Shown here: positions 1 through 64,000 of the stretch, piece after piece | How positions within the stretch are numbered: the stretch's first letter is position 1 | Layout: every line of letters begins with the position of its first letter | NCBI RefSeq assembly: GCF_022808935.1 | Contig: NZ_JAKZFR010000004.1 | Span: 186,001-250,000, forward strand | Length of the DNA: 64,000 bases | Reading direction: 5' to 3' | Source: Geothrix sp. SG200 | Lineage (GTDB): Bacteria; Acidobacteriota; Holophagae; Holophagales; Holophagaceae | The notes under the pieces: model-generated | Told to the model about the DNA's origin: nothing | The model's input: the letters and a program-made list of their open reading frames with translations, nothing else | The model's database searches: none | Made by a program: the position numbers and the translations under genes

Positions 1-228
1 GGAGCCGGGCCCGCCGTGGAGCAGCAACAGCTTGATGCGCGGGTTGTTCCCGAACCGCTTGGTCCAGACTTTGAAGGTGCCCTTGGGCGTCTGGATGGGG
101 ATGAGCTTCACCCCGCCCTCCCGGACCTTGGCGCTGTCCGAGAAGTAGGTCCTCAGGGTGGGCTTCTGCGCGAGGACAGGGCTCGCGACGGCCAGCAGGC
201 CGAGGAAGAAGGCGAGGGCGCGGCGCAT
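1..228 (-). CDS. Secreted alpha/beta hydrolase, proline iminopeptidase-like (5' part only)
   Basis: This gene runs off the left edge; only the first 76 codons are present. The protein starts with a signal peptide (MRRALAFFLGLLAVASPVLA, cleavage likely before QKP) and ends at the edge with LLLLHGGPGS. HGGPG is the oxyanion-hole motif of the proline iminopeptidase branch (S33) of alpha/beta hydrolases; the catalytic Ser, Asp and His would lie outside the window. The ATG is preceded by GGAG. It lies 26 bp downstream of the fumarylacetoacetase-like gene on the same strand, so the two are probably co-transcribed. An exported aminopeptidase or esterase is inferred; the exact substrate cannot be seen. 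Confidence 0.8.
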   Translation of the reverse strand, partial: MRRALAFFLGLLAVASPVLAQKPTLRTYFSDSAKVREGGVKLIPIQTPKGTFKVWTKRFGNNPRIKLLLLHGGPGS

Positions 229-254
229 GGTGGCTCCTGGGAGGATGAACCAGT

Positions 255-1274
255 CTAGTCCCCGGCCGGGCCAGAGGGCGTGCCGGCATAGAGGTCGGGC
301 AGCATGCCGCCCACCAGGTGGGGGGGCATGCCCGCCAGCCGCTCGGGCACGTGGGTGATGGTGTTCACCAGCCGGCCCAGGCCCTCGATCTCCAGCACCA
401 CCTCGTCGCCGGCCTTGAGCCAGAGGTTGTCGGTGACCTTCGAGCCGTTCAGCTCCAATAGGCAGCCCGTCCCCACGGTGCCGCTGCCGATGACCTCACC
501 GGGGTGCATCTGGATGCCGTAGCTGGTGCGCTGGAGGATCTGGGCGAAGGTCCAGTTCATGCTGTCCGCATTCCCATCGGACAGGCGGTGTCCATTCACC
601 TCGCAGGTCATGCGGGCGTGGAGCAGCTCCCCGGCGGGCGTCTTCTCCAGATCCAGCTCGTCCTTGGTCACCAGCCAGGGGCCCAGGCTGGTGGCGAAGT
701 CCTTGCCCTTGCAGGGGCCGAGGGACAGCTTCATCTCCTCTATCTGGAGCATGCGGGCGCTCCAGTCGTTCATCACCAGGTATCCGAAGATGGCGTCGTC
801 AGCCTCCTCCAGCGTGGCGTTCTTCAGGGGGCGACCTGTGACGATGGCCACCTCCAGCTCGAAGTCCAGGCGCGTCAGGTGGTGATCCTGCACCTGCACC
901 TCGCCGGGGCCCGTGACGGCCAGGTGGTTGGTGAAGTAGGTGACGGGGAAGAGGTCGAACTCGGGGATCATGTCGAGGCCGCGGTTGCGGCGGGCCGTGG
1001 CCACGTGCTGGCGGAAGGCGTAGCCGTCGCGCATGGAGACGGGCCGGGGGATGGGCGCCAGCAGGCGCACGGTGCCGGGATCCACCAGGGCCTGGGCCGG
1101 CGGGGCCGCGGCCAGGGCCCGGGCCAGGGGCATGAGCTCGTCCTGGCGGCGGATGAGGGTCAGCATGTCCACGGCCAGGCGCGGCTCGGCGGCGGCGAAG
1201 TCGAGGATGCGGCCGTCCGCCATGACGGCGCCGATCTTCTCCGCGTCGGCCTTCAAGAAAGTCACCAGCTTCAT
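255..1274 (-). CDS. Fumarylacetoacetate hydrolase family protein
   Basis: A 339-residue protein of the FAH superfamily. The N-terminal region (about 1-75) resembles the short bacterial fumarylacetoacetases, and the catalytic FAH fold follows. Visible family features are the acidic metal-site segment FELEVAIV near residue 135, FGYLVMNDWSARMLQ, LGPCKGKDFATSLGPWLVT, and the C-terminal GDEVVLEIEGLGRL. Its length matches the approximately 330-340 residue fumarylacetoacetases that cleave the last intermediate of tyrosine/homogentisate degradation into fumarate and acetoacetate. No other tyrosine-degradation gene is in the window, so the substrate is an inference. The start has GGAGCGACCG directly upstream. 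It is divergent from the MBL-fold gene, with a 94-bp shared promoter region. Confidence 0.85.
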   Translation of the reverse strand: MKLVTFLKADAEKIGAVMADGRILDFAAAEPRLAVDMLTLIRRQDELMPLARALAAAPPAQALVDPGTVRLLAPIPRPVSMRDGYAFRQHVATARRNRGLDMIPEFDLFPVTYFTNHLAVTGPGEVQVQDHHLTRLDFELEVAIVTGRPLKNATLEEADDAIFGYLVMNDWSARMLQIEEMKLSLGPCKGKDFATSLGPWLVTKDELDLEKTPAGELLHARMTCEVNGHRLSDGNADSMNWTFAQILQRTSYGIQMHPGEVIGSGTVGTGCLLELNGSKVTDNLWLKAGDEVVLEIEGLGRLVNTITHVPERLAGMPPHLVGGMLPDLYAGTPSGPAGD

Positions 1275-1368
1275 CGGTCGCTCCAGGGCAGGAAACCCAG
1301 TCTACAGCTGGAAAAACACGACTCGGGCATCGTCATTCGGGAGGCGCGGGATCCGGTACACTCAGGCC

Positions 1369-2265
1369 ATGCGCGCCCTCCTCCTCGCCACGACCCTCCT
1401 CCTGCCGGGAACCGCCATGACGCCCTCTGCCCCCGCGACCGCCACCCGCCTCGAGCCGCTGCGCCTGGGTCGATTGCAGGTGTGGAAGCTGCAGGACGGC
1501 CAGATCTCCCTCGCCGCGTCGCTGCTCAAGGGCCTCGACGCCGCCGAGGCGCGGCGGATGCTGGGCGGCAGGGACGCCGCGGACACGCCGGTGAACGCCT
1601 TCCTCGTGCGGATGCCGGGCCACACCGTCCTGGTGGATACGGGCATGGGCAAGGATCCCGAGGAGAACTCGGGCCACCTGGAAGCGCAGCTCGCCGCGGC
1701 GGGCGTGGCGCCCGCCGACATCGACCTGGTCCTCATCACCCACGAGCACTTCGACCACATCGGCGGGCTGCTGAAGGCCGATGGCACGCGGGCCTTCCCC
1801 AGGGCGGTCCTGCGGGTGGCCCGCCGCGAGCACGCCTTCTGGACGGAGGATCCCGCGGGCCTGCCCGAGCGCCTGCGGGACCGGGCGCCGAAGCTGAAGG
1901 CTCTCTTCGAGACCTACGGGAAGGCCGGAGCTTTCCGGCCCTTCGAGGACGGCGAGGAACTCGCCCCGGGCCTCCGCGCCCTCCCGGCCCACGGCCATAC
2001 CGGCGGCCACACGGTCTACGCCTTCACCTCCGAGGGCCGAGAGCTCTGGTGCATCGGCGACCTCATCCACTTCGGGGCGGTGCAGTTCCAGCACCCGGAA
2101 GCGGGCGTGGCCTTCGACCTGGACGGGGACCGCGCCGTCAAGGTCCGCCAGGAGCTGTTCCGCGAAGCCGCCCGCCGGCAGGTGGTCCTGGCCGGTTCCC
2201 ACCTGCCGCGGATCGTGCGGATCGCGCCGAAGGGCACGGGCTACGAAGCCGTGTCAGTGCCCTGA
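1369..2265 (+). CDS. Exported MBL-fold metallohydrolase (lactonase-like)
   Basis: A 298-residue protein with an N-terminal signal peptide (MRALLLATTLLLPGTAM...). The metallo-beta-lactamase fold is shown by the HEHFDH metal motif (about residue 125), VDTGMG before it, HGHTGGHT for the next histidine ligand, IGDLIHF for the bridging aspartate and a late AGSHLP histidine. This set fits the AiiA-like lactonase/hydrolase branch that binds two zinc ions. The frame continues far upstream of this ATG, but the signal peptide defines the real start. It is probably periplasmic. The substrate is not known from sequence. Confidence 0.85.
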   Translation: MRALLLATTLLLPGTAMTPSAPATATRLEPLRLGRLQVWKLQDGQISLAASLLKGLDAAEARRMLGGRDAADTPVNAFLVRMPGHTVLVDTGMGKDPEENSGHLEAQLAAAGVAPADIDLVLITHEHFDHIGGLLKADGTRAFPRAVLRVARREHAFWTEDPAGLPERLRDRAPKLKALFETYGKAGAFRPFEDGEELAPGLRALPAHGHTGGHTVYAFTSEGRELWCIGDLIHFGAVQFQHPEAGVAFDLDGDRAVKVRQELFREAARRQVVLAGSHLPRIVRIAPKGTGYEAVSVP

Positions 2266-2275
2266 TGCTTCCCGA

Positions 2276-2484
2276 CGTCAAGGCAACAAGAAGAACGCGA
2301 AGGGCGCTGAGAAATACGCGAAGAGCGCGAAAAACAAGCTCTGGTGTTACAGCATAGGACCTCCGGGCTGCGCATCGCGCGACCTGGGGCCGGAGGCCCG
2401 GATGTCCGATGCCGACGCGCCAGCGCGAACTTTCGCGCCCTTCGCTTCCCTTATTCGCGGTCTTCGCGTTCCTCTTTTCAGGCT
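2276..2484. repeat. Imperfect palindromic intergenic repeat (GCGAAGAACGCGAAG type)
   Basis: The approximately 230 bp between the MBL-fold gene and bioA hold no gene. The left part repeats units like AACGCGAAGGGCGC and ACGCGAAGAGCGCGAAAAA. The right part carries the same units inverted (TTTCGCGCCCTTCGC, GGTCTTCGCGTTCC). Together they form a long imperfect inverted repeat between two convergent genes. It may act as a terminator structure, but there is no clean hairpin plus T-tract. It looks like the purine-rich palindromes at 31071 and 33670. Confidence 0.55.
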
Positions 2485-2499
2485 ATGGGTGATGCCGCA

Positions 2500-3858
2500 T
2501 CAGAGCAGCTCCAGCAGGGTCTCGGCGGCCTCGCGGATCCGTGCGGGGGGCGTGCTGAGGGGCGGCAGCAGGTAGAGGCAGTCGCCCATGGGGCGCACCA
2601 GCAGCCCGTGCTCCAGGGCGCGGCGGTGGAGGCGCCAGCCGAAGCGATCATCGGTCGGGTGGGCCTCGCCGGTGGCGGGATCCACCAGGCGGCAGGCGCC
2701 GATGGTTCCCAGCACGCGAGCCTGGCGCACGGCGGGATGGGCGGCCAGGGCCGTGAAGGCTGCCTTCATCGCTTCGTTCAGGGCGGCGGCGTTGGCCAGC
2801 ACCGGCTCGTCGTCGAAGAGGGCCAGGCTGGCGCAGGCCACGGCGCAGGCGGCGGGGTTGCCGGTGTAGCTGTGGCCGTGGAGGAAGGCCCGTCCCGAGG
2901 CGGGTGTGCCCCAGAAGTGGCCGTAGAGCTCCTCGGTGGCCCAGGTCATGGACAAGGGCAAGGTGCCGCCCGTGAGGCCCTTGGAGAGGCAGAGCAGGTC
3001 CGGCGCGATGCCGGCTTGTTCACAGGCGAGGAAGGTGCCGGTGCGGCCGAAGCCCGTGGCCACCTCATCGAGGATGAGGTAGACGCCGTGAGCGTCGCAC
3101 TGGGCGCGCAGCTCCCGCAGCAGCTCCGGCGGCCACATGCGCATGCCTCCGGCGCACTGGATGAGGGGCTCCGCGATGAAGGCGGCCAGGCGCTCGCCGT
3201 ACGTGGCGAAGAAGGCGGCCATGGCCTGGCGGGCCGCCTCCAGGCGGTCCGGCCATCCATCCAGATCCGGGGCGAGCTCGCAGCGGGGATCCTCGGGCAC
3301 TTCCAGCCGCTCGCAGGCCAGCAGCAGGGGCCGGAAGAGGCTGGTCATGAAGTTGTCCAGCTCGCCCACGCCCACGGCGCCCAGCGTGTCGCCGTGGTAG
3401 CCGCCGCGCAGGGCGCCGAAGCGGTCGCGGCCCTTCTGGCCCCGCTGGAGCTGGGCCTGGAAGGCCATCTTGAGGGCCACCTCCACGGCGGTGCTGCCGT
3501 CGTCGGAGAAGAAGGCGCGGGTGAGGTTCTGCGGCAGCTTCGGCCGCAGCCGTACCACCAGCTCCAGGGCGGGCTCGTGGGTGAAGCCGGCGAACATCAC
3601 ATGGTCGAGTTTCGCGGCCTGACGCTCCAGGGCGCTCACCAGCCTCGGGTGGCCGTGGCCGTGGAGGCAGGTCCACCAGCTGGAGACGCCGTCCAGCACC
3701 CGCTCTCCGTTGGCCAGAAGCAGGTCGCAGCCCTCCCCGCCGATCACGGGCGCCGGCGGGTCGGCCTCGTGCACCTGCATCTGCGTGAAGGGGTGCCACA
3801 CATGGGCGCGGTTCAGGGCGAGGCGGTCGGTCCAGTCGGGGGGCAGGGGCGTCGGCAT
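2500..3858 (-). CDS. bioA: Adenosylmethionine-8-amino-7-oxononanoate aminotransferase
   Basis: A 452-residue class III PLP aminotransferase. It transfers the amino group of S-adenosylmethionine to KAPA, giving DAPA in biotin synthesis. BioA signatures are HVWHPFTQMQ at the N terminus (substrate and SAM pocket), DGVSSWWTCLHGHGHP, YHGDTLGA, ILDEVATGFGRTG (PLP-binding aspartate region) and SKGLTGG with the PLP lysine. Length is typical. Its start lies 20 bp after the stop of the membrane sensor gene, so both are probably on one transcript with bioD further upstream. bioB and bioC are not in the window. Confidence 0.95.
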   Translation of the reverse strand: MPTPLPPDWTDRLALNRAHVWHPFTQMQVHEADPPAPVIGGEGCDLLLANGERVLDGVSSWWTCLHGHGHPRLVSALERQAAKLDHVMFAGFTHEPALELVVRLRPKLPQNLTRAFFSDDGSTAVEVALKMAFQAQLQRGQKGRDRFGALRGGYHGDTLGAVGVGELDNFMTSLFRPLLLACERLEVPEDPRCELAPDLDGWPDRLEAARQAMAAFFATYGERLAAFIAEPLIQCAGGMRMWPPELLRELRAQCDAHGVYLILDEVATGFGRTGTFLACEQAGIAPDLLCLSKGLTGGTLPLSMTWATEELYGHFWGTPASGRAFLHGHSYTGNPAACAVACASLALFDDEPVLANAAALNEAMKAAFTALAAHPAVRQARVLGTIGACRLVDPATGEAHPTDDRFGWRLHRRALEHGLLVRPMGDCLYLLPPLSTPPARIREAAETLLELL

Positions 3859-3878
3859 GGCTCCAGTCTAGGCCAGCC

Positions 3879-5741
3879 TCAACCTGGCTCCTCCGGGCGC
3901 AGGTCCGGATAGAGCCGCCGGGCGCAGTCCGGGCAGATGCCGTGGGTGAAGTCGGCCTCGGTGTGCTCGGAGATGTAGGTCTCCAGCTGGTTCCAGGAGC
4001 CCTTGTCGTCGCGGATCTTCTTGCAAGAGGCGCAGATGGGGATGATGCCGTGGAGCGTCTTGATGGTGTCCAGGGCGGTCTGCAGCTCCTGGGTGCGCGT
4101 GGCCACCCGCTGCTCGAGGGTGGCCTTCATGTCGCTCAGCTCGCGGAAGGAGACACGGAGCGCGTCAGTCATCTGCCGGAAGCGGTCGTTGAGGTGCTGG
4201 GTCTCCCTGATGCGGCTGGGGGGCAGGGTCAGGTCGGTGCCCGGACCCTCCCCGAGGCGCTCGGGAAAGGCGCGGGTGGCTTCTTCGAGGCGGGCGATGG
4301 CCGCGGTGAACCCCCGGCTGAGCAGGTGGGCCAGGGCGATGGTCAGGAGGATGAGGAGCAGCAGCGTGCCGAGGCCCCGGATGGTGATCCGGCTCAGGCT
4401 CGAGATCACCGGGACCTGGGGGGATTCCACCACCAGCTTCCAGGGGAGCTGCGGGCTCAGGAGGCCCTCCTGGACGATGAAGGACTCGCTCCACCGCTGC
4501 ATGGTGCTGCGCCCCGGCCGGGCCGGGGGGATGACGTGCCAGACGCCCTCACCGAGTGGGCGGCGCTCGCCGGGCGGCGGCGCGAAGGGTGACATCATGG
4601 CCAGGTCCTTCCGGGTGCTGGCGACCACCCGCCCGGACCGGTCGAGCAGGGTCAGCCGGGCGTCGGCGGAGCCGGCGATAATGGCGAGAACCTCATGGAT
4701 CTGCGTGGCATCCACGATGCCGATGCAGTAGCCGTCATACCGTCCATCCCTGATCACGGGGACCACGAGAGAGATGACCGGCTCCGGCCTGCCGACACGA
4801 CCCATGACGATGTCAGCCACCCAGGGCCTGAGGGACTGCCGCAGGGTCGGAATGTAGGGCCGATCAGAGAAGTTCCGCCCGAGGGTGGAGTGGCCCAGGT
4901 CATCGACCAGGGGGCTGAAGGCGATGACGTCCGCATGGACATCCAGCACGCCGGCCCGCTTGAAGGCCGGCATGGCCGTCCGGATGGCTTCCACGGTTCG
5001 CTGCAGATCCTCCCGCCGCTGGTTGGGCAGGGAGGCCAGGCTCGCCAGCGTGGCGATGCTCTGGTGCCGGTCCTCGATCCAGGTCTGGAGCATCTGGCGG
5101 CCCACCAGGTCCAGTGCGGCGCTCTGGCGGAGCATGTCCTGCTGGCCCCTGCGGGCCTCCTGGCGGACGATGACCGTCAGGAAGAGAAGGGCCGGGAAGG
5201 TCACGAGGGACACGGCCGTGACGAAGACCACGGAACGGAAGGCCGGGCGGACCTCTCCGACCCCGCGGGATCGCGCCCGCCAGGCCAGGTGGAGGATGCA
5301 GGCCAACAGGGCGTTGAGAATGCCGTTGATGGCCTGCTTCAGGAAGATCAACCCCGTCGTCTGGGCCGGGACCCGAAGCACGAGGTGGTAGAACACCCAG
5401 ATCAGGGGGATCCCCAGGGCGCCCCAGAAGAGGAGGTCCGCCAGGAGGAGATCCCACGAGCGACGCCGCACGAGCCAGCCCACGAAGAGGGCCTCGCCCG
5501 CAAAGATCACCATGGCCCAGGGATGGTTCCAGAGGATCCAGGTGGCGCTGCCCGCGATGAGGGCCGCCACCACGCCGGGCCCCTCGCCGGCGTGGAGGAT
5601 TACGAGCATCACGAAGACCGATCCGAAGATGAGGTCCACATTGAAGAAGATCTCGTAGCGCAACAGGTTGACCAGCAGCCCGACGACTCCGAACAGAAGC
5701 GGGAGCATCAACCGGCGTCGCAGAGGCGTGGGGGCTGACAT
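3879..5741 (-). CDS. Membrane sensor protein with extracytoplasmic Cache-type domain and C-terminal CxxC-CxxC motif; no kinase
   Basis: A 620-residue protein. I chose ATG 5741 over the in-frame start 29 codons upstream because GGGAAGGA lies just before it. About six to eight hydrophobic segments (residues 10-190) resemble a MASE-type sensor. Next come a periplasmic double-Cache-like region (about 210-430), another TM segment, a HAMP-like stretch and a coiled coil. The protein ends in IPICASCKKIRDDKGSWNQ and HGICPDCARRLYP, a four-cysteine motif seen at the end of many orphan sensory proteins and probably metal-binding. No HisKA, HATPase, GGDEF or MCP domain is present. It sits between bioD and bioA, so a link to biotin-gene expression is possible but unproven. 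Confidence 0.8.
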   Translation of the reverse strand: MSAPTPLRRRLMLPLLFGVVGLLVNLLRYEIFFNVDLIFGSVFVMLVILHAGEGPGVVAALIAGSATWILWNHPWAMVIFAGEALFVGWLVRRRSWDLLLADLLFWGALGIPLIWVFYHLVLRVPAQTTGLIFLKQAINGILNALLACILHLAWRARSRGVGEVRPAFRSVVFVTAVSLVTFPALLFLTVIVRQEARRGQQDMLRQSAALDLVGRQMLQTWIEDRHQSIATLASLASLPNQRREDLQRTVEAIRTAMPAFKRAGVLDVHADVIAFSPLVDDLGHSTLGRNFSDRPYIPTLRQSLRPWVADIVMGRVGRPEPVISLVVPVIRDGRYDGYCIGIVDATQIHEVLAIIAGSADARLTLLDRSGRVVASTRKDLAMMSPFAPPPGERRPLGEGVWHVIPPARPGRSTMQRWSESFIVQEGLLSPQLPWKLVVESPQVPVISSLSRITIRGLGTLLLLILLTIALAHLLSRGFTAAIARLEEATRAFPERLGEGPGTDLTLPPSRIRETQHLNDRFRQMTDALRVSFRELSDMKATLEQRVATRTQELQTALDTIKTLHGIIPICASCKKIRDDKGSWNQLETYISEHTEADFTHGICPDCARRLYPDLRPEEPG

Positions 5742-5885
5742 CGAATCCTTCCCGGGGGGAATGGGAAAGGCTGAAGGGGTGCTGAACGGCTTTTCAGCCG
5801 GGCTCGGAGCATCCGCAAGCGATGGCATCAGAGGGTGCGAGCCGCCTGAAGATAGCGTAGGAATCGGCTCGATGGGCTCTGGATG

Positions 5886-6515
5886 TTATTTCAGGACATG
5901 CACGGGAATGGGAAGGAATCCCTGCAGAACGGTCGCATTCTCGTCTGTTGCTTCCTGGGTCGCGCCATCGGCGCCTGGGTTGAGCAGCACGGCCTCGATC
6001 CGCCAGCCGCGGAGCATGAGGGCCTCGGCGCTGAGCAGGGTGTGGTTCAAGGTGCCGAGGCCGCCCAGGGCCACCAGCACGCAGGGGATCTTAAGGTCTG
6101 TGGCCCACGCCAGGAAGTGCCGGTTCGGCGCCAGGGGCACCATGAGGCCGCCCACGCCTTCCAGCAGGATGCGGCCATCGGCGGGGCGGCGGCACCATGC
6201 GGCGGTGGCCTCGAGGTCGAGGGCGCGTCCTTCCCGCAGGGCCGCGGCCAGGGGAGACAGGGGCGCCCGCAGGAGGACGCAGCTTTCGGCGGTGATGCCG
6301 GGGCCGACCACGGCGCTGGCATCAGCCTCGGGGTGATCCGGCCGGTCCACGCCCGTCTGGAAGGGCTTGCGGTAGCTCACGGGACCCGAAGCGGCCCAGG
6401 CCCTCGCGATGCGCGAGGACACAAAGGTCTTCCCCACGCCCGTCCCGGTGCCGAGGACCCAAAGCGGGCTGGGGAGGGCGTCCAGGTCGAGCCTGGGAGC
6501 GGCCGGAGGCCTCAG
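5886..6515 (-). CDS. bioD: Dethiobiotin synthetase (start codon uncertain, possibly CTG)
   Basis: BioD uses ATP and CO2 to close the ureido ring of DAPA, giving dethiobiotin. The P-loop GTGTGVGKT, the segment VSYRKPFQTG and the later EGVGGLMVPL motif identify the family. The first standard start in frame, GTG at 6437, falls inside the P-loop (it encodes the V of TGVGKT) and cannot give a working protein. Upstream the frame stays open but has no ATG, GTG or TTG within reach. The coordinate given uses a CTG whose CTGA overlaps the stop of the preceding TPR gene, giving 209 residues. A second CTG lies closer to the P-loop (before DALPSPLWVLG). Translational coupling to the TPR gene is likely. 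Confidence 0.8.
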   Translation of the reverse strand: MRPPAAPRLDLDALPSPLWVLGTGTGVGKTFVSSRIARAWAASGPVSYRKPFQTGVDRPDHPEADASAVVGPGITAESCVLLRAPLSPLAAALREGRALDLEATAAWCRRPADGRILLEGVGGLMVPLAPNRHFLAWATDLKIPCVLVALGGLGTLNHTLLSAEALMLRGWRIEAVLLNPGADGATQEATDENATVLQGFLPIPVHVLK

Positions 6516-7159
6516 CGGGGCGCCGCCCCGGTCTTGAGCTGAGCCAGCAGCTGCCGGGCCTGGACGGCCTGGGGGCTGTTCGGGGCCATGACCAACACCT
6601 TGTTGAAGGCCTTGGCCGCTTCATCGGGCTTGTTGAGATCGCCGGCGTACACGATGCCGAGGTTGAAGACGCTGGGCACGTGGGAGGGATTGATCTTGCC
6701 GGCCTTCTGGAAGTTGGCGATGGCCTTGTCGAACTGGTTGAGCTGGCGGTACATCACGCCCTGGTCCGTGAGGATGTCGGCGTCATCGGGCTTCAGGGCC
6801 AGGGCCTTGGCATAGGCCTCCACCGCCTTCTGCGGCTGGTGGCTGTCGAAGTAGTCATTGCCGAGGCCCACCCAGGCGTCGTGGTTCTTGGGCTCGGCCT
6901 TCACAAGGGCTTCCAGCTTGATGATGCGGGCCTGCATCTCCGCGTTGGGGAGGCCCATGCCCGGCGGGATCTGGCCGGGGGCCGGGGCTCCCGCGGCCAT
7001 GCCGCCGCCCAGGGAGGGCGCCTGCATCACCACGCCCCCTGCAGGGGTGGCGGGGGTGGGGGAGGCAGCATCCTTGGCGCCGCTGCCGCCGACGAGGTAG
7101 CCCGCGAGGAATCCCACGGCAAGGCCTCCGACCAAGGCGAACATGGTGTTCCGATTCAA
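6512..7159 (-). CDS. Membrane-anchored TPR protein
   Basis: A 215-residue protein with one N-terminal transmembrane segment (MFALVGGLAVGFLAGYLVGG), a Pro/Ala/Gly-rich linker and three to four tetratricopeptide repeats (for example AWVGLGNDYFDSHQPQKAVE and PDEAAKAF). It is similar in layout to NrfG/CcmH-type TPR proteins, but nothing here ties it to cytochrome maturation. The start is TTG at 7159, supported by a strong AGGAGGT five bases upstream. Its stop overlaps the probable bioD start. The role is probably protein-protein interaction at the membrane, and the reason for its linkage to biotin genes is unknown. Confidence 0.8.
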   Translation of the reverse strand: MNRNTMFALVGGLAVGFLAGYLVGGSGAKDAASPTPATPAGGVVMQAPSLGGGMAAGAPAPGQIPPGMGLPNAEMQARIIKLEALVKAEPKNHDAWVGLGNDYFDSHQPQKAVEAYAKALALKPDDADILTDQGVMYRQLNQFDKAIANFQKAGKINPSHVPSVFNLGIVYAGDLNKPDEAAKAFNKVLVMAPNSPQAVQARQLLAQLKTGAAPR

Positions 7160-7324
7160 AAGCCACCTCCTGAAGACCTTCCGGTCGCCTGGAATTCTCC
7201 CACAGGTTGCATCCAGGGGGCTGGGCCGATGGGCCGCCAGTTGAGCCTCCCGGATCCGGTGGGTTCGTGCCAGGATAATTCCGATCCCAGGTCCAGATCC
7301 GAGCCTACATCAATCGAGGTGTCC

Positions 7325-9925
<2,601 letters not shown>

Positions 9926-9948
9926 CCCCCGCCGGGCTTCGCGGGCCG

Positions 9949-11091
9949 TCAGGTCCCCGAAGCCTCCAAGGCCAGGGCCTCCGCGAGGGCCAGGATCTGC
10001 GAGTCCTCCAGGTGGGCGCCGGTGGTGATCCGCAGGCGCGCCGAGCCCTCCGGCACCGTGGGAGGGCGCACGGCCCGCACATCGAAGCCCCGGGCCTGGA
10101 GGCGGCCGGCCAGGCGCACCGCTTCCGCATCAGGGCCCACGGGCACCGGGACGATGGCCGAAGGCGCCTGGGCCTGCCCCAGGGCCCGTCGGAGAAGGGT
10201 GGCGTGGGCCTGGGCCCGCTCGCGTCGCCAGGGCTCCGCCAGAGCGAGGCGCACGCCTGCCAGGGCCGCGCCGACGACGGGCGGCGGCAGGGCCGTGGAG
10301 AAGATGAAACCCCGGGCCGTGTTGACCAGATGCTCGCGCATCAGGCCGTCGCAGCAGATGAAAGCCCCGAAGGACCCCAGGGCCTTGCCGAGGGTGCCCA
10401 TGACCAGCGGCACGCGGCCGTGGACGCTCTGGTGCTGGGCCAGGCCGGCGCCGTCCGCGCCGAGGAGGCCCGTGGCGTGGGCCTCGTCGACCAGGAGCAG
10501 GGCGCCGTGGCGGTCGCACAGAGCCAGCAGGCCCGGCAGGTCCGCCGCGTCGCCATCCATGCTGAATACTGCGTCCGTCGCCACCAGGGCCAGGGCGCCC
10601 CCCGGGGCCGAGGCCCGCCAGAGCTCGAGCTGCCGCGCGAGGTCCTCCAGGTCCAAGTGCCTGTAGATGCCCAGGAAGGCGCCTCCGGCCCGGGCCAGGC
10701 GGCAGCCGTCCACCAGCGAGGCGTGGTTGAGGGCGTCGGAGAAGACGGCATCGCCGGTGCCGGCCAGGGCGGGGATGAGCGTGGCGTTGGCCTGGAAGCC
10801 GGTGTTGAAGAGCAGGCAGGCCTCCGCGCCCTTCCAGGCGGCGAGGGCCGCCTCCAGCTCGTCATGGAGGGGGGTGGTGCCCCGGAGGAGGCGCGCGCCT
10901 CCCGCGCCGGCCCCGTGTTCGCGGGCCGCCGACGCGGCGGCCTCGGCCAACCGCGGGTCCCGCCGCAGCCCCAGGTAGTCGTTGGAGCAGAAGTCCACGC
11001 CCGCGGGCGGGCGGATGGCCCGGTCGCGGCCCAGGGAACGGCGCCGATCCGCCTGATGCCGGAGGCGTTGCAGCCAGGGTGGGGGGATCAC
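9949..11091 (-). CDS. bioF: 8-amino-7-oxononanoate synthase
   Basis: A PLP enzyme of the alpha-oxoamine synthase family that condenses pimeloyl-ACP/CoA with alanine to give KAPA, the first ring-side step of biotin synthesis. Signatures are FCSNDYLGL, GSGG-like GAGGARLLRGTTPLH, FNTGFQANATLIPAL, DALNHASLVDGCRL, LVDEAHATGLLG and GTLGKALGSFGAF with the PLP lysine. I place the start at GTG 11091 (VIPPPWLQRL), which has GAGG four bases upstream and gives 380 residues, the usual length. The ATG 22 codons further up would intrude into the divergent promoter region. It is transcribed separately from the bioD-bioA group. Confidence 0.93.
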   Translation of the reverse strand: MIPPPWLQRLRHQADRRRSLGRDRAIRPPAGVDFCSNDYLGLRRDPRLAEAAASAAREHGAGAGGARLLRGTTPLHDELEAALAAWKGAEACLLFNTGFQANATLIPALAGTGDAVFSDALNHASLVDGCRLARAGGAFLGIYRHLDLEDLARQLELWRASAPGGALALVATDAVFSMDGDAADLPGLLALCDRHGALLLVDEAHATGLLGADGAGLAQHQSVHGRVPLVMGTLGKALGSFGAFICCDGLMREHLVNTARGFIFSTALPPPVVGAALAGVRLALAEPWRRERAQAHATLLRRALGQAQAPSAIVPVPVGPDAEAVRLAGRLQARGFDVRAVRPPTVPEGSARLRITTGAHLEDSQILALAEALALEASGT

Positions 11092-11180
11092 GGAACCTCG
11101 GGGTCCTTGGAGGCAGGGTAAGGGTGGGGGGAATGTTAGGATCTGAGGGGGATCCACATGGGTCCCCCTTGGAGCGTGGC

Positions 11181-11861
11181 ATGGATTATCAGCAGTCGTG
11201 GCAGGGAGCTTCCACCGGAGCGCAGTCCCGCGTCGATTTTGTCCGAAGCGTCTATTTGTGGCTCATGGGCGGGTTCGCCGTGGCGGCCCTGGGCGCCTTC
11301 AGCGCCCCCCTGGTGGGGACCGCGCTGATCTCCGTGGCGGGCCGCTTCTGGTTCTGGGTGCTGTTCGGCATCCAGTTCGGATCGCTGATGTTCGCCTCCC
11401 GAGTGAGCCGGCGGAAGCCCCTCAATCGGGTGGCCTACGTCCTGTTCACCTTCATCTCGGGCGTCATCGCGGGCATCGTGGCCCTGGCGCTGGCCCAGGG
11501 CGCCGGGTTCATGCCCGTCTTCATGGCCTTCGGCCTCACGGGCGTGGTGTTCCTCACCCTGACGGTCACGGCCTTCGTGTCCAAGAAGGACTTCAGCTTC
11601 CTGCGGAACTTCGTCATCGTCGGCATCGCCGTGATGTTCTTCGGCAGCCTGGCGGCGGCCATCTTCCACCTGGAGACCTTCAGCCTGATCATCTCCGGCG
11701 TCGCGGTCATCGCCTGCTCGGCCAAGCTGCTCTGGGACACCTCCGCCATGCTCCGCACCAGCGACTTCGGCGATCCCACCGGGTTCGCCCTGGCCCTGTT
11801 CGTGAGCCTCTACAACATCCTGATCTCCCTGATGAACCTTCTCGGCGGACGTCGCCGCTAG
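11181..11861 (+). CDS. Bax inhibitor-1 / YccA family membrane protein
   Basis: A 226-residue protein with a short hydrophilic N terminus followed by about seven transmembrane helices, ending in a helix and a basic tail (LLGGRRR). The pattern FVRSVYLWLMGGFAVAALGAF and the late SLYNILISLMNLLGGRR are characteristic of the BI-1 family (YccA/YbhL/TegT). Bacterial members are calcium-leak-like or pH-sensitive membrane proteins, and YccA modulates FtsH in Escherichia coli. GGAG precedes the ATG. It lies directly upstream of two periplasmic folding factors, which suggests, without proving, a role in envelope quality control. Confidence 0.9.
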   Translation: MDYQQSWQGASTGAQSRVDFVRSVYLWLMGGFAVAALGAFSAPLVGTALISVAGRFWFWVLFGIQFGSLMFASRVSRRKPLNRVAYVLFTFISGVIAGIVALALAQGAGFMPVFMAFGLTGVVFLTLTVTAFVSKKDFSFLRNFVIVGIAVMFFGSLAAAIFHLETFSLIISGVAVIACSAKLLWDTSAMLRTSDFGDPTGFALALFVSLYNILISLMNLLGGRRR

Positions 11862-11887
11862 CGCCTTTCCGGCACCCAAGGAATCCC

Positions 11888-12979
11888 ATGCTCCGTGCTT
11901 CCCTGATCTCCATGATCGCCCTCGGTGTCGTCGCACAGGAGCCCGCCAAGGCTCCCGCGCCGGCTCCGGCCCCGGTTCAAGCCCAGGCCCCGGCCCAGGC
12001 CGCTGCCCCGAAACCCCAGGTCCCCGCGCCCAAGTCCCAGGCCCCAGCGCCCAAGCCCGAAGAGGTGGTGCTGGCCAAGGTGGGCGGCGAGCCCATCACC
12101 GAGGCCGATTTCCAGGCCGCCTTCCGCCTGCTGAACCAGCAGGAGCAGATGCAGATCCTCATGATCCAGGGCGGCAAGGAGGAGTTCGTCAAGCGCATGG
12201 CCGAGAGCAAGCTCCTGGCCGTGAAGGCCAAGCGCATGGGGCTGGACCAGACCCCTGCCTTCCATCAGGCCGTGGAGCGCACCAAGGATGACCTGCTCGC
12301 CCGCGAGTACCTGGCCAAGGAGAGCGAAGCCCTCCAGAAGAAGCTCGCGGTCTCCGACGATGACGTGAAGGCGTTCTACGAGAAGCACAAGGACCGCTTC
12401 AAGCAACCCGAGCTGGCCAGCGTCCGCCACATCCTAGTGTCCGTGAAGCGCGAGGGCGAGGAGAAAGGCCTGAGCGAGGCCGCGGCCAAGGCCAAGATCG
12501 CCAAGATCCAGGCCGAGCTGAAGAAGGGCGCCAAGTTCGACGCCCTGGCGAAGAAGTACAGCGACGACCCGGGCAGCAAGGAGAACGGCGGCCTCTACGA
12601 GGATGCCGACCCCTCCACCTGGGTGCCCGAGTTCGGCGCCGCCGCCCGCACCCAGCCCATCGGCAAGGTGGGGGCCCCCGTGAAAACCCAGTTCGGCTAC
12701 CACCTGGTGAAGGTGGAAAGCCGCAAGCCGGCCCGTGAAGTGCCCTTCGAGGAGGCCAAGCAGGTGGCCGAGCAGGGCGCCCAGCGGGAGCGGCAGGCCG
12801 CCATCTGGAACGAGCTGATGGACAGCCTCCGCAAGGAGATCCCCTTCGAGCTGACCAAGCCTTCGCCCTCGGAGGCCCCCGCGCCCAAGGCGCCGGCGGC
12901 GCCGAAGGCCGAGGATCCCAAGGTCGCCCCCCAGGCCGCTCCCAAGGAAGGCGAAGCGCCCAAGGGAGGTGCCCGTTGA
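11888..12979 (+). CDS. Exported peptidyl-prolyl isomerase, parvulin/PrsA type
   Basis: A 363-residue protein with a short signal peptide (MLRASLISMIALGVVAQ) and a Pro/Ala/Gln-rich linker to about residue 58. A SurA-N-like helical region (GEPITEADFQAAFRLL...) and a PPIC rotamase domain follow (SVRHILVSVKRE ... FDALAKKYSDDPGSKENGG ... FGYHLVKVE, about residues 180-280). The tail is again Pro/Ala/Lys-rich. It should isomerise prolyl bonds and chaperone outer-membrane or periplasmic proteins. Its stop overlaps the start of the next isomerase gene (TTGA), so the two are translationally coupled. The low-complexity ends are unusual compared with SurA. Confidence 0.88.
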   Translation: MLRASLISMIALGVVAQEPAKAPAPAPAPVQAQAPAQAAAPKPQVPAPKSQAPAPKPEEVVLAKVGGEPITEADFQAAFRLLNQQEQMQILMIQGGKEEFVKRMAESKLLAVKAKRMGLDQTPAFHQAVERTKDDLLAREYLAKESEALQKKLAVSDDDVKAFYEKHKDRFKQPELASVRHILVSVKREGEEKGLSEAAAKAKIAKIQAELKKGAKFDALAKKYSDDPGSKENGGLYEDADPSTWVPEFGAAARTQPIGKVGAPVKTQFGYHLVKVESRKPAREVPFEEAKQVAEQGAQRERQAAIWNELMDSLRKEIPFELTKPSPSEAPAPKAPAAPKAEDPKVAPQAAPKEGEAPKGGAR

Positions 12980-13959
12980 AGGCGCTGAATCCCATCCTCG
13001 CCCTGGCACTGCTGGCGCCCGCGGGGCTGTCCGCCGAGGTGCGCGAGGAGATTCTCGTCATCGTCAACAGCCACATCATCACCCGCCGCGATCTGACGCA
13101 GGCCGTGGAGCAGCAGAACGCGGCCCTCTACCGCCAGTTCTCCGGCAAGGAGCTGGATGAGAAGCTGCAGACCGCCCGGGAGAAGACCCTGCAGGGGATG
13201 ATCGACGCCTACCTGCTGGAGGACAAGGGCGACGAGCTGGGCTCGCCCATCACGGACGACTACGTCCGCGCCAGCATCGACGGCATCAAGAAGGAGAACA
13301 ACTTCGCCACGGACGCCGATCTGGAGCGGGCCCTGAAGACCAGCCTCGGCATCGGCCTCCCCGAGTTCATGAAGCGCCAGAAGCAGCAGGCCACCCAGCA
13401 GTACGTCCTGCAGCGGGAGGTGTTCTCGAAGGTGGCCGTGGAGGACAACGAGCTGCGGGCCTACTACGAGGACCACAAGGACGAGTACCGCCTCCCCAGC
13501 CGCTTCCGCATCCGGGAGCTGGTGCTGGCCAAGGGCGCCACACCCGAGGAACTGGCGGCGTCCCGCGCGAAGCTGACGGAGATCCAGGCGGCGCTCAAGG
13601 CCGGGAAATCCTTCGAGGAGCTGGCCCGCCAGAACTCCGTGAGCCCCAGCAAGGCCACCGGGGGCGACCTGGGCTGGATGAACAAGGGCTTCCTCCGCGC
13701 CAGCATCGAGGAGGCTGCGGTGAAGCTCAAACCCGAGCAGGTCTCGGCCCCCATCGAGACGGACAAGGACATCTACCTCATCCAGCTCATCGCCCTGGAG
13801 GACGCGCCGGTCAAGGACTTCGCGGAAGTGAAGGCCAAGATCCTGGAGAAGCTCCAGGAGCCCAAGGCCCAGAACGCCATCGAGCAGTACCTCGCCAACC
13901 TGCGGATGCGCGCGAACATCCGCTACCTGGTGCCCAAGGAACAGATCCTGAAAGGCTGA
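12976..13959 (+). CDS. Periplasmic peptidyl-prolyl isomerase, SurA family
   Basis: A 327-residue protein beginning with a signal peptide (MKALNPILALALLAPAGLSA). The SurA-type N-terminal chaperone domain starts at EVREEILVIVNSHIITRRDL, the classic opening of SurA proteins. One parvulin domain follows (RFRIRELVLAKG ... SFEELARQNSVSPSKATGGDLGW, about residues 175-275), then a C-terminal helix. Only one PPIC domain is seen, whereas Escherichia coli SurA has two. The start is TTG with GGGAGGT five bases upstream and overlaps the previous stop. It probably guides outer-membrane protein assembly together with its partner gene. Confidence 0.9.
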   Translation: MKALNPILALALLAPAGLSAEVREEILVIVNSHIITRRDLTQAVEQQNAALYRQFSGKELDEKLQTAREKTLQGMIDAYLLEDKGDELGSPITDDYVRASIDGIKKENNFATDADLERALKTSLGIGLPEFMKRQKQQATQQYVLQREVFSKVAVEDNELRAYYEDHKDEYRLPSRFRIRELVLAKGATPEELAASRAKLTEIQAALKAGKSFEELARQNSVSPSKATGGDLGWMNKGFLRASIEEAAVKLKPEQVSAPIETDKDIYLIQLIALEDAPVKDFAEVKAKILEKLQEPKAQNAIEQYLANLRMRANIRYLVPKEQILKG

Positions 13960-13963
13960 TGCC

Positions 13964-14287
13964 GTGCGCCTCGACGCCTTCCTCAAGAAGAGCCTGCTCA
14001 TCAAGCGGCGCGAGCTGGCCAACCAGCTCTGCGACGAGGGGATGGTGCGCGTGAACAACGTGCCCCGGAAGGCCAGCCACGAGGTCAAGGTCCAGGACGA
14101 GCTGGAGTTCCCCCTGTACAACCGCGTGCTGAAGGTCCGGGTGCTATCGCTGCCGGAAGGCAACGTGAAGAAAGCGGACCAGTGGTCGCTCTTCGAGGTG
14201 CTGGAGGACAAGCGGCTGCCCCTGGACCTGGGCTACGGCGACGAGGACCCCTTTTCCTCCCCGTCCAAGCCACCGCGCAGTCATTGA
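13964..14287 (+). CDS. S4-domain RNA-binding protein (HslR-like)
   Basis: A 107-residue protein almost entirely made of one S4 fold: MRLDAFLKKSLLIKRRELANQLCDEGMV... followed by VRVNNVPRKASHEVKVQDELEF. This layout matches HslR/Hsp15 and the RqcP-like S4 proteins that bind ribosomal or tRNA-like RNA, in some cases stalled 50S subunits. The start is GTG 13964, four bases after the stop of the SurA-like gene, so it continues the operon. The C-terminal 25 residues are acidic/proline-rich and outside the S4 fold. Confidence 0.88.
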   Translation: MRLDAFLKKSLLIKRRELANQLCDEGMVRVNNVPRKASHEVKVQDELEFPLYNRVLKVRVLSLPEGNVKKADQWSLFEVLEDKRLPLDLGYGDEDPFSSPSKPPRSH

Positions 14288-14338
14288 CAGCCGCTGTCGC
14301 ATCGGCCGCCCGAGCCTGATGGGACAGAAGGAGAACCG

Positions 14339-15325
14339 ATGTCCGACCAGCCGATCCTCCGGAGCCTGAAAGAAGGCGCGGCCTTCCAGGGCTTCCTCCT
14401 GGCCCAGGAGGCCGCCTACAAGGTGAGCGCCAAGGGCAGCGAGTACCTGGAACTCAAGCTTTCGGACGCCTCCGGCGACCTCAAGGCCTTCCTCTGGGAC
14501 GTGCGGGCCATCGAAGGCGACATGGACGCGGTGCAGCCCGACGCCTTCCTCTGGGTGAAGGGCGCCGTGACCAGCTACAACGGACGCCTCCAGATGAAGC
14601 TGGACAAGGTGCGCTTCGCCGCGGACGCGGAGGTGGGCGACTTCTCCCGTTTCTTCCCTGTCAGCGCCCGCCCCGTGCCGGAGATGCTGGCCGAGCTGGA
14701 CGCCCTCATCGCCTCCGTGGGGGATCCCTGGATCCGCGGCCTGCTGGAGGACCTCTTCGTGGCGGATGCGGACCTGCGGGCGGCCTTCGCCCAGGCCCCG
14801 GCGGCCAAGTCCATGCACCACGTCTTCCTGGGCGGCCTGCTGGAGCACACCCTGTCCGTGGCGGGCATGGCTGATCGCGCCTGCGCCCACTACCGGGCCT
14901 TGAACCGGGACCTGGTGCAGGCGGGCGTGCTGCTCCACGACGTGGGCAAGACGGCGGAATTGAGCTACCAGCGCAGCTTCGGCTACACGGATGCGGGCAA
15001 CCTCCTGGGCCACATCGCCCTGGAAACCGACTGGATCAACCGGGCGGTGGGCAAGATCCCCGGATTTCCGGAGGACCTCCGCCTGCAGATCCTGCACATC
15101 GTCCTCTCCCACCATGGCCGGCTGGAATTCGGCTCCCCCGTGCTGCCCAAGACCCCGGAGGCCCTGCTGGTCCACTACCTGGACGACCTGGACGGCAAGC
15201 TGGAGGTGATGCTCCGGGCCACGCAGGATGAGTCGGACAGCGGGTCCTGGAGCCCCTACCACCGGGCCCTGGACCGCATGGTCTACCGGCGGCGGTGGCC
15301 GAAGGCGGGCTCTGTCGAAAAGTGA
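14339..15325 (+). CDS. 3'-5' exoribonuclease YhaM-like HD-domain protein with OB fold
   Basis: A 328-residue protein. The first half (about 15-105) is an OB-fold nucleic-acid-binding domain (FLLAQEAAYKVSAKGSEYLELKLSDASGD). The second half is an HD hydrolase: MHHVFLGGLLEHTLSVA, then LLHDVGKTAEL carrying the HD pair, and ILSHHG-like IVLSHHGRLEFGSP. This OB-HD arrangement is that of YhaM/CBF1 exoribonucleases, which use divalent metal ions. Spacing from the S4 gene is 51 bp, and GGAG precedes the start. No terminator is evident downstream before the next gene. Confidence 0.85.
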   Translation: MSDQPILRSLKEGAAFQGFLLAQEAAYKVSAKGSEYLELKLSDASGDLKAFLWDVRAIEGDMDAVQPDAFLWVKGAVTSYNGRLQMKLDKVRFAADAEVGDFSRFFPVSARPVPEMLAELDALIASVGDPWIRGLLEDLFVADADLRAAFAQAPAAKSMHHVFLGGLLEHTLSVAGMADRACAHYRALNRDLVQAGVLLHDVGKTAELSYQRSFGYTDAGNLLGHIALETDWINRAVGKIPGFPEDLRLQILHIVLSHHGRLEFGSPVLPKTPEALLVHYLDDLDGKLEVMLRATQDESDSGSWSPYHRALDRMVYRRRWPKAGSVEK

Positions 15326-15515
15326 TCAATGTGATGAATTGGCTGGCCACTTCTGGACGTATTTGAACGGATTTGCCGCCCTGTGGGCAGGTCTGGCTCG
15401 GCAGAAGGTGAAAGGAAGTCCTGCCTATTCAGATGATGTGCTAAACCTGCCCTGATCGCGGCGCTCTGGCACGCCTCTGGCCCTATCGGAAGATCCCACC
15501 CTTCCGAGGTGCGCC

Positions 15516-16001
15516 ATGAAGCTGTCCCGCAAGGCCAAACGCTACGACGAATCCGTGTTGCCCGGCGAATTCCAGGGCTTCGTGCCCTTCCGCCAGGCCG
15601 ATGCGGAGCTGGACAGCACCCTGGAGGGGTTCCTCCGCCGGGACGACGGCGGCGTGCAGCTGGGCGAAATGGTCCTGGAGTGCCACGCGCCCAAGCGCCT
15701 CAGCTTCGCCAAGCTGAAGACGAAGGCCGAGATGCTCTCCGAGAAGGTGGACTACCTGAAGGAGCGTCTGGAGATCGTGGACCATGACCGCCGGGGGATG
15801 TACATCCAGCTCCGCAGCCTGCCGCCCTACAAGGACGACACCCAGATCCAGTTCAACGAGATCAGCCTCGGCAAGAACAAGGTGGTGGTGAAGCGCATCG
15901 CCTTCTTCCGCAAGGAGGAGGTGAAGCAGCAGGTGCCCCTCAACCTCTCCGAGCTGGAGCTCAAGCGCCTCCTGTTCGATATTCGACAGGCGATTGCATA
16001 G
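15516..16001 (+). CDS. Conserved hypothetical protein
   Basis: A 161-residue soluble protein (MKLSRKAKRYDESVLPG...) that I cannot assign to a family. It has no signal peptide or TM segment. The middle (FAKLKTKAEMLSEKVDYLKERLEIVDHD) is likely a helical hairpin or coiled coil, and the C-terminal half looks like a small beta-sheet domain (QIQFNEISLGKNKVVVKRIAFF). GAGG lies upstream of the ATG. It stands alone, 190 bp after the YhaM-like gene (that gap shows no clear element), and ends just before a strong bidirectional terminator. Codon usage is like its neighbours, so I consider it a real gene. Confidence 0.75.
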   Translation: MKLSRKAKRYDESVLPGEFQGFVPFRQADAELDSTLEGFLRRDDGGVQLGEMVLECHAPKRLSFAKLKTKAEMLSEKVDYLKERLEIVDHDRRGMYIQLRSLPPYKDDTQIQFNEISLGKNKVVVKRIAFFRKEEVKQQVPLNLSELELKRLLFDIRQAIA

Positions 16002-16029
16002 ATGCGTAAATCTTTTATTTGTTGGCCAT

Positions 16030-16068
16030 AACATCAAAAAGGGCGCCGATGGCGCCCTTTTTGATGTT
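16030..16068. terminator. Bidirectional intrinsic terminator
   Basis: A perfect 18-bp inverted repeat (AACATCAAAAAGGGCGCC, 3-base loop GAT, then its exact complement) lies between the convergent hypothetical gene and the lapA-lapB fusion. The A run on one side and T run on the other give a GC stem followed by a U-tract on either strand, so it should stop transcription from both directions. A second perfect 9-bp hairpin (GCTGCGCCG, loop TTC) follows at 16069-16089. Confidence 0.9.
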
Positions 16069-16184
16069 GCTGCGCCGTTCCGGCGCAGCGCGGACCATGG
16101 GAGCGAGGGGCCAACCTGTGTGTGATGCTCTGCTGGACGGGTGCCCGGCTCGGAACGCGGCACTGCCGCGCCCCTCGCCACCCG

Positions 16185-17549
16185 TCACAGCATCGCCATC
16201 CAGCTCCCCGATTCTCCTCGGACCGGGTTCTCGGGCAGGTCGCTCTCCTTGAACAGGAAGTGGCTGCTGTTCCAGCTCCCGCAGCTGTCGCAGCGGTCCA
16301 CGTAGTCCTGGGTCTTGTGGCCGCAGACGGCGCACTCAAAGCGGAACTTGAGGACGCCCAGGTTCCGCAGCAGCTGACGGTACTCGTTCAGGGCGGCATC
16401 CAGGCGTGCGCGCCGGCTGTGGATCTTGGCCATGAAGAAGAACAGGATCGGGCTGTAGACCACCTGGCTGCGCACCTCCTGGAACAGGTCCAGGGCCTCG
16501 TCCAGGATCTCCAGGCGGTAGAGCATCTTGCCCAGGAAGAACTTGGCCGTGGTGGCGTGCTTGGAGGTGGCGGCCACCTTGCGCATGACGGCCAGGCCGT
16601 CTTCGGGCCGGCCCAGCTGGATGAAGTAGTCCTCGATCTCCTGGAGGAAGGTGCCCTCGCCGGTCTTGCGGAAGCCCTCCAGCCAGATCTCGAGACCCTG
16701 GGCCTCCTGGTCCTGGAGGATCATGCAGCGGCCGAGGCTGAGGTAGGCGGGCACGAAGTCCGGCTCGTCCTTGATGACCTGCTGGAAGATCTGGGCGGCA
16801 TCCTTGAACTGGTCCGCCTCGACCTTGGCCAAGCCGGCCTGGTAGGCCAGGGCCGAGCCCTGGGCCTTCTCGCCCTGGGTGAGCTCCGCGGGGAAGTTCG
16901 CCTGCAGCTTCTTGTGGGTCTCCACCGCCTCGTCCCAGCGCTGGGCGTCCATGTGGATGGCCCGCATGCGCCGCAGCGCGCGCAGGGCCTTCTTGGGGTC
17001 GTCGGAGGCCAGCTTCTTCAGGACGCCCAGGGCCGCCTCGGGATTCCGCACGGCCATCAGGGCCTCGGCCAGCTGGTAGCGGGCCTCCACCAGATCGTGA
17101 TCCTCCTCGCAGAGAGCCCGGAAGAGCGTCACCGCCTCTTCGGGGTGGCCCGTCTTCAGGAGCACGTCGCCCATCAGCATGCGGGCCGGCACGTGTTCCT
17201 TGCGCTGCTCCAGGATGCCCTCGAGGATCGTCTTCGCCTCACGCGGCAGGCCGTGGGCCACGAGGTCGCGGGCGTCCTGCACGCGCTCCGAGATCCGCTT
17301 CACCAGGCGGGTGTCGGCCGATTCGCTCAGACCGCGGATCAGGCGCACCAGCTCCATGATGCCGGTGTAGAGCACGTTCAGCAGGAACCCCAGCAGGAAG
17401 GCCAGGAGGATCACGCTCTGGATCTTGATGTCCTCGCCGAAGATGACCACTTCGCGCACCAGCAGGTCGTGGTTCGTGAGGTACAGGTTGCCCAGCACGA
17501 AGAGCACGAAGGCCAGGAGCACGAAGAAGAACACGTTCACAAGACGCAT
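16185..17549 (-). CDS. lapB: LapA-LapB fusion: DUF1049-like membrane domain, TPR array and rubredoxin-type zinc ribbon
   Basis: A 454-residue protein. Residues 1-75 have two TM helices and match the LapA (DUF1049) layout (FVLGNLYLTNHDLL ... LLAFLLGFLLNVLYTGIMELVRL). Residues about 85-395 are TPR repeats (AKTILEGILEQRKEHVPAR, HPEEAVTLFRAL, PEAALGVLKKLA and others). Cys406 begins a CxxC...CxxC ribbon (CAVCGH ... CDSCGSWNS) typical of the LapB/YciM rubredoxin domain. In enterobacteria LapA and LapB are separate and control LPS assembly by promoting LpxC degradation by FtsH; here both parts seem joined. The gene is monocistronic between terminator and UDG. An LPS-control role is inferred from architecture. 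Confidence 0.85.
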   Translation of the reverse strand: MRLVNVFFFVLLAFVLFVLGNLYLTNHDLLVREVVIFGEDIKIQSVILLAFLLGFLLNVLYTGIMELVRLIRGLSESADTRLVKRISERVQDARDLVAHGLPREAKTILEGILEQRKEHVPARMLMGDVLLKTGHPEEAVTLFRALCEEDHDLVEARYQLAEALMAVRNPEAALGVLKKLASDDPKKALRALRRMRAIHMDAQRWDEAVETHKKLQANFPAELTQGEKAQGSALAYQAGLAKVEADQFKDAAQIFQQVIKDEPDFVPAYLSLGRCMILQDQEAQGLEIWLEGFRKTGEGTFLQEIEDYFIQLGRPEDGLAVMRKVAATSKHATTAKFFLGKMLYRLEILDEALDLFQEVRSQVVYSPILFFFMAKIHSRRARLDAALNEYRQLLRNLGVLKFRFECAVCGHKTQDYVDRCDSCGSWNSSHFLFKESDLPENPVRGESGSWMAML

Positions 17550-17588
17550 GGGCCGACCTCGAAAGCTGGGCCTAGCATGACATGACAG

Positions 17589-17628
17589 GCTTCAGTCTTC
17601 AGTCCTCAGTCTTCAGTCCTTGGTCTTC
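17589..17628. repeat. GACTGAGGACTGAAG-type short tandem repeat
   Basis: Several units of TTCAGTC/CCTCAGTC lie at the 3' end of the uracil-DNA glycosylase gene and encode its last residues (LKTED) plus the stop. Related copies occur at 31679, 42923, 42967 and 63809, always at gene edges. Confidence 0.7.
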
Positions 17629-18471
17629 GACGGCCTTGTCCACCCACTCCTTCGCCGCCTTGAGGTCCTCCCACACGGCGCGGCGCACATCCTGGGTGTA
17701 CTGGCGCAGCACGTAGGCGGGGTGGAAGGTGGGCATGACGGGGATCTCTCGGTCGCCCACCCGCACGCGCTTCCACTGGCCGCGCACGCGGGTGATGCCC
17801 TCGCTGACGCCCACCAGCTCACGCAGGGGCGTGGCGCCCAGGGTGACGATCACGGCGGGCCGGATCAGCTCGATCTGGCGGTGCAGGTAGCCCAGGCAGG
17901 CTCTGGCCTCGTCGGGGGCGGGCGTGCGGTTGTCCGGGGGGCGGCACTTCACCACGTTGGCGATGTAGGCGTCCTCGCGCTTCAGCCCGATGGCGCCGAT
18001 CATCTTGTCCAGCAGCTCGCCGGCCTTGCCCACGAAGGGGCGGCCCTGCAGGTCTTCGTCCCGGCCTGGGCCCTCGCCCACGAACATGAGCCGGGCCTTG
18101 GGGTCCCCCTCGCCGAACACGAACTTCAGGCGCCCCGGGCCCAGGGGACAGGCCAGGCAGCCCTGGATGGCCCGCTCCAGGTCCGCCAGGGAGGCTGCGG
18201 TGGCCACGGCCTCCGGGGGCGGGCAGCCGATGGGGTCCGTGGGGCGGACATAAGGTGCCGAGGAGGTCGCCGACGGGGCCCCGGGCCGGGGAGAGGCCGC
18301 AGCCGGCGGCGGGGTCGGGCGGGAGACAGGGCGAGGCCCCGGGTGGGGGGCCGGGCGCGACACTTGGGTGGCGGGGATCGGCTCCGGGGCGGCCATCGGC
18401 TCTCGGACGAGGCCCATCACCCCCAGGTCCTCCAGGGTGTCGCGCCAGGCTTGAAGCGGGTGGTCCGTCAC
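17599..18471 (-). CDS. Uracil-DNA glycosylase, family 4 (iron-sulfur)
   Basis: A 290-residue protein. Residues 1-95 are a Pro/Ala/Arg-rich, probably disordered extension not found in the short thermophilic enzymes. The catalytic domain has the first Fe-S cysteine pair in CLACPLG, the active-site motif FVGEGPGRDEDLQGRPFVGKAG, NVVKCRPPDNRTP (third cysteine), ACLGYL (fourth) and the late MPTFHPAYVLR motif. It removes uracil from DNA after cytosine deamination or dUMP misincorporation and uses a 4Fe-4S cluster for structure. The last codons are formed by an ACTGAGGACTGAAG repeat. The region upstream of its start is a MITE-like element. Confidence 0.92.
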   Translation of the reverse strand: MTDHPLQAWRDTLEDLGVMGLVREPMAAPEPIPATQVSRPAPHPGPRPVSRPTPPPAAASPRPGAPSATSSAPYVRPTDPIGCPPPEAVATAASLADLERAIQGCLACPLGPGRLKFVFGEGDPKARLMFVGEGPGRDEDLQGRPFVGKAGELLDKMIGAIGLKREDAYIANVVKCRPPDNRTPAPDEARACLGYLHRQIELIRPAVIVTLGATPLRELVGVSEGITRVRGQWKRVRVGDREIPVMPTFHPAYVLRQYTQDVRRAVWEDLKAAKEWVDKAVEDQGLKTED

Positions 18472-18483
18472 CCTTCCAGCCTA

Positions 18484-18754
18484 GGAGCCTGTCCAAGTAT
18501 TCGAAAGCCCCGCGATGGCCCCAGGCGGGAGGCCCAGCAAGGAAGGGCCCGCGGGTCGATGTGGTGGCATCGATCAAGGGCGCTGACGCGGCGGGGCGCC
18601 CGCCTGGGGCCATCCCGGAGGGCGCATGACGCCGCGCGTCGCGATGCGGCGTCATGCTCGGATCGCGTAGTGCCCGCTACGCTCACCTCGCCTTCCTGGC
18701 CTCGCTCGCGTGGCACCATGCGCGCGGGGCCTTCCAATTACTTGGACAGGCTCC
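18484..18754. mobile_element. MITE-like element with terminal inverted repeats
   Basis: A 271-bp stretch is bounded by perfect 16-bp inverted repeats (GGAGCCTGTCCAAGTA at 18484-18499, complement at 18739-18754). Similarity continues inward for about 15 more bases (TTCGAAAGCCCCGCG against ATTGGAAGGCCCCGCG). Inside is a second palindrome at 18626-18655 (ATGACGCCGC, 10-base loop, GCGGCGTCAT). There is no transposase and no clear target duplication. It fills nearly the whole gap between the divergent UDG and sigma-factor genes, so it may contribute to their promoters. It looks like a non-autonomous transposon remnant. Confidence 0.6.
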
Positions 18755-18806
18755 TTGTCCGGAACCTCGCCTCCGGTTCGGGCATCCTAGGGTGTCGGAG
18801 CCCCGC

Positions 18807-19322
18807 ATGGAGCAGTCCCCCCAGGAAACCCCGTTCGGCAGCGAGGAGGCCTTTCATGGCGCCTTCGCGGAGCTCTATCCCCGGCTGGTGAGCTATGCCC
18901 GCCGCTACGGGGCGGTCTTTCCCGAGGACATCGCCCAGGAGGCCTTCGTCATCCTCATGCAGCGGGAGGAGCGCGTGGAGCATCCCACCGCCTTCCTGTA
19001 TGGCACCGTCCGCACCCTGTCTCTCACCGAGCGCCGCCCCATGAAGAACCAGAATCTCAGTCTGGAGGCTGTATCCGAGCCCGGCCTGGCCGGCGGCGCG
19101 GACGACCTGGTGCTGAACCAGGAAGTCCGGGAGCGGATGCGCCTGCTTTCTCCCACCTTCCGCGAGGCCCTCTGGCTCTTCGTGGTGGAGGGCCTGTCCA
19201 TCCGGGAGATCGCGGACATCCTCGGCATTCCCGAGGCCACCGTGAAGACCCGCATCCACCGGGCCAAGGCCCAACTCAAAGATCAGCTCAACCCCTCTGG
19301 AGGCGTGCATGTCCTGGTCTGA
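18807..19322 (+). CDS. ECF-family RNA polymerase sigma factor
   Basis: A 171-residue sigma-70 family protein. Region 2 is AFAELYPRLVSYARRYGAVFPEDIAQEAFVILMQREE. Region 4 is LSPTFREALWLFVVEGLSIREIADILGIPEATVKTRIHRAKAQL, a clear helix-turn-helix. The linker is short. I start at ATG 18807 with GGAG upstream, because the upstream in-frame extension reads through the MITE-like element. The last 14 bases overlap the next gene, whose single-pass membrane product is a candidate anti-sigma factor or partner. Target promoters are unknown. Confidence 0.88.
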   Translation: MEQSPQETPFGSEEAFHGAFAELYPRLVSYARRYGAVFPEDIAQEAFVILMQREERVEHPTAFLYGTVRTLSLTERRPMKNQNLSLEAVSEPGLAGGADDLVLNQEVRERMRLLSPTFREALWLFVVEGLSIREIADILGIPEATVKTRIHRAKAQLKDQLNPSGGVHVLV

Positions 19323-19824
19323 TCCCGCCCGGCGTTTCGAACCTGCCGAGGATGTCCAGTTGCGGGCGGAACTCCGCGACCTTCTGGGCCTTGGGCCCGT
19401 CGTCGCCAGCGCCCCCGCGGCCCCCACCGCCGAGCTGACCGCCCTGGCCAGCGACCTGCGCCGGGAGGCCCAGCGCCGCCGCCGCACCGAGCGCAAGCGA
19501 CCCACCTGGGGCCTGCTGGCCGCCGCGGCCCTGCCCCTGCTGGCCGTCCTGACCGGCCTGGGCGCCTGGGGTTTCCAGCAGAAGCAGCGGGCCGACGGGC
19601 TCGCGCTCCAGGCCCAGCGCCAGGAGCAGGAGATGGCCCGCATGGCCGCCACCCACGCCGCCGAGGTGGCCCGGGAGCGGCAGGCCAAGGAGGAAGTCCA
19701 GCAGCAGCTTCAGTTGGCCTCGAAGCAGGGGGGGCGGAAGACCGAGCCCTACCTGGTCATCCCTGTGGAGAAGCCCCTGAGGTTCCAGGCCGACGACTAC
19801 CAGCGGGTGAAGGGCAAGCCCTAG
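19309..19824 (+). CDS. Single-pass membrane protein, probable partner of the ECF sigma factor
   Basis: A 171-residue protein with a cytosolic N-terminal domain (residues 1-65, charged, helical), one TM segment (about 68-92, WGLLAAAALPLLAVLTGLGAWGF), a long coiled coil (RADGLALQAQRQEQEMARMAATH...) and a short C-terminal domain. No zinc anti-sigma HxxxCxxC motif is present, so it is not a classical ZAS anti-sigma. The 14-bp overlap with the sigma gene and the topology nevertheless make an anti-sigma or signal-coupling role likely. That is inference only. Confidence 0.65.
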   Translation: MSWSDPARRFEPAEDVQLRAELRDLLGLGPVVASAPAAPTAELTALASDLRREAQRRRRTERKRPTWGLLAAAALPLLAVLTGLGAWGFQQKQRADGLALQAQRQEQEMARMAATHAAEVARERQAKEEVQQQLQLASKQGGRKTEPYLVIPVEKPLRFQADDYQRVKGKP

Positions 19825-19859
19825 CCGGAGCCGCAGTACCGAGTCGATGGGAATGGGGA

Positions 19860-19892
19860 AAGAGAAGAGCCGGCGTTGCCGGCTCTTCTCTT
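19860..19892. terminator. Bidirectional intrinsic terminator
   Basis: A perfect 15-bp stem (AAGAGAAGAGCCGGC, loop GTT, complement) lies between the sigma-partner gene and the convergent XPB-partner gene. It is A/G-rich on one outer side and T/C-rich on the other, so it can stop transcription from both sides. Confidence 0.85.
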
Positions 19893-19935
19893 GGGGGTCC
19901 GGGGGTGTTCGCGACGCGAGGGACCCCGGAGACCA

Positions 19936-21846
19936 TTATCCTGCCTGGCTGTGATTCGCCGGGGTCCAGCCGCGCTCGTTGAGGAGCTTCACGCCCTGGA
20001 TGCGGGTGAGGCGGAAGGCCATCTCCTCCTGGTGGAGGTGGCAGAAGGCCAGCAGGTGGTCCTCCTGGATGGTGCGGGGCGAGACCCGCCGAAGCTGCGT
20101 GCGGTGGGCCGCCGGGGGCAGGTAGGTCAGCTCCACCATGAGGGTATGGCCCGCGGCGTATTCGAGGATGCGCTGCACCTCCTCGGCCAGCTGGTCCTCT
20201 CCGCCGAGGTGCAGCATGGGGATGCGCCGCTGCACTTCCTGGTAGAGGGCCGGGTCCTCGTCGTGGAGCTTCTGCAGGGCCGAGCGCACCATCTGCTGCA
20301 CAGGCTCCAGGTGGTGGTTCATGCCCTTCTCGTCCACGAAGGCCAGGGCGGCCAGGGCCCAGAGGTAGAACTTCTCATCCCCGTCTACGCTCAGGGCCAA
20401 GAAGCGGCCGGGCTTGGGCATGAAGCCCGCCTGCTTGAGCAGGGCATGGGCGTTGCCGTCGCCGCGCACCTCGAGCACCGTCTCGGACAGCGAGGCCAGC
20501 TTGAGCGGGGCCAGCTCGGGGCGCAGCTTCAGCTCGTCCGCCAGATGGGCGGTGCGGGCCCGCACGAGGCGCACGCCCTGGTGCACCTCCACCTCGCCCA
20601 CGCGGCGGGAGAGATCCTCCAGCAGCTGGAGCAGGGGCTGGGGCAGGGTCTGGGTGGAGGCGCCCAGGCGGCGGCCCAGCTCCTCCAGGGGCACGCCGGC
20701 ATCCAGGGCGCGCACCAGGGTGGCGTGGGCCACGCGGAAGGTGCCCATGGCGTCCAGGGCCTCGACGTCGGCCAGCTGGGCCAGCTGGAGCAGGCGGTGG
20801 GGATTCTGGAGCAGGGGCGTCAGCAGCTCGAGGGTGGGCTGGAGGATCATGGGCTGATCGATCTCCAGCGGCTGCCAGTGGGCGGCGGTGCCCTTGAGGT
20901 CGCGCAGCAGGTACTCGTGGGCCAGGGCTTCGCCATGCTCTGTGAGGCGCAGGTGCGCGAAGCCCTCGTCGCCCTGGATGATGCCCATGCGCCCCAGGAA
21001 GGGCAGGAACACCGCGCGGGTGCGCTCCTCGTCCAGGGGGTGGAGGGTCTTGAGGAAGGCGAGGAAGGGCTGGACCGCGAGGGCCTGGCCCCGGCGCTCC
21101 AGCAGGTGCTGCATGAGGAAGTGGCGGTCCTCCGCCGGGGGCATGCCCCAGGCCTTGAGGTCGTGCTCCAGGAGGCTGGCGAAGGCGCGCTCGGCCACCC
21201 AGCGGGGCGGATGGCTCGTCACCGCGGGCAGCAGGGTCTCCACGCGGCCCTCGCGGCTCCACAGCAGGCCCAGGCGGTGCAGCAGGGTGAAGAGCAGCGT
21301 GGCGTCCTGCTCTTCGTGCAGCATGGCGTTGCGCTGCATGAGCTGGCCCAGCTCCTTCTTGGCGGGAAGCCCGCCCTTCAGCACGCGCAGGCCCGCCACG
21401 CAGCGCAGGAGCACGCTGGTGAGGGCCAGGGAGAACCGGAACGGCTCCGCGGGCCGCAGCTTCACGTCCTCCGGCGCCTGAAAGTTCAGGGCGCCATCAT
21501 CGAAGTCGTCGAGGGCATCGGCCACGCGCTCGGCCACGGCCCAGTCCTCGCCATCGGGAAGGATCAGCCCGAGGGCGTGGAGGGACTCGACCAGGGGCGG
21601 GGCCGGCATGACGCCCTCGCCCGCCAGGTGCTTGAGGGCCACCAGGGACCCGCTGTCCAGGTCCGCGAGGGTGTCCGCCAGGCGCTTGTGATCCTCCAGA
21701 TGGAACACCATGGTCTTGAGCAGCCGCACGCGGCCCTCGGCCTCATCCTCCCAGCGGAGGGGGATGGGCAGGCGGCGTCGCTCACAGATGGTCCTGAGCT
21801 GCTCGTCCGAGCAGTTCGAGAGGAGCTGGTAGTGGGTAAGCGCCAT
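19936..21846 (-). CDS. Helicase-associated protein (Helicase_C_3/XPB-partner type) with WYL-like C terminus
   Basis: A 636-residue soluble protein; ATG 21846 (MALTHYQLLSNCSDEQLRTICERR) is chosen for AGGTG just upstream. The body is built of repeated winged-helix-like segments. It resembles the helicase-associated proteins, such as mycobacterial Rv0862c, that are encoded next to XPB helicases. The C-terminal LMVELTYLPPAAHRTQLRRVSPRTIQEDHLLAF stretch reads like a WYL-type ligand or nucleic-acid-binding domain. No helicase motifs are present. An XPB helicase is encoded 7.5 kb away at 29309, separated by three exported-protein genes. Partnership in DNA repair or unwinding is inferred from that pairing in other bacteria. 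Confidence 0.7.
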   Translation of the reverse strand: MALTHYQLLSNCSDEQLRTICERRRLPIPLRWEDEAEGRVRLLKTMVFHLEDHKRLADTLADLDSGSLVALKHLAGEGVMPAPPLVESLHALGLILPDGEDWAVAERVADALDDFDDGALNFQAPEDVKLRPAEPFRFSLALTSVLLRCVAGLRVLKGGLPAKKELGQLMQRNAMLHEEQDATLLFTLLHRLGLLWSREGRVETLLPAVTSHPPRWVAERAFASLLEHDLKAWGMPPAEDRHFLMQHLLERRGQALAVQPFLAFLKTLHPLDEERTRAVFLPFLGRMGIIQGDEGFAHLRLTEHGEALAHEYLLRDLKGTAAHWQPLEIDQPMILQPTLELLTPLLQNPHRLLQLAQLADVEALDAMGTFRVAHATLVRALDAGVPLEELGRRLGASTQTLPQPLLQLLEDLSRRVGEVEVHQGVRLVRARTAHLADELKLRPELAPLKLASLSETVLEVRGDGNAHALLKQAGFMPKPGRFLALSVDGDEKFYLWALAALAFVDEKGMNHHLEPVQQMVRSALQKLHDEDPALYQEVQRRIPMLHLGGEDQLAEEVQRILEYAAGHTLMVELTYLPPAAHRTQLRRVSPRTIQEDHLLAFCHLHQEEMAFRLTRIQGVKLLNERGWTPANHSQAG

Positions 21847-21894
21847 GGACACCTGAATACAGATGATCCTCCAGTGTCCCACGGAACCCTTGCA

Positions 21895-21946
21895 CGCTCA
21901 CGCGGAAAAAATGTCCGCCACGCTGGATGGTTTTCCCGCGTGAGCG
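21895..21946 (-). terminator. Inverted repeat, probable terminator of the metzincin gene
   Basis: CGCTCACGCGG and its complement (CCGCGTGAGCG) bracket an approximately 25-base loop just after the stop of the metzincin lipoprotein gene, with A/T runs inside the stem base. The 11-bp stem is strong, but the U-tract is inside the 3' arm rather than after it, so intrinsic termination is plausible rather than certain. Confidence 0.5.
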
Positions 21947-21954
21947 CAGACGCC

Positions 21955-24900
21955 CTATTCGGGAGCCTTGAGGTGGAGCGTCCGCCCCGCCACGCCATCG
22001 CTGAGGACCAGGTCGAAACGCTTCGACCGGGTCGCGAAGCTCTGGCGGCCTCCCGAGAGGATGGCGACGACTTCGCCGGAATCCGCGTTCCGGACCAGGA
22101 TGGCCGGATGGACCGACACATCCCAGGTGACCTGCATCTTCCCGTTCTGCAGGCGCTGGAATTCGGGCGCCGGCGCCTCGGCGGAGGTGGCGCGGAGGTT
22201 GGCGAGGATCCTGCCCTCCTTCACCATCCGCAACCCGGTGATGGCGTCCAGGGTGGCCGCTTCGAGCGGAAGCGCCATGACGAAGTGCCGCTCCCGGCCC
22301 TTGGGCCAGCAGCCGAGATCGGTCAGCTCCACGGGCGTGGTGAAGATCGTCTGGTTCTTCCGGTCCACGCATTCCAGCGCGTAGTCCCCCGAGCGGGGCG
22401 CGGCAGTGGGAAGCGACCGGGTGCGGAAGGCCGGGAGGAGATCGACCTGCCCGTCCGCGTGGACGATTCCCCGGACGATCAGGCACTCGCGGGCCGTGGA
22501 CTGGGCCTGGGGAAGCGGGGCATCCTCGTCGGTGCTCCTGATGAGGCCCCCAGGGCCGCTCCTGAAGTCGAGGATCTTCTTGTAGACGTAGTCGCTGACC
22601 CAGTTCGGCGAGCAGTAGCCCATGATGTCCTTGTAGGTCGTCGGGGACTTCAGCAGGCCCGCCGTGGTGTCGTAGCCCCAGACGCCGATGGCCCCGCCCG
22701 CATAGGGGTAGTCCGGATCGGCGTCGGCGGCGCTGCCGCAGGGGCTGTGGTGGCGGCCCATGTTGTGGCCGGTCTCGTGGGCGAACACCTCGGGGAAGTT
22801 GCCCCCGTCCTGGTAGCCGGTCTTGTCCCACCCGATGGCGGTGCGGTACTGGAAGGGGCTGCCGGCGTAGGGCACCCACCCGACGCCGGCCGTGCCGGAT
22901 CCGTAGGTGACATCCAGGGCGCCGAAGTAGTAGCGGCCGCTGACGGTGGGGTCGATCGCGGCATCGGCCAGGTGCTTGGCCGTGAGCTCGCTGAGCAGCG
23001 TATCCCAGCCGGTGCCATCCTCCTTGAGGGTCACCGAGGACGTGAAGGTGGCGCCCACGGCGACGTCCACGCCGGCCACGGGATACATCTTGGCCAGCCG
23101 GGCGACCCACGTGGCCTTGTTGGCCTCGGTGATGTTGCCGGTGCCGGTGGAAAGCGCGACCGGGAAGATGGTGGTCCGGAAGATGGGGACGGCGATCCCG
23201 CTGAAGCTGCGCACCTGCGTGTTGTTGGATTCGTCGGCTTCGGGGATGGCTCCGGCGGGATCCACCTCGGCGCTGACCAGGTAGACACCGTTGGGTCCCG
23301 TGGTGGTGAGGTCCGTCCCGGGAACGACCAGGTTCCAGCTGGAGGTGAGGCTGGATTCATCCAGCGTGGTGGGGACGCTGGTTCGGGCGGGCGCGACGAC
23401 TTTCGGATAGCCCGGGACGGCCACCGCATTGCTGTCCATGATCGAGATCTTCACGGAGGGGGCCGCGGTGTTGGCCTGGTTGGCCAGCACGAAGACTCGG
23501 ATGAGGGCATCCTTGCCGGCCACGATGGGGACGGATCCGTTCAGGTCCTGGGTGCTCTGGGTGAGCTGCACGTTCTCCACGTGGAGGTCGAGGGTGGTGC
23601 TGGCGGTGTTGACCGCGAAGGGCCGCGTGACTGTCCCGCCCGGGGTGCTGATGATGAGGTTGCCGCTCGCGGCGCCGGCAGGCACCGTGAACGTGATCTG
23701 GGCGGGACTGAGGCCGGTGGGCTGGATGGTCTGGCCGCTCAAGGTCAGCGTGGTGCCCGGATAGCCCAGGTAGCTGCCCGTGATGACCACCGGCGTCCCG
23801 ACCGGGCCTTGGGTCGGGTTCATGCCGGTGACGGTTGGGGCGCCATAGACCACCGAGAAAGGCTGGGCGGAGGCGCCCGTGCCCTGGGCATTGGTCATGA
23901 GGATGGGCGCGCTTCCGACGGCGGCATTGGCCGGCAGCACGGCGGCCAGGCTCGTGCCGTCCGTGAGCGTCGGGACCACGCTGGCGCCCCCGATGGATAC
24001 GCCCGTCACGCCGAAGAAGTTCATGCCCGAGATCTGGACAGTCGCTTCTCCGGGGACGCCGGAGGTGGGCGTGAAGCTGGAGATGATGGGGGCGAGATCC
24101 GCGCCCGGCGCCTCGATATCGGCCACGACGTCATCCAGGAGGAAGCTGGTGGCCCGCTGGGAATCCTCCTGGCTCTTGAAGGACAGGCGGAGGATCCGGC
24201 CCCTGTAGGGGAGCAGGTCCACGGTATAGGCCTTGTAGTCCGACGCATCCAGGTTCGACTTGGTGAGCAGGGTTCCCAGGAAGCTGCCCGAGGCATCCAG
24301 CGCCTCCACGAAGACATAATCCTTGGCCCCGCCCGCACTCGGCTCGGCTGTGACGATCTTCATGTAGAAGGTGGCGGTGGCGCTCAGAGCCGACTGCGGA
24401 ACATAGAGATCCTGGGTGATCCGATCCGATTGCACGGCCCCGTATCCGCCCAGCCAGGAGAACTGGGTGCCGCCGTGGGGCACCACCTCGGGCTGGCTGC
24501 TCGACGCGCCCTGAATCGTGCCGGTGTCCCCCTTCCAGATGACGGGGGAGGCCTGCTCGAAGCCTGTATTCATGAGCACCTGGACCTTGCTGCTCAAGGC
24601 GTACGGAGTGGCGGAGGTGGCGGTGCCGCCCGGAGTCGTCACCGTCAGAAAGCCCGCGGTCAGCCCGGAGGGTGCGGTGGCCCAGATGCGGCTATCGCTG
24701 CTGACGGTGAAGGCGGCGGCGTCCAGGCCGTTGAACTGGACCCGGGAGGCGCCCACGAAGTGCGCGCCCGTCAGCGTCACCACGGTGCCCGCCTGGAGGC
24801 CGGAGGGTGTGAACGAGGTGATGGCGGGGGTCTGGAACGCGTCGACCGTGAAGGCCGGCGAGGTGGCCGAGCCGTTGGCCGTGGTGATCCTGATGGTTCC

Positions 24901-25170
24901 GGTCGTCGCATCGCCGGGCACCACCGCATCGATCTCGGCGGCGCTCACCACCTGGTAGGAGAACGCCGGGCGGCCGTTGAAGGAAACGGCCGTGGCGCCC
25001 AGGAGGTTGGCTCCGGAGAGAGCCACCGTGGTTCCGGGGCTGCCATGGCTGGGATTGACGCCGCTGATGGAGGGTCCCGCGGGCGGCGGGGTGGAGGAGC
25101 CGCCCCCGCCTCCGCAGGCCAGGAGGACGGCCAGGGTCAGGAAGCAGGTGCATCGGGCGAGCAGATCCAT
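21955..25170 (-). CDS. TIG/IPT-repeat lipoprotein with metzincin metalloprotease domain
   Basis: A 1071-residue exported protein. The signal peptide ends in a lipobox (LTLAVLLAC) followed by GGGGG. TIG/IPT beta-sandwich repeats recur (SISGVNPSHGSPGTTVALSG, AITSFTPSGLQAGTVVTLTG, IISSFTPTSGVPGEATVQIS, TVTGMNPTQGPVGTPVVITG). A beta-rich domain (about 200-350) lies between the second and third. The catalytic part has HETGHNMGRHH, an exact HExxHxxGxxH metzincin zinc site, and a downstream DIMGYC Met-turn. It should be a surface-anchored or outer-membrane-anchored zinc protease. GGAG precedes the start. Gene order suggests it works with the dockerin protein and small lipoprotein upstream. Confidence 0.85.
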   Translation of the reverse strand: MDLLARCTCFLTLAVLLACGGGGGSSTPPPAGPSISGVNPSHGSPGTTVALSGANLLGATAVSFNGRPAFSYQVVSAAEIDAVVPGDATTGTIRITTANGSATSPAFTVDAFQTPAITSFTPSGLQAGTVVTLTGAHFVGASRVQFNGLDAAAFTVSSDSRIWATAPSGLTAGFLTVTTPGGTATSATPYALSSKVQVLMNTGFEQASPVIWKGDTGTIQGASSSQPEVVPHGGTQFSWLGGYGAVQSDRITQDLYVPQSALSATATFYMKIVTAEPSAGGAKDYVFVEALDASGSFLGTLLTKSNLDASDYKAYTVDLLPYRGRILRLSFKSQEDSQRATSFLLDDVVADIEAPGADLAPIISSFTPTSGVPGEATVQISGMNFFGVTGVSIGGASVVPTLTDGTSLAAVLPANAAVGSAPILMTNAQGTGASAQPFSVVYGAPTVTGMNPTQGPVGTPVVITGSYLGYPGTTLTLSGQTIQPTGLSPAQITFTVPAGAASGNLIISTPGGTVTRPFAVNTASTTLDLHVENVQLTQSTQDLNGSVPIVAGKDALIRVFVLANQANTAAPSVKISIMDSNAVAVPGYPKVVAPARTSVPTTLDESSLTSSWNLVVPGTDLTTTGPNGVYLVSAEVDPAGAIPEADESNNTQVRSFSGIAVPIFRTTIFPVALSTGTGNITEANKATWVARLAKMYPVAGVDVAVGATFTSSVTLKEDGTGWDTLLSELTAKHLADAAIDPTVSGRYYFGALDVTYGSGTAGVGWVPYAGSPFQYRTAIGWDKTGYQDGGNFPEVFAHETGHNMGRHHSPCGSAADADPDYPYAGGAIGVWGYDTTAGLLKSPTTYKDIMGYCSPNWVSDYVYKKILDFRSGPGGLIRSTDEDAPLPQAQSTARECLIVRGIVHADGQVDLLPAFRTRSLPTAAPRSGDYALECVDRKNQTIFTTPVELTDLGCWPKGRERHFVMALPLEAATLDAITGLRMVKEGRILANLRATSAEAPAPEFQRLQNGKMQVTWDVSVHPAILVRNADSGEVVAILSGGRQSFATRSKRFDLVLSDGVAGRTLHLKAPE

Positions 25171-25306
25171 GGCGGCTCCGGTGCCAAGGCCTCGCGGATT
25201 CGGGTTGGCTGGGTCCGGGAGAACCGTGGGGTGATTCGGTTACTGCGTAAGTTGATGCATGAGGCACCTATGATACACGCAGTCAGATCGAGGGCCTCAC
25301 AGTCAT

Positions 25307-25891
25307 CTACTGGGCAGCGAGGGTCCCCACGGTCACGGTGATGGGGGCCAGGATGGCTCCGGTCCCGTCGATCATCTGGCACTTGGCGCTGTCGGCGCCG
25401 AGGGAGACGGCTCCCGGGGGCTGGGAGGCCCGGAGGTCCAGGGCCACCCGCAGCAGGGGAGCGTTCAGGGAGGCGGGGTTGGCGATGCCCTTCTGCGCCG
25501 CGGTGACCTGGAGGGTCCCGCCAGAGACTTTGCCCTTGAGAATCTGGGGGGAGGCCCCGAGGCTGAAGGCCGTTCCGTTCTGGACGAAGGTGTTGGCGGG
25601 GTCGCCGGCGGCCACATTGGCCCAGGCCACCCGGGTGGCATCGGCACTGAATGTGGCGGTGACGCCGGTGCCCGTGGTGGAGGCGGGCCCCACCAGGTCG
25701 AGCACGAGGTGGGTGGCCGAGGAGAGGGCCACGTTCTTCTTGAGCAGGTAGGTGCCGGTGGTCGGATCCGTGTAGGCCAGGCTGCTGGCGGTGGTCGGGG
25801 CGGAGGAGCCGCCGCCCCCGCCGCCACAGGCAAGCAGGGCCATCAGCGCCAAGGCAGCGGAACCGGAGAGGAGCTTGGTCGTCGGGATCAT
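25307..25891 (-). CDS. Small lipoprotein with possible cohesin-like domain
   Basis: A 194-residue protein. I use ATG 25891 because GGAG lies six bases upstream; a GTG/ATG pair further up overlaps the previous stop. The signal peptide ends with a lipobox (LMALLAC) followed by GGGGGG. The rest (about 35-194) is one all-beta domain. THLVLDLVGPASTTGTGVTATFSADATRVAW, then GKVSGGTLQVTAAQKG and LLRVALDL follow the rhythm of cohesin modules (short strands, a loop with F/Y-DP-like SAD, then a final valine-rich strand). It directly follows a dockerin-ending gene. The cohesin assignment is my inference; the lipoprotein call is firm. Confidence 0.65.
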   Translation of the reverse strand: MIPTTKLLSGSAALALMALLACGGGGGGSSAPTTASSLAYTDPTTGTYLLKKNVALSSATHLVLDLVGPASTTGTGVTATFSADATRVAWANVAAGDPANTFVQNGTAFSLGASPQILKGKVSGGTLQVTAAQKGIANPASLNAPLLRVALDLRASQPPGAVSLGADSAKCQMIDGTGAILAPITVTVGTLAAQ

Positions 25892-25902
25892 GGGCTTCTC
25901 CA

Positions 25903-28900
25903 TCACAGACCGCCGAGGAGGATTGCGAGGTCCTTGTCATCCACCGTCCCATCGCCAGTCAGGTCGCAGGTGGGGTTGGTGGTGCCGTAGAACTTGGCGA
26001 AGAAGAGCAGGTCCCGCAGATCCGCCACGCCGTCGCCGTTCAGATCGAGAGTCTTCACCGTGACGGATGCGGTCCCGGACGTGGTGCCCGGCCAGATGCT
26101 GGTGGCGGTGATGGTGTAGGTCCCGGCAGCGGCTGGGGCCGTGTAGACGCCGCCGGCCGTGATGGTCCCTCCGCTGGCGGACCAGCTGACTCCCTGGCTC
26201 GGGGCGTTCGTCACCGTGGCCGAGAAGGTGGCCGTGCCGCCCGCCAGGAGGGACGCCGTGGCGGGGGAGACGGATACGGTCACCGACGCGGGGTTGTAGA
26301 CCGACACGGTGGCCGAGGCAGAGGCGGAGGGGACTTCGCTGCTCGCGGCGGTGACCGTGTAGACCCCGGGCGCGGCCGGGGCCGTGTAGGTGGCGGCGCT
26401 TCCGCTGGCGGTCTGGGCGGGGCTGATGCTGCCGCCCCCGGCGGACACGGTCCAGTTCACCTTGTTGTCGGTGGCGTAGTTGGTCACGGTGGCGGTGAAG
26501 GTCGTGCTGGCGGAGGGGTTCACCGTGGCCGTGCTCCTGTCCAGCGACACGCTGACCTGGGCGGCCTGCAGCTCCCACACCCCGCGACCGAAGGTGGCGG
26601 CGCGGAGGAAGCTGCCATCCGGAGCGATGTAGAGGTCCTGGGTGGCGACGAGGGGCAGGTTGCTGCCGAACCGGCTCCAGGTGGCGCCCCCATCGCTGGT
26701 CATGTAGACGCCGAAATCCGTGCCCACGTAAACCTTGTTGGCCACCAGGGGATCGGCCTTCACCACGTGGACCGGGATGCCGAAGGGGAAGCCGTTGCTG
26801 GCGGTCGGGCTGCCGTCGATGGCCGTCCAGCTGCCTCCGCCGTTGGTGCTCTTCCACAGGTGGTTGGCGGTGCTGCTGGGGGCCACCGATCCCACGTACA
26901 CCGTCGTGGGCGCGGTGCGGTCGAACTCGATGCAGCTGAGGTAGGACGCGCTCCCCGGAAGGGCCCCGCCCTTGGTCCAGGAGCTGCCGCCGCTGGACGT
27001 CAGGTAGACCCGCGACTGGTTGGCCGCGATGCCAAGGGTGTTCGGATCGCTGGCGGAGGCCGCCAGGTTGCGGATGAACAATTCCGGGTTGGTAGTATTG
27101 GTGGTGGTGGAGGACATGTCCAGCGGCGCCGGAAGGCCGCCGGTGCCTATGGCGACCCAGCTGGCTCCGAAGCTGGTGCTCAGGTAGACCTTCCCGTTGG
27201 TGGAGGTGTAGACCGCCGCCGGCCGGGCCGCGTCGCCGGGCGCCAGCTTGGGGGCGAAGGGCGCGAGATCCTTGTTGTTCGCCTCGGTGATGCCCGAGAT
27301 GGACTCGCTGAAGGATGCGCCACCGTTGGTGCTCCGGTAGATGTCGGTGTAGTAGATGCTGCCGAGCACCTGGGTGCCGTCCGTCGGATGGAAGAGGGTG
27401 GCGAATCCGTCGCCGCCGATCTCGTCCTCGAAGGTCCCTTCCGTTCCGGTGAGGGTGCCGCCGGGCGCGGCCGGCTGGCGCAGGCGGGTTCCGTTGTCCT
27501 GCATGCCCAGGGAGATCCGCCACTTCGAATCCAAGGGGGTGGCGGCGGCGGTGGAACCCACGTTGTAGACCAGGTGCGAGGCCAGGCCCTTGTTGCGCCG
27601 GTTGTCGAGGAAGGATGTGTCAAAGGAGGCGGTGGGGATGGTCACCCGGAAGGGGTCCCGCACCACGGCCAGACCCCCGTCATTGCCGACATAGAGCGTT
27701 GCGCCACTGGGCGACCAGGCGGTGGCGTGGAAGTCCGCGTGGGCGTAGACATGGCCGCTGCCGAACCAGTGGGTCAGCTGGACCCAGCTCAGGCCGCCGT
27801 CCGTCGAGCGGTAGAGGGCGAGGTTGGCCCCCACGAAGAGCCGCGAGGGGTTGTTGGGATCCACCGCCAGCCCGTGGTTGTACCAGCCCTGGCCGCCGTC
27901 ACTGCCCATCTGGGGGCCCGAGCCCTGGAAGAGGCCGCCGCTCGCGGTGGGAGCCGCCAGCCAGGTCCAGGTCGCGCCCTTGTCGATGCTCTTGAGGACG
28001 CCCCGGGCCACGGTCGTACTGCTGCTGTTGGTGGTGGTGTCTTCCAGGATGGCGTAGGCCGTCGTGCCGTCCCCCGCGGCCCGGATGGTGATGCGGCCGG
28101 GCGTGAAGGTGAGGCTGGGCAGGGTGGCCGCGGTCCAGGAGGCGCCGGCATTGGTGGAGTAGTGGATGCTGGCGGTGCTGGTGGAGCCGCTGGTGACCTC
28201 CACGGAGCAGAGGAGGTCGGCAGCCGTCACCTTCTGGAGGGACCAGACCTGCCCGGTGACCGGGCCGCCCGTGGCCGCGACGAAGGTGGCTCCCCCGTCG
28301 GTGGAGATCCGGAGGCCGGCGTTCGTCGCCCAGAGGATCCGGCTGGCGTCCAGGGGCAGGATGGCGTAGGAGCGGGTGGCGGTGCCGAGGCTGCTCAGGG
28401 GGGCGGCGGTCCAGGTGGCGCCCCCGTCCGTGGTCTTGAAGAAGCCGCGGCCTTCGGCATCGAAGAAATCGCCGGCCCCCATGTAGAGGGTATTCGGGTC
28501 CACCGGGCTCATGGCCAGGGCGCCCACGGAGACGTTGCCCCCGCTGCTGCTGGTGGGGAGGGCGTCCGTGACTGAGTACCAGGTCCAGTCCGTGGTGGAG
28601 GCCGGATCCGCATTGTCGCAGCGGAACACGCCGCCGCCGCTGGTGGCCAGGTAGAGGGTGGGGGCCGTCGGATGGGCCACGATGGCCACGGGGCGCCCGC
28701 TGTCGATGTCGGGCGTGGTGCTGGTGAGCTGCGAGAAAGGACCCAGGTTCGTCCAGACGCCCCCGATGCCCGCCGGCCCGGTCGCCAGGGCTGCGGGGGG
28801 GGTGCCGGCGGGCGACTGGGCGAGAGGCTGGGCGAGCGGTCCCGCGCCCTGAAGGCGCCGTGGCGCCCAGAGGCGGGTTTGCTGCTCGGCGACCCGGTTC

Positions 28901-29118
28901 TTGTAGTCCAGGTAGGCCGGGCTGGCCTTTCCTCCGAACCAGAAAAGGTTCCATTCCCGTCGCAGGTCCGCCCGGTCGTGCCCGCCTAGGGCGTGGGGGC
29001 TCCGGCGATAGGGCAGGTCCAGGCGACGCTGTCCGGGGTTCCCCTCCTGGGCGGCGAGTCCCGACAAGGAAGCCGATAACAAGAGGAGAGCGAGGAACTT
29101 GGTCGCCCGGTGGTTCAT
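25903..29118 (-). CDS. Secreted Asp-box (BNR/sortilin-like) repeat protein with Ig-like domains and C-terminal dockerin
   Basis: A 1071-residue exported protein with a signal peptide ending SGLAA. Residues about 110-850 form beta-propeller blades with around ten Asp-box motifs (TTDGGATWTA, STDGGATFVA, STDGGLSWVQ, STNGGGSWTA, TSDGGATWSR), as in VPS10/sortilin-like and sialidase propellers. Two Ig-like domains follow (about 860-1020, each with ATFSATVTN or TTFTATVTN). The last approximately 48 residues are a type I dockerin with two calcium loops, DLNGDGVADLRDL and DLTGDGTVDDKDL. The propeller probably binds or acts on a polymer, and the dockerin should dock to a cohesin. GGAG precedes the ATG. 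It is the first gene of the exported cluster. Confidence 0.87.
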   Translation of the reverse strand: MNHRATKFLALLLLSASLSGLAAQEGNPGQRRLDLPYRRSPHALGGHDRADLRREWNLFWFGGKASPAYLDYKNRVAEQQTRLWAPRRLQGAGPLAQPLAQSPAGTPPAALATGPAGIGGVWTNLGPFSQLTSTTPDIDSGRPVAIVAHPTAPTLYLATSGGGVFRCDNADPASTTDWTWYSVTDALPTSSSGGNVSVGALAMSPVDPNTLYMGAGDFFDAEGRGFFKTTDGGATWTAAPLSSLGTATRSYAILPLDASRILWATNAGLRISTDGGATFVAATGGPVTGQVWSLQKVTAADLLCSVEVTSGSTSTASIHYSTNAGASWTAATLPSLTFTPGRITIRAAGDGTTAYAILEDTTTNSSSTTVARGVLKSIDKGATWTWLAAPTASGGLFQGSGPQMGSDGGQGWYNHGLAVDPNNPSRLFVGANLALYRSTDGGLSWVQLTHWFGSGHVYAHADFHATAWSPSGATLYVGNDGGLAVVRDPFRVTIPTASFDTSFLDNRRNKGLASHLVYNVGSTAAATPLDSKWRISLGMQDNGTRLRQPAAPGGTLTGTEGTFEDEIGGDGFATLFHPTDGTQVLGSIYYTDIYRSTNGGASFSESISGITEANNKDLAPFAPKLAPGDAARPAAVYTSTNGKVYLSTSFGASWVAIGTGGLPAPLDMSSTTTNTTNPELFIRNLAASASDPNTLGIAANQSRVYLTSSGGSSWTKGGALPGSASYLSCIEFDRTAPTTVYVGSVAPSSTANHLWKSTNGGGSWTAIDGSPTASNGFPFGIPVHVVKADPLVANKVYVGTDFGVYMTSDGGATWSRFGSNLPLVATQDLYIAPDGSFLRAATFGRGVWELQAAQVSVSLDRSTATVNPSASTTFTATVTNYATDNKVNWTVSAGGGSISPAQTASGSAATYTAPAAPGVYTVTAASSEVPSASASATVSVYNPASVTVSVSPATASLLAGGTATFSATVTNAPSQGVSWSASGGTITAGGVYTAPAAAGTYTITATSIWPGTTSGTASVTVKTLDLNGDGVADLRDLLFFAKFYGTTNPTCDLTGDGTVDDKDLAILLGGL

Positions 29119-29308
29119 GACGTCTCCAGGAAGGACCCCCGGGGCCGCAGTGGAAACGAGATCGGGGGCCTGGGGGATCCCAAACTATACGACAGTCAAA
29201 GGCCCGCGCCAGTTGGCTTTTGGCAACGCCGCCAAGGTCTTCTCCGCTGCCTCACGTTGACCCTGTCGCCCGGGGCCCCTAGGCTGGAGGTTTGGGTCTG
29301 CCGCCACC

Positions 29309-31054
29309 GTGATCGCCCTCCGTCCCGACAATCCCCTGATCGTCCAGAGCGATCGCACCCTGCTGCTCGAGGTGGCCCACCCGGCCTTCGAGCAGGTGCG
29401 AGACGAACTGGCGCGGTTCGCGGAACTGGTGAAGAGCCCCGAGCACATCCACACCTATCGCATCACCCCGCTGAGCCTGTGGAACGCCTCCGCCTCCGGC
29501 GTGGCCTGCCAGGACATGATCGAGACGCTGAACACCTGGTCCAAGTACCCGGTGCCCCAGAACCTGCTGCAGGAGATCGAGGACCACGGCACGCGCTACG
29601 GCAAGCTGCGGCTGGTGGCCAAGGGCGACCGACTGGCTCTGGAGATGGACGACCGGGGTCTCTTCTGGGAGCTGGAGAACCAGAAGTCGCTGCAGGGGAT
29701 GCTGGCGGAGCCCTACCCGGACGAGAAGGGCATCTTCCTCCAGACCGGGATGCGCGGCGAGGCCAAGCTCCAGCTCATCCGCCTGGGCCATCCCGTGCAG
29801 GACATGGCCGGCTACAAGCCCGGCGACCCGCTGCCCTTCGAGCTGTCGCCCATCACCAAGCAGAACGGCAAGCCCTTCGGCTTGCGCCACTACCAGCAGG
29901 CCGCCGTGGACGTCTTCCACGCTGGCGGTGGGCCCGACGGCGGCGCCGGCGTGCTGGTGCTCCCCTGCGGCGCCGGCAAGACCGTCATCGGCATCGGCTG
30001 CATGGGCAGCCTCCAGACCCACACCCTGGTGCTCACCACCAACGGCACCGCCGTGAAGCAGTGGAAGCAGGAGCTGCTGGACAAGACCAGCCTCACGGAA
30101 GACCAGGTGGGCCTCTACACGGGCGACACCAAGGAGATCAAGCCCGTCACCATTGCCACCTACCAGATCCTCACCTACCGCAAGAGCAAGACCGGCCCCT
30201 TCGAGCACTTCAAGCTCTTCGAGGCCGCCAACTGGGGTCTGGTGATCTACGACGAGGTCCACATGCTCCCGGCACCGGTGTTCCGCGCCGTGGCGGAGCT
30301 GCAGGCCAAGCGGCGCCTGGGCCTCACGGCCACCCTGGTGCGCGAGGACGGCAAGGAGGAGGACGTCTTCAGCCTCATCGGCCCCAAGCGCGTGGACGTG
30401 CCCTGGAAGATGCTGGAGAAGGACGGCTTCATCGCCACGGCGCATTGCCTGGAGATCCGTGTGCCGCTCCCCACGGACGAGCGCATGGAATACGCCGTGG
30501 CAGACCAGCGCCAGCGCTTCCGCATCGCGTCCGAGAACAGCCTCAAGCTGGCGGTGATGGACGAGCTCCTGGCCGGGCACCCCAACGACAGCATCCTCGT
30601 CATCGGCCAGTACCTGGAGCAGCTCCGCATCATCGGCGAGCGCCTGAACGCGCCGGTGCTTACGGGGCAGACGCCGGAGAAGGAGCGGGAGGTGCTCTTC
30701 CGCCGCTTCCGCGAGGGCGACCTCCGCGTGCTCATCGTGAGCAAGGTGGCCAACTTCGCCATCGACCTCCCGGACGCCAGCGTGGCCATCCAGGTGAGCG
30801 GCACCTTCGGCTCGCGGCAGGAGGAGGCCCAGCGCCTGGGCCGCATCCTGCGCCCCAAGGGCGACCGCAACGTGAGCTACTTCTACTCGCTCATCAGCCG
30901 CGACACCACCGAGCAGGAATTCGCGAGGAACCGCCAGCTCTTCCTCACGGAGCAGGGCTACCGCTACCTCATCGAGAGCCGGCACTTCGACGAAACAGGG
31001 CGGTTGAGCGAGCCCGCCGTGTGGAAGCGGCTGCTGGAAGAAACCGCAGGCTAA
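29309..31054 (+). CDS. XPB/Rad25-type superfamily 2 DNA helicase
   Basis: A 581-residue helicase. After an N-terminal damage-recognition-like region (about 1-190) come LRHYQQAAVD (Q/Ia region), Walker A CGAGKT, motif II DEVH in GLVIYDEVHMLPAP, and motif III LTAT followed by the XPB-specific RED motif (LVREDGKEEDVF). A thumb-like segment and the second RecA domain (SILVIGQYLEQL ... QRLGRILRPKG, motif VI) follow. Bacterial XPB is a 3'-5' helicase, and a role in DNA repair is inferred. The start is GTG 29309. It is transcribed away from the exported cluster, with a 190-bp intergenic region upstream that shows no obvious element. A candidate partner lies at 19936. Confidence 0.93.
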   Translation: MIALRPDNPLIVQSDRTLLLEVAHPAFEQVRDELARFAELVKSPEHIHTYRITPLSLWNASASGVACQDMIETLNTWSKYPVPQNLLQEIEDHGTRYGKLRLVAKGDRLALEMDDRGLFWELENQKSLQGMLAEPYPDEKGIFLQTGMRGEAKLQLIRLGHPVQDMAGYKPGDPLPFELSPITKQNGKPFGLRHYQQAAVDVFHAGGGPDGGAGVLVLPCGAGKTVIGIGCMGSLQTHTLVLTTNGTAVKQWKQELLDKTSLTEDQVGLYTGDTKEIKPVTIATYQILTYRKSKTGPFEHFKLFEAANWGLVIYDEVHMLPAPVFRAVAELQAKRRLGLTATLVREDGKEEDVFSLIGPKRVDVPWKMLEKDGFIATAHCLEIRVPLPTDERMEYAVADQRQRFRIASENSLKLAVMDELLAGHPNDSILVIGQYLEQLRIIGERLNAPVLTGQTPEKEREVLFRRFREGDLRVLIVSKVANFAIDLPDASVAIQVSGTFGSRQEEAQRLGRILRPKGDRNVSYFYSLISRDTTEQEFARNRQLFLTEQGYRYLIESRHFDETGRLSEPAVWKRLLEETAG

Positions 31055-31070
31055 TGAAAGAAGGTCGATA

Positions 31071-31120
31071 AGCGGAGGAGAGCGGAGAAAAGATTGGCTT
31101 TCCCTCCGCTCTCCTCCGCT
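31071..31120. repeat. Purine-rich palindrome (AGCGGAGGAGAGCGGAG)
   Basis: A perfect 17-bp inverted repeat (31071-31087 and 31104-31120) with a short loop lies between the convergent XPB and pgpA genes. It could fold into a strong hairpin and serve as a terminator for both. It is related in sequence to the palindromes at 33670-33775 and 2276-2484, suggesting a repeat family. Confidence 0.7.
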
Positions 31121-31154
31121 CCTCCGCCAACCTCCCCTGCTGGAAATCTTTTCC

Positions 31155-31724
31155 TTAGATCTTCAGGTGAGCCACCAGCCACCGGTCCAGGGGCCAGGCG
31201 ATGAGCGCCGCGAGGAGGCCCGCCAACACGTCGTCCGCCACCACGCCCCAGCCGCCGGGCAGGTGCTGGGCGCGGTCCACCGCGCCTGGTTTCCAGATGT
31301 CGAAGAGCCGGAAGAGCAGGAAGGGCGCCACCAGCTGCGCGGCCCAGAGGCTCCAGGGCCGCGGCTGGACCGTCCCCGTGAACAGCAGGGGCGTGAGGGC
31401 GATCCAGACGCCGGCCCATTCATCGGCCACGACGAACGAGGGATCCTTCTGGCCGGTCTCCCCCACCACGCCATCCGCAGCCCAGACGGCCATCAGGGTG
31501 AGGGCCAGGGGCGCCGCGGGGAGCACCCAGGACGGGAGGGCCCAGCCACGGACGATCCACACCAGCAGGAGCCAGGCGGCCAGCCCCGCCAGGCTGCCCC
31601 AGGTGCCCGGTGCCGGCCTCAGGTAGCCGCTGCCGAAGCCCGTGGCCAGCCACCAGGCGGGGCGAGGGGCCTTCCTTCCTGAGGACTGGGGACTGATGAG
31701 GCCTGAGGCCTGTTTCTCAAACAT
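31155..31724 (-). CDS. pgpA: Phosphatidylglycerophosphatase A
   Basis: A 189-residue integral membrane enzyme that dephosphorylates phosphatidylglycerophosphate to phosphatidylglycerol. Family signatures are GFGSGYLRPAPGTWGSLAG at the N terminus, VVADEWAGVWIAL, LFRLFDIWKPGAV and GGWGVVADDVLAG; the conserved aspartates are in the last three. About four TM helices are visible. The first approximately 20 residues (MFEKQASGLISPQSSGRK) are not family-like and are partly encoded by an ACTGAGGACTG repeat, so the real start might be later. It overlaps the ABC permease gene by 8 bp and ends the three-gene operon. Confidence 0.92.
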   Translation of the reverse strand: MFEKQASGLISPQSSGRKAPRPAWWLATGFGSGYLRPAPGTWGSLAGLAAWLLLVWIVRGWALPSWVLPAAPLALTLMAVWAADGVVGETGQKDPSFVVADEWAGVWIALTPLLFTGTVQPRPWSLWAAQLVAPFLLFRLFDIWKPGAVDRAQHLPGGWGVVADDVLAGLLAALIAWPLDRWLVAHLKI

Positions 31725-32961
31725 GTCTCAATGCCTCCACGATGCGGAGCTTCGCGGCCTTGAGGCCGGGGAACAGGGCGCTCACCTGGAGCGTGGCCTG
31801 GAGACCCAGGGCCACCGCGAGATAGACGCCGGGCACGAGGTGGATGTCCAGCTCGTAGCCGTGGCTGGTGCCGGGCGGGGCGGGCATCTGGAGGTGCAGG
31901 GCATTGAGGCCCGCCCGCAGCAGCAGGGTGGCGACCAGGCCCATGGCGCTGCCGAAGAGGCCGAGGAAAGCGCCCTCCCACTGGAGCAGGGCCAGCAATT
32001 GGCCGGGCTGGAGGCCCATGGCCCGCAGCACACCGAACTCGCGGACGCGCTCCATGACGGACATGAGCAGGGTGTTGGCTGTGGCCAGCAGGACCACCAG
32101 GAAGAGCACCAGGCCCATGAAGCCGAAGATCGCGTAGTAGAGCAGCTTCACCTGCCGGTAGAAGGAGGCCAGCTCGAACCAGGGCCTTACGGTGGTTTCA
32201 GGCAGCAGGGCCTGGAGCCGCGCCTGCTCGGCAGCCGTGTCGGCAGGGCGCTTGAGAACGACCGAGAGCCGCGAGCGGGCCGGGCCCGCGTCCAGCAGCT
32301 GGGCGGCCGTGGCGAGGCTCACGGTGAGCACACGGTCGTTCAGCTCCTTCAGCCCCTGGTCCTGGAGGCCCACGACCTCGACGTCCACGGCGTTCAGGGC
32401 GCCGTCCCTGGTGGTGGACATGAGGGTGAGCAGGCTGCCCACGGAGGCTCCCAGGCTCCGGGCCAGGCCCGTGCCTAGGATCACTTCACGGACCGCGGGA
32501 TCGGTGGACAGCCACCGGGAGTCGGCGCCGCCCGTGGCCTTGGCCCCGTCCTTCAGGGCATCGAGGCAGGCCATGTGCTTCGGTTCCAGGGCGGGATCCA
32601 CGGCGGTGCCCAGGAAGGCCACGCTCTTGGGGCCGCTGCTGAGCAGGCCCATGAAGTGGATGCGGGGAAGCACTTCCGCCACGGCGGGATCCTGCCGCAG
32701 CCGCGCCGCCAGCGCCTCGCCGTCCGGCAGGGCCTTCTCCAGGCTCTGGGCTTCGTCACCCTCCAGAGTGCCAGGGGCCATCACCTGGAGATGTCCCAGG
32801 CCACCGCGGATGGCGCCATCGGCGAGGCCCTGGAAGGTCTGAGCCATGAAGCCCCCGGCCAGGCTCAGGGCCATGAAGCCTGCCACCACCACCATGAGCG
32901 TCAGCGCCGTGCGCCGCCGCTGGCGCAGCAGGTTCCGCAGGGCCAGCCGGGCGAGGATCAC
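31717..32961 (-). CDS. ABC transporter permease, FtsX/LolC-LolE type
   Basis: A 414-residue protein with a TM helix at the N terminus (about 15-40, RTALTLMVVVAGFMALSLAGGF), a large periplasmic domain (about 45-275) and three C-terminal TM helices (YYAIFGFMGLVLFLVVLLATANTLL and two more). EFGVLRAMGLQPGQLLALL is the FtsX-domain coupling motif. The layout is that of LolC/LolE or MacB-type permeases that move lipoproteins or other substrates out of the inner membrane. It overlaps its ATPase by 4 bp (ATGA). With many lipoproteins in the window, lipoprotein release is attractive but not proven. Confidence 0.85.
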   Translation of the reverse strand: MILARLALRNLLRQRRRTALTLMVVVAGFMALSLAGGFMAQTFQGLADGAIRGGLGHLQVMAPGTLEGDEAQSLEKALPDGEALAARLRQDPAVAEVLPRIHFMGLLSSGPKSVAFLGTAVDPALEPKHMACLDALKDGAKATGGADSRWLSTDPAVREVILGTGLARSLGASVGSLLTLMSTTRDGALNAVDVEVVGLQDQGLKELNDRVLTVSLATAAQLLDAGPARSRLSVVLKRPADTAAEQARLQALLPETTVRPWFELASFYRQVKLLYYAIFGFMGLVLFLVVLLATANTLLMSVMERVREFGVLRAMGLQPGQLLALLQWEGAFLGLFGSAMGLVATLLLRAGLNALHLQMPAPPGTSHGYELDIHLVPGVYLAVALGLQATLQVSALFPGLKAAKLRIVEALRHV

Positions 32962-33632
32962 CGGTGCTCCTCTTCGATGAGCCGCCCGTCGGCGAGGCGG
33001 AAGACGTGGTCGGCCCGGGCGATGACGGCGGGGTCGTGGCTGGCCACCAGGAAGGTGGCACCCCGCTCGGCGGCCAGCTCGGCCATGAGGTCCATGAGGG
33101 GGCCACCGTGGGCGTGGTCCAAGCTGGCCGTGGGCTCGTCCGCCAGCACCAGGAGGGGATCGGGGGCCAGGGCGCGGGCGATGGCGGCGCGCTGCTGCTG
33201 ACCGCCGCTCAGCTGGCCGGGGCGATGGTGCAGCCGGTCCGCGAGGCCCACGCGGTCCAGGGCGGCAGCCGCCCGGCGCCGAGCCTCATCCTCGACCAGG
33301 CCCTGGAGCTGCAGGGGCAGCATGGCATTCTCCAGGGCCGTGAGCACGGGAACCAGGTTGAAGGCCTGGAACACAAAGCCCAGCCGGGTCAGACGGAGGC
33401 GGCCGCGTTCGCGCTCGGGGAGGCTGGACACCTCCTGTCCATCCAGGAAGACGGCACCCTCGTCGGGCTGGTCCAGCAAGCCCGCCAGCTGGAGCAGGGT
33501 GGTCTTGCCGCTGCCGCTGGGGCCCGCCAGCACCGCCAGACAGCCCTTCGGAACCGCCAGCGACACGCCGAACACGCCAGCGCGCTCGCCGCCGAGTTCG
33601 TAGGCGCGGGTGACCTCCCTCAGTTCCAGCAT
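32958..33632 (-). CDS. ABC transporter ATP-binding protein, LolD/MacB-like
   Basis: A 224-residue nucleotide-binding subunit. Walker A is GPSGSGKTTL, the Q-loop region is LGFVFQAFNLVPVLTALEN, the signature is LSGGQQQR, Walker B is LLVLADEPTASLD and the H-loop is FLVASHDPAV. The sequence groups with the LolD/FtsE/MacB ATPases that work with FtsX-like permeases. It is the first gene of the operon ATPase-permease-pgpA. The gap upstream of it carries a purine-rich palindrome. Confidence 0.92.
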   Translation of the reverse strand: MLELREVTRAYELGGERAGVFGVSLAVPKGCLAVLAGPSGSGKTTLLQLAGLLDQPDEGAVFLDGQEVSSLPERERGRLRLTRLGFVFQAFNLVPVLTALENAMLPLQLQGLVEDEARRRAAAALDRVGLADRLHHRPGQLSGGQQQRAAIARALAPDPLLVLADEPTASLDHAHGGPLMDLMAELAAERGATFLVASHDPAVIARADHVFRLADGRLIEEEHR

Positions 33633-33669
33633 CCGCCCAGTGTACCTGTCCCTGGCACCGGCTCATGGA

Positions 33670-33780
33670 TCGAAAAGGAATTCGGAAAGCTGAGGAAAGC
33701 GGAGGGGCTGAGGAGAGCGGAGAAAGGTTCTCTCCTCCGCTGTCCTCCGTGTCTCCGCTTTCCTCCGCGTTTAAATTTCC
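33670..33780. repeat. Purine-rich imperfect palindrome
   Basis: Left units such as GAAAGCGGAGG and GGAGAGCGGAGAAAGG are mirrored on the right by TCTCTCCTCCGCTGTCC and TCTCCGCTTTCCTCC. The 165-bp gap between the DUF5916 gene and the ABC ATPase gene (same strand) contains nothing else. It is the same family as 31071-31120. Confidence 0.6.
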
Positions 33781-33797
33781 TTTCCCTCGGGAGACCT

Positions 33798-35987
33798 CTA
33801 AAACTGCATGGCGTAGGCCAGCTTGGCGAACACGCCGCGCTCCACCATGCGCTCGGTGGGCAGGATGGCGAGGGGATCGCGCCGCCGCTGGCCGGACCAG
33901 CCCAAGTAGGCGTTGGTGAAGGCATTGGGCTGCCACCCCAGGAAGGCCTTGAGGAACTTGTCCACGCCGTCGATTTCGGAGCCGTCGTACCGCACCACGA
34001 ACGCCTGGGTCTTCAGGTAGAAGAACCGCGGCATCTGGTAGGTGGCCGTGGCCGCCAGCTTCCGCGCCCGCACGAGCCGGAGGTCGTCGGATTCGCGATC
34101 CAGCACGGTTCTCTGGGCCGAGAGGTCGTAGCTCAGATCCCCGACCGCGCCGTGGGAGCTGAAGCTGACGGTATGGATGCGCGCCGGGGCGCCAGAAGCC
34201 AGGTCGATGGTGCGTCCGCGGACGACCCGCGCCAGCATCTGGGCCCAGCTGAGCTTCTTCCAGCTCAAGGCCATGTTGAGGTTGCGGGTGGCGTTGGAGG
34301 TTACCTCGTCATCCGCCCAGGTGCGCCCCGCGATGTCCCAGTCCAGGCTCCAGGCCCACCGGTTGGCGGTTTCCACATAGGTGCTCAGGCCCACGGCGCG
34401 ATCGAAGGGATTCCCGTCCCACCACACGAGACGGCGCGCGCGCAGGTAGAGGTTCGCCTGGGAGAACTTCCCGCCGTTCCAGTTGCCCTGCCAGCCGAAG
34501 GTCCCGGTCTGCTGGCGGTAGCCCCGGAGGTCCGTGAAGCCCGAGACCAGCACCAGGCCGGGGCTGGTGGTCTGGCTGACGGCGCTGGCGAACCAGTGGC
34601 GCGTGTTCCAGTCCAGCTCGGCGGAGGTGGAGGTCCCCCGCTGGGAGAGGATGCTTCCATCCGGCTGAGGCAGGTGCGAGGTGGCGGCCATGGCGCTGCC
34701 GATGAAGTGGAACTCGGAGCCCAGGTACTGATCCAGGTAGAGGCCGCCGCTCTGGCCGCCGATCAGTCCGCCGGCGGCGTCCGGCCCGCCCTGCAGGCGC
34801 TTGTCCGTGCCGAGGACGGAAAGGCCCGAGCCGCGCCCGTCCAGCTGGAAGCGCAGCGCGGCCGCCGTGTCGCGGGTGGGCAGGCCCTCGACGCCCTGGG
34901 CGCCGTTGGCGCTCAACATGAGGCCGCCGTCCTCGTCCTTGGCGTGGAGCACGGTCCAGCTGGCCAGGGAGCCCTGGCCCGAGGCCTTGAGGCCGTACAG
35001 GGGGCTCTGGATGGAGCGGCTGAAGAACTGCCGCTGGGCCGCGGGCGGGGAGAGCAGGTCCATGCCCTCCAGGAAGAAGGGCCGGCGCTCGGGATAGAAC
35101 ACCTTGAAGCGGCTGTTGATCTGAAGCGGGTCCACGTCCGCGTCCGCCGTGGCGAAGTCGGGACGGTAGGTGCCTTCGAAGGTGAGGGCGGTGGTGGCGT
35201 AGCGGACATCCATGCCCAGGCGGGCCTTGGATTCCACGGGCGCCGCCGGGTTGGTCTCCAGCGACTGGGTGCGGGTGTAGGTGGCGAAGGGGATCACCAG
35301 GAAGGGCGAGCCGGGCTTGTCCACCGGGGCGCCGGAGACCCGGGCCATCTGGCAGATATCGCACTGCACGTCCTTGCTCATGCGCGGCCAGGAGATGCCG
35401 TAGCGCCGCTCCCGGGGGATGATGCGCAAGATGCGGAGGGCCCAATCGCCGGGCCGCCGGCGCAAGCTGCTGTAGGGGATGCGCATCTTCACGACGTAGC
35501 CGTCCGGCGTCAGCACGCCGGTGGAATCCCAGAGGCAGTCGTACGAGGCGTTCTCCCCGGTGCTGTCCGTCATGATCTCGTCGATCTGGCCGCCCAGGGG
35601 TGTCACGAAGAAGCGGGCGATGCTCTGGCCCTTGCCGGAGGGATCCAGGTCCACGCCCACGAAGTCGAAGTCGCCGTTGTTGGTGTCGCGCATGTGGTGG
35701 GCGGCGTGGATCTTCGAGGGCTCGGGATCCTTCGCCTCCACGGCCACGTAGAGGGCATCCGGACCCCAGCCCACATGGACGATGGTGGGCCAGCGGTTCT
35801 CGCCCTTGTCGTCCGGCATGATCATGCCGAACTCCGTGATCACCAGGGCCTCCTTCCAGGTGGAGAGGTCCGCGTCCCGGGTCATGGACGGCGCCTGGGC
35901 CAGCCGGGGGATGGCCAGGTGCAGCGGGTTGGGTGCCTGGGAAGCCAGGATGGGCAGACAGGCAAAGGCCAAGACCGGATGGCGCAT
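33798..35987 (-). CDS. DUF5916 outer-membrane barrel protein with N-terminal family-9-like sugar-binding domain
   Basis: A 729-residue exported protein with a signal peptide (MRHPVLAFACLPILAS). Residues about 40-200 form a CBM9-like domain (DADLSTWKEALVITEFG ... DALYVAVEAKDPEPSKI ... GDFDFVGVDLDPSGKG). The rest is a DUF5916 region of repeated amphipathic beta-strands, with FYPERRPFFLEGMDLL as a family hallmark, and it ends in an aromatic residue (AYAMQF) as outer-membrane barrels do. It may bind or transport an extracellular polymer; no substrate is indicated. It stands alone, followed by the 94-residue repeat protein's region upstream. Confidence 0.85.
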   Translation of the reverse strand: MRHPVLAFACLPILASQAPNPLHLAIPRLAQAPSMTRDADLSTWKEALVITEFGMIMPDDKGENRWPTIVHVGWGPDALYVAVEAKDPEPSKIHAAHHMRDTNNGDFDFVGVDLDPSGKGQSIARFFVTPLGGQIDEIMTDSTGENASYDCLWDSTGVLTPDGYVVKMRIPYSSLRRRPGDWALRILRIIPRERRYGISWPRMSKDVQCDICQMARVSGAPVDKPGSPFLVIPFATYTRTQSLETNPAAPVESKARLGMDVRYATTALTFEGTYRPDFATADADVDPLQINSRFKVFYPERRPFFLEGMDLLSPPAAQRQFFSRSIQSPLYGLKASGQGSLASWTVLHAKDEDGGLMLSANGAQGVEGLPTRDTAAALRFQLDGRGSGLSVLGTDKRLQGGPDAAGGLIGGQSGGLYLDQYLGSEFHFIGSAMAATSHLPQPDGSILSQRGTSTSAELDWNTRHWFASAVSQTTSPGLVLVSGFTDLRGYRQQTGTFGWQGNWNGGKFSQANLYLRARRLVWWDGNPFDRAVGLSTYVETANRWAWSLDWDIAGRTWADDEVTSNATRNLNMALSWKKLSWAQMLARVVRGRTIDLASGAPARIHTVSFSSHGAVGDLSYDLSAQRTVLDRESDDLRLVRARKLAATATYQMPRFFYLKTQAFVVRYDGSEIDGVDKFLKAFLGWQPNAFTNAYLGWSGQRRRDPLAILPTERMVERGVFAKLAYAMQF

Positions 35988-36068
35988 GAAAGATCCCTGA
36001 AACGGTTCCTATGGCCTACGAGGGACTTCGGAGATCCGTTTAGAACCCTCGGCCTGAATCCTTGGGGT

Positions 36069-36353
36069 TCAGCGCTTGGCGGGAGCCGGCGAGGCCGCGG
36101 GCTTGGCAGCCTTGCCCCGGGGGTCGTCCGGCTTGGGGCCGATGGCTTTGGGATCCTTGGCCCGGGGATCGTCGGGTTTGGGACCGATGGCTTTGATGTT
36201 CTTGCCCTTGGGATCGTCCGGCTTGGGGCCGATGGCCTTGGCCTTGGCCTTGGCTTTGGCCGGGGCCTGGGCGGACAGGGGGGCCGCCTGGAGCGCGGCG
36301 GCCACGATCAGGCCGATGGGAAGGGCGGAAGCCAGAAGGGCGGGAGGACGCAT
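36069..36353 (-). CDS. Small exported protein with 15-residue tandem repeats
   Basis: A 94-residue protein; ATG 36353 is chosen because AGGAG lies five bases upstream and a signal peptide follows (MRPPALLASALPIGLIVAAA). After cleavage the protein is basic and consists mainly of three tandem copies of a unit KAIGPKPDDPxxKxx, then a Pro/Ala/Lys tail. No known domain is visible. The repeated unit is well conserved in protein but varied in codons, so it is not a fresh DNA duplication. The function is unknown. It is followed 81 bp later by the DUF5916 gene. Confidence 0.65.
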   Translation of the reverse strand: MRPPALLASALPIGLIVAAALQAAPLSAQAPAKAKAKAKAIGPKPDDPKGKNIKAIGPKPDDPRAKDPKAIGPKPDDPRGKAAKPAASPAPAKR

Positions 36354-36420
36354 GAAAGCTCCTGGGCGGCTGGGTCGGGAGGTCGAGCCCCAGGTTAACC
36401 GCATCCAGCGCGGAACCTCG

Positions 36421-37800
36421 TCAGGTCCGGTTCCGGGCGAGGAACGATTGCTCGTAGGCCGCCGTGCTCGCTTCGAGGCCGCCCTCTTCGACCTCGCCGA
36501 TGAGGTCGTAGGCGTGGGCCTTCACGATGCGCACCTTCTGGATGGTGTTCACCTGGGGCGTCCCGTCCACCAGCAGCACGTTGCCGTCGATGTCCGGGGC
36601 CTGGCCCTGGTGGCGGCCCTTCACGATGAGGTCGGTCTCCTCGTGGGCGCCTTCCACCAGCACGTCGATCACCTGGCCCACCTTCTCCTGGTTCCTCTCG
36701 CGGGCGATCTTCTGCTGCAGTTCGAGGATGCGGCGCTTGCGGGCCTCCTTCGTGCGTTTCGGCACGGGGTCGCCCAGGTCGTGGGCGGTGGTGCCCTCCT
36801 CGGGGCTGTAGGTGAACACGCCCACGTGGTCGAAGCGGGCCTCCTTCACGAAGGCTTTCAACTCCTCGAAGGTGGCCTCGTCCTCGCCGGGGAAGCCCAC
36901 GATGAAGTTGGAGCGGATGGCGATGCCCGGCACGATGCGGCGGACTTTTTCAATCAACTTCAGGAATTGGGCCCGGCTGCCGCCCCGGGCCATGGCCTTG
37001 AGGATGGCGGCGTCCGCGTGCTGGAGCGGCATGTCCAGGTAACGGGCGCAGTTGGGTGTCTCGGCGATGGCGTGCAGCAGGCCGTCCGTCAGGCGGTTCG
37101 GGTAGGCGTAGTGGATGCGGAACCAGCGCAGGCCCTCCACCTTCCCCAGGGCGCGCACCAGCTTTTCGAGCGCGTCCGGATCGCCGAAGTCGCGGCCGTA
37201 GTCCGTGGTGTCCTGGCCCACGAGGCTGATCTCCAGCACGCCCTGGGCCACGAGATTGCGGGCCTCGGCCACCACGCTCTCGATGCTGCGGCTGCGCTGG
37301 CCGCCCCTGAGCTGGGGGATGACGCAGAAAGCGCAGGCATGGTCGCAGCCCTCGCTGATCTTGAGGTAGGCGCTGGCCTTGGGGGTGGTGAGCATCCGGG
37401 GGCTGGCCTCGGTGTAGAGGTAGCCGGGGTTGGGATCCAGCTCGTAGGCCGCGCCGGCGCCGATGACCTCGGCGATCTGCTCGATGTCCCGGGTGCCCAG
37501 GCAGGCGTCGATCTCGGGCATCTCGGTCATGAGCTCGTCGCGGTAGCGCTCCACCAGGCAGCCGGCGACGATGAGCTTCTCGCAGGCGCCCTCTTTCTTC
37601 ATGGACGCGGCCTGGAGGATGGCCTCGACGCTTTCCCGCTTGGCGGCGTCGATGAACCCGCAGGTGTTCACCACCAGCACCTGGGCCTCCTCCAGCACGG
37701 GCGTGATCTGGTAGCCCTTCAGGCGCAGGTGGCCCAGCATGACTTCCGAATCCACCAGGTTCTTGGGGCAGCCCAGGGACATGAAACCGACTTTGGCCAA
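36421..37800 (-). CDS. rimO: Ribosomal protein S12 methylthiotransferase
   Basis: A 459-residue radical SAM enzyme that methylthiolates an aspartate of ribosomal protein S12. The N-terminal UPF0004 domain has KVGFMSLGCPKNLVDSE, VVNTCGFI and VAGCLVERY with its three Fe-S cysteines. The radical SAM domain has CDHACAFCVIP (CxxxCxxC), and a C-terminal TRAM domain follows (VGQVIDVLVEG...). RimO rather than MiaB is indicated by LGCPKNLVDSE and GTRDIEQIAEVI. I place the start at TTG 37800, which has GGAGGT four bases upstream; the ATG codons further up would add 6-11 residues not found in the family. Confidence 0.93.
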   Translation of the reverse strand: MAKVGFMSLGCPKNLVDSEVMLGHLRLKGYQITPVLEEAQVLVVNTCGFIDAAKRESVEAILQAASMKKEGACEKLIVAGCLVERYRDELMTEMPEIDACLGTRDIEQIAEVIGAGAAYELDPNPGYLYTEASPRMLTTPKASAYLKISEGCDHACAFCVIPQLRGGQRSRSIESVVAEARNLVAQGVLEISLVGQDTTDYGRDFGDPDALEKLVRALGKVEGLRWFRIHYAYPNRLTDGLLHAIAETPNCARYLDMPLQHADAAILKAMARGGSRAQFLKLIEKVRRIVPGIAIRSNFIVGFPGEDEATFEELKAFVKEARFDHVGVFTYSPEEGTTAHDLGDPVPKRTKEARKRRILELQQKIARERNQEKVGQVIDVLVEGAHEETDLIVKGRHQGQAPDIDGNVLLVDGTPQVNTIQKVRIVKAHAYDLIGEVEEGGLEASTAAYEQSFLARNRT

Positions 37801-37869
37801 TGGACCTCCATCCACCATGCGGTGGAACCTCATAGAATACCGCGCCCGGCCGATGAGGTCAGCAGCCCC

Positions 37870-39513
<1,644 letters not shown>

Positions 39514-39648
39514 GGTGATGTGGCGGGCCGGGACTGTCCAAGCCCCTGGCCAAGTCCCTGGCCAAGTCCCCTGGAATCCCCTTAGACTGGGCGCATCCCC
39601 AACCCCTTTCCGGGTCAGCCCCGGTCTCATTTGCTCCCAGGAGCCCCC

Positions 39649-39939
39649 ATGAACGACTACACGTCTGCCGCGCCGGTGAAGGCCCACCGGGGCACCATGC
39701 TGCTGGTGTTCGGCATCCTCGGCCTCCTTTGCTGCATCATCTTCGCCATCCTCGCGTGGGTCATGGGCAGCAACGATCTCAAGGCCATGGCCGAAGGCAA
39801 GATGGACCCCAGCGGCGAAGGCCTCACCAAGGCCGGCAAGATCCTCGGGATCATCGGCTGTGTGCTGGGCATCCTCGGCCTCGTCTGGGCGGTGTTCTTC
39901 GGCGGCATGGCCGCACTTGGAGCGATGAGCCACCACTGA
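39649..39939 (+). CDS. Small DUF4190-like membrane protein
   Basis: A 96-residue protein with two TM helices (about 16-40, TMLLVFGILGLLCCIIFAILAWVMG, and 65-90, ILGIIGCVLGILGLVWAVFFGG) linked by a short loop with LKAMAEGKMDPSGEGLTKAG. That loop plus flanking helices is typical of DUF4190 proteins. GGAG precedes the ATG. It is 13 bp upstream of a DUF2752 gene and these families often occur together. No function is known. Confidence 0.8.
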   Translation: MNDYTSAAPVKAHRGTMLLVFGILGLLCCIIFAILAWVMGSNDLKAMAEGKMDPSGEGLTKAGKILGIIGCVLGILGLVWAVFFGGMAALGAMSHH

Positions 39940-39952
39940 TCCGGAACCCCCG

Positions 39953-40363
39953 GTGCGGTTCCACTGGGAGCGCTCTTCCCGGCTGCCGCGGCCCCCATGG
40001 TGGGCCGCGGCGCTGGTGGGGTGCTGGCTCCTGCTGGTGCTGGGAGGCGTACTGCTGGAACGGCGGGGCGCCCCCACCGTCGAAACCTGCCTGTTCCACC
40101 GGTTGTCCGGCCACCCTTGTCCTACCTGCGGCAGCACCCGGGTGGTGATGGCCTTCACGCACCGGGACTGGACCGGGGCCCTGCGCCTGAACCCCCTGGT
40201 GGCCCTCGGCCTGGGGCTGGTGTTCCTGTGGCTGCTGACCCGGCTGGCCACGGGGCGGACGCTGCACCTGACCGCGTCCCTGCGGGAACGGGGGGCCCTC
40301 CTGGCCGTGGGAGTCACCCTGCTGCTGGCCAACTGGATCTGGGTGCTTCAGACCCAGACCTGA
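39953..40363 (+). CDS. DUF2752 membrane protein
   Basis: A 136-residue protein with three TM helices. The hallmark CLFHRLSGHPCPTCGSTRV (two conserved cysteines before GSTR) lies between the first and second. The start is GTG 39953. Its stop codon is immediately adjacent to the stop codon of the convergent dcd gene, with no bases between and no terminator. The function is not known. Confidence 0.82.
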   Translation: MRFHWERSSRLPRPPWWAAALVGCWLLLVLGGVLLERRGAPTVETCLFHRLSGHPCPTCGSTRVVMAFTHRDWTGALRLNPLVALGLGLVFLWLLTRLATGRTLHLTASLRERGALLAVGVTLLLANWIWVLQTQT

Positions 40364-40891
40364 TCATTCCTTCACGAAATCCTTCCACAGCATCGACGGC
40401 TGGATGCCGGAGTTGCGCTGGTACTTGCCGGACTCGTAGCTCTCGTACTCGCCGCTGACCGTGTGGTAGAAGATCTGGCAGATGCCCACGCCCGCGTAGA
40501 TGCGCACGGGCTGGATGCAGCTGATCTCCAGGGTCCAGAAGCCGCAGAAGCCGATGTCGCCGAACCCGGCGGTGACGTGCACGAAGAGGCCCAGGCGCCC
40601 CACGCTGCTGCGGCCCTCCAGCATGGGCACCATGCCGTGGGTCTCCGTGTATTCCAGCGTGCGCCCCAGGTAGAGCGTGCCGGGCTGGAGCAGCAGGCCC
40701 TCGGCGGGGATCTTCAGGAACTCGATGCCGTTGGGCTTGGCCATGTCGAGCTCGCGCTCCGTGTAGACGGCCAGGTCATCTCCCAGGCGAAGGTTGTAGC
40801 TGTTGGGATTCAGCTGGCGGTCGGACCAGGGATCGATGCGGATCTTCCCCTGGTTCCGGGCCTCGAGGATCTGCTTGCCGGTGAGGATCAC
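40364..40891 (-). CDS. dcd: dCTP deaminase
   Basis: A 175-residue enzyme of the dUTPase fold that converts dCTP to dUTP, feeding dTMP synthesis. Signatures are ILTGKQILEARNQGKIRIDPW at the start, LNPNSYNLRLGD, EGRSSVGRLGLFVHVTAGFGDIGF (active-site region) and the C-terminal YQRNSGIQPSMLWKDF. The start is GTG 40891, two bases after the stop of the FHA-RDD gene, so the two share a transcript. The in-frame extension upstream lies inside that gene and is not family-like. An unusual 3' end abuts the DUF2752 gene. Confidence 0.92.
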   Translation of the reverse strand: MILTGKQILEARNQGKIRIDPWSDRQLNPNSYNLRLGDDLAVYTERELDMAKPNGIEFLKIPAEGLLLQPGTLYLGRTLEYTETHGMVPMLEGRSSVGRLGLFVHVTAGFGDIGFCGFWTLEISCIQPVRIYAGVGICQIFYHTVSGEYESYESGKYQRNSGIQPSMLWKDFVKE

Positions 40892-40893
40892 CG

Positions 40894-41874
40894 TCAGCGA
40901 TCCACTTTCAGCACTTCGGTCTTGGCCAGCATGTCGCTGAGGCTGATGCGCTCGTCGCCCTTCACGGCCAGGACGATGAGGTTGAGCGCGAGGATGTTGC
41001 CGATCTGGCGGAGGATGGCGGGGCCGAACTCGATGCGGCCCTGGGGCTGGCCCTCGGGAACCACCCGGAGTTTCATCATCTTCTTGCCGATGCTGGCGCC
41101 GTATTTCGAGACGCACCAGGGAATGAAGAGCCAGTAGTACGCGAGCTGCGCGAGGACGCTGACGGGCACCAGGGCGCAGCCGATCACGGGCACGTGGGAC
41201 AGGACCATGAAGGCCATGGAGATGAGCACCGCGGGCACGGCATCGATGAGGACGGCCAGGAGGCGGTTCACCAGGTCGCCGCGCTCGCCCACGGTCACGG
41301 CGTCATCGGGGATGGAGGGCAGGAGGGAACCGAGGAAGGACTGCTCGGGAGGCCGGGTGGGCGCGGCGGGCCGGGGCGCCGGCGGCGGGGCCACGGGCGG
41401 AACGGGCGGCATCACCTTGGCGGGCGTGGGCACGGGCCCGGTGGAGGGCTGGATGGGCACGGCGGGTTCGGCAGACGGGGCCTTCCCGGCATGGATGGCG
41501 GCCAGCTCATCCGCGGACATCCGCACGGTGCCGAGCGGGGGCTTGACCGCGCTTTCGCGGTTCACCGCCACCGTGGCGCCGACCTCGGACTGGGGATCCT
41601 GGAAGGTGAGCTGCACCTGGCCCAGGGTGATGCGATCCCCATTCCGAAGGGGGGATGACTGCACCCGGTTGCCGTTCACGAGCACGCCGTTGCTGCTCTG
41701 GAGGTCCTGGATCTCATAGCCCCCGCTCACCTTGCGCAGGACGCAGTGATGGCGGCTGATGCTGGGGTCCGGGAGCCGCAGGGTGTTGTCCAGCTCGCGT
41801 CCCATGTGGACTTCTTCATCCACGATCTCGAATTCGCGGGTACCCGCGCTTTCGTGCACCAGCAGCTTGGCCAT
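40894..41874 (-). CDS. FHA and RDD domain membrane protein
   Basis: A 326-residue protein. ATG 41874 has GAGG upstream and starts the FHA fold (MAKLLVHESAGTREFEIVDEEVHMGRELDN ... ISRHHCVLRK ... SSNGVLVNGNRV, about residues 1-95). A Pro-rich linker (about 110-190) leads to an RDD domain with three TM helices (LVNRLLAVLIDAVPAVL ... ASIGKKMMKLRVV). The FHA part should bind a phosphothreonine partner and bring it to the membrane. It is co-transcribed with dcd. A second FHA protein is encoded 2.4 kb away at 37870, on the other strand. Confidence 0.85.
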   Translation of the reverse strand: MAKLLVHESAGTREFEIVDEEVHMGRELDNTLRLPDPSISRHHCVLRKVSGGYEIQDLQSSNGVLVNGNRVQSSPLRNGDRITLGQVQLTFQDPQSEVGATVAVNRESAVKPPLGTVRMSADELAAIHAGKAPSAEPAVPIQPSTGPVPTPAKVMPPVPPVAPPPAPRPAAPTRPPEQSFLGSLLPSIPDDAVTVGERGDLVNRLLAVLIDAVPAVLISMAFMVLSHVPVIGCALVPVSVLAQLAYYWLFIPWCVSKYGASIGKKMMKLRVVPEGQPQGRIEFGPAILRQIGNILALNLIVLAVKGDERISLSDMLAKTEVLKVDR

Positions 41875-42038
41875 GGAAACCCTCGGGGAAGGTGGGATGG
41901 CGGGAAGTTTAGCGCATCCCTCCGCCATCGTGGCGGCTCATTGGGGATGGAAGCCTCATATCGGTTCTTTCTTGACGGGTTTCGGTGGACCGGCCAATCT
42001 TCCCAGAAGATCACGCGAATGAATCGCGAGGGTGCAGC

Positions 42039-42923
42039 ATGGTGCTTTTCAACGCGGCCACGAAGGAGTTGACGGCGAAGATCGTCTACTACGGGCCTGG
42101 CCTCTGCGGGAAGACGACCAACCTCCAGCACATCTACGACACGCTGCCCGGCGAGGGGCGCGGCAAGATGTTGTCGCTGGCCACCCAGACGGACCGCACC
42201 CTCTTCTTCGATTTCCTTCCCATCGACCTTGGGACCATCCGGGGCATGAAGACCCGCGTCCAGCTCTACACCGTGCCCGGCCAGGTGTTCTACGACGCCA
42301 CCCGCAAGCTGGTGCTCCGCGGCGCCGATGCGGTGGTGTTCGTGGCGGATTCCCAGGCCCCGGCCCTGGAAAGCAACAAGGAGAGCTTCCAGAACCTCAT
42401 CGCCAACCTCAAGGAACAGGGCACCGACCTGTCGAAGATTCCCCACGTCATCCAGTGGAACAAGCGGGACACACCGAACGCGCTGCCCATTGGCACCCTG
42501 GACAAGGAGATCAACCTCTTCGGCGTACCCACCTTCGAGGCCTGCGCCATGCGGGGCGAAGGGGTCAAGGAGACCCTCTCGGGGGTGGCCCGCCTGGTGC
42601 TGAAGAGCCTCGCCGAGAAATATGGCGGCGGCGTGGTCGAGGAGCCCCAGACCGTCCTGACGGGCGGGACGCCGCCACCGCCACCCCCGCCGCCGACCCC
42701 TGCCATGGATTCCAAGCCCCTGGAAGTGGAGGAGCTGTCCGCGGGCGAGCTGCTGGAAGAGATCGACGAATTCCCCGTGGACTCCACCTTCTCCCAGGCC
42801 CATGCCCCCGCCCCCACGCACATGCCCCACCGCAGCGTCGTGGAGGTGCCCATCGTGCTGGACCGCAGCCTCTTCAGCGGCGATTCCCCGGTGGAGATCA
42901 AGCTGAAGCTCTACATCAAGTAG
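42039..42923 (+). CDS. mglA: MglA-like Ras-type GTPase with C-terminal extension
   Basis: A 294-residue protein. Residues 1-195 are the MglA GTPase domain: Walker A GPGLCGKTTN, switch region TDRTLFFDFLPIDLG, a PGQ in place of DxxG (YTVPGQVFYDATRKLVLRG), and NKRD for guanine specificity. MglA controls front-rear polarity in gliding and pilus-driven motility and is regulated by the GAP MglB, which is not in the window. Residues about 200-294 add a Pro-rich linker and a short acidic/hydrophobic tail absent from Myxococcus MglA (about 195 residues). The start is placed at ATG 42039 with GAGGG upstream. Confidence 0.9.
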   Translation: MVLFNAATKELTAKIVYYGPGLCGKTTNLQHIYDTLPGEGRGKMLSLATQTDRTLFFDFLPIDLGTIRGMKTRVQLYTVPGQVFYDATRKLVLRGADAVVFVADSQAPALESNKESFQNLIANLKEQGTDLSKIPHVIQWNKRDTPNALPIGTLDKEINLFGVPTFEACAMRGEGVKETLSGVARLVLKSLAEKYGGGVVEEPQTVLTGGTPPPPPPPPTPAMDSKPLEVEELSAGELLEEIDEFPVDSTFSQAHAPAPTHMPHRSVVEVPIVLDRSLFSGDSPVEIKLKLYIK

Positions 42924-42996
42924 TCCTCAGTCCTCAGTCTTCAGTCCTCAGGGGGGCCTCGGATTTCCTGAGGACTGAGGACTGAAGACTGAGGAC
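42923..42996. repeat. Palindromic ACTGAGGACTGAAG repeat between mglA and gltX
   Basis: Thirty bases (42923-42952, units of TCAGTCC and TCAGTCT) are mirrored by 42967-42996 with two mismatches, leaving a 14-base loop. The RNA would fold into a very stable hairpin. It may terminate mglA transcription, though no T-run follows. It belongs to the same repeat family as 17589, 31679 and 63809. Confidence 0.75.
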
Positions 42997-43036
42997 CGAT
43001 TCGGGCACACTGGAGGTTTGATCCGAGGCCTTCACC

Positions 43037-44509
43037 ATGTCCCGCCAGGTCGTCACCCGCTTCGCCCCTTCCCCCACAGGCATGCTCCACATCGGGGGGG
43101 TGCGCACGGCGCTGTTCTGCTGGCTCTATGCCCGCCGGCACGGGGGCCGCTTCATCCTGCGCATCGAGGACACGGACCTCTCCCGCAGCACCGACGACAA
43201 CATCCGCATCATCGAGGAGGGCATGGCCTGGTGCGGCCTCGACTGGGACGAAGGGCCGGTCACGGGCGATCCCGGCCAGTGGAAAGGTCCCCACGGACCC
43301 TACCGCCAGATGCAGCGCATGGAGCTGTACAAGACCAAGATCCAGGAGTTGCTGGACAAGGGCCTGGCCTACCGCTGCCGCTGCTCCAGGGAGGCCCTGG
43401 ACGAGCGCCGGAAGGCCGTGGAGGCCGCGGGCAAGGTCTTCCAGTACAACCGCGGGCTGGACGCGGGCAAGGGCTGCGCCGACGCGAACCATGACGCCAG
43501 CGAGGTCGCGGCCATCCGCTTCCGCATGCCTGTGGACGGCGACATCCTCGTGCCGGATCTCATCAAGGGCGACACCCGCTTCCCCGCGGAGAGCCTCGAC
43601 GACTGGATCATCGCCCGCACCGGCGAGGCCCCCGGCGAGATCGGCGTGCCCACCTACAACTTCTGCGTGGTGGTGGACGACACCCACATGGAGGTCACTC
43701 ACGTCATCCGGGGCGACGACCACCTGAACAACACGCCCAAGCAGATCCCCCTGTTCGCCGCCTTCGGCTACGACCTCCCGGCCTTCGCCCACGTGCCCAT
43801 GATCCTGGGCGCCGACGGCGCCAAGCTCAGCAAGCGGCACGGCGCCACCAGCATCACCGAGTACCAGGCCATGGGCCTGCTGCCTTCCGCCGTTCGGCTG
43901 GCCTTGGCCCGCCTCTCCTGGACCCCCAAGATCGACGGCAAGGCCGTGGAGAGCGCCGAGGAGGAGCTGCTCACGGACGAGCAGATGATCCAGCTCTTCG
44001 ACCTGGCGGACTGCCAGAAGAGCGCGGCCCGCTTCGACATGGACAAGCTCCAGTGGCTGAACCAGAAGCTCATCCAGAGGGCGTCCTGGCAGGAGCTGGA
44101 GCCGCATCTCAGGCCCTTCGTGCCAGAGGCGTGGAGGGGGAAGCCCGAGACTTGGCGGGCCCAGGCCATCCAGGCCACGCAGAAGGGCAAGTCGCTGACG
44201 GACATGGCCGAGGCGCTGCGCTTCGCCTTCGAGCGGCCCACCGCCTTTGACGAAAAGGCCGTGGAGAAGTTCATGACGCCCGCCGTGAAGCCCGCCCTGC
44301 GGGAGATCGCGGCCCTGGCCGACTACACCCACGAGGGCCTGGAGGCCGGCTTCAACGGCATCCTCGAGCGCCACGGCCTCAAGACCAAGGACCTGGCCCA
44401 GGCCCTGCGCGTGGCCCTCTGCGGGAAGCCCGTGAGCCCGGGCATCTTCGACACCCTCATGCTGGTGGGCCGGGAGGAAGTGGGCGCGCGGCTGGAGCGG
44501 TGGCTCTGA
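43037..44509 (+). CDS. gltX: Glutamyl-tRNA synthetase
   Basis: A 490-residue class I synthetase. The HIGH-type motif is in FAPSPTGMLHIGGVRTALF and the KMSKS-type motif is GADGAKLSKRHG. The tRNA-binding residues in FILRIEDTDLSRS and the C-terminal helical anticodon-binding region (about 340-490) are present. It charges tRNA-Glu. The window also carries glnS, so this enzyme is more likely discriminating than non-discriminating. Its stop overlaps the ATG of the next gene (TGATG). Confidence 0.96.
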   Translation: MSRQVVTRFAPSPTGMLHIGGVRTALFCWLYARRHGGRFILRIEDTDLSRSTDDNIRIIEEGMAWCGLDWDEGPVTGDPGQWKGPHGPYRQMQRMELYKTKIQELLDKGLAYRCRCSREALDERRKAVEAAGKVFQYNRGLDAGKGCADANHDASEVAAIRFRMPVDGDILVPDLIKGDTRFPAESLDDWIIARTGEAPGEIGVPTYNFCVVVDDTHMEVTHVIRGDDHLNNTPKQIPLFAAFGYDLPAFAHVPMILGADGAKLSKRHGATSITEYQAMGLLPSAVRLALARLSWTPKIDGKAVESAEEELLTDEQMIQLFDLADCQKSAARFDMDKLQWLNQKLIQRASWQELEPHLRPFVPEAWRGKPETWRAQAIQATQKGKSLTDMAEALRFAFERPTAFDEKAVEKFMTPAVKPALREIAALADYTHEGLEAGFNGILERHGLKTKDLAQALRVALCGKPVSPGIFDTLMLVGREEVGARLERWL

Positions 44510-44853
44510 TGGATCTCCAGGAGTTCACCCACATCACCCTGGCCGTGCTGGAGGACCAGGGCGCCGCGGCCTATGCGCCCACCATCATCGCGGGCGACGC
44601 GGTCCAGGTGATCCAGGGCATTCCGGAGGGCATGGACCACCGGGAGGCCCTCCAGGAGACGGTCCTCCGCCTGGGTCTGGAGCAGGCCGACTTCTACTTC
44701 GGCGTGCGCTCGGGACCCGGCGAGATCACCACGGGGTTCCACACGCCGGTCGGCACGCAGTTCCAGCTCATCTCCGAGATGCGGCAGGGCTTCGTGGTCT
44801 CGGCCCTGGGCGCCTGCCCCTGGTGGACCCTGGATCAGGGGCGGGACCAGTAG
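44509..44853 (+). CDS. Conserved hypothetical protein downstream of gltX
   Basis: A 114-residue protein (MDLQEFTHITLAVLEDQG...) of unknown family, with no signal peptide or TM segment. Its one-base overlap with gltX indicates translational coupling. The sequence suggests an alpha/beta domain with strands at YAPTIIAG, FYFGVRSG and FVVSALG. No catalytic motif is visible. Confidence 0.72.
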   Translation: MDLQEFTHITLAVLEDQGAAAYAPTIIAGDAVQVIQGIPEGMDHREALQETVLRLGLEQADFYFGVRSGPGEITTGFHTPVGTQFQLISEMRQGFVVSALGACPWWTLDQGRDQ

Positions 44854-44885
44854 CGGTTTCCATCCGCCGGAAGGTCCGGAGGGGG

Positions 44886-44891
44886 TATAGT
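44886..44891 (+). promoter_or_regulatory. Probable -10 element for the proC leader
   Basis: TATAGT fits the sigma-70 -10 consensus closely. No good -35 element stands 16-18 bases upstream. If transcription begins about seven bases after it, the first base falls on or next to the ATG at 44899, so the leader peptide would be translated from a leaderless message. Confidence 0.5.
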
Positions 44892-44898
44892 GATCCGC

Positions 44899-44961
44899 AT
44901 GATCCACATCCCGGCCATCCACCCGCGCCCTAGCACCTTGCGTGCGGGGGGAGTCGCATGA
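44899..44961 (+). CDS. Candidate proC leader peptide (20 residues)
   Basis: A short open frame reading MIHIPAIHPRPSTLRAGGVA with a TGA stop. It contains three prolines (residues 5, 9 and 11), two of them within the segment that can pair in RNA structure 1:2. It begins right after a -10-like TATAGT, so it would be leaderless; no Shine-Dalgarno is present. It lies 75 bases before proC. A role as a ribosome-stalling sensor of prolyl-tRNA is inferred from its position and the mutually exclusive hairpins that follow. Confidence 0.45.
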   Translation: MIHIPAIHPRPSTLRAGGVA

Positions 44962-45018
44962 TCGGCTGACCTGGATCCAGGTCCCGCCATCCACCCCCGC
45001 CCCCAAGGCGGGGGTTTT
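44922..45018 (+). promoter_or_regulatory. Candidate transcription attenuator upstream of proC
   Basis: Four segments can pair alternatively. Segment 1 (44922-44928, CCCGCGC) pairs with segment 2 (44942-44948). Segment 2 (44944-44950, GCGGGGG) can instead pair with segment 3 (44994-45000, CCCCCGC). Segment 3 (44994-45001) can pair with segment 4 (45007-45014, GGCGGGGG) followed by TTTT, an intrinsic terminator. A palindrome ACCTGGATCCAGGT sits between. Segments 1 and 3 lie in a direct repeat (44901-44930 and 44973-45003). The order 1:2, 2:3, 3:4 with a terminator last is the classic amino-acid attenuator layout. The T-tract is short. Confidence 0.5.
44994..45018 (+). terminator. Intrinsic terminator hairpin in the proC leader
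   Basis: CCCCCGCC, loop CCCAA, GGCGGGGG, then TTTT ends 18 bases before the proC ATG. A terminator inside the leader and before the ribosome binding site (GGGAG) indicates regulated read-through into proC. Confidence 0.7.
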
Positions 45019-45036
45019 CCGTTCCAGGGAGTCTCC

Positions 45037-45852
45037 ATGAGCCGCCATCCCAAGCTCGCCATCCTCGGCTTCGGCACCATGGGCCAGGCCATCAGCGCCG
45101 GCCTGGTGGAGGCCTCGGGCTACCCGGCGGGCCGCATCCACGCGGCCACGCGGCATCCGGGCGCCGCGCGGGCCCGGGCCGAGGCCCTGGGCATCGCACT
45201 CTCGAGCGAGGCGGACGAGGCTGTCCGCCATGCCGAACTGGTGCTGCTCTGCGTGAAGCCGAAGGAGCTGAAGGGCCTGCTGGCGGGCCTCTCCGCCTCG
45301 GGTGCGCTGGACCACCACCCCCTGGTGGTCTCCATCGCCGCGGGCACGACCCTGGACTTTCTCGCGGCCCACACGCCTGTGGGCACGCCCCTGGTGCGCG
45401 CCATGCCCAACACGCCCTGCTCCATCCGCCGGGGGATGACGGTGCTGGCACCGGGGCAGGGGGTCACGGAGGCCCAGCTGGCCCAGGCCCGGGCTCTCTT
45501 CGAGCCTCTGGGCCGGGTCATGGACCTGGACGAGCGGCACATGGACGCCGTCACGGGCCTCAGCGCCAGCGGGCCGGCCTTCATGTTCGTCATTCTCGAG
45601 GCCCTGGCCGAAGGCGGCGTCCAGTGCGGCCTCCCTCGGGCTGTGGCCGTGGAACTGGCGGCCCAGATGACCCTGGGGGCCGCGTCCATGGTGCTGGAGA
45701 CCGGCCGCCACCCCGCGGCCCTCAAGGACGATGTCACCACCCCCGCCGGCTGCACCATCGCCGGCCTCCTGGCGCTCGAGGACGGCCGCATCCGCTCCGT
45801 CGTGGCCCGCGGCATCGAGCGGGCGACGCAGGTGGCGGCGGGGCTGGGATAG
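45037..45852 (+). CDS. proC: Pyrroline-5-carboxylate reductase
   Basis: A 271-residue NAD(P)H-dependent enzyme that catalyses the last step of proline synthesis. The Rossmann motif is LAILGFGTMGQAI. The family motifs VLLCVKPKEL, VSIAAGTTLDFL, VRAMPNTPCSIRRGM and the C-terminal ALKDDVTTPAGCTIAGLLALEDG (substrate site) are all present. GGGAG precedes the ATG. It is monocistronic: the following gene is convergent, 11 bp away. A leader with an intrinsic terminator lies just upstream and probably controls it. Confidence 0.95.
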   Translation: MSRHPKLAILGFGTMGQAISAGLVEASGYPAGRIHAATRHPGAARARAEALGIALSSEADEAVRHAELVLLCVKPKELKGLLAGLSASGALDHHPLVVSIAAGTTLDFLAAHTPVGTPLVRAMPNTPCSIRRGMTVLAPGQGVTEAQLAQARALFEPLGRVMDLDERHMDAVTGLSASGPAFMFVILEALAEGGVQCGLPRAVAVELAAQMTLGAASMVLETGRHPAALKDDVTTPAGCTIAGLLALEDGRIRSVVARGIERATQVAAGLG

Positions 45853-45863
45853 TCGCTCCGGGG

Positions 45864-48152
45864 CTACTCGTGGTAGTCGGTGAGCCCCGCGTTGGTCAGA
45901 TTGAGGACGTGAAGTTTCTGGGATCCATCGAAGCCGATCCTCAGCAGGGGGGGGTAACTGGAGGTGTAGGGTGCCACGAGGGTCTCGTGCCAACCGTCCA
46001 GCGCCTGGTGGTAGGTCTTCACACCCGCGCTGGTGTTGAACACGATCGCCACCCGGCTCTGATCAGGCGAAATTGCGGCCGAAGCTGTGGTGCTCGCGCC
46101 ATCGTGCACCCGAGACCCCAGGAGCACCGGAGACTGCCATATACCGGCCTTCAACTGGATCACCCATAGGCCGTGTTCAAGAATGTTGCCCCCGACATAT
46201 TGTTCGAAGAAGATCCATCCGTTGCTGCTGTCGACCCAGGCGGAATCCAGGAAATCGTACCACCCTGCCTGGACGGTCCCTGTGGGTGGGGTCGAGGCAG
46301 TCCAGGTACCTGCTCCGGTCAGGACATAGTCGATGGCCGAACCCCAGTTGCCGAGGAGGATGTGGGGTGTGTCAGAACTGTCCAAGGTGATGTGGAATGA
46401 TCCGATGTTGGACACGGAGGGGGAGAGGCTGGCCAGGGATTCTTCCACCCACGATCCATTCACCTTGTGCAGGTAGGATAGGCTGGCGGTGGAGCCACCG
46501 TAGGGCTGGCTGGCGGTCACGTGATCCAGCAGCACGTGGGGCACGCCGGTGGAGTCCAGGTGGTAGGTCCAACCCGAGTTGGCGGAGGACCAGGGAATCG
46601 AGGCGGTGGCCATGGTTTCCGAGGCCCAGGCGGTCCCGTTGTACCAAAGGTGGATCAGGTTCAAGGCTGACCCGCTCGAGGCTGGAGTGGCGTAGACCGC
46701 ATGCGGCCATCCTTGACGGTCCGCTTGGATGAGGGGCGAGGACTCTCGGCTGGCGTCGCCCGGGAAGGTGGCCGGCCAGGGGTCGTTGTTGGAGAGAACC
46801 CCGAGGGGTGAGAGGGTGGCGAATGCCCAGCCGCCCGAGGGGCGCAGGGCCGCGTCCGAGGCGGTAGGCAGGTTCAGCCCTGTTGAAATCAGAACCAGGG
46901 CACCCGGCGGGTTCAGGGTCGCGGCGGTTGCGTAACCGCTGGGGGCCTCCTGGGTGCTGTTCTTGGCCACCACCATGTAGGTGTAGTAGCCGAGGCTGGT
47001 CGCCGGATCCAGGTAGGAACTGGTGCTGGGGGAGAGGATGGCGACGTCGCTGGTAAATCCAGCATTGGGGGTTCTACGGACGACAATCTGGTTGGCCGCG
47101 GTGCTTCGATTCTGCCAAGTGAGTTGGAGACCGCTTGCGGTGGCAGACACCTGCAGGTTGACCGGCGCGAGCAGGGGGACTGAGGCGCCGTAGTACATCG
47201 TGGAGGGCGTGGTGGTCGTGGTACCGTAGAGGTAGGTCACTCGATAGAGGTAGTAGCCTCCTTCCTGGACGCTCTGGTCCAGGAAGGAGGTGCGGAAGCC
47301 GGAGGGCATGGAGACCTCCGTCCAGTTTCCCAAGGAGTTGCCGTAGGCATCACTGTCGGAGCGCTCCAGGCGCACCCCATCCGGCTGGGTCGATGTGCTG
47401 GAGCCCCAGCTGACGAGCATGCCACCCTGGGTCGCGTCGTAGGATGCGTTGACCCAGGTGACAGAGACCAGCCCCGTGAACACAGGTTGGGAATTGGTGC
47501 TGGGCTGGCTGGCCTGGACTCCCTTGAGATTGGTGATTCGATAAGTGTAATAGAGATCAGGGGATACCCCCCCATCCCGGTAGGTGGAGGCCTGCGGGTC
47601 GCTCAAAGGAAGGCTGGTCCAGGTCCCGGTGACGGAACCGTAGGCGGAGCATTCTGCGCGCTCGATTCGGAGACCGTCCGCGCTGGCCGTGTTCCGGTTC
47701 CAGTTGAGGACCACGACCGAATTGGCCCAGTCGTAGGTGGCGTTGGCCTGGCTAGGAGCGTTGGGTCTCCGGGAGTAGGTGACTGTATTCGAATAGGGGC
47801 TGAACTCGGTACCCCGGGCCGTGCGCAGGCGGAAGGCGTAGTCGGTGGCGTCCGGGGCCGTGGGCGAGAAGGTCAGGTAGAGGTTCGTGTAGGTGGATGG
47901 AATGAGGCCGGTGTGGATCTTCGTGAAAGCTCCGTCCCCGATCTTGGATTCCAGTTCGTAGCCGTCGAAAGCCGCGGTCGGCGCGGTCCAGGTCAGCAGA
48001 ATCTGGTCCAATCCTGTGGCGGTGACGGTGAGGCCCGTGGGCGTGGGGGCAGTGGACGGGCTCGTGGCAGCATTGCCGCCCCCACCCCCACCCCCGCCAC
48101 AGGTGATGACGGCCAGGCTGAGTACGATGGAAAGAATGAATCGGATGCGCAC
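45864..48152 (-). CDS. Exported lipoprotein-like protein with fibronectin type III repeats
   Basis: A 762-residue protein starting at GTG 48152 (GAGG upstream). The signal peptide ends in VITCGGGGGGGG; the Thr before Cys is unusual for a lipobox, but the poly-Gly tail matches the window's other lipoproteins. Residues about 35-420 are four fibronectin-III-like domains (PTGLTVTATGLDQILLTWT, NSVVVLNWNR, GGMLVSWGSS, APVNLQVSATASGLQLTWQN). Residues about 430-762 form a beta-propeller-like region with repeats of the type TPHILLGNWG and VPHVLLDHV. It is probably a surface binding protein. Base composition looks less GC-biased than its neighbours, which hints at a foreign origin. Confidence 0.75.
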   Translation of the reverse strand: MRIRFILSIVLSLAVITCGGGGGGGGNAATSPSTAPTPTGLTVTATGLDQILLTWTAPTAAFDGYELESKIGDGAFTKIHTGLIPSTYTNLYLTFSPTAPDATDYAFRLRTARGTEFSPYSNTVTYSRRPNAPSQANATYDWANSVVVLNWNRNTASADGLRIERAECSAYGSVTGTWTSLPLSDPQASTYRDGGVSPDLYYTYRITNLKGVQASQPSTNSQPVFTGLVSVTWVNASYDATQGGMLVSWGSSTSTQPDGVRLERSDSDAYGNSLGNWTEVSMPSGFRTSFLDQSVQEGGYYLYRVTYLYGTTTTTPSTMYYGASVPLLAPVNLQVSATASGLQLTWQNRSTAANQIVVRRTPNAGFTSDVAILSPSTSSYLDPATSLGYYTYMVVAKNSTQEAPSGYATAATLNPPGALVLISTGLNLPTASDAALRPSGGWAFATLSPLGVLSNNDPWPATFPGDASRESSPLIQADRQGWPHAVYATPASSGSALNLIHLWYNGTAWASETMATASIPWSSANSGWTYHLDSTGVPHVLLDHVTASQPYGGSTASLSYLHKVNGSWVEESLASLSPSVSNIGSFHITLDSSDTPHILLGNWGSAIDYVLTGAGTWTASTPPTGTVQAGWYDFLDSAWVDSSNGWIFFEQYVGGNILEHGLWVIQLKAGIWQSPVLLGSRVHDGASTTASAAISPDQSRVAIVFNTSAGVKTYHQALDGWHETLVAPYTSSYPPLLRIGFDGSQKLHVLNLTNAGLTDYHE

Positions 48153-48383
48153 GGAGAACCTCGAATGAGGTGAGCTGGCCCTTGGGTGAAGATGGGATCG
48201 CCCGGGATTCCTTCAGCAGGGAAGGGCCCACATCTACCATGGTTATTGCGAAATTGTCCCGGACCCCGGCCGAAGGGTAGGGTTTCGGGGGCCGAATGGT
48301 AGGCCATGGCCCCGCCTGGAGGTCTGAAGCCTCCCCGGGGAGTGCCCCGGGTTATCCTGGTCGTTTGATTCCTGCGAGCCCCG

Positions 48384-50093
<1,710 letters not shown>

Positions 50094-50108
50094 CGGGATA
50101 AGGTGATT

Positions 50109-50177
50109 CCCTCCTCGCCGGGGGCCCGACTGCGCCGAGCCCCCCAGGCTCTGCGCAGTCACCCGGCGGTCGGGAGG
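50109..50177. other. Long nested inverted-repeat element between glnS and nuoH
   Basis: Three paired segments nest in one 69-base structure: CCCTCC/GGGAGG (50109-50114 with 50172-50177), CGCCGGG/CCCGGCG (50116-50122 with 50162-50168), and GACTGCGC plus GAGCC with GGCTC and GCGCAGTC (50128-50141 with 50147-50160). Only small bulges separate them. No T-run follows, so it is not a standard terminator. It may be a structured RNA, a rho-independent block or a REP-like element. Confidence 0.6.
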
Positions 50178-50297
50178 CTGTGATCCAGGTCGCATCGGCA
50201 CCCGGGGATTTCTTTCCCTTCGTGTCGTGAGGGCCGGGGCTCTGATAGGCTCGATGGGTTGGGCCTCCCCGAGGGTGGCCCTGCCGGGAAGCCGCCC

Positions 50298-51359
50298 ATG
50301 GACAAGCTCGCAAGCCTGCTGCACACCTCGCCTGCCACCGCTTGGATGGTGGCGAAACTCGTCATCGTCTTCGGCGGCGTCTTTTCGCTGGCGGCCCTCT
50401 GGACCTGGGTGGAGCGCCGCGGCGCGGCGATGATCCAGGACCGCATCGGGCCCAACCGCGCGGCCCTCTTCGGCAAGATCAAGATCATCGGCCTGGCCCA
50501 GCCCCTGGCGGACGGCATCAAGTTCTTCTTCAAGGAGGACCTGGTCCCCCACGACGCGAACAAGGCCCTCTTCTGGCTGGCGCCCTTCCTGGCCCTGGTG
50601 CCGGCCCTCATGGGCTTCGCCGTCATCCCCTTCGGGCGCAGCTTCGTGAGCGGCGGCCACGAGTACCACCTGGCGCTGCTGGACCCCGGCAACGGCATGG
50701 GGCTGCTCTACCCCCTGGCCATCGGCGGCATGGCGGTCTACGGCGTGCTGGTGGCGGCCTGGTCCAGCAACAACAAGTGGTCGATCCTCGGCGGCATGCG
50801 CTCGTCGGCCACCATGGTCAGCTACGAGATCGGCATGAGCCTGGCGGTGGTCACCATCTTCATGACCGCCGGGGGCTACGACCCCTCCGAGGTGATCAAG
50901 GCGCAGGGCCACCTCCCCTGGGCCTGGAACGTCGTCCGCCAGCCCCTCGGCTTCATCGTGTTCTTCACCTGCATGTTCGCCGAGACGAACCGCCTGCCCT
51001 TCGACTTCGCCGAGGGCGAGAGCGAGATCGTGGCAGGCTTCAACGTCGAATACGGCAGCATGAAGTTCAGCCTGCTGGCCCTCTCCGAGTACTGCCACCT
51101 GATGACGGCATCGGCGCTCATCGCCACGCTCTACTTCGGCGGCTGGCAGGTGCCCTTCGTGCAGAACCCCTCGGTGCTGCTCTCCGTGGCCAGCTTCCTG
51201 GTGAAGATGCTCTTCTTCGCCTGGGTCTTCGTCTGGATCCGCTGGACGCTGCCGCGGTTCCGTTATGACCAGCTCATGCATCTCGGATGGAAGGCGATGC
51301 TGCCGATGTCCATGGTCAACCTGGTCTTCCACGCCTGGCGCATGAGCCAGGGCCACTGA
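50298..51359 (+). CDS. nuoH: NADH-quinone oxidoreductase subunit H
   Basis: A 353-residue membrane subunit that links the peripheral arm to the proton-pumping arm and forms part of the quinone site. Signatures are WVERRGAAMIQDRIGPNRA, GLAQPLADGIKFFFKED, a loop with SYEIGMSLAVV, ETNRLPFDFAEGESEIVAGFNVEY and FVWIRWTLPRFRYDQLM. About eight TM helices are visible. It is the first of seven nuo genes; nuoA-G are not upstream, where glnS lies instead. Confidence 0.97.
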   Translation: MDKLASLLHTSPATAWMVAKLVIVFGGVFSLAALWTWVERRGAAMIQDRIGPNRAALFGKIKIIGLAQPLADGIKFFFKEDLVPHDANKALFWLAPFLALVPALMGFAVIPFGRSFVSGGHEYHLALLDPGNGMGLLYPLAIGGMAVYGVLVAAWSSNNKWSILGGMRSSATMVSYEIGMSLAVVTIFMTAGGYDPSEVIKAQGHLPWAWNVVRQPLGFIVFFTCMFAETNRLPFDFAEGESEIVAGFNVEYGSMKFSLLALSEYCHLMTASALIATLYFGGWQVPFVQNPSVLLSVASFLVKMLFFAWVFVWIRWTLPRFRYDQLMHLGWKAMLPMSMVNLVFHAWRMSQGH

Positions 51360-51369
51360 GGAGTAGGCG

Positions 51370-51933
51370 ATGGGTGTCGTCGTCAAGAAGGTCGAGCTGA
51401 GCTGGCTGGACCGCACCTATGTCTGGCCGGTGATGAAGGGCATGGGCATCACGCTCAGGCACTTCTTCAGGCAGCTCTTCACGCCCACCGCCAAGCGCTA
51501 CACGATCCAGTACCCGGACATGAAGAAAGAGATGCCCGAGGGCTACCGCGGCCTCCACGAGCTGAAGCGCTTCGAGGACGGGGCCATCAAGTGCGTGGCC
51601 TGCTTCATGTGCCAGGAGGCTTGTCCGGCCCGCTGCATCAGCATCGAGGCCGAGGAGTTCAGTGAGCTCAACATCACTCAGGGCTTCGAGGAGAAGCGCC
51701 CGGCCAAGTTCAGCATCGACATGCTGCGGTGCATCTACTGCGGCATGTGCGAAGAGGCCTGCCCCAAGGACGCCATCTGGCTCCGCAAGGACTACGAAGT
51801 GGCCGCCTACGACCGGCTCGCCATGCAGTACGGCAAGTGGGACCTGATGAACACCTACGCCAAGGCCGACGGCAAGGAGAACATCTCCGGGGATCCCACC
51901 CCATCCGTGCCGCGCCGCACGATCGCGATGTAA
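51370..51933 (+). CDS. nuoI: NADH-quinone oxidoreductase subunit I
   Basis: A 187-residue ferredoxin-like subunit that carries clusters N6a and N6b. The two 4Fe-4S motifs are CVACFMCQEACPARCI and CIYCGMCEEACPKDAI. It transfers electrons toward the final cluster next to the quinone. It is ten bases after nuoH. Confidence 0.97.
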   Translation: MGVVVKKVELSWLDRTYVWPVMKGMGITLRHFFRQLFTPTAKRYTIQYPDMKKEMPEGYRGLHELKRFEDGAIKCVACFMCQEACPARCISIEAEEFSELNITQGFEEKRPAKFSIDMLRCIYCGMCEEACPKDAIWLRKDYEVAAYDRLAMQYGKWDLMNTYAKADGKENISGDPTPSVPRRTIAM

Positions 51934-51943
51934 GGGAGCGGCC

Positions 51944-52438
51944 ATGTTCATCACCTTTGCCCTCATCACCCTCCTGGGCGCCCTGGGGATGCTGCTGCAG
52001 AAGAACGTCGTCGTGGCGGGCCTCTGCATGGTGGCTGCCTTCTTCGGCGTGGCCGGGCTCTTCGTGCTGCTGGCCAACCCGGTCGCCGCCGCGCTCCAGA
52101 TCATCGTCTACACCGGCGCGATCATGGTGCTGGTGCTCTTCGTGATCATGATGCTGAGCAGCCACCAGGAGGAGGAGGCCGCCGTCTCCCACCCTGTCCA
52201 GCGCTGGCTGTCCGTGGCCCTGCTCGCGGTCCTGGCCTTCGGCGCCGTGAACCTGGTGCTCGCCTCCCCCGGGGTGAAGGCCTTGGCGGTGAAGGGGGCG
52301 GAGATGCCCCAGGCCATGACCCTGCAGACGGTGGGAACCAATCTCTTCGCCGACCACCTGCTGGGCTTCGAGGTGGCCGGCCTCGTGCTGTTGGCCGCGA
52401 TGATCGGCGCCGTGGCGCTGACGAAGAGGAACCTGTGA
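51944..52438 (+). CDS. nuoJ: NADH-quinone oxidoreductase subunit J
   Basis: A 164-residue membrane subunit with five TM helices. The conserved third-helix stretch PVAAALQIIVYTGAIMVLVLFVIMML is present; its pi-bulge region helps couple quinone reduction to proton movement. GGAG precedes the ATG, and the gene is ten bases after nuoI. Confidence 0.95.
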   Translation: MFITFALITLLGALGMLLQKNVVVAGLCMVAAFFGVAGLFVLLANPVAAALQIIVYTGAIMVLVLFVIMMLSSHQEEEAAVSHPVQRWLSVALLAVLAFGAVNLVLASPGVKALAVKGAEMPQAMTLQTVGTNLFADHLLGFEVAGLVLLAAMIGAVALTKRNL

Positions 52439-52448
52439 GGAGCCAGCG

Positions 52449-52787
52449 ATGACCGGCATGGATGCGATCCATCAGATCCTCAACGGCGGCCTCCAGGGGT
52501 ACCTGGTGGTGGCGCTGCTGCTCTTCTTCCTGGGGCTGGCGACGGTGCTGCTGCGCCGGACGCTCCTCCTCCAGTTCATGGGCGTGGAGCTGATGCTCAA
52601 CGCCGCCAACGTGGTCCTGCTGGCCTTCGCCCGCTTCCGCGGGGGGGACGCCCAGGCCATGGTCTTCTATCTCTTCATCATCGCCGTCGCCGCCTGCGAG
52701 GCGGCCATCGGCCTGGCGCTGATCATCGGCCTCTACCGCCACCGGGACACCACGGACTCGGACCGGGCCGCCAGCCTGAAGCAGTGA
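52449..52787 (+). CDS. nuoK: NADH-quinone oxidoreductase subunit K
   Basis: A 112-residue subunit, three TM helices, with the conserved glutamates in LLLQFMGVELMLNAANVVLLAFAR and AACEAAIGLALIIGLYRHRDT. These glutamates form part of the proton path. It is ten bases after nuoJ, with GGAG before the start. Confidence 0.96.
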   Translation: MTGMDAIHQILNGGLQGYLVVALLLFFLGLATVLLRRTLLLQFMGVELMLNAANVVLLAFARFRGGDAQAMVFYLFIIAVAACEAAIGLALIIGLYRHRDTTDSDRAASLKQ

Positions 52788-52794
52788 GGATGTG

Positions 52795-54699
52795 ATGAAC
52801 AAGTACTACTGGCTCATTCCGATCCTTCCCCTGCTGGGCGCGGCCTTCAACGGCCTGCTGGGCAAGCGCGCGGGCAAGGGCGCCGTCACCGTCGTGGGCG
52901 TGGGCGTGGTCCTGGCCTCACTGCTGGTCGCCACCTCCGCCTTCTTCGCCATGAAGGGGATGCCCGACCACCGTCTGGTGCTGGACTACGGCGAGTGGAT
53001 GCTCACCGGGTCCATGTCCGTCCCCTTCGGCCTGGTGATCGATCCCCTTAGCGGCACCATGATGCTGATCGTCGCCGGCGTCGGGTTCCTCATCCACCTC
53101 TACTCCGTGGGCTACATGCATGCGGAAGAGGGCTACGCCCGGTTCTTCAGCTACCTGAACCTCTTCGTGTTCTTCATGCTGACCCTGATCCTGGGCTCGA
53201 GCCTGCCCCTGATGTTCGTGGGCTGGGAGGGCGTGGGCCTCTGCTCCTACCTGCTCATCGGCTACTACTTCGAGACGGACTTCGCGCCCCAGGCGGGCCT
53301 CAAGGCCTTCCTCTTCAACCGCGTGGGCGACCTGGGCGTGTCGATCGGCATGCTGGTGCTCTTCGCCGCCTTCGGCACCCTGACCATCTCCGACATCCTC
53401 ACCCAGGCGGGCCATCTGGCTCCCGAGGCGAGCTTCGGCATCCTCACCTTCGCCACCCTGATGCTCTTCGTGGGCGCCACGGGCAAGAGCGCCCAGATCC
53501 CCCTCTACCTCTGGCTGCCGGACGCCATGGCGGGCCCGACGCCCGTCAGCGCCCTCATCCACGCGGCCACCATGGTGACCAGCGGCATCTACATGATCTG
53601 CCGCCTGGCCCCCCTCTACACGCTGACGCCCATCAGCCTCGACGTGGTGGCCTGGGTGGGCGCGGCCACGGCCCTCTTCGCCGCCACCATCGGCCTCTTC
53701 CAGCGCGACATCAAGAAGGTGCTGGCCTATTCCACCGTCTCGCAGCTGGGCTACATGTTCCTGGGCCTGGGCGCGGCGGGCTTCGCGGCCGGCTTCTTCC
53801 ACGTCTTCACCCACGCCTGGTTCAAGGCCCTGCTCTTCCTCGGCGCCGGCAGCGCGATCACCGCGATGCACCACGAGCAGGACCTCTTCAAGATGGGCGG
53901 CCTGAAGAACAAGACGAAGATCACCTTCCTCACCATGGTGGCCGGCACCGTCGCCATCATGGGCTTCCCCGGCACCTCCGGCTTCTTCAGCAAGGATGAG
54001 ATCCTCTACCTGGCCTACCTGAAGTCCCCGGCCCTGTGGGCGGTGGGCGTCGTCGCGGCCTGCTGCACCAGCTTCTACATGTGGCGCCTGATGGCCCTGG
54101 CCTTCTGGGGCGAGCCCCGCGACCACCATGCCTACGAGCACGCCCACGAGAGCCCGCTGTCCATGACGGTGCCGCTCATGGTGCTGGCGGTGGGCTCGCT
54201 GCTCTGGGGCTTCTGGGGCGTGCCTGAGGCCTTCGGCGGCCACTTCGCCGTTGGCGAGTGGCTGAAGCCGGCCCTGACTTACGGACAGACCCACGCCGCC
54301 CACGGCCACCACGAGGGTCCGGCGGTGCTCCTGGCGGCGATCTCCACGACCCTGGGCCTGGTCTTCGGCTTCCTGGGCTGGTCGAAGTACAAGAACGGCC
54401 CGGCCTGGGAGCTGGCCTTCGCCGAGAAGTTCCCCACGGTCCACCGGGTGCTGGTGAACAAGTACTACGTGGATGAGGGCGTGGAACTCTACCTGCTCCG
54501 GCCCATCCGCTGGTTCGGCAACCTCATGTGGAAGCTCTTCGACGTCATCATCATCGACGGCGTGGGCGTGAACCTTCCGGGTGCGCTGGCCCGGGTTTCC
54601 GGGGATTTCACGGCGCTCTTCCAGACGGGCCGGGTGCGGAACTACGCGCTCAGCATGGCGCTGGGGGCCGCGATCCTCCTCTATGTCTTCCTGAAGTAG
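52795..54699 (+). CDS. nuoL: NADH-quinone oxidoreductase subunit L
   Basis: A 634-residue antiporter-like subunit with about 16 TM helices and the long lateral helix at the C terminus. Key segments are FVGWEGVGLCSYLLIGYYF, AFLFNRVGDLGVSIGM, GKSAQIPLYLWLPDAMAGPTPVSALIHAATMVTSGIY and HVFTHAWFKALLFLGAGS, holding the conserved lysines, glutamate and histidines of the proton channel. I use ATG 52795; a GTG directly before it is possible. GAGG lies upstream. Confidence 0.96.
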   Translation: MNKYYWLIPILPLLGAAFNGLLGKRAGKGAVTVVGVGVVLASLLVATSAFFAMKGMPDHRLVLDYGEWMLTGSMSVPFGLVIDPLSGTMMLIVAGVGFLIHLYSVGYMHAEEGYARFFSYLNLFVFFMLTLILGSSLPLMFVGWEGVGLCSYLLIGYYFETDFAPQAGLKAFLFNRVGDLGVSIGMLVLFAAFGTLTISDILTQAGHLAPEASFGILTFATLMLFVGATGKSAQIPLYLWLPDAMAGPTPVSALIHAATMVTSGIYMICRLAPLYTLTPISLDVVAWVGAATALFAATIGLFQRDIKKVLAYSTVSQLGYMFLGLGAAGFAAGFFHVFTHAWFKALLFLGAGSAITAMHHEQDLFKMGGLKNKTKITFLTMVAGTVAIMGFPGTSGFFSKDEILYLAYLKSPALWAVGVVAACCTSFYMWRLMALAFWGEPRDHHAYEHAHESPLSMTVPLMVLAVGSLLWGFWGVPEAFGGHFAVGEWLKPALTYGQTHAAHGHHEGPAVLLAAISTTLGLVFGFLGWSKYKNGPAWELAFAEKFPTVHRVLVNKYYVDEGVELYLLRPIRWFGNLMWKLFDVIIIDGVGVNLPGALARVSGDFTALFQTGRVRNYALSMALGAAILLYVFLK

Positions 54700-54707
54700 G
54701 TGAGGCG

Positions 54708-56332
<1,625 letters not shown>

Positions 56333-56336
<4 letters not shown>

Positions 56337-57832
56337 GCCTCACCCCCAGCCAGTGGGCGGCCCTGCTGCCGCTGCTCATCCCCGTTTTCGGCGCCTGCCT
56401 GGTCACCCTGATGTCCATCGACAAGGACCAGGCCACCACCAAGTGGATCCGGGGCGCCATGTACGGGACGGCCCTCCTCGCCGTGGGCGCCAGCTTCTGG
56501 TACCTGACCGATCTCTGGAGGACCGGCAGCCAGCCGGCCTTCTTCCAGCTCCACATGGATCGCCTGGCCCAGTTCACGGGCATCTTCGTGGCCGTGGCCG
56601 CGGCCCTCACCATCCTGCAGAGCTGGGACCACTTCCACCAGGAAGGCTGGGTGAAGGGCGAGACCCTCGCCCTGCTGCTCTTCGCGGTGGTGGGCATGGT
56701 GCTCTTCGCCTCCACCACCCACTTCGTGGTGCTCTTCCTGGGGCTGGAGCTGTTCAGCCTCCCCCTCTACGCCCTGGTGGGCACCGTGCGCGCCCGCTCC
56801 GAGAGCGCCGAAGGCGGCATGAAGTACTTCCTGACCGGCGCCGTGGCTTCCAGCTGCTTCCTCATGGGCGGGGTGCTCATCTACGGCCTGAGCGGGACCT
56901 TCGACCTGGCCGCCGCGGCCTCCATCCTCACGGTCCAGGGACTCACCCTCGATCCCCTGGTGCTGGTGGGCGCCGCCCTGATGCTGCTGGGCTTCCTCTT
57001 CAAGGTCTCCGCCGTGCCCTTCCACCAGTGGACGCCGGATGCCTACGAGGCCTCGCCCCATCCCATCGCCGGCTTCATGTCTGTGGCCACCAAAGGCGTG
57101 GCCTTCATCGCCCTCCTGCGCGTCTTCCCCGGCAGCTTCGGCTCCCTGGGCCCCGTGGGTGCGAAGATGCAGTCCGTGATGGCTGTGCTGGCCGTCGCCA
57201 CACTGGTGCTCGGCAACCTCACGGCCCTGGTGCAGTCCAACGTGAAGCGCATGCTGGCCTATTCCAGCATCAGCCACGCGGGCTACCTCATGCTGGGCTT
57301 CGTGGCCGGCACCCCGGCCGCCTACACGGGCGTGCTGTTCTACCTGGTCATCTACCTGGCCATGAACATGGGCGCCTTCGGTCTCCTGACGGCCTTCGGC
57401 CTGGTGGGCGAGCAGACCACCTTCGAGGACCTACGGGGCCTGGGCTGGAAGCGCCCGGCCATGGGCTTCTCGGCCGCCGTCTTCATGCTGAGCCTGGCCG
57501 GCATTCCGCCCCTGGGCGGCTTCTACGGCAAGTACATGATCTTCCGCGAGCTGGTGGGCACGGGCCATGTGGGCCTGGCCATCCTGGGCGTCCTCGCGAG
57601 CCTGGTGTCCGCCTACTACTACCTGCGCTTCCTGGTGGCCCTCTTCCTCCAGGCCCCCAGCGCCGAGGCCGAGCGCCTCGCCTCGGACCGGCCGGCTGTC
57701 CGCGCCCCCCTGGCGGGCGCGGCCGTGCTGGTGTCCGCAGCCATCGTCCTGGCGGGCGGCTTCATCCAGTACGCCCTGGCGGACGGGTTCGCGAAGCGGG
57801 CCATCACGGAAGGCCTGGGGCTGCTCCGATAG
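56333..57832 (+). CDS. nuoN: NADH-quinone oxidoreductase subunit N
   Basis: A 499-residue antiporter-like subunit with about 14 TM helices. Recognisable segments are LELFSLPLYALVGTVRARSESAEGGMKYFLTGAVASSCFLMG, KVSAVPFHQWTPDAYEASPHPIAGFMSVATKG and YSSISHAGYLMLG. It ends the operon. The 113 bp that follow, before the adaptor gene, show no clear terminator. Confidence 0.96.
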
Positions 57833-57945
57833 TTTTCCGGTTTTCCGGCTTCAACCGGGAACCTTCCCTGGTGGTCCATACATCGTTATGCGAAGGTACA
57901 GGGCTGGGCCCCTGTTCGGACCCTTGAGAAGCGGAGCGCGGCGTC

Positions 57946-59442
57946 ATGAAACGGAACACCTGGATCGGCCTCGGCATCGGCGTCGTGGTGGTGGCAGGGG
58001 GGGCGACCTACCTGCTGACCCGGCCCAAAGAAGAGATCAAGTGGCGCTCAGCCAAGGTGGACCGCGGCAACATCATCCAGCGCATCAATGCCACGGGCGC
58101 CGTGAACCCGGTGGTGCAGGTGGCCGTGGGCACCCAGGTGTCCGGCGTGATCTCGGCCCTCTACGTGGACTACAACAGCATCGTGAAGAAGGGGCAGCTC
58201 ATCGCCCAGATCGACCCGACCGTCTGGGACACCCAGCTCCAGGATGCGCAGGCCAGCCTGCTCCGCGCCCAGGCCGCCTACGACTTCGCCAAGGCCGACC
58301 ATGACCGCAGCAAGCGCCTGGCCGCGGACAAGCTCCTGGCGGACCAGGATCTCGACACCAAGGAGACGGCCCTCAAGAACGCCCGCGGCAATCTGGAGTC
58401 CGCGCAGGCCTCCCTGGCCCGGGCCAAGGCCAACCGCGGCTACTGCGACATCACCGCTCCGGTGGATGGCGTGGTGATCTCCCGGCTGGCCGACGTGGGC
58501 CAGACCGTGGCCGCCAGCTTCAGCACGCCGAACCTGTTCCAGATCGCTCAGGATCTGTCGAAGATGAAGGTCCAGGTGTCCATCGGCGAGTCGGACATCG
58601 ACGAGGTGCAGGTGGGCCAGCGGGCCATGTTCACCGTGGACAGCCTGCCGGACAAGCAGTTCGCGGCCACCGTGAGCCTGGTGCGGCAGGAGCCCATCAC
58701 CACCAGCAACGTGGTGAACTACGTGGTGGAGATGGTGGTGCCCAACGAGCCTCTCTCCGGGCCCGGCGGCGATCCCGCCACCTCCGGGGCCCCGGGGGGC
58801 GGCGCGCGGGACCCCGAAAAGGCCTGGGAACGCATGAAGGAGCGCATGGAGGCCCAGGGCGTCACCAAGGAGCAGTTCCTCAAGCGGTTCAAGGAGCGCC
58901 AGGCCGCGGCGGCCACCGCGGCGGCCCGCCCGGCGATGAAGCCCAGCGCGGTCCCGGCGGACCGCATGGCCCTTGCCCGGACTCCCGGCGGCGCCAGCCT
59001 GCTGGGCGGCCCCAAGTTCACGGGCGACCTGGCCCTCCGGTCCGGCATGACGGCCAACGTCACCATCATCACCAACCAGAAGCGGGATGTGCTGCGGGTG
59101 CCGAACGCAGCGCTCCGCTTCAACCCCGCCGCCTTCCTCAAGGAGGAGAAGAAGGCCGAGGGGCCGCGGCTGGGCGGGCCCATGATGATGGGGCGCCCCC
59201 GCCAGGGCGCTCAGAGCACCACGGGAAGCAAGGGCGGCGTGGTGGCCAAGCGCGAGGACCGGGTCTGGGTGCTGGAGAACGGGACACCCAAAGCGCTGGT
59301 CGTGAAGGCCGGCATCTCCGATGGCCAGTTCACGGAGATCACGGGGGAGGGCCTGCAGGAGGGGATGATGATCCTCACCGGCGTGGAGAACACCAAGCAG
59401 GCCAACGGCGCCTCCGGCGGAACGAACGGCGGGCGGCGGTAG
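57946..59442 (+). CDS. MacA/HlyD-family periplasmic adaptor protein
   Basis: A 498-residue protein with an N-terminal TM anchor (WIGLGIGVVVVAGGATYLL). A lipoyl-like barrel (VQVAVGTQVSGVISALYVDYNSIVKKGQLIAQID), a helical hairpin (QDAQASLLRAQAAYDFAKADHDRSKRL) and the second lipoyl half (APVDGVVISRLADVGQTV) follow. The adaptor's beta-barrel is interrupted by about 95 unusual residues (Gly/Pro/Ala-rich with KERMEAQGVTKEQFLKRFKERQ). It should bridge an inner-membrane ABC permease to an outer-membrane channel for export. The permease is 13 bp downstream, but no ATPase or TolC gene is adjacent. Confidence 0.88.
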   Translation: MKRNTWIGLGIGVVVVAGGATYLLTRPKEEIKWRSAKVDRGNIIQRINATGAVNPVVQVAVGTQVSGVISALYVDYNSIVKKGQLIAQIDPTVWDTQLQDAQASLLRAQAAYDFAKADHDRSKRLAADKLLADQDLDTKETALKNARGNLESAQASLARAKANRGYCDITAPVDGVVISRLADVGQTVAASFSTPNLFQIAQDLSKMKVQVSIGESDIDEVQVGQRAMFTVDSLPDKQFAATVSLVRQEPITTSNVVNYVVEMVVPNEPLSGPGGDPATSGAPGGGARDPEKAWERMKERMEAQGVTKEQFLKRFKERQAAAATAAARPAMKPSAVPADRMALARTPGGASLLGGPKFTGDLALRSGMTANVTIITNQKRDVLRVPNAALRFNPAAFLKEEKKAEGPRLGGPMMMGRPRQGAQSTTGSKGGVVAKREDRVWVLENGTPKALVVKAGISDGQFTEITGEGLQEGMMILTGVENTKQANGASGGTNGGRR

Positions 59443-59454
59443 CCGGGGGGGTCC

Positions 59455-60672
59455 ATGCGATTCCTGGAATTCCTCAAACTCGCCCTATTCGCCATCACGC
59501 GGAACAAGATGCGGGCCTTCCTCACCATGCTCGGCATCATCGTGGGCGTGGGAGCGGTCATCGCCATGATCGGCATCGGTGAGGGGTCCAAGCGCGCCTC
59601 CATCGCCCTCATCCAGAACATGGGCTCCAACATGCTCACCATCTTCCCGGGGGCCGGTGGCAATCGGTTCGGGCCCTCCGCCTTGGGCAGCGCCGACATC
59701 CTGCTGGAGAGCGACCCCCCCCTGATCCAGCAGGAACTCGCCCAGAGCAGCGTCGTGGCGGCCACGGCCCATGTGCAGACCACGAGACCGGTCATCTATC
59801 AGAACAGCAACTACGTGACCCAGATCCAGGGCACGGGTCCCGAGTTCCTCCAGATCCGCGGATGGGAGGTGGAGAACGGCCGCTTCTTCACCGACACCGA
59901 GGTGCGCGGCATGGCCAAGGTCTGCGTCATCGGCCAGACCGTGAAGGACAATCTCTTCCCCAACGGGGAGGATCCCGTGGGCCTCACGGTCCGCATCGGG
60001 GCCCTGCCGTTCCAGGTGGTGGGCGTCCTCGAGAAGAAGGGCGCCGGCATGTGGGGGGACCAGGACGATCTCATCGTGGCGCCCTACACCACGGTCATGC
60101 GCAAGATCATGGGCCGCGACAAGATCCAGCGCATCATGGTCAGCGCCCAGGAGGGCAAGGCCGAGCTGGCGGAGGCCGAGATCACCGCCCTCCTGCGCCA
60201 GCGCATGAAGGTCGCCCCCAAGGACGACAACCCCTTCCAGATCCGCAAGCAGGACGACATCGTGCAGATGCAGACCCAGCAGGCGGGCATCCTCACGGCC
60301 CTGCTCGCCGTCGCCGCCAGCATCTCCCTGGTGGTGGGCGGCATCGGCATCTCCAACATCATGCTGGTGAGCGTCACCGAGCGCACCCGGGAGATCGGCA
60401 TCCGCCGGGCCCTGGGGGCGACGCAGCACAGCATCCTCTGGCAGTTCCTCATCGAGGCCATCGTGCTGTCCGTGCTGGGAGGTCTCATCGGCATCGCCTT
60501 CGCGTACAGCGCGGTGTTCATCCTCCAGAAGTTCGCCGTGCCCGCCGTCACCGAATCCTGGGCCGTGGCCCTGGGCCTGGGTTTCTCCGGCCTGGTGGGC
60601 GTGGCGGCGGGGTTCCTGCCGGCCGTCAAGGCCGCCAAGCTGGATGTGATCGACGCCCTGAGGTACGAGTGA
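59455..60672 (+). CDS. MacB-type ABC permease (ATPase domain absent)
   Basis: A 405-residue protein with the MacB_PCD and FtsX layout: TM1 (KMRAFLTMLGIIVGVGAVIAMIGIGEGS), a periplasmic domain (about 45-275) and three C-terminal TM helices with TERTREIGIRRALGATQHSILWQFL (coupling motif). True MacB carries its ATPase in front of this region, and here the protein begins directly at the permease. The ATPase must come from elsewhere, possibly one like that at 32958. It is coupled to the adaptor gene by 13 bp. Confidence 0.88.
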   Translation: MRFLEFLKLALFAITRNKMRAFLTMLGIIVGVGAVIAMIGIGEGSKRASIALIQNMGSNMLTIFPGAGGNRFGPSALGSADILLESDPPLIQQELAQSSVVAATAHVQTTRPVIYQNSNYVTQIQGTGPEFLQIRGWEVENGRFFTDTEVRGMAKVCVIGQTVKDNLFPNGEDPVGLTVRIGALPFQVVGVLEKKGAGMWGDQDDLIVAPYTTVMRKIMGRDKIQRIMVSAQEGKAELAEAEITALLRQRMKVAPKDDNPFQIRKQDDIVQMQTQQAGILTALLAVAASISLVVGGIGISNIMLVSVTERTREIGIRRALGATQHSILWQFLIEAIVLSVLGGLIGIAFAYSAVFILQKFAVPAVTESWAVALGLGFSGLVGVAAGFLPAVKAAKLDVIDALRYE

Positions 60673-60678
60673 TCCAGC

Positions 60679-61926
60679 GTGTCTGACGCGGCGGCGACGC
60701 ACGATCCCTATGCCGCCCTGAGGGACGGGAACTACCGCTGGTTCATCGCGACCATGGGGCTCGTCACGTTGGGCCTCCAGATGCAGGGCGTGGTGGTGGG
60801 CTGGCAGGTCTACGACCGCACTGGCGATCCCCTGGCCCTGGGCCTGGTGGGCCTCTCCGAGGCGCTGCCCTTCCTGGCCACGGCCTTGTTCGGCGGCCAC
60901 GCGGCGGACCGGGCGAACCGCCTGCGCCTCTGCATGGCCGCCACCCTGGGCCTCGCCCTCTGTTCGGGCCTGCTGTGGGCCTTCACCTGGCGGTGCTCCA
61001 CGGGCCCGCTGGCCCGCGCCGTGTGGCCCATCTACGGCGTCATCTTCCTCACGGGCCTGGTGCGGGCCTTCTACCGTCCCGCCAACGTGGCCCTGGGCAC
61101 GGACCTGCTCCCCAAGGCGCTCTACGCCAACGGCTCCACCTGGCGGGTGTCCGTCTTCCACACGGGCATGGTGGTGGGCCCCGCGCTGGGCGGGCTCGTC
61201 TACGCCTGGCGGGGCCCGGCCCTGGCCCACTTCATGGTGATGCTGCTCCTGGCCTGCGGCACGCTGGGCCTCCTCTTCATCCGCTACGCGCCCCGCCCTG
61301 TGGCGCCGCGGGCGGGCTCGGTGCTGGCGAGCCTGGGCGAGGGCCTGCGCTTCGTGTTCTCCCAGCGCCTGCTGCTGGGGGCCATCAGCCTCGATCTCTT
61401 CGCCGTGCTCTTCGGCGGGGCCGTGGCGGTGCTGCCCGTGTTCGCCAAGGAGGTCCTGAAGGTGGGCCCCCAGGGGCTCGGCGCCCTGCGCGCGGCACCG
61501 GCCGTGGGGTCGGTGCTCATGGGGATCACCCTGGCCCACCTGCCGCCCCTGCGGCGGGCCGGGCGCACCCTGCTGCTTTGCGTGGCGGGCTTCGGCGCGG
61601 CCATGATCGCCTTCGCCCTGAGCCGGAGCTTCGCGCTCAGTCTGCTGCTGCTGGCCGCCAGCGGAGCCGTGGACAATGTCAGCGTGGTGCTGCGGGCCAC
61701 CCTGCTCCAGACCCTCACGCCGGAACACATGCTGGGCCGGGTGTCCTCGGTGAACCAGGTGTTCATCGGCTCCAGCAACGAGATCGGCGCCTTCGAGAGC
61801 GGCCTGGCGGCCCGGCTGCTCGGCCTGGTGCCTTCGGTGGTCTTCGGGGGCTGCATGACCTTGCTGGTGGTGGCGACCACCGCCTGGAAGGTGCCCGGGC
61901 TCCGGCGGATGGACCGCATCGGGTGA
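60679..61926 (+). CDS. Major facilitator superfamily exporter (EntS-like)
   Basis: A 415-residue protein with about 12 TM helices. The N-terminal half has GLVTLGLQMQGVVVGWQVYDRTGDPLALGLVGLSEALPF and LFGGHAADRANRLRL, which match the enterobactin exporter EntS/drug-efflux branch. The start is GTG 60679, six bases after the permease stop, so it is likely the last gene of this transport operon. The substrate is unknown. Confidence 0.87.
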   Translation: MSDAAATHDPYAALRDGNYRWFIATMGLVTLGLQMQGVVVGWQVYDRTGDPLALGLVGLSEALPFLATALFGGHAADRANRLRLCMAATLGLALCSGLLWAFTWRCSTGPLARAVWPIYGVIFLTGLVRAFYRPANVALGTDLLPKALYANGSTWRVSVFHTGMVVGPALGGLVYAWRGPALAHFMVMLLLACGTLGLLFIRYAPRPVAPRAGSVLASLGEGLRFVFSQRLLLGAISLDLFAVLFGGAVAVLPVFAKEVLKVGPQGLGALRAAPAVGSVLMGITLAHLPPLRRAGRTLLLCVAGFGAAMIAFALSRSFALSLLLLAASGAVDNVSVVLRATLLQTLTPEHMLGRVSSVNQVFIGSSNEIGAFESGLAARLLGLVPSVVFGGCMTLLVVATTAWKVPGLRRMDRIG

Positions 61927-62045
61927 AGGGCCTGAATAAACCGGCCGAGCTGGTGATCTTGATCAAATAACTACCCGCGAGTCCCCTGAAGGAAGCCAAA
62001 GCTTCCACACTGGTGGGATCTGCCGCGACCGGCCCCGGGTGACCC

Positions 62046-63782
62046 ATGATCTTCGACCTCCTCCACGTCCGCATCCGCATCAAGCTGCTCGGCCTGGTGC
62101 TCCTCCCGGTGGTGGGCGGCGCCCTGCTGTCGGGGCTGGTGGTGGCCAACCAGACCCGGCTGCTGGAGCGGATGCAGCGCCTGCGGGCGGCCTCGAGCCT
62201 CTCCGTGGAGGTGGGCAACCTGGTTCACGCCCTCCAGGCGGAATCCTCGGGAACGGCCCTCTTCCTCGGCAGTGAAGGCGTTCTCCAGGCTCCCATGTCG
62301 CGCGGCCGGGATGCAGTGGAACGGGAGCGGGCGGCCCTGAACGGCATCCTCTCGGGGACCGAGCCGGAGCTCAAAGCCCTGTTCCCGGCCCAGGTCCGGG
62401 ATGGGGTCCGCATCAAGGAGCTCCGGCGCCGCACGGACCTGCGCGGCGCCAGCCTGGAGATGATCGACGGCTACGCCCGCGAGGTGGACGCGCTGCTCCG
62501 GATCCAGAACCAGCTCATGCTGCCGGCCGCTGGAACGCCGCTGGAAAGCCGCTTCCAGGCCTTCGGGACCCTGATCCGGGCCAAGGAATCCGCGGGCCTC
62601 GAAGGCGCCCTCCTCTCCAACGTCTTCTCCCACGGCACCATGGACGTGGCCACCCAGGAGCGCTTCCTGGCGCTGCTGGACGCCCAGAAGGCCCAGGGCG
62701 AGGCATTCCTCTCCGCGGCCCCGGAGGCGGCCCGGGAGGACTACCGGAAGGCCCTGGCGGGGCCCTTCGCCTCCGAGCTCCAGCGCATGCGCGACCTGGT
62801 CCAGGCCGGGCGGGTGATCGAGGATCCGGAGGCCTGGGCCAAGGTGGCCTCGGAAGAACTCCAGGCCCTCAAGGGCGTCCAGGACCGCATGAGCGGGGAT
62901 ATCCTGGCCGATGCCCAGGGGCTGGAGCGGGGCGCCCGCACCAAGAGCTGGCTGCTGGCGGCGGGGTTCAGCCTCTTCGGCCTTGTGGTGCTGCTCTGGA
63001 CCTGGCGCGCCACGGTGCTGCTCACCGAGCCCATCCACGCGCTCGCGGACGGCATGGCCCGCATGACCAACGGCGATCTGCGCGTCCAGCTGCCGGTGCG
63101 CAGCTACGACGAGACGGGCCGGATGACCGAAGCCTTCAACGCCATGAGCGCCCACCTCCGGGAGCTGGCGCGCACCCTCCAGGTCCATGCCTTCCGCGTG
63201 TCCACCGGCGCCACGGGGCTTTCCGCCAGCGCGGAGCAGGTCTCCGCCGCCACGCAGCAGCTCGCGAACAGCAGCAGGGTCCAGCGCCAGGCCTCCGAGG
63301 ACGTGGCCTATGCCGTCGCCCAGCTCCAGACCTCGGTCCTCCAGGTGCGGGCGAGCCTGGACGCCATGATGGACGATGGGCAGGCCGCCGGCCTGGAAGT
63401 GAAGGGCGCCTGCGGCCGCGCCCAGACCCTGGTGGACCTCCTGCAGGCGCTGAAGACGCGCTCGGACGCCTCGCTCCACCCGATGATCAGCGAAGGTGAA
63501 GGCCAGGCAGCGGCCATCCTGCAGGTGCTGATGCGCGTGCAGGAGACCCTGGGAGCCGTCGAGGCGGTGGCGTCCGAGATCCATCAGGCGGCGGAGGAGC
63601 AGTCCAAGGTCAGCGGCGAGGTGAGCCGGCGGATGCAGGCCAGCCAGGCATCCGCGGGTGAAGTCCAGCTCGCTGCCGCCCAGCTGGCGAACACTGCGCC
63701 GGAGGTGGCCATCACCACCCGGGACCTGGCCGGCGTCGCCCAGTTCCTCAAGGCCACCGCCGCCACCTTCCAGGTGGAATAG
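62046..63782 (+). CDS. NIT-domain chemoreceptor-like membrane protein with degenerate signalling domain
   Basis: A 578-residue protein with an N-terminal TM helix (LLGLVLLPVVGGALLSGLVV). The NIT-type (nitrate/nitrite-sensing family) periplasmic domain (about 40-290) has VHALQAESSGTALFLGSEG and RRRTDLRGASLEMIDGYAREVDALL. A second TM (about 300-320), HAMP (ALADGMARMTNGDLRVQLP) and a long helical region resembling methyl-accepting proteins (GLSASAEQVSAATQQLANSS...) follow. The highly conserved tip that binds CheA/CheW (E-x-GRGFAVVA type) is missing, so it may not signal to the usual kinase. The start ATG has a GGTGA upstream. Confidence 0.8.
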   Translation: MIFDLLHVRIRIKLLGLVLLPVVGGALLSGLVVANQTRLLERMQRLRAASSLSVEVGNLVHALQAESSGTALFLGSEGVLQAPMSRGRDAVERERAALNGILSGTEPELKALFPAQVRDGVRIKELRRRTDLRGASLEMIDGYAREVDALLRIQNQLMLPAAGTPLESRFQAFGTLIRAKESAGLEGALLSNVFSHGTMDVATQERFLALLDAQKAQGEAFLSAAPEAAREDYRKALAGPFASELQRMRDLVQAGRVIEDPEAWAKVASEELQALKGVQDRMSGDILADAQGLERGARTKSWLLAAGFSLFGLVVLLWTWRATVLLTEPIHALADGMARMTNGDLRVQLPVRSYDETGRMTEAFNAMSAHLRELARTLQVHAFRVSTGATGLSASAEQVSAATQQLANSSRVQRQASEDVAYAVAQLQTSVLQVRASLDAMMDDGQAAGLEVKGACGRAQTLVDLLQALKTRSDASLHPMISEGEGQAAAILQVLMRVQETLGAVEAVASEIHQAAEEQSKVSGEVSRRMQASQASAGEVQLAAAQLANTAPEVAITTRDLAGVAQFLKATAATFQVE

Positions 63783-63785
63783 AAA

Positions 63786-63806
63786 AGCGGCCCCGAAGGG
63801 CCGCTC
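63786..63806 (-). terminator. Intrinsic terminator of tpx
   Basis: A perfect 9-bp stem (AGCGGCCCC, loop GAA, GGGGCCGCT). On the minus strand it follows the tpx stop and is followed by TTTTC. It lies four bases after the stop of the convergent NIT-domain gene. Confidence 0.75.
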
Positions 63807-63839
63807 CCTGAAGCCTGGGGACTGAAGCCCGGGGACCCC

Positions 63840-64000
63840 CTACAGCACCGCCAGCGCGGCGTTGTAGTCGGGCTCCTGCGCGATCTCGGGCACCAGCTCG
63901 GTGTGGATCACCTTGCCGGCGCCGTCCACCACCACCACCGCGCGGGCGAGCAGGCCCTTCATGGGGCCATCCGTCAGGGTCACGCCGTAGGCCTTGCCGA
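63840..64000 (-). CDS. tpx: Thiol peroxidase (3' part only)
   Basis: Only the last 53 codons are in the window. The sequence [25 protein letters not shown] followed by [16 protein letters not shown] is the conserved C terminus of Tpx, a periplasmic or cytosolic atypical 2-Cys peroxiredoxin that reduces hydroperoxides. The catalytic cysteines lie outside. It ends in TAG before a hairpin terminator. Confidence 0.92.

Follow-up and report, generated by a model that had tools for sequence, protein, structure and literature searches.

Transcription attenuators that act through a leader peptide are known from the trp, his, leu, phe, thr, and ilv operons, with trpL of Escherichia coli as an example. 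To our knowledge, the pathways usually listed as attenuated in this way do not include proline biosynthesis. In Salmonella, Pro codons in the short frame mgtP (mgtCBR leader) and in the mgtA proline frame sense charged tRNA-Pro and relieve termination (PMC3641672), and in Bacillus subtilis, proBA and proI are controlled by tRNA-Pro T-boxes (PMC9245794). The trpL attenuator of Sinorhizobium meliloti encodes a leaderless leader peptide, i.e., the transcript starts with the AUG of the frame (PMC7298713). A 2010 survey of premature terminators found almost no predicted attenuators with associated functions in Acidobacteria; at that time, the known leader peptides all came from Proteobacteria and Actinobacteria, and the survey added Firmicutes (PMC2965389).

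Here, we analyze the leader of proC in a 64,000-nucleotide stretch (the window) of the 3.36 Mb genome of Geothrix sp. SG200. We consider it very likely that this leader controls proC as a ribosome-mediated transcription attenuator and that what it senses is charged tRNA-Pro. This reading draws on a comparison of the leader, its start, its Pro codons, its terminator, and a parallel leader before proB, together with computed alternative folds; the transcription start, translation, and response to proline are what we infer. The gap between the end of a short upstream ORF (44853) and the start of proC (45037) is 183 bp. A first-pass annotation had described in this gap a TATAGT hexamer, a 20-codon frame beginning at the expected point of transcription start, CCG (residue 9) and CCT (residue 11) codons within the first pairing segment, and a terminator 18 bases before the proC ATG. 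Each of these is present where it was placed, and 0.0 such terminator sites occur in shuffles. The elements are as follows:

44886–44891, + strand: -10 element TATAGT, read from the sequence; the 6–7 nt spacing from hexamer to ATG is kept in leader-bearing relatives.
44898–44899, + strand: probable transcription start on the first base of the leader ATG, which would give a leaderless mRNA, from the position of the -10 element and the conserved distance to the ATG.
44899–44961, + strand: leader peptide frame MIHIPAIHPRPSTLRAGGVA, 20 codons, with stop codon TGA at 44959–44961, read from the sequence.
44922–44936, + strand: segment 1 (CCCGCGCCCTAGCAC), which pairs with segment 2, from the consensus fold and pair counts.
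44923–44931, + strand: putative regulatory codons CCG-CGC-CCT (Pro9-Arg10-Pro11), from Pro-x-Pro conservation and synonymous variation.
44942–44951, + strand: segment 2 (GTGCGGGGGG; as RNA, GUGCGGGGGG), predicted partner of segment 1 (protector) or segment 3 (antiterminator), from folds and pair counts.
44969–44982, + strand: small hairpin ACCTGGATCCAGGT between segments 2 and 3, possibly a pause hairpin.
44993–45001, + strand: segment 3 (ACCCCCGCC; as RNA, CCCCCGCC), 5' arm of the terminator.
45007–45018, + strand: segment 4 (GGCGGGGGT) and T-run, completing an intrinsic terminator (-19.3 kcal/mol; 0.0 expected in shuffles).
45026–45031, + strand: ribosome-binding site of proC, AGGGAG, read from the sequence.
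45037–45852, + strand: proC, pyrroline-5-carboxylate reductase, the putatively regulated gene (TIGR00112, 263 bits; PF14748).

The ATG at 44899 lies 7 nt after the -10 element, so transcription should start at its A or within 1 nt of it. No recognizable -35 box was found at the window leader or in its relatives. The Pro codons of the frame are codons 5, 9 (CCG, 44923–44925), and 11 (CCT, 44929–44931). Downstream, the terminator stem (44993–45015) has nine G+C-rich pairs followed by the T-run, and the leader as a whole folds better than shuffled versions of itself (z = -2.65). We scanned both strands of the window for a -10 element, 6–7 nt, an ATG, 14–32 codons, and a terminator within 75 nt. 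The proC site is the sole match in the 64 kb, and five block-shuffled windows gave 0, 0, 0, 0, and 1; one site against 0.2 per shuffled window indicates that the arrangement is not due to chance.

The ORF upstream of the gap (44509–44853) is a conserved gene of ~115 amino acids between gltX and proC. Its start overlaps the gltX stop codon, it adjoins proC in many genomes of the genus, and it has no match in Pfam or NCBIfam.

The first-pass annotation had proposed looking for a conserved short proline-containing frame in relatives, and such a frame is indeed found. Equivalent leaders precede 34 proC genes of the family, in 27 of 47 genomes of the genus Geothrix and in three other genera, with an invariant start 6–7 nt after the -10 element; a terminator was detected in 32. 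In 23 of the 47 Geothrix genomes, the leader can be aligned with that of the window, and four further genomes (G010, G020, G022, and G028) carry a leader of the same design before a proC that is only ~57% identical (the G020 frame is MSALHFQTPRPSLPPPGAPAGEGLS). Examples of the frames in the other genera (g3, g7, and g9) are MYIVPRISIPHPRPFSRGGWGVSR, MTFHLAPSPCPLPRTLGAVERYGCR, and MTSFAFNPAPSPRPSVAGGGPGTD. No full-length proC was found in four of the 47 genomes. In the other two families of the class, no proC leader was seen, and a scan of the same style over 30 proC genes from other Acidobacteriota families gave no such leader.

The leader could also be read as an ordinary promoter, a short frame that arose by chance, and the terminator of the upstream gene. 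GC-rich RNA folds readily, and the leader is absent at proC in 16 of the 47 Geothrix genomes, where proC mostly follows the upstream gene directly (G011, G012, G013, G024, G026, G027, G032, G033, G034, G037–G039, G041, and G043–G045). One of these, G044, has only a short terminator-like repeat left before proC, which suggests that the leader was lost. Such a chance assembly does not account for the single site in 64 kb, and the leader is kept as a unit in G003 and G005 although the sequence upstream has been replaced; moreover, it recurs at proB. We therefore find this explanation scarcely credible.

Outside the clear cases, the region upstream of proC in G071 (L077) has a possible leader, MIDTRPPRPILHKVWSRIRSEV, 7 nt after TAAAAT, with no terminator detected; this may be a diverged or translational version. 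The full leader pattern, run taxon-wide against named genomes, gave 12 matches, mostly from Geothrix/Holophagaceae and a few from other phyla. The exact pattern matches in records named Verrucomicrobia, Anaerolineae, an archaeon, and Sericytochromatia (L272, L274, L275, and L278) are probably due to chance.

Several properties of the short frame point to translation. The start codon is ATG in 54 of 55 proC and proB leaders (GTG in the remaining one), and the 21 columns that follow it have mean diversities of ~0.3–0.5. Measured from the ATG through the motif CCN-CGC-CCT-AGC, every proC and proB site gives a distance divisible by three (33, 36, 39, or 42 nt), while at four unrelated matches to the motif in the genus, the ATG distances are 28, 31, 37, and 40 nt. 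In the codons before Pro-x-Pro, the G+C contents at positions 1/2/3 are 0.60/0.36/0.87 for proC and 0.44/0.44/0.79 for proB, which is the pattern expected of translated sequence in a G+C-rich genome. Pro-x-Pro is present in 55 of 56 leaders (the exception being proB of G024), and the first Pro is codon 9 in 46 of 55; these counts come from an alignment anchored on Pro-x-Pro itself, and because the sequences are related, they are not independent events. Both prolines vary synonymously, as CCG, CCT, or CCC at the first and CCT, CCC, or CCA at the second. Segment 2 occurs in versions with six and seven Gs, which shift the frame near its end, and each version reaches a stop within three or four codons.

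Two other measures were of no help. The three prolines in 20 residues that the first-pass annotation pointed to are present, but they are not unusual in themselves: the other two frames of these leaders hold about as many, because C-rich RNA gives Pro in every frame, so proline enrichment was rejected as proof of coding. Likewise, purifying selection at the peptide level was not found across codons 2–8, and residues 2–8 are not conserved. Unconserved residues are expected in a leader peptide, though one test is thereby lost. With Pro counts and residues 2–8 uninformative, the argument for coding rests on the invariance of the start, the frame-preserving indels, and the GC3 periodicity.

The same design is found at a second proline gene. 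In the genome of the window, proB lies on another contig (C1:523673–524458, minus strand, L085), and its leader, ~212 nt upstream of the start of the ProB domain, consists of CACACT, 9 nt, an ATG, the frame MIPVLTFNPRPSHPMTGRPVGGL, and a strong terminator. We estimate its 5' UTR at 1–3 nt. Within this genome, exactly two copies of the codon motif have an ATG at the right distance, one before proB and one before proC. Comparable leaders (NPRPSHP...) stand before proB in 26 Geothrix genomes, of which 23 were read directly and three were placed by pattern matches, and in two genomes of g9 (G065 and G069), although no terminator was detected for that of G069. Eight genomes whose proC lacks a leader nonetheless have the proB leader (G011, G024, G027, G033, G037, G039, G041, and G045). 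In g3 and g9, a single proline leader stands before neighboring proC and proB genes (L072, L075, L071, and L073), whereas in the genus of the window, the two genes are apart and have a leader each. The occurrence of one leader design at separate loci of the same genomes gives decisive support to the attenuator reading. In another family, proB of G082 (L081) shows the same PRPS string in a different setting, since ProB itself appears to begin MDPRPSLTS, which may be a coincidence or a remnant.

The trpE gene of the same genome (L138, C1:1123829–1125154) is preceded by TTGACA, 18 nt, TTACAT, 7 nt, an ATG, and the frame MTLSSLSLRQGSLHGAWWWRAGSDGSLCEA, followed by CCCGACCATCCGGTCGGGCTTTTT. This leader has three Trp codons (WWW) and a terminator, lies 272 nt upstream of the start of the TrpE domain, and is seen in seven other genomes; it looks like an unannotated tryptophan attenuator in the genus. 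No leaders were found before hisG and leuA. The spacing from the -10 element to the ATG is 6–7 nt at proC, 7 nt at trpE, and ~9 nt at proB, from which the 5' ends are estimated. Trp codons at trpE and Pro codons at proB and proC together suggest that the genus uses leader peptides whose frames begin at the RNA 5' end or close to it.

The attenuator might respond to something other than tRNA charging. One version holds that the ribosome stalls through slow Pro-x-Pro or polyproline bond formation, or by arrest at PRPS, so that EF-P activity or the general rate of translation is sensed. The string PRPS is very frequent across the proC and proB leaders (Arg in 40 of 55 and Ser in 40 of 55), some leaders have PPP, and a link between EF-P and transcription-translation coupling is reported. 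However, the position between the prolines may hold R, P, I, Q, S, or N, the next position varies as well, and only the prolines are near-invariant; most leaders have no consecutive prolines, and RNA pairing of segment 1 can itself explain PRPS. Furthermore, the proline device is found only on proline genes, and trpE has Trp codons. We thus think a polyproline or EF-P sensor highly improbable. A narrower proposal concerns CCN-CGC-CCU-AGC, the near-invariant core of the unlinked proB and proC leaders, which would read a particular feature of proline translation, either CCU, an uncommon codon, with its tRNA or a nascent-chain pause at PRPS. We hold this to be doubtful; if true, Holophagaceae would possess a regulon dedicated to proline, with one conserved stall module as its basis.

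Under the preferred reading, a sensor of tRNA-Pro charging, the transcript would begin at the AUG of the 20-codon leader frame. When proline is scarce, a ribosome would wait at Pro codon 9 or 11, masking segment 1 and leaving segment 2 free to pair with segment 3; terminator 3:4 could then not form, and RNA polymerase would read into proC. When proline is plentiful, the ribosome would run to the UGA, segment 2 would be masked or re-paired with segment 1, and terminator 3:4 would form before proC. To model this, we placed the ribosomal A site on the second Pro codon with the next 13 nt covered, took the RNA from segment 2 onward as free, and folded it up to the end of segment 3. For the window, the predicted probability that segment 3 is paired upstream is 0.79 with the ribosome at Pro-11 versus 0.08 with the ribosome at the stop codon, as would follow from the earlier proposal that a stalled ribosome allows 2:3 and prevents the terminator. 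Mean sequestration of segment 3, stalled versus stop, is 0.74 versus 0.18 over 32 proC leaders and 0.67 versus 0.25 over 23 proB leaders. Shuffling segment 2 brings the stalled value down to means of 0.55 and 0.52, and a shuffled segment 2 still pairs with segment 3 fairly often (0.55–0.58); base composition thus accounts for part of the effect. For G051, G070, and G065 and for the divergent proC leaders of G010 and G020, the model does not predict the switch well.

Conservation of the pairings within the genus is high: in the 1:2 fold, the small hairpin, and the terminator, 98.9% of cells are paired, compared to 37–57% when slid. The small hairpin forms in 100% of 23 relatives, with compensation from U-A to C-G in three. 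The covariation across segments 1–4 that the first-pass annotation had suggested seeking is slight: 3 of 20 pairs are changed on both sides, in 1:2 and in the small hairpin, and segments 1–3 are almost invariant. It is not seen in the 2:3 helix, where 97.5% of cells are paired with no double changes, the arms being invariant and the G-runs aligning ambiguously. Covariation within the genus is modest because the arms hardly vary.

Near-invariant RNA in segments 1–2 and the small hairpin could instead belong to a structure that binds a ligand or protein (riboswitch-like or T-box-like) and drives the terminator, with the short frame incidental; the pro genes of Bacillus are controlled by T-boxes. 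A search of the window against Rfam gave no family, T-box included, at the gathering score, and the chance-level matches far below it include no T-box. In addition, the ATG, the frame, and GC3 are kept although the sequence of the first 24 nt is free to vary, and proB leaders share the coding plan of proC leaders with different pairing arms. We consider a binding RNA very improbable indeed. Altogether, the earlier interpretation as a proline attenuator is largely supported and extended to proB, and the amino acid of the codons matches the downstream gene in two pathways.

The first-pass annotation knew of no such system for proC, in agreement with the literature searched: a full-text search, with most subscription journals outside its reach, found no published leader-peptide attenuator for proline biosynthesis. 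The device would explain unannotated short frames before pro genes, and with both Pro and Trp leaders that appear to begin at the RNA 5' end or close to it, Geothrix may lend itself well to the study of attenuation with leaderless translation.

Among the systems already described, the T-boxes of B. subtilis act on the same genes, respond to the same signal (tRNA-Pro charging), and work by transcription antitermination. Unlike the Geothrix leader, a T-box binds tRNA directly without translation, and none was found in the Geothrix window. The mgtP and mgtA frames of Salmonella control magnesium transport and virulence genes rather than proline synthesis and have no sequence relation to the Geothrix leader; mgtP also differs in having a Shine-Dalgarno sequence and three consecutive Pro codons. 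The S. meliloti trpL attenuator is alike in that its transcript starts with the leader AUG, which was experimentally mapped there and is deduced here, but it senses tryptophan and belongs to the Alphaproteobacteria. Like classical attenuators, the Geothrix leader has a short frame with codons for the amino acid of the pathway, predicted alternative hairpins 1:2, 2:3, and 3:4, and an intrinsic terminator before the structural gene. Unlike them, it is directed at proline and at proC and proB and probably starts at the 5' end of the RNA; its Pro codons are spaced (P-x-P) rather than in a run, and its stop codon comes after segment 2 instead of between segments 1 and 2. Thus, judging from sequence comparison and modeled folds, what appears to be new in Geothrix is proline specificity for proline genes, a transcript beginning on the leader AUG or close to it, and a stop codon placed after segment 2.
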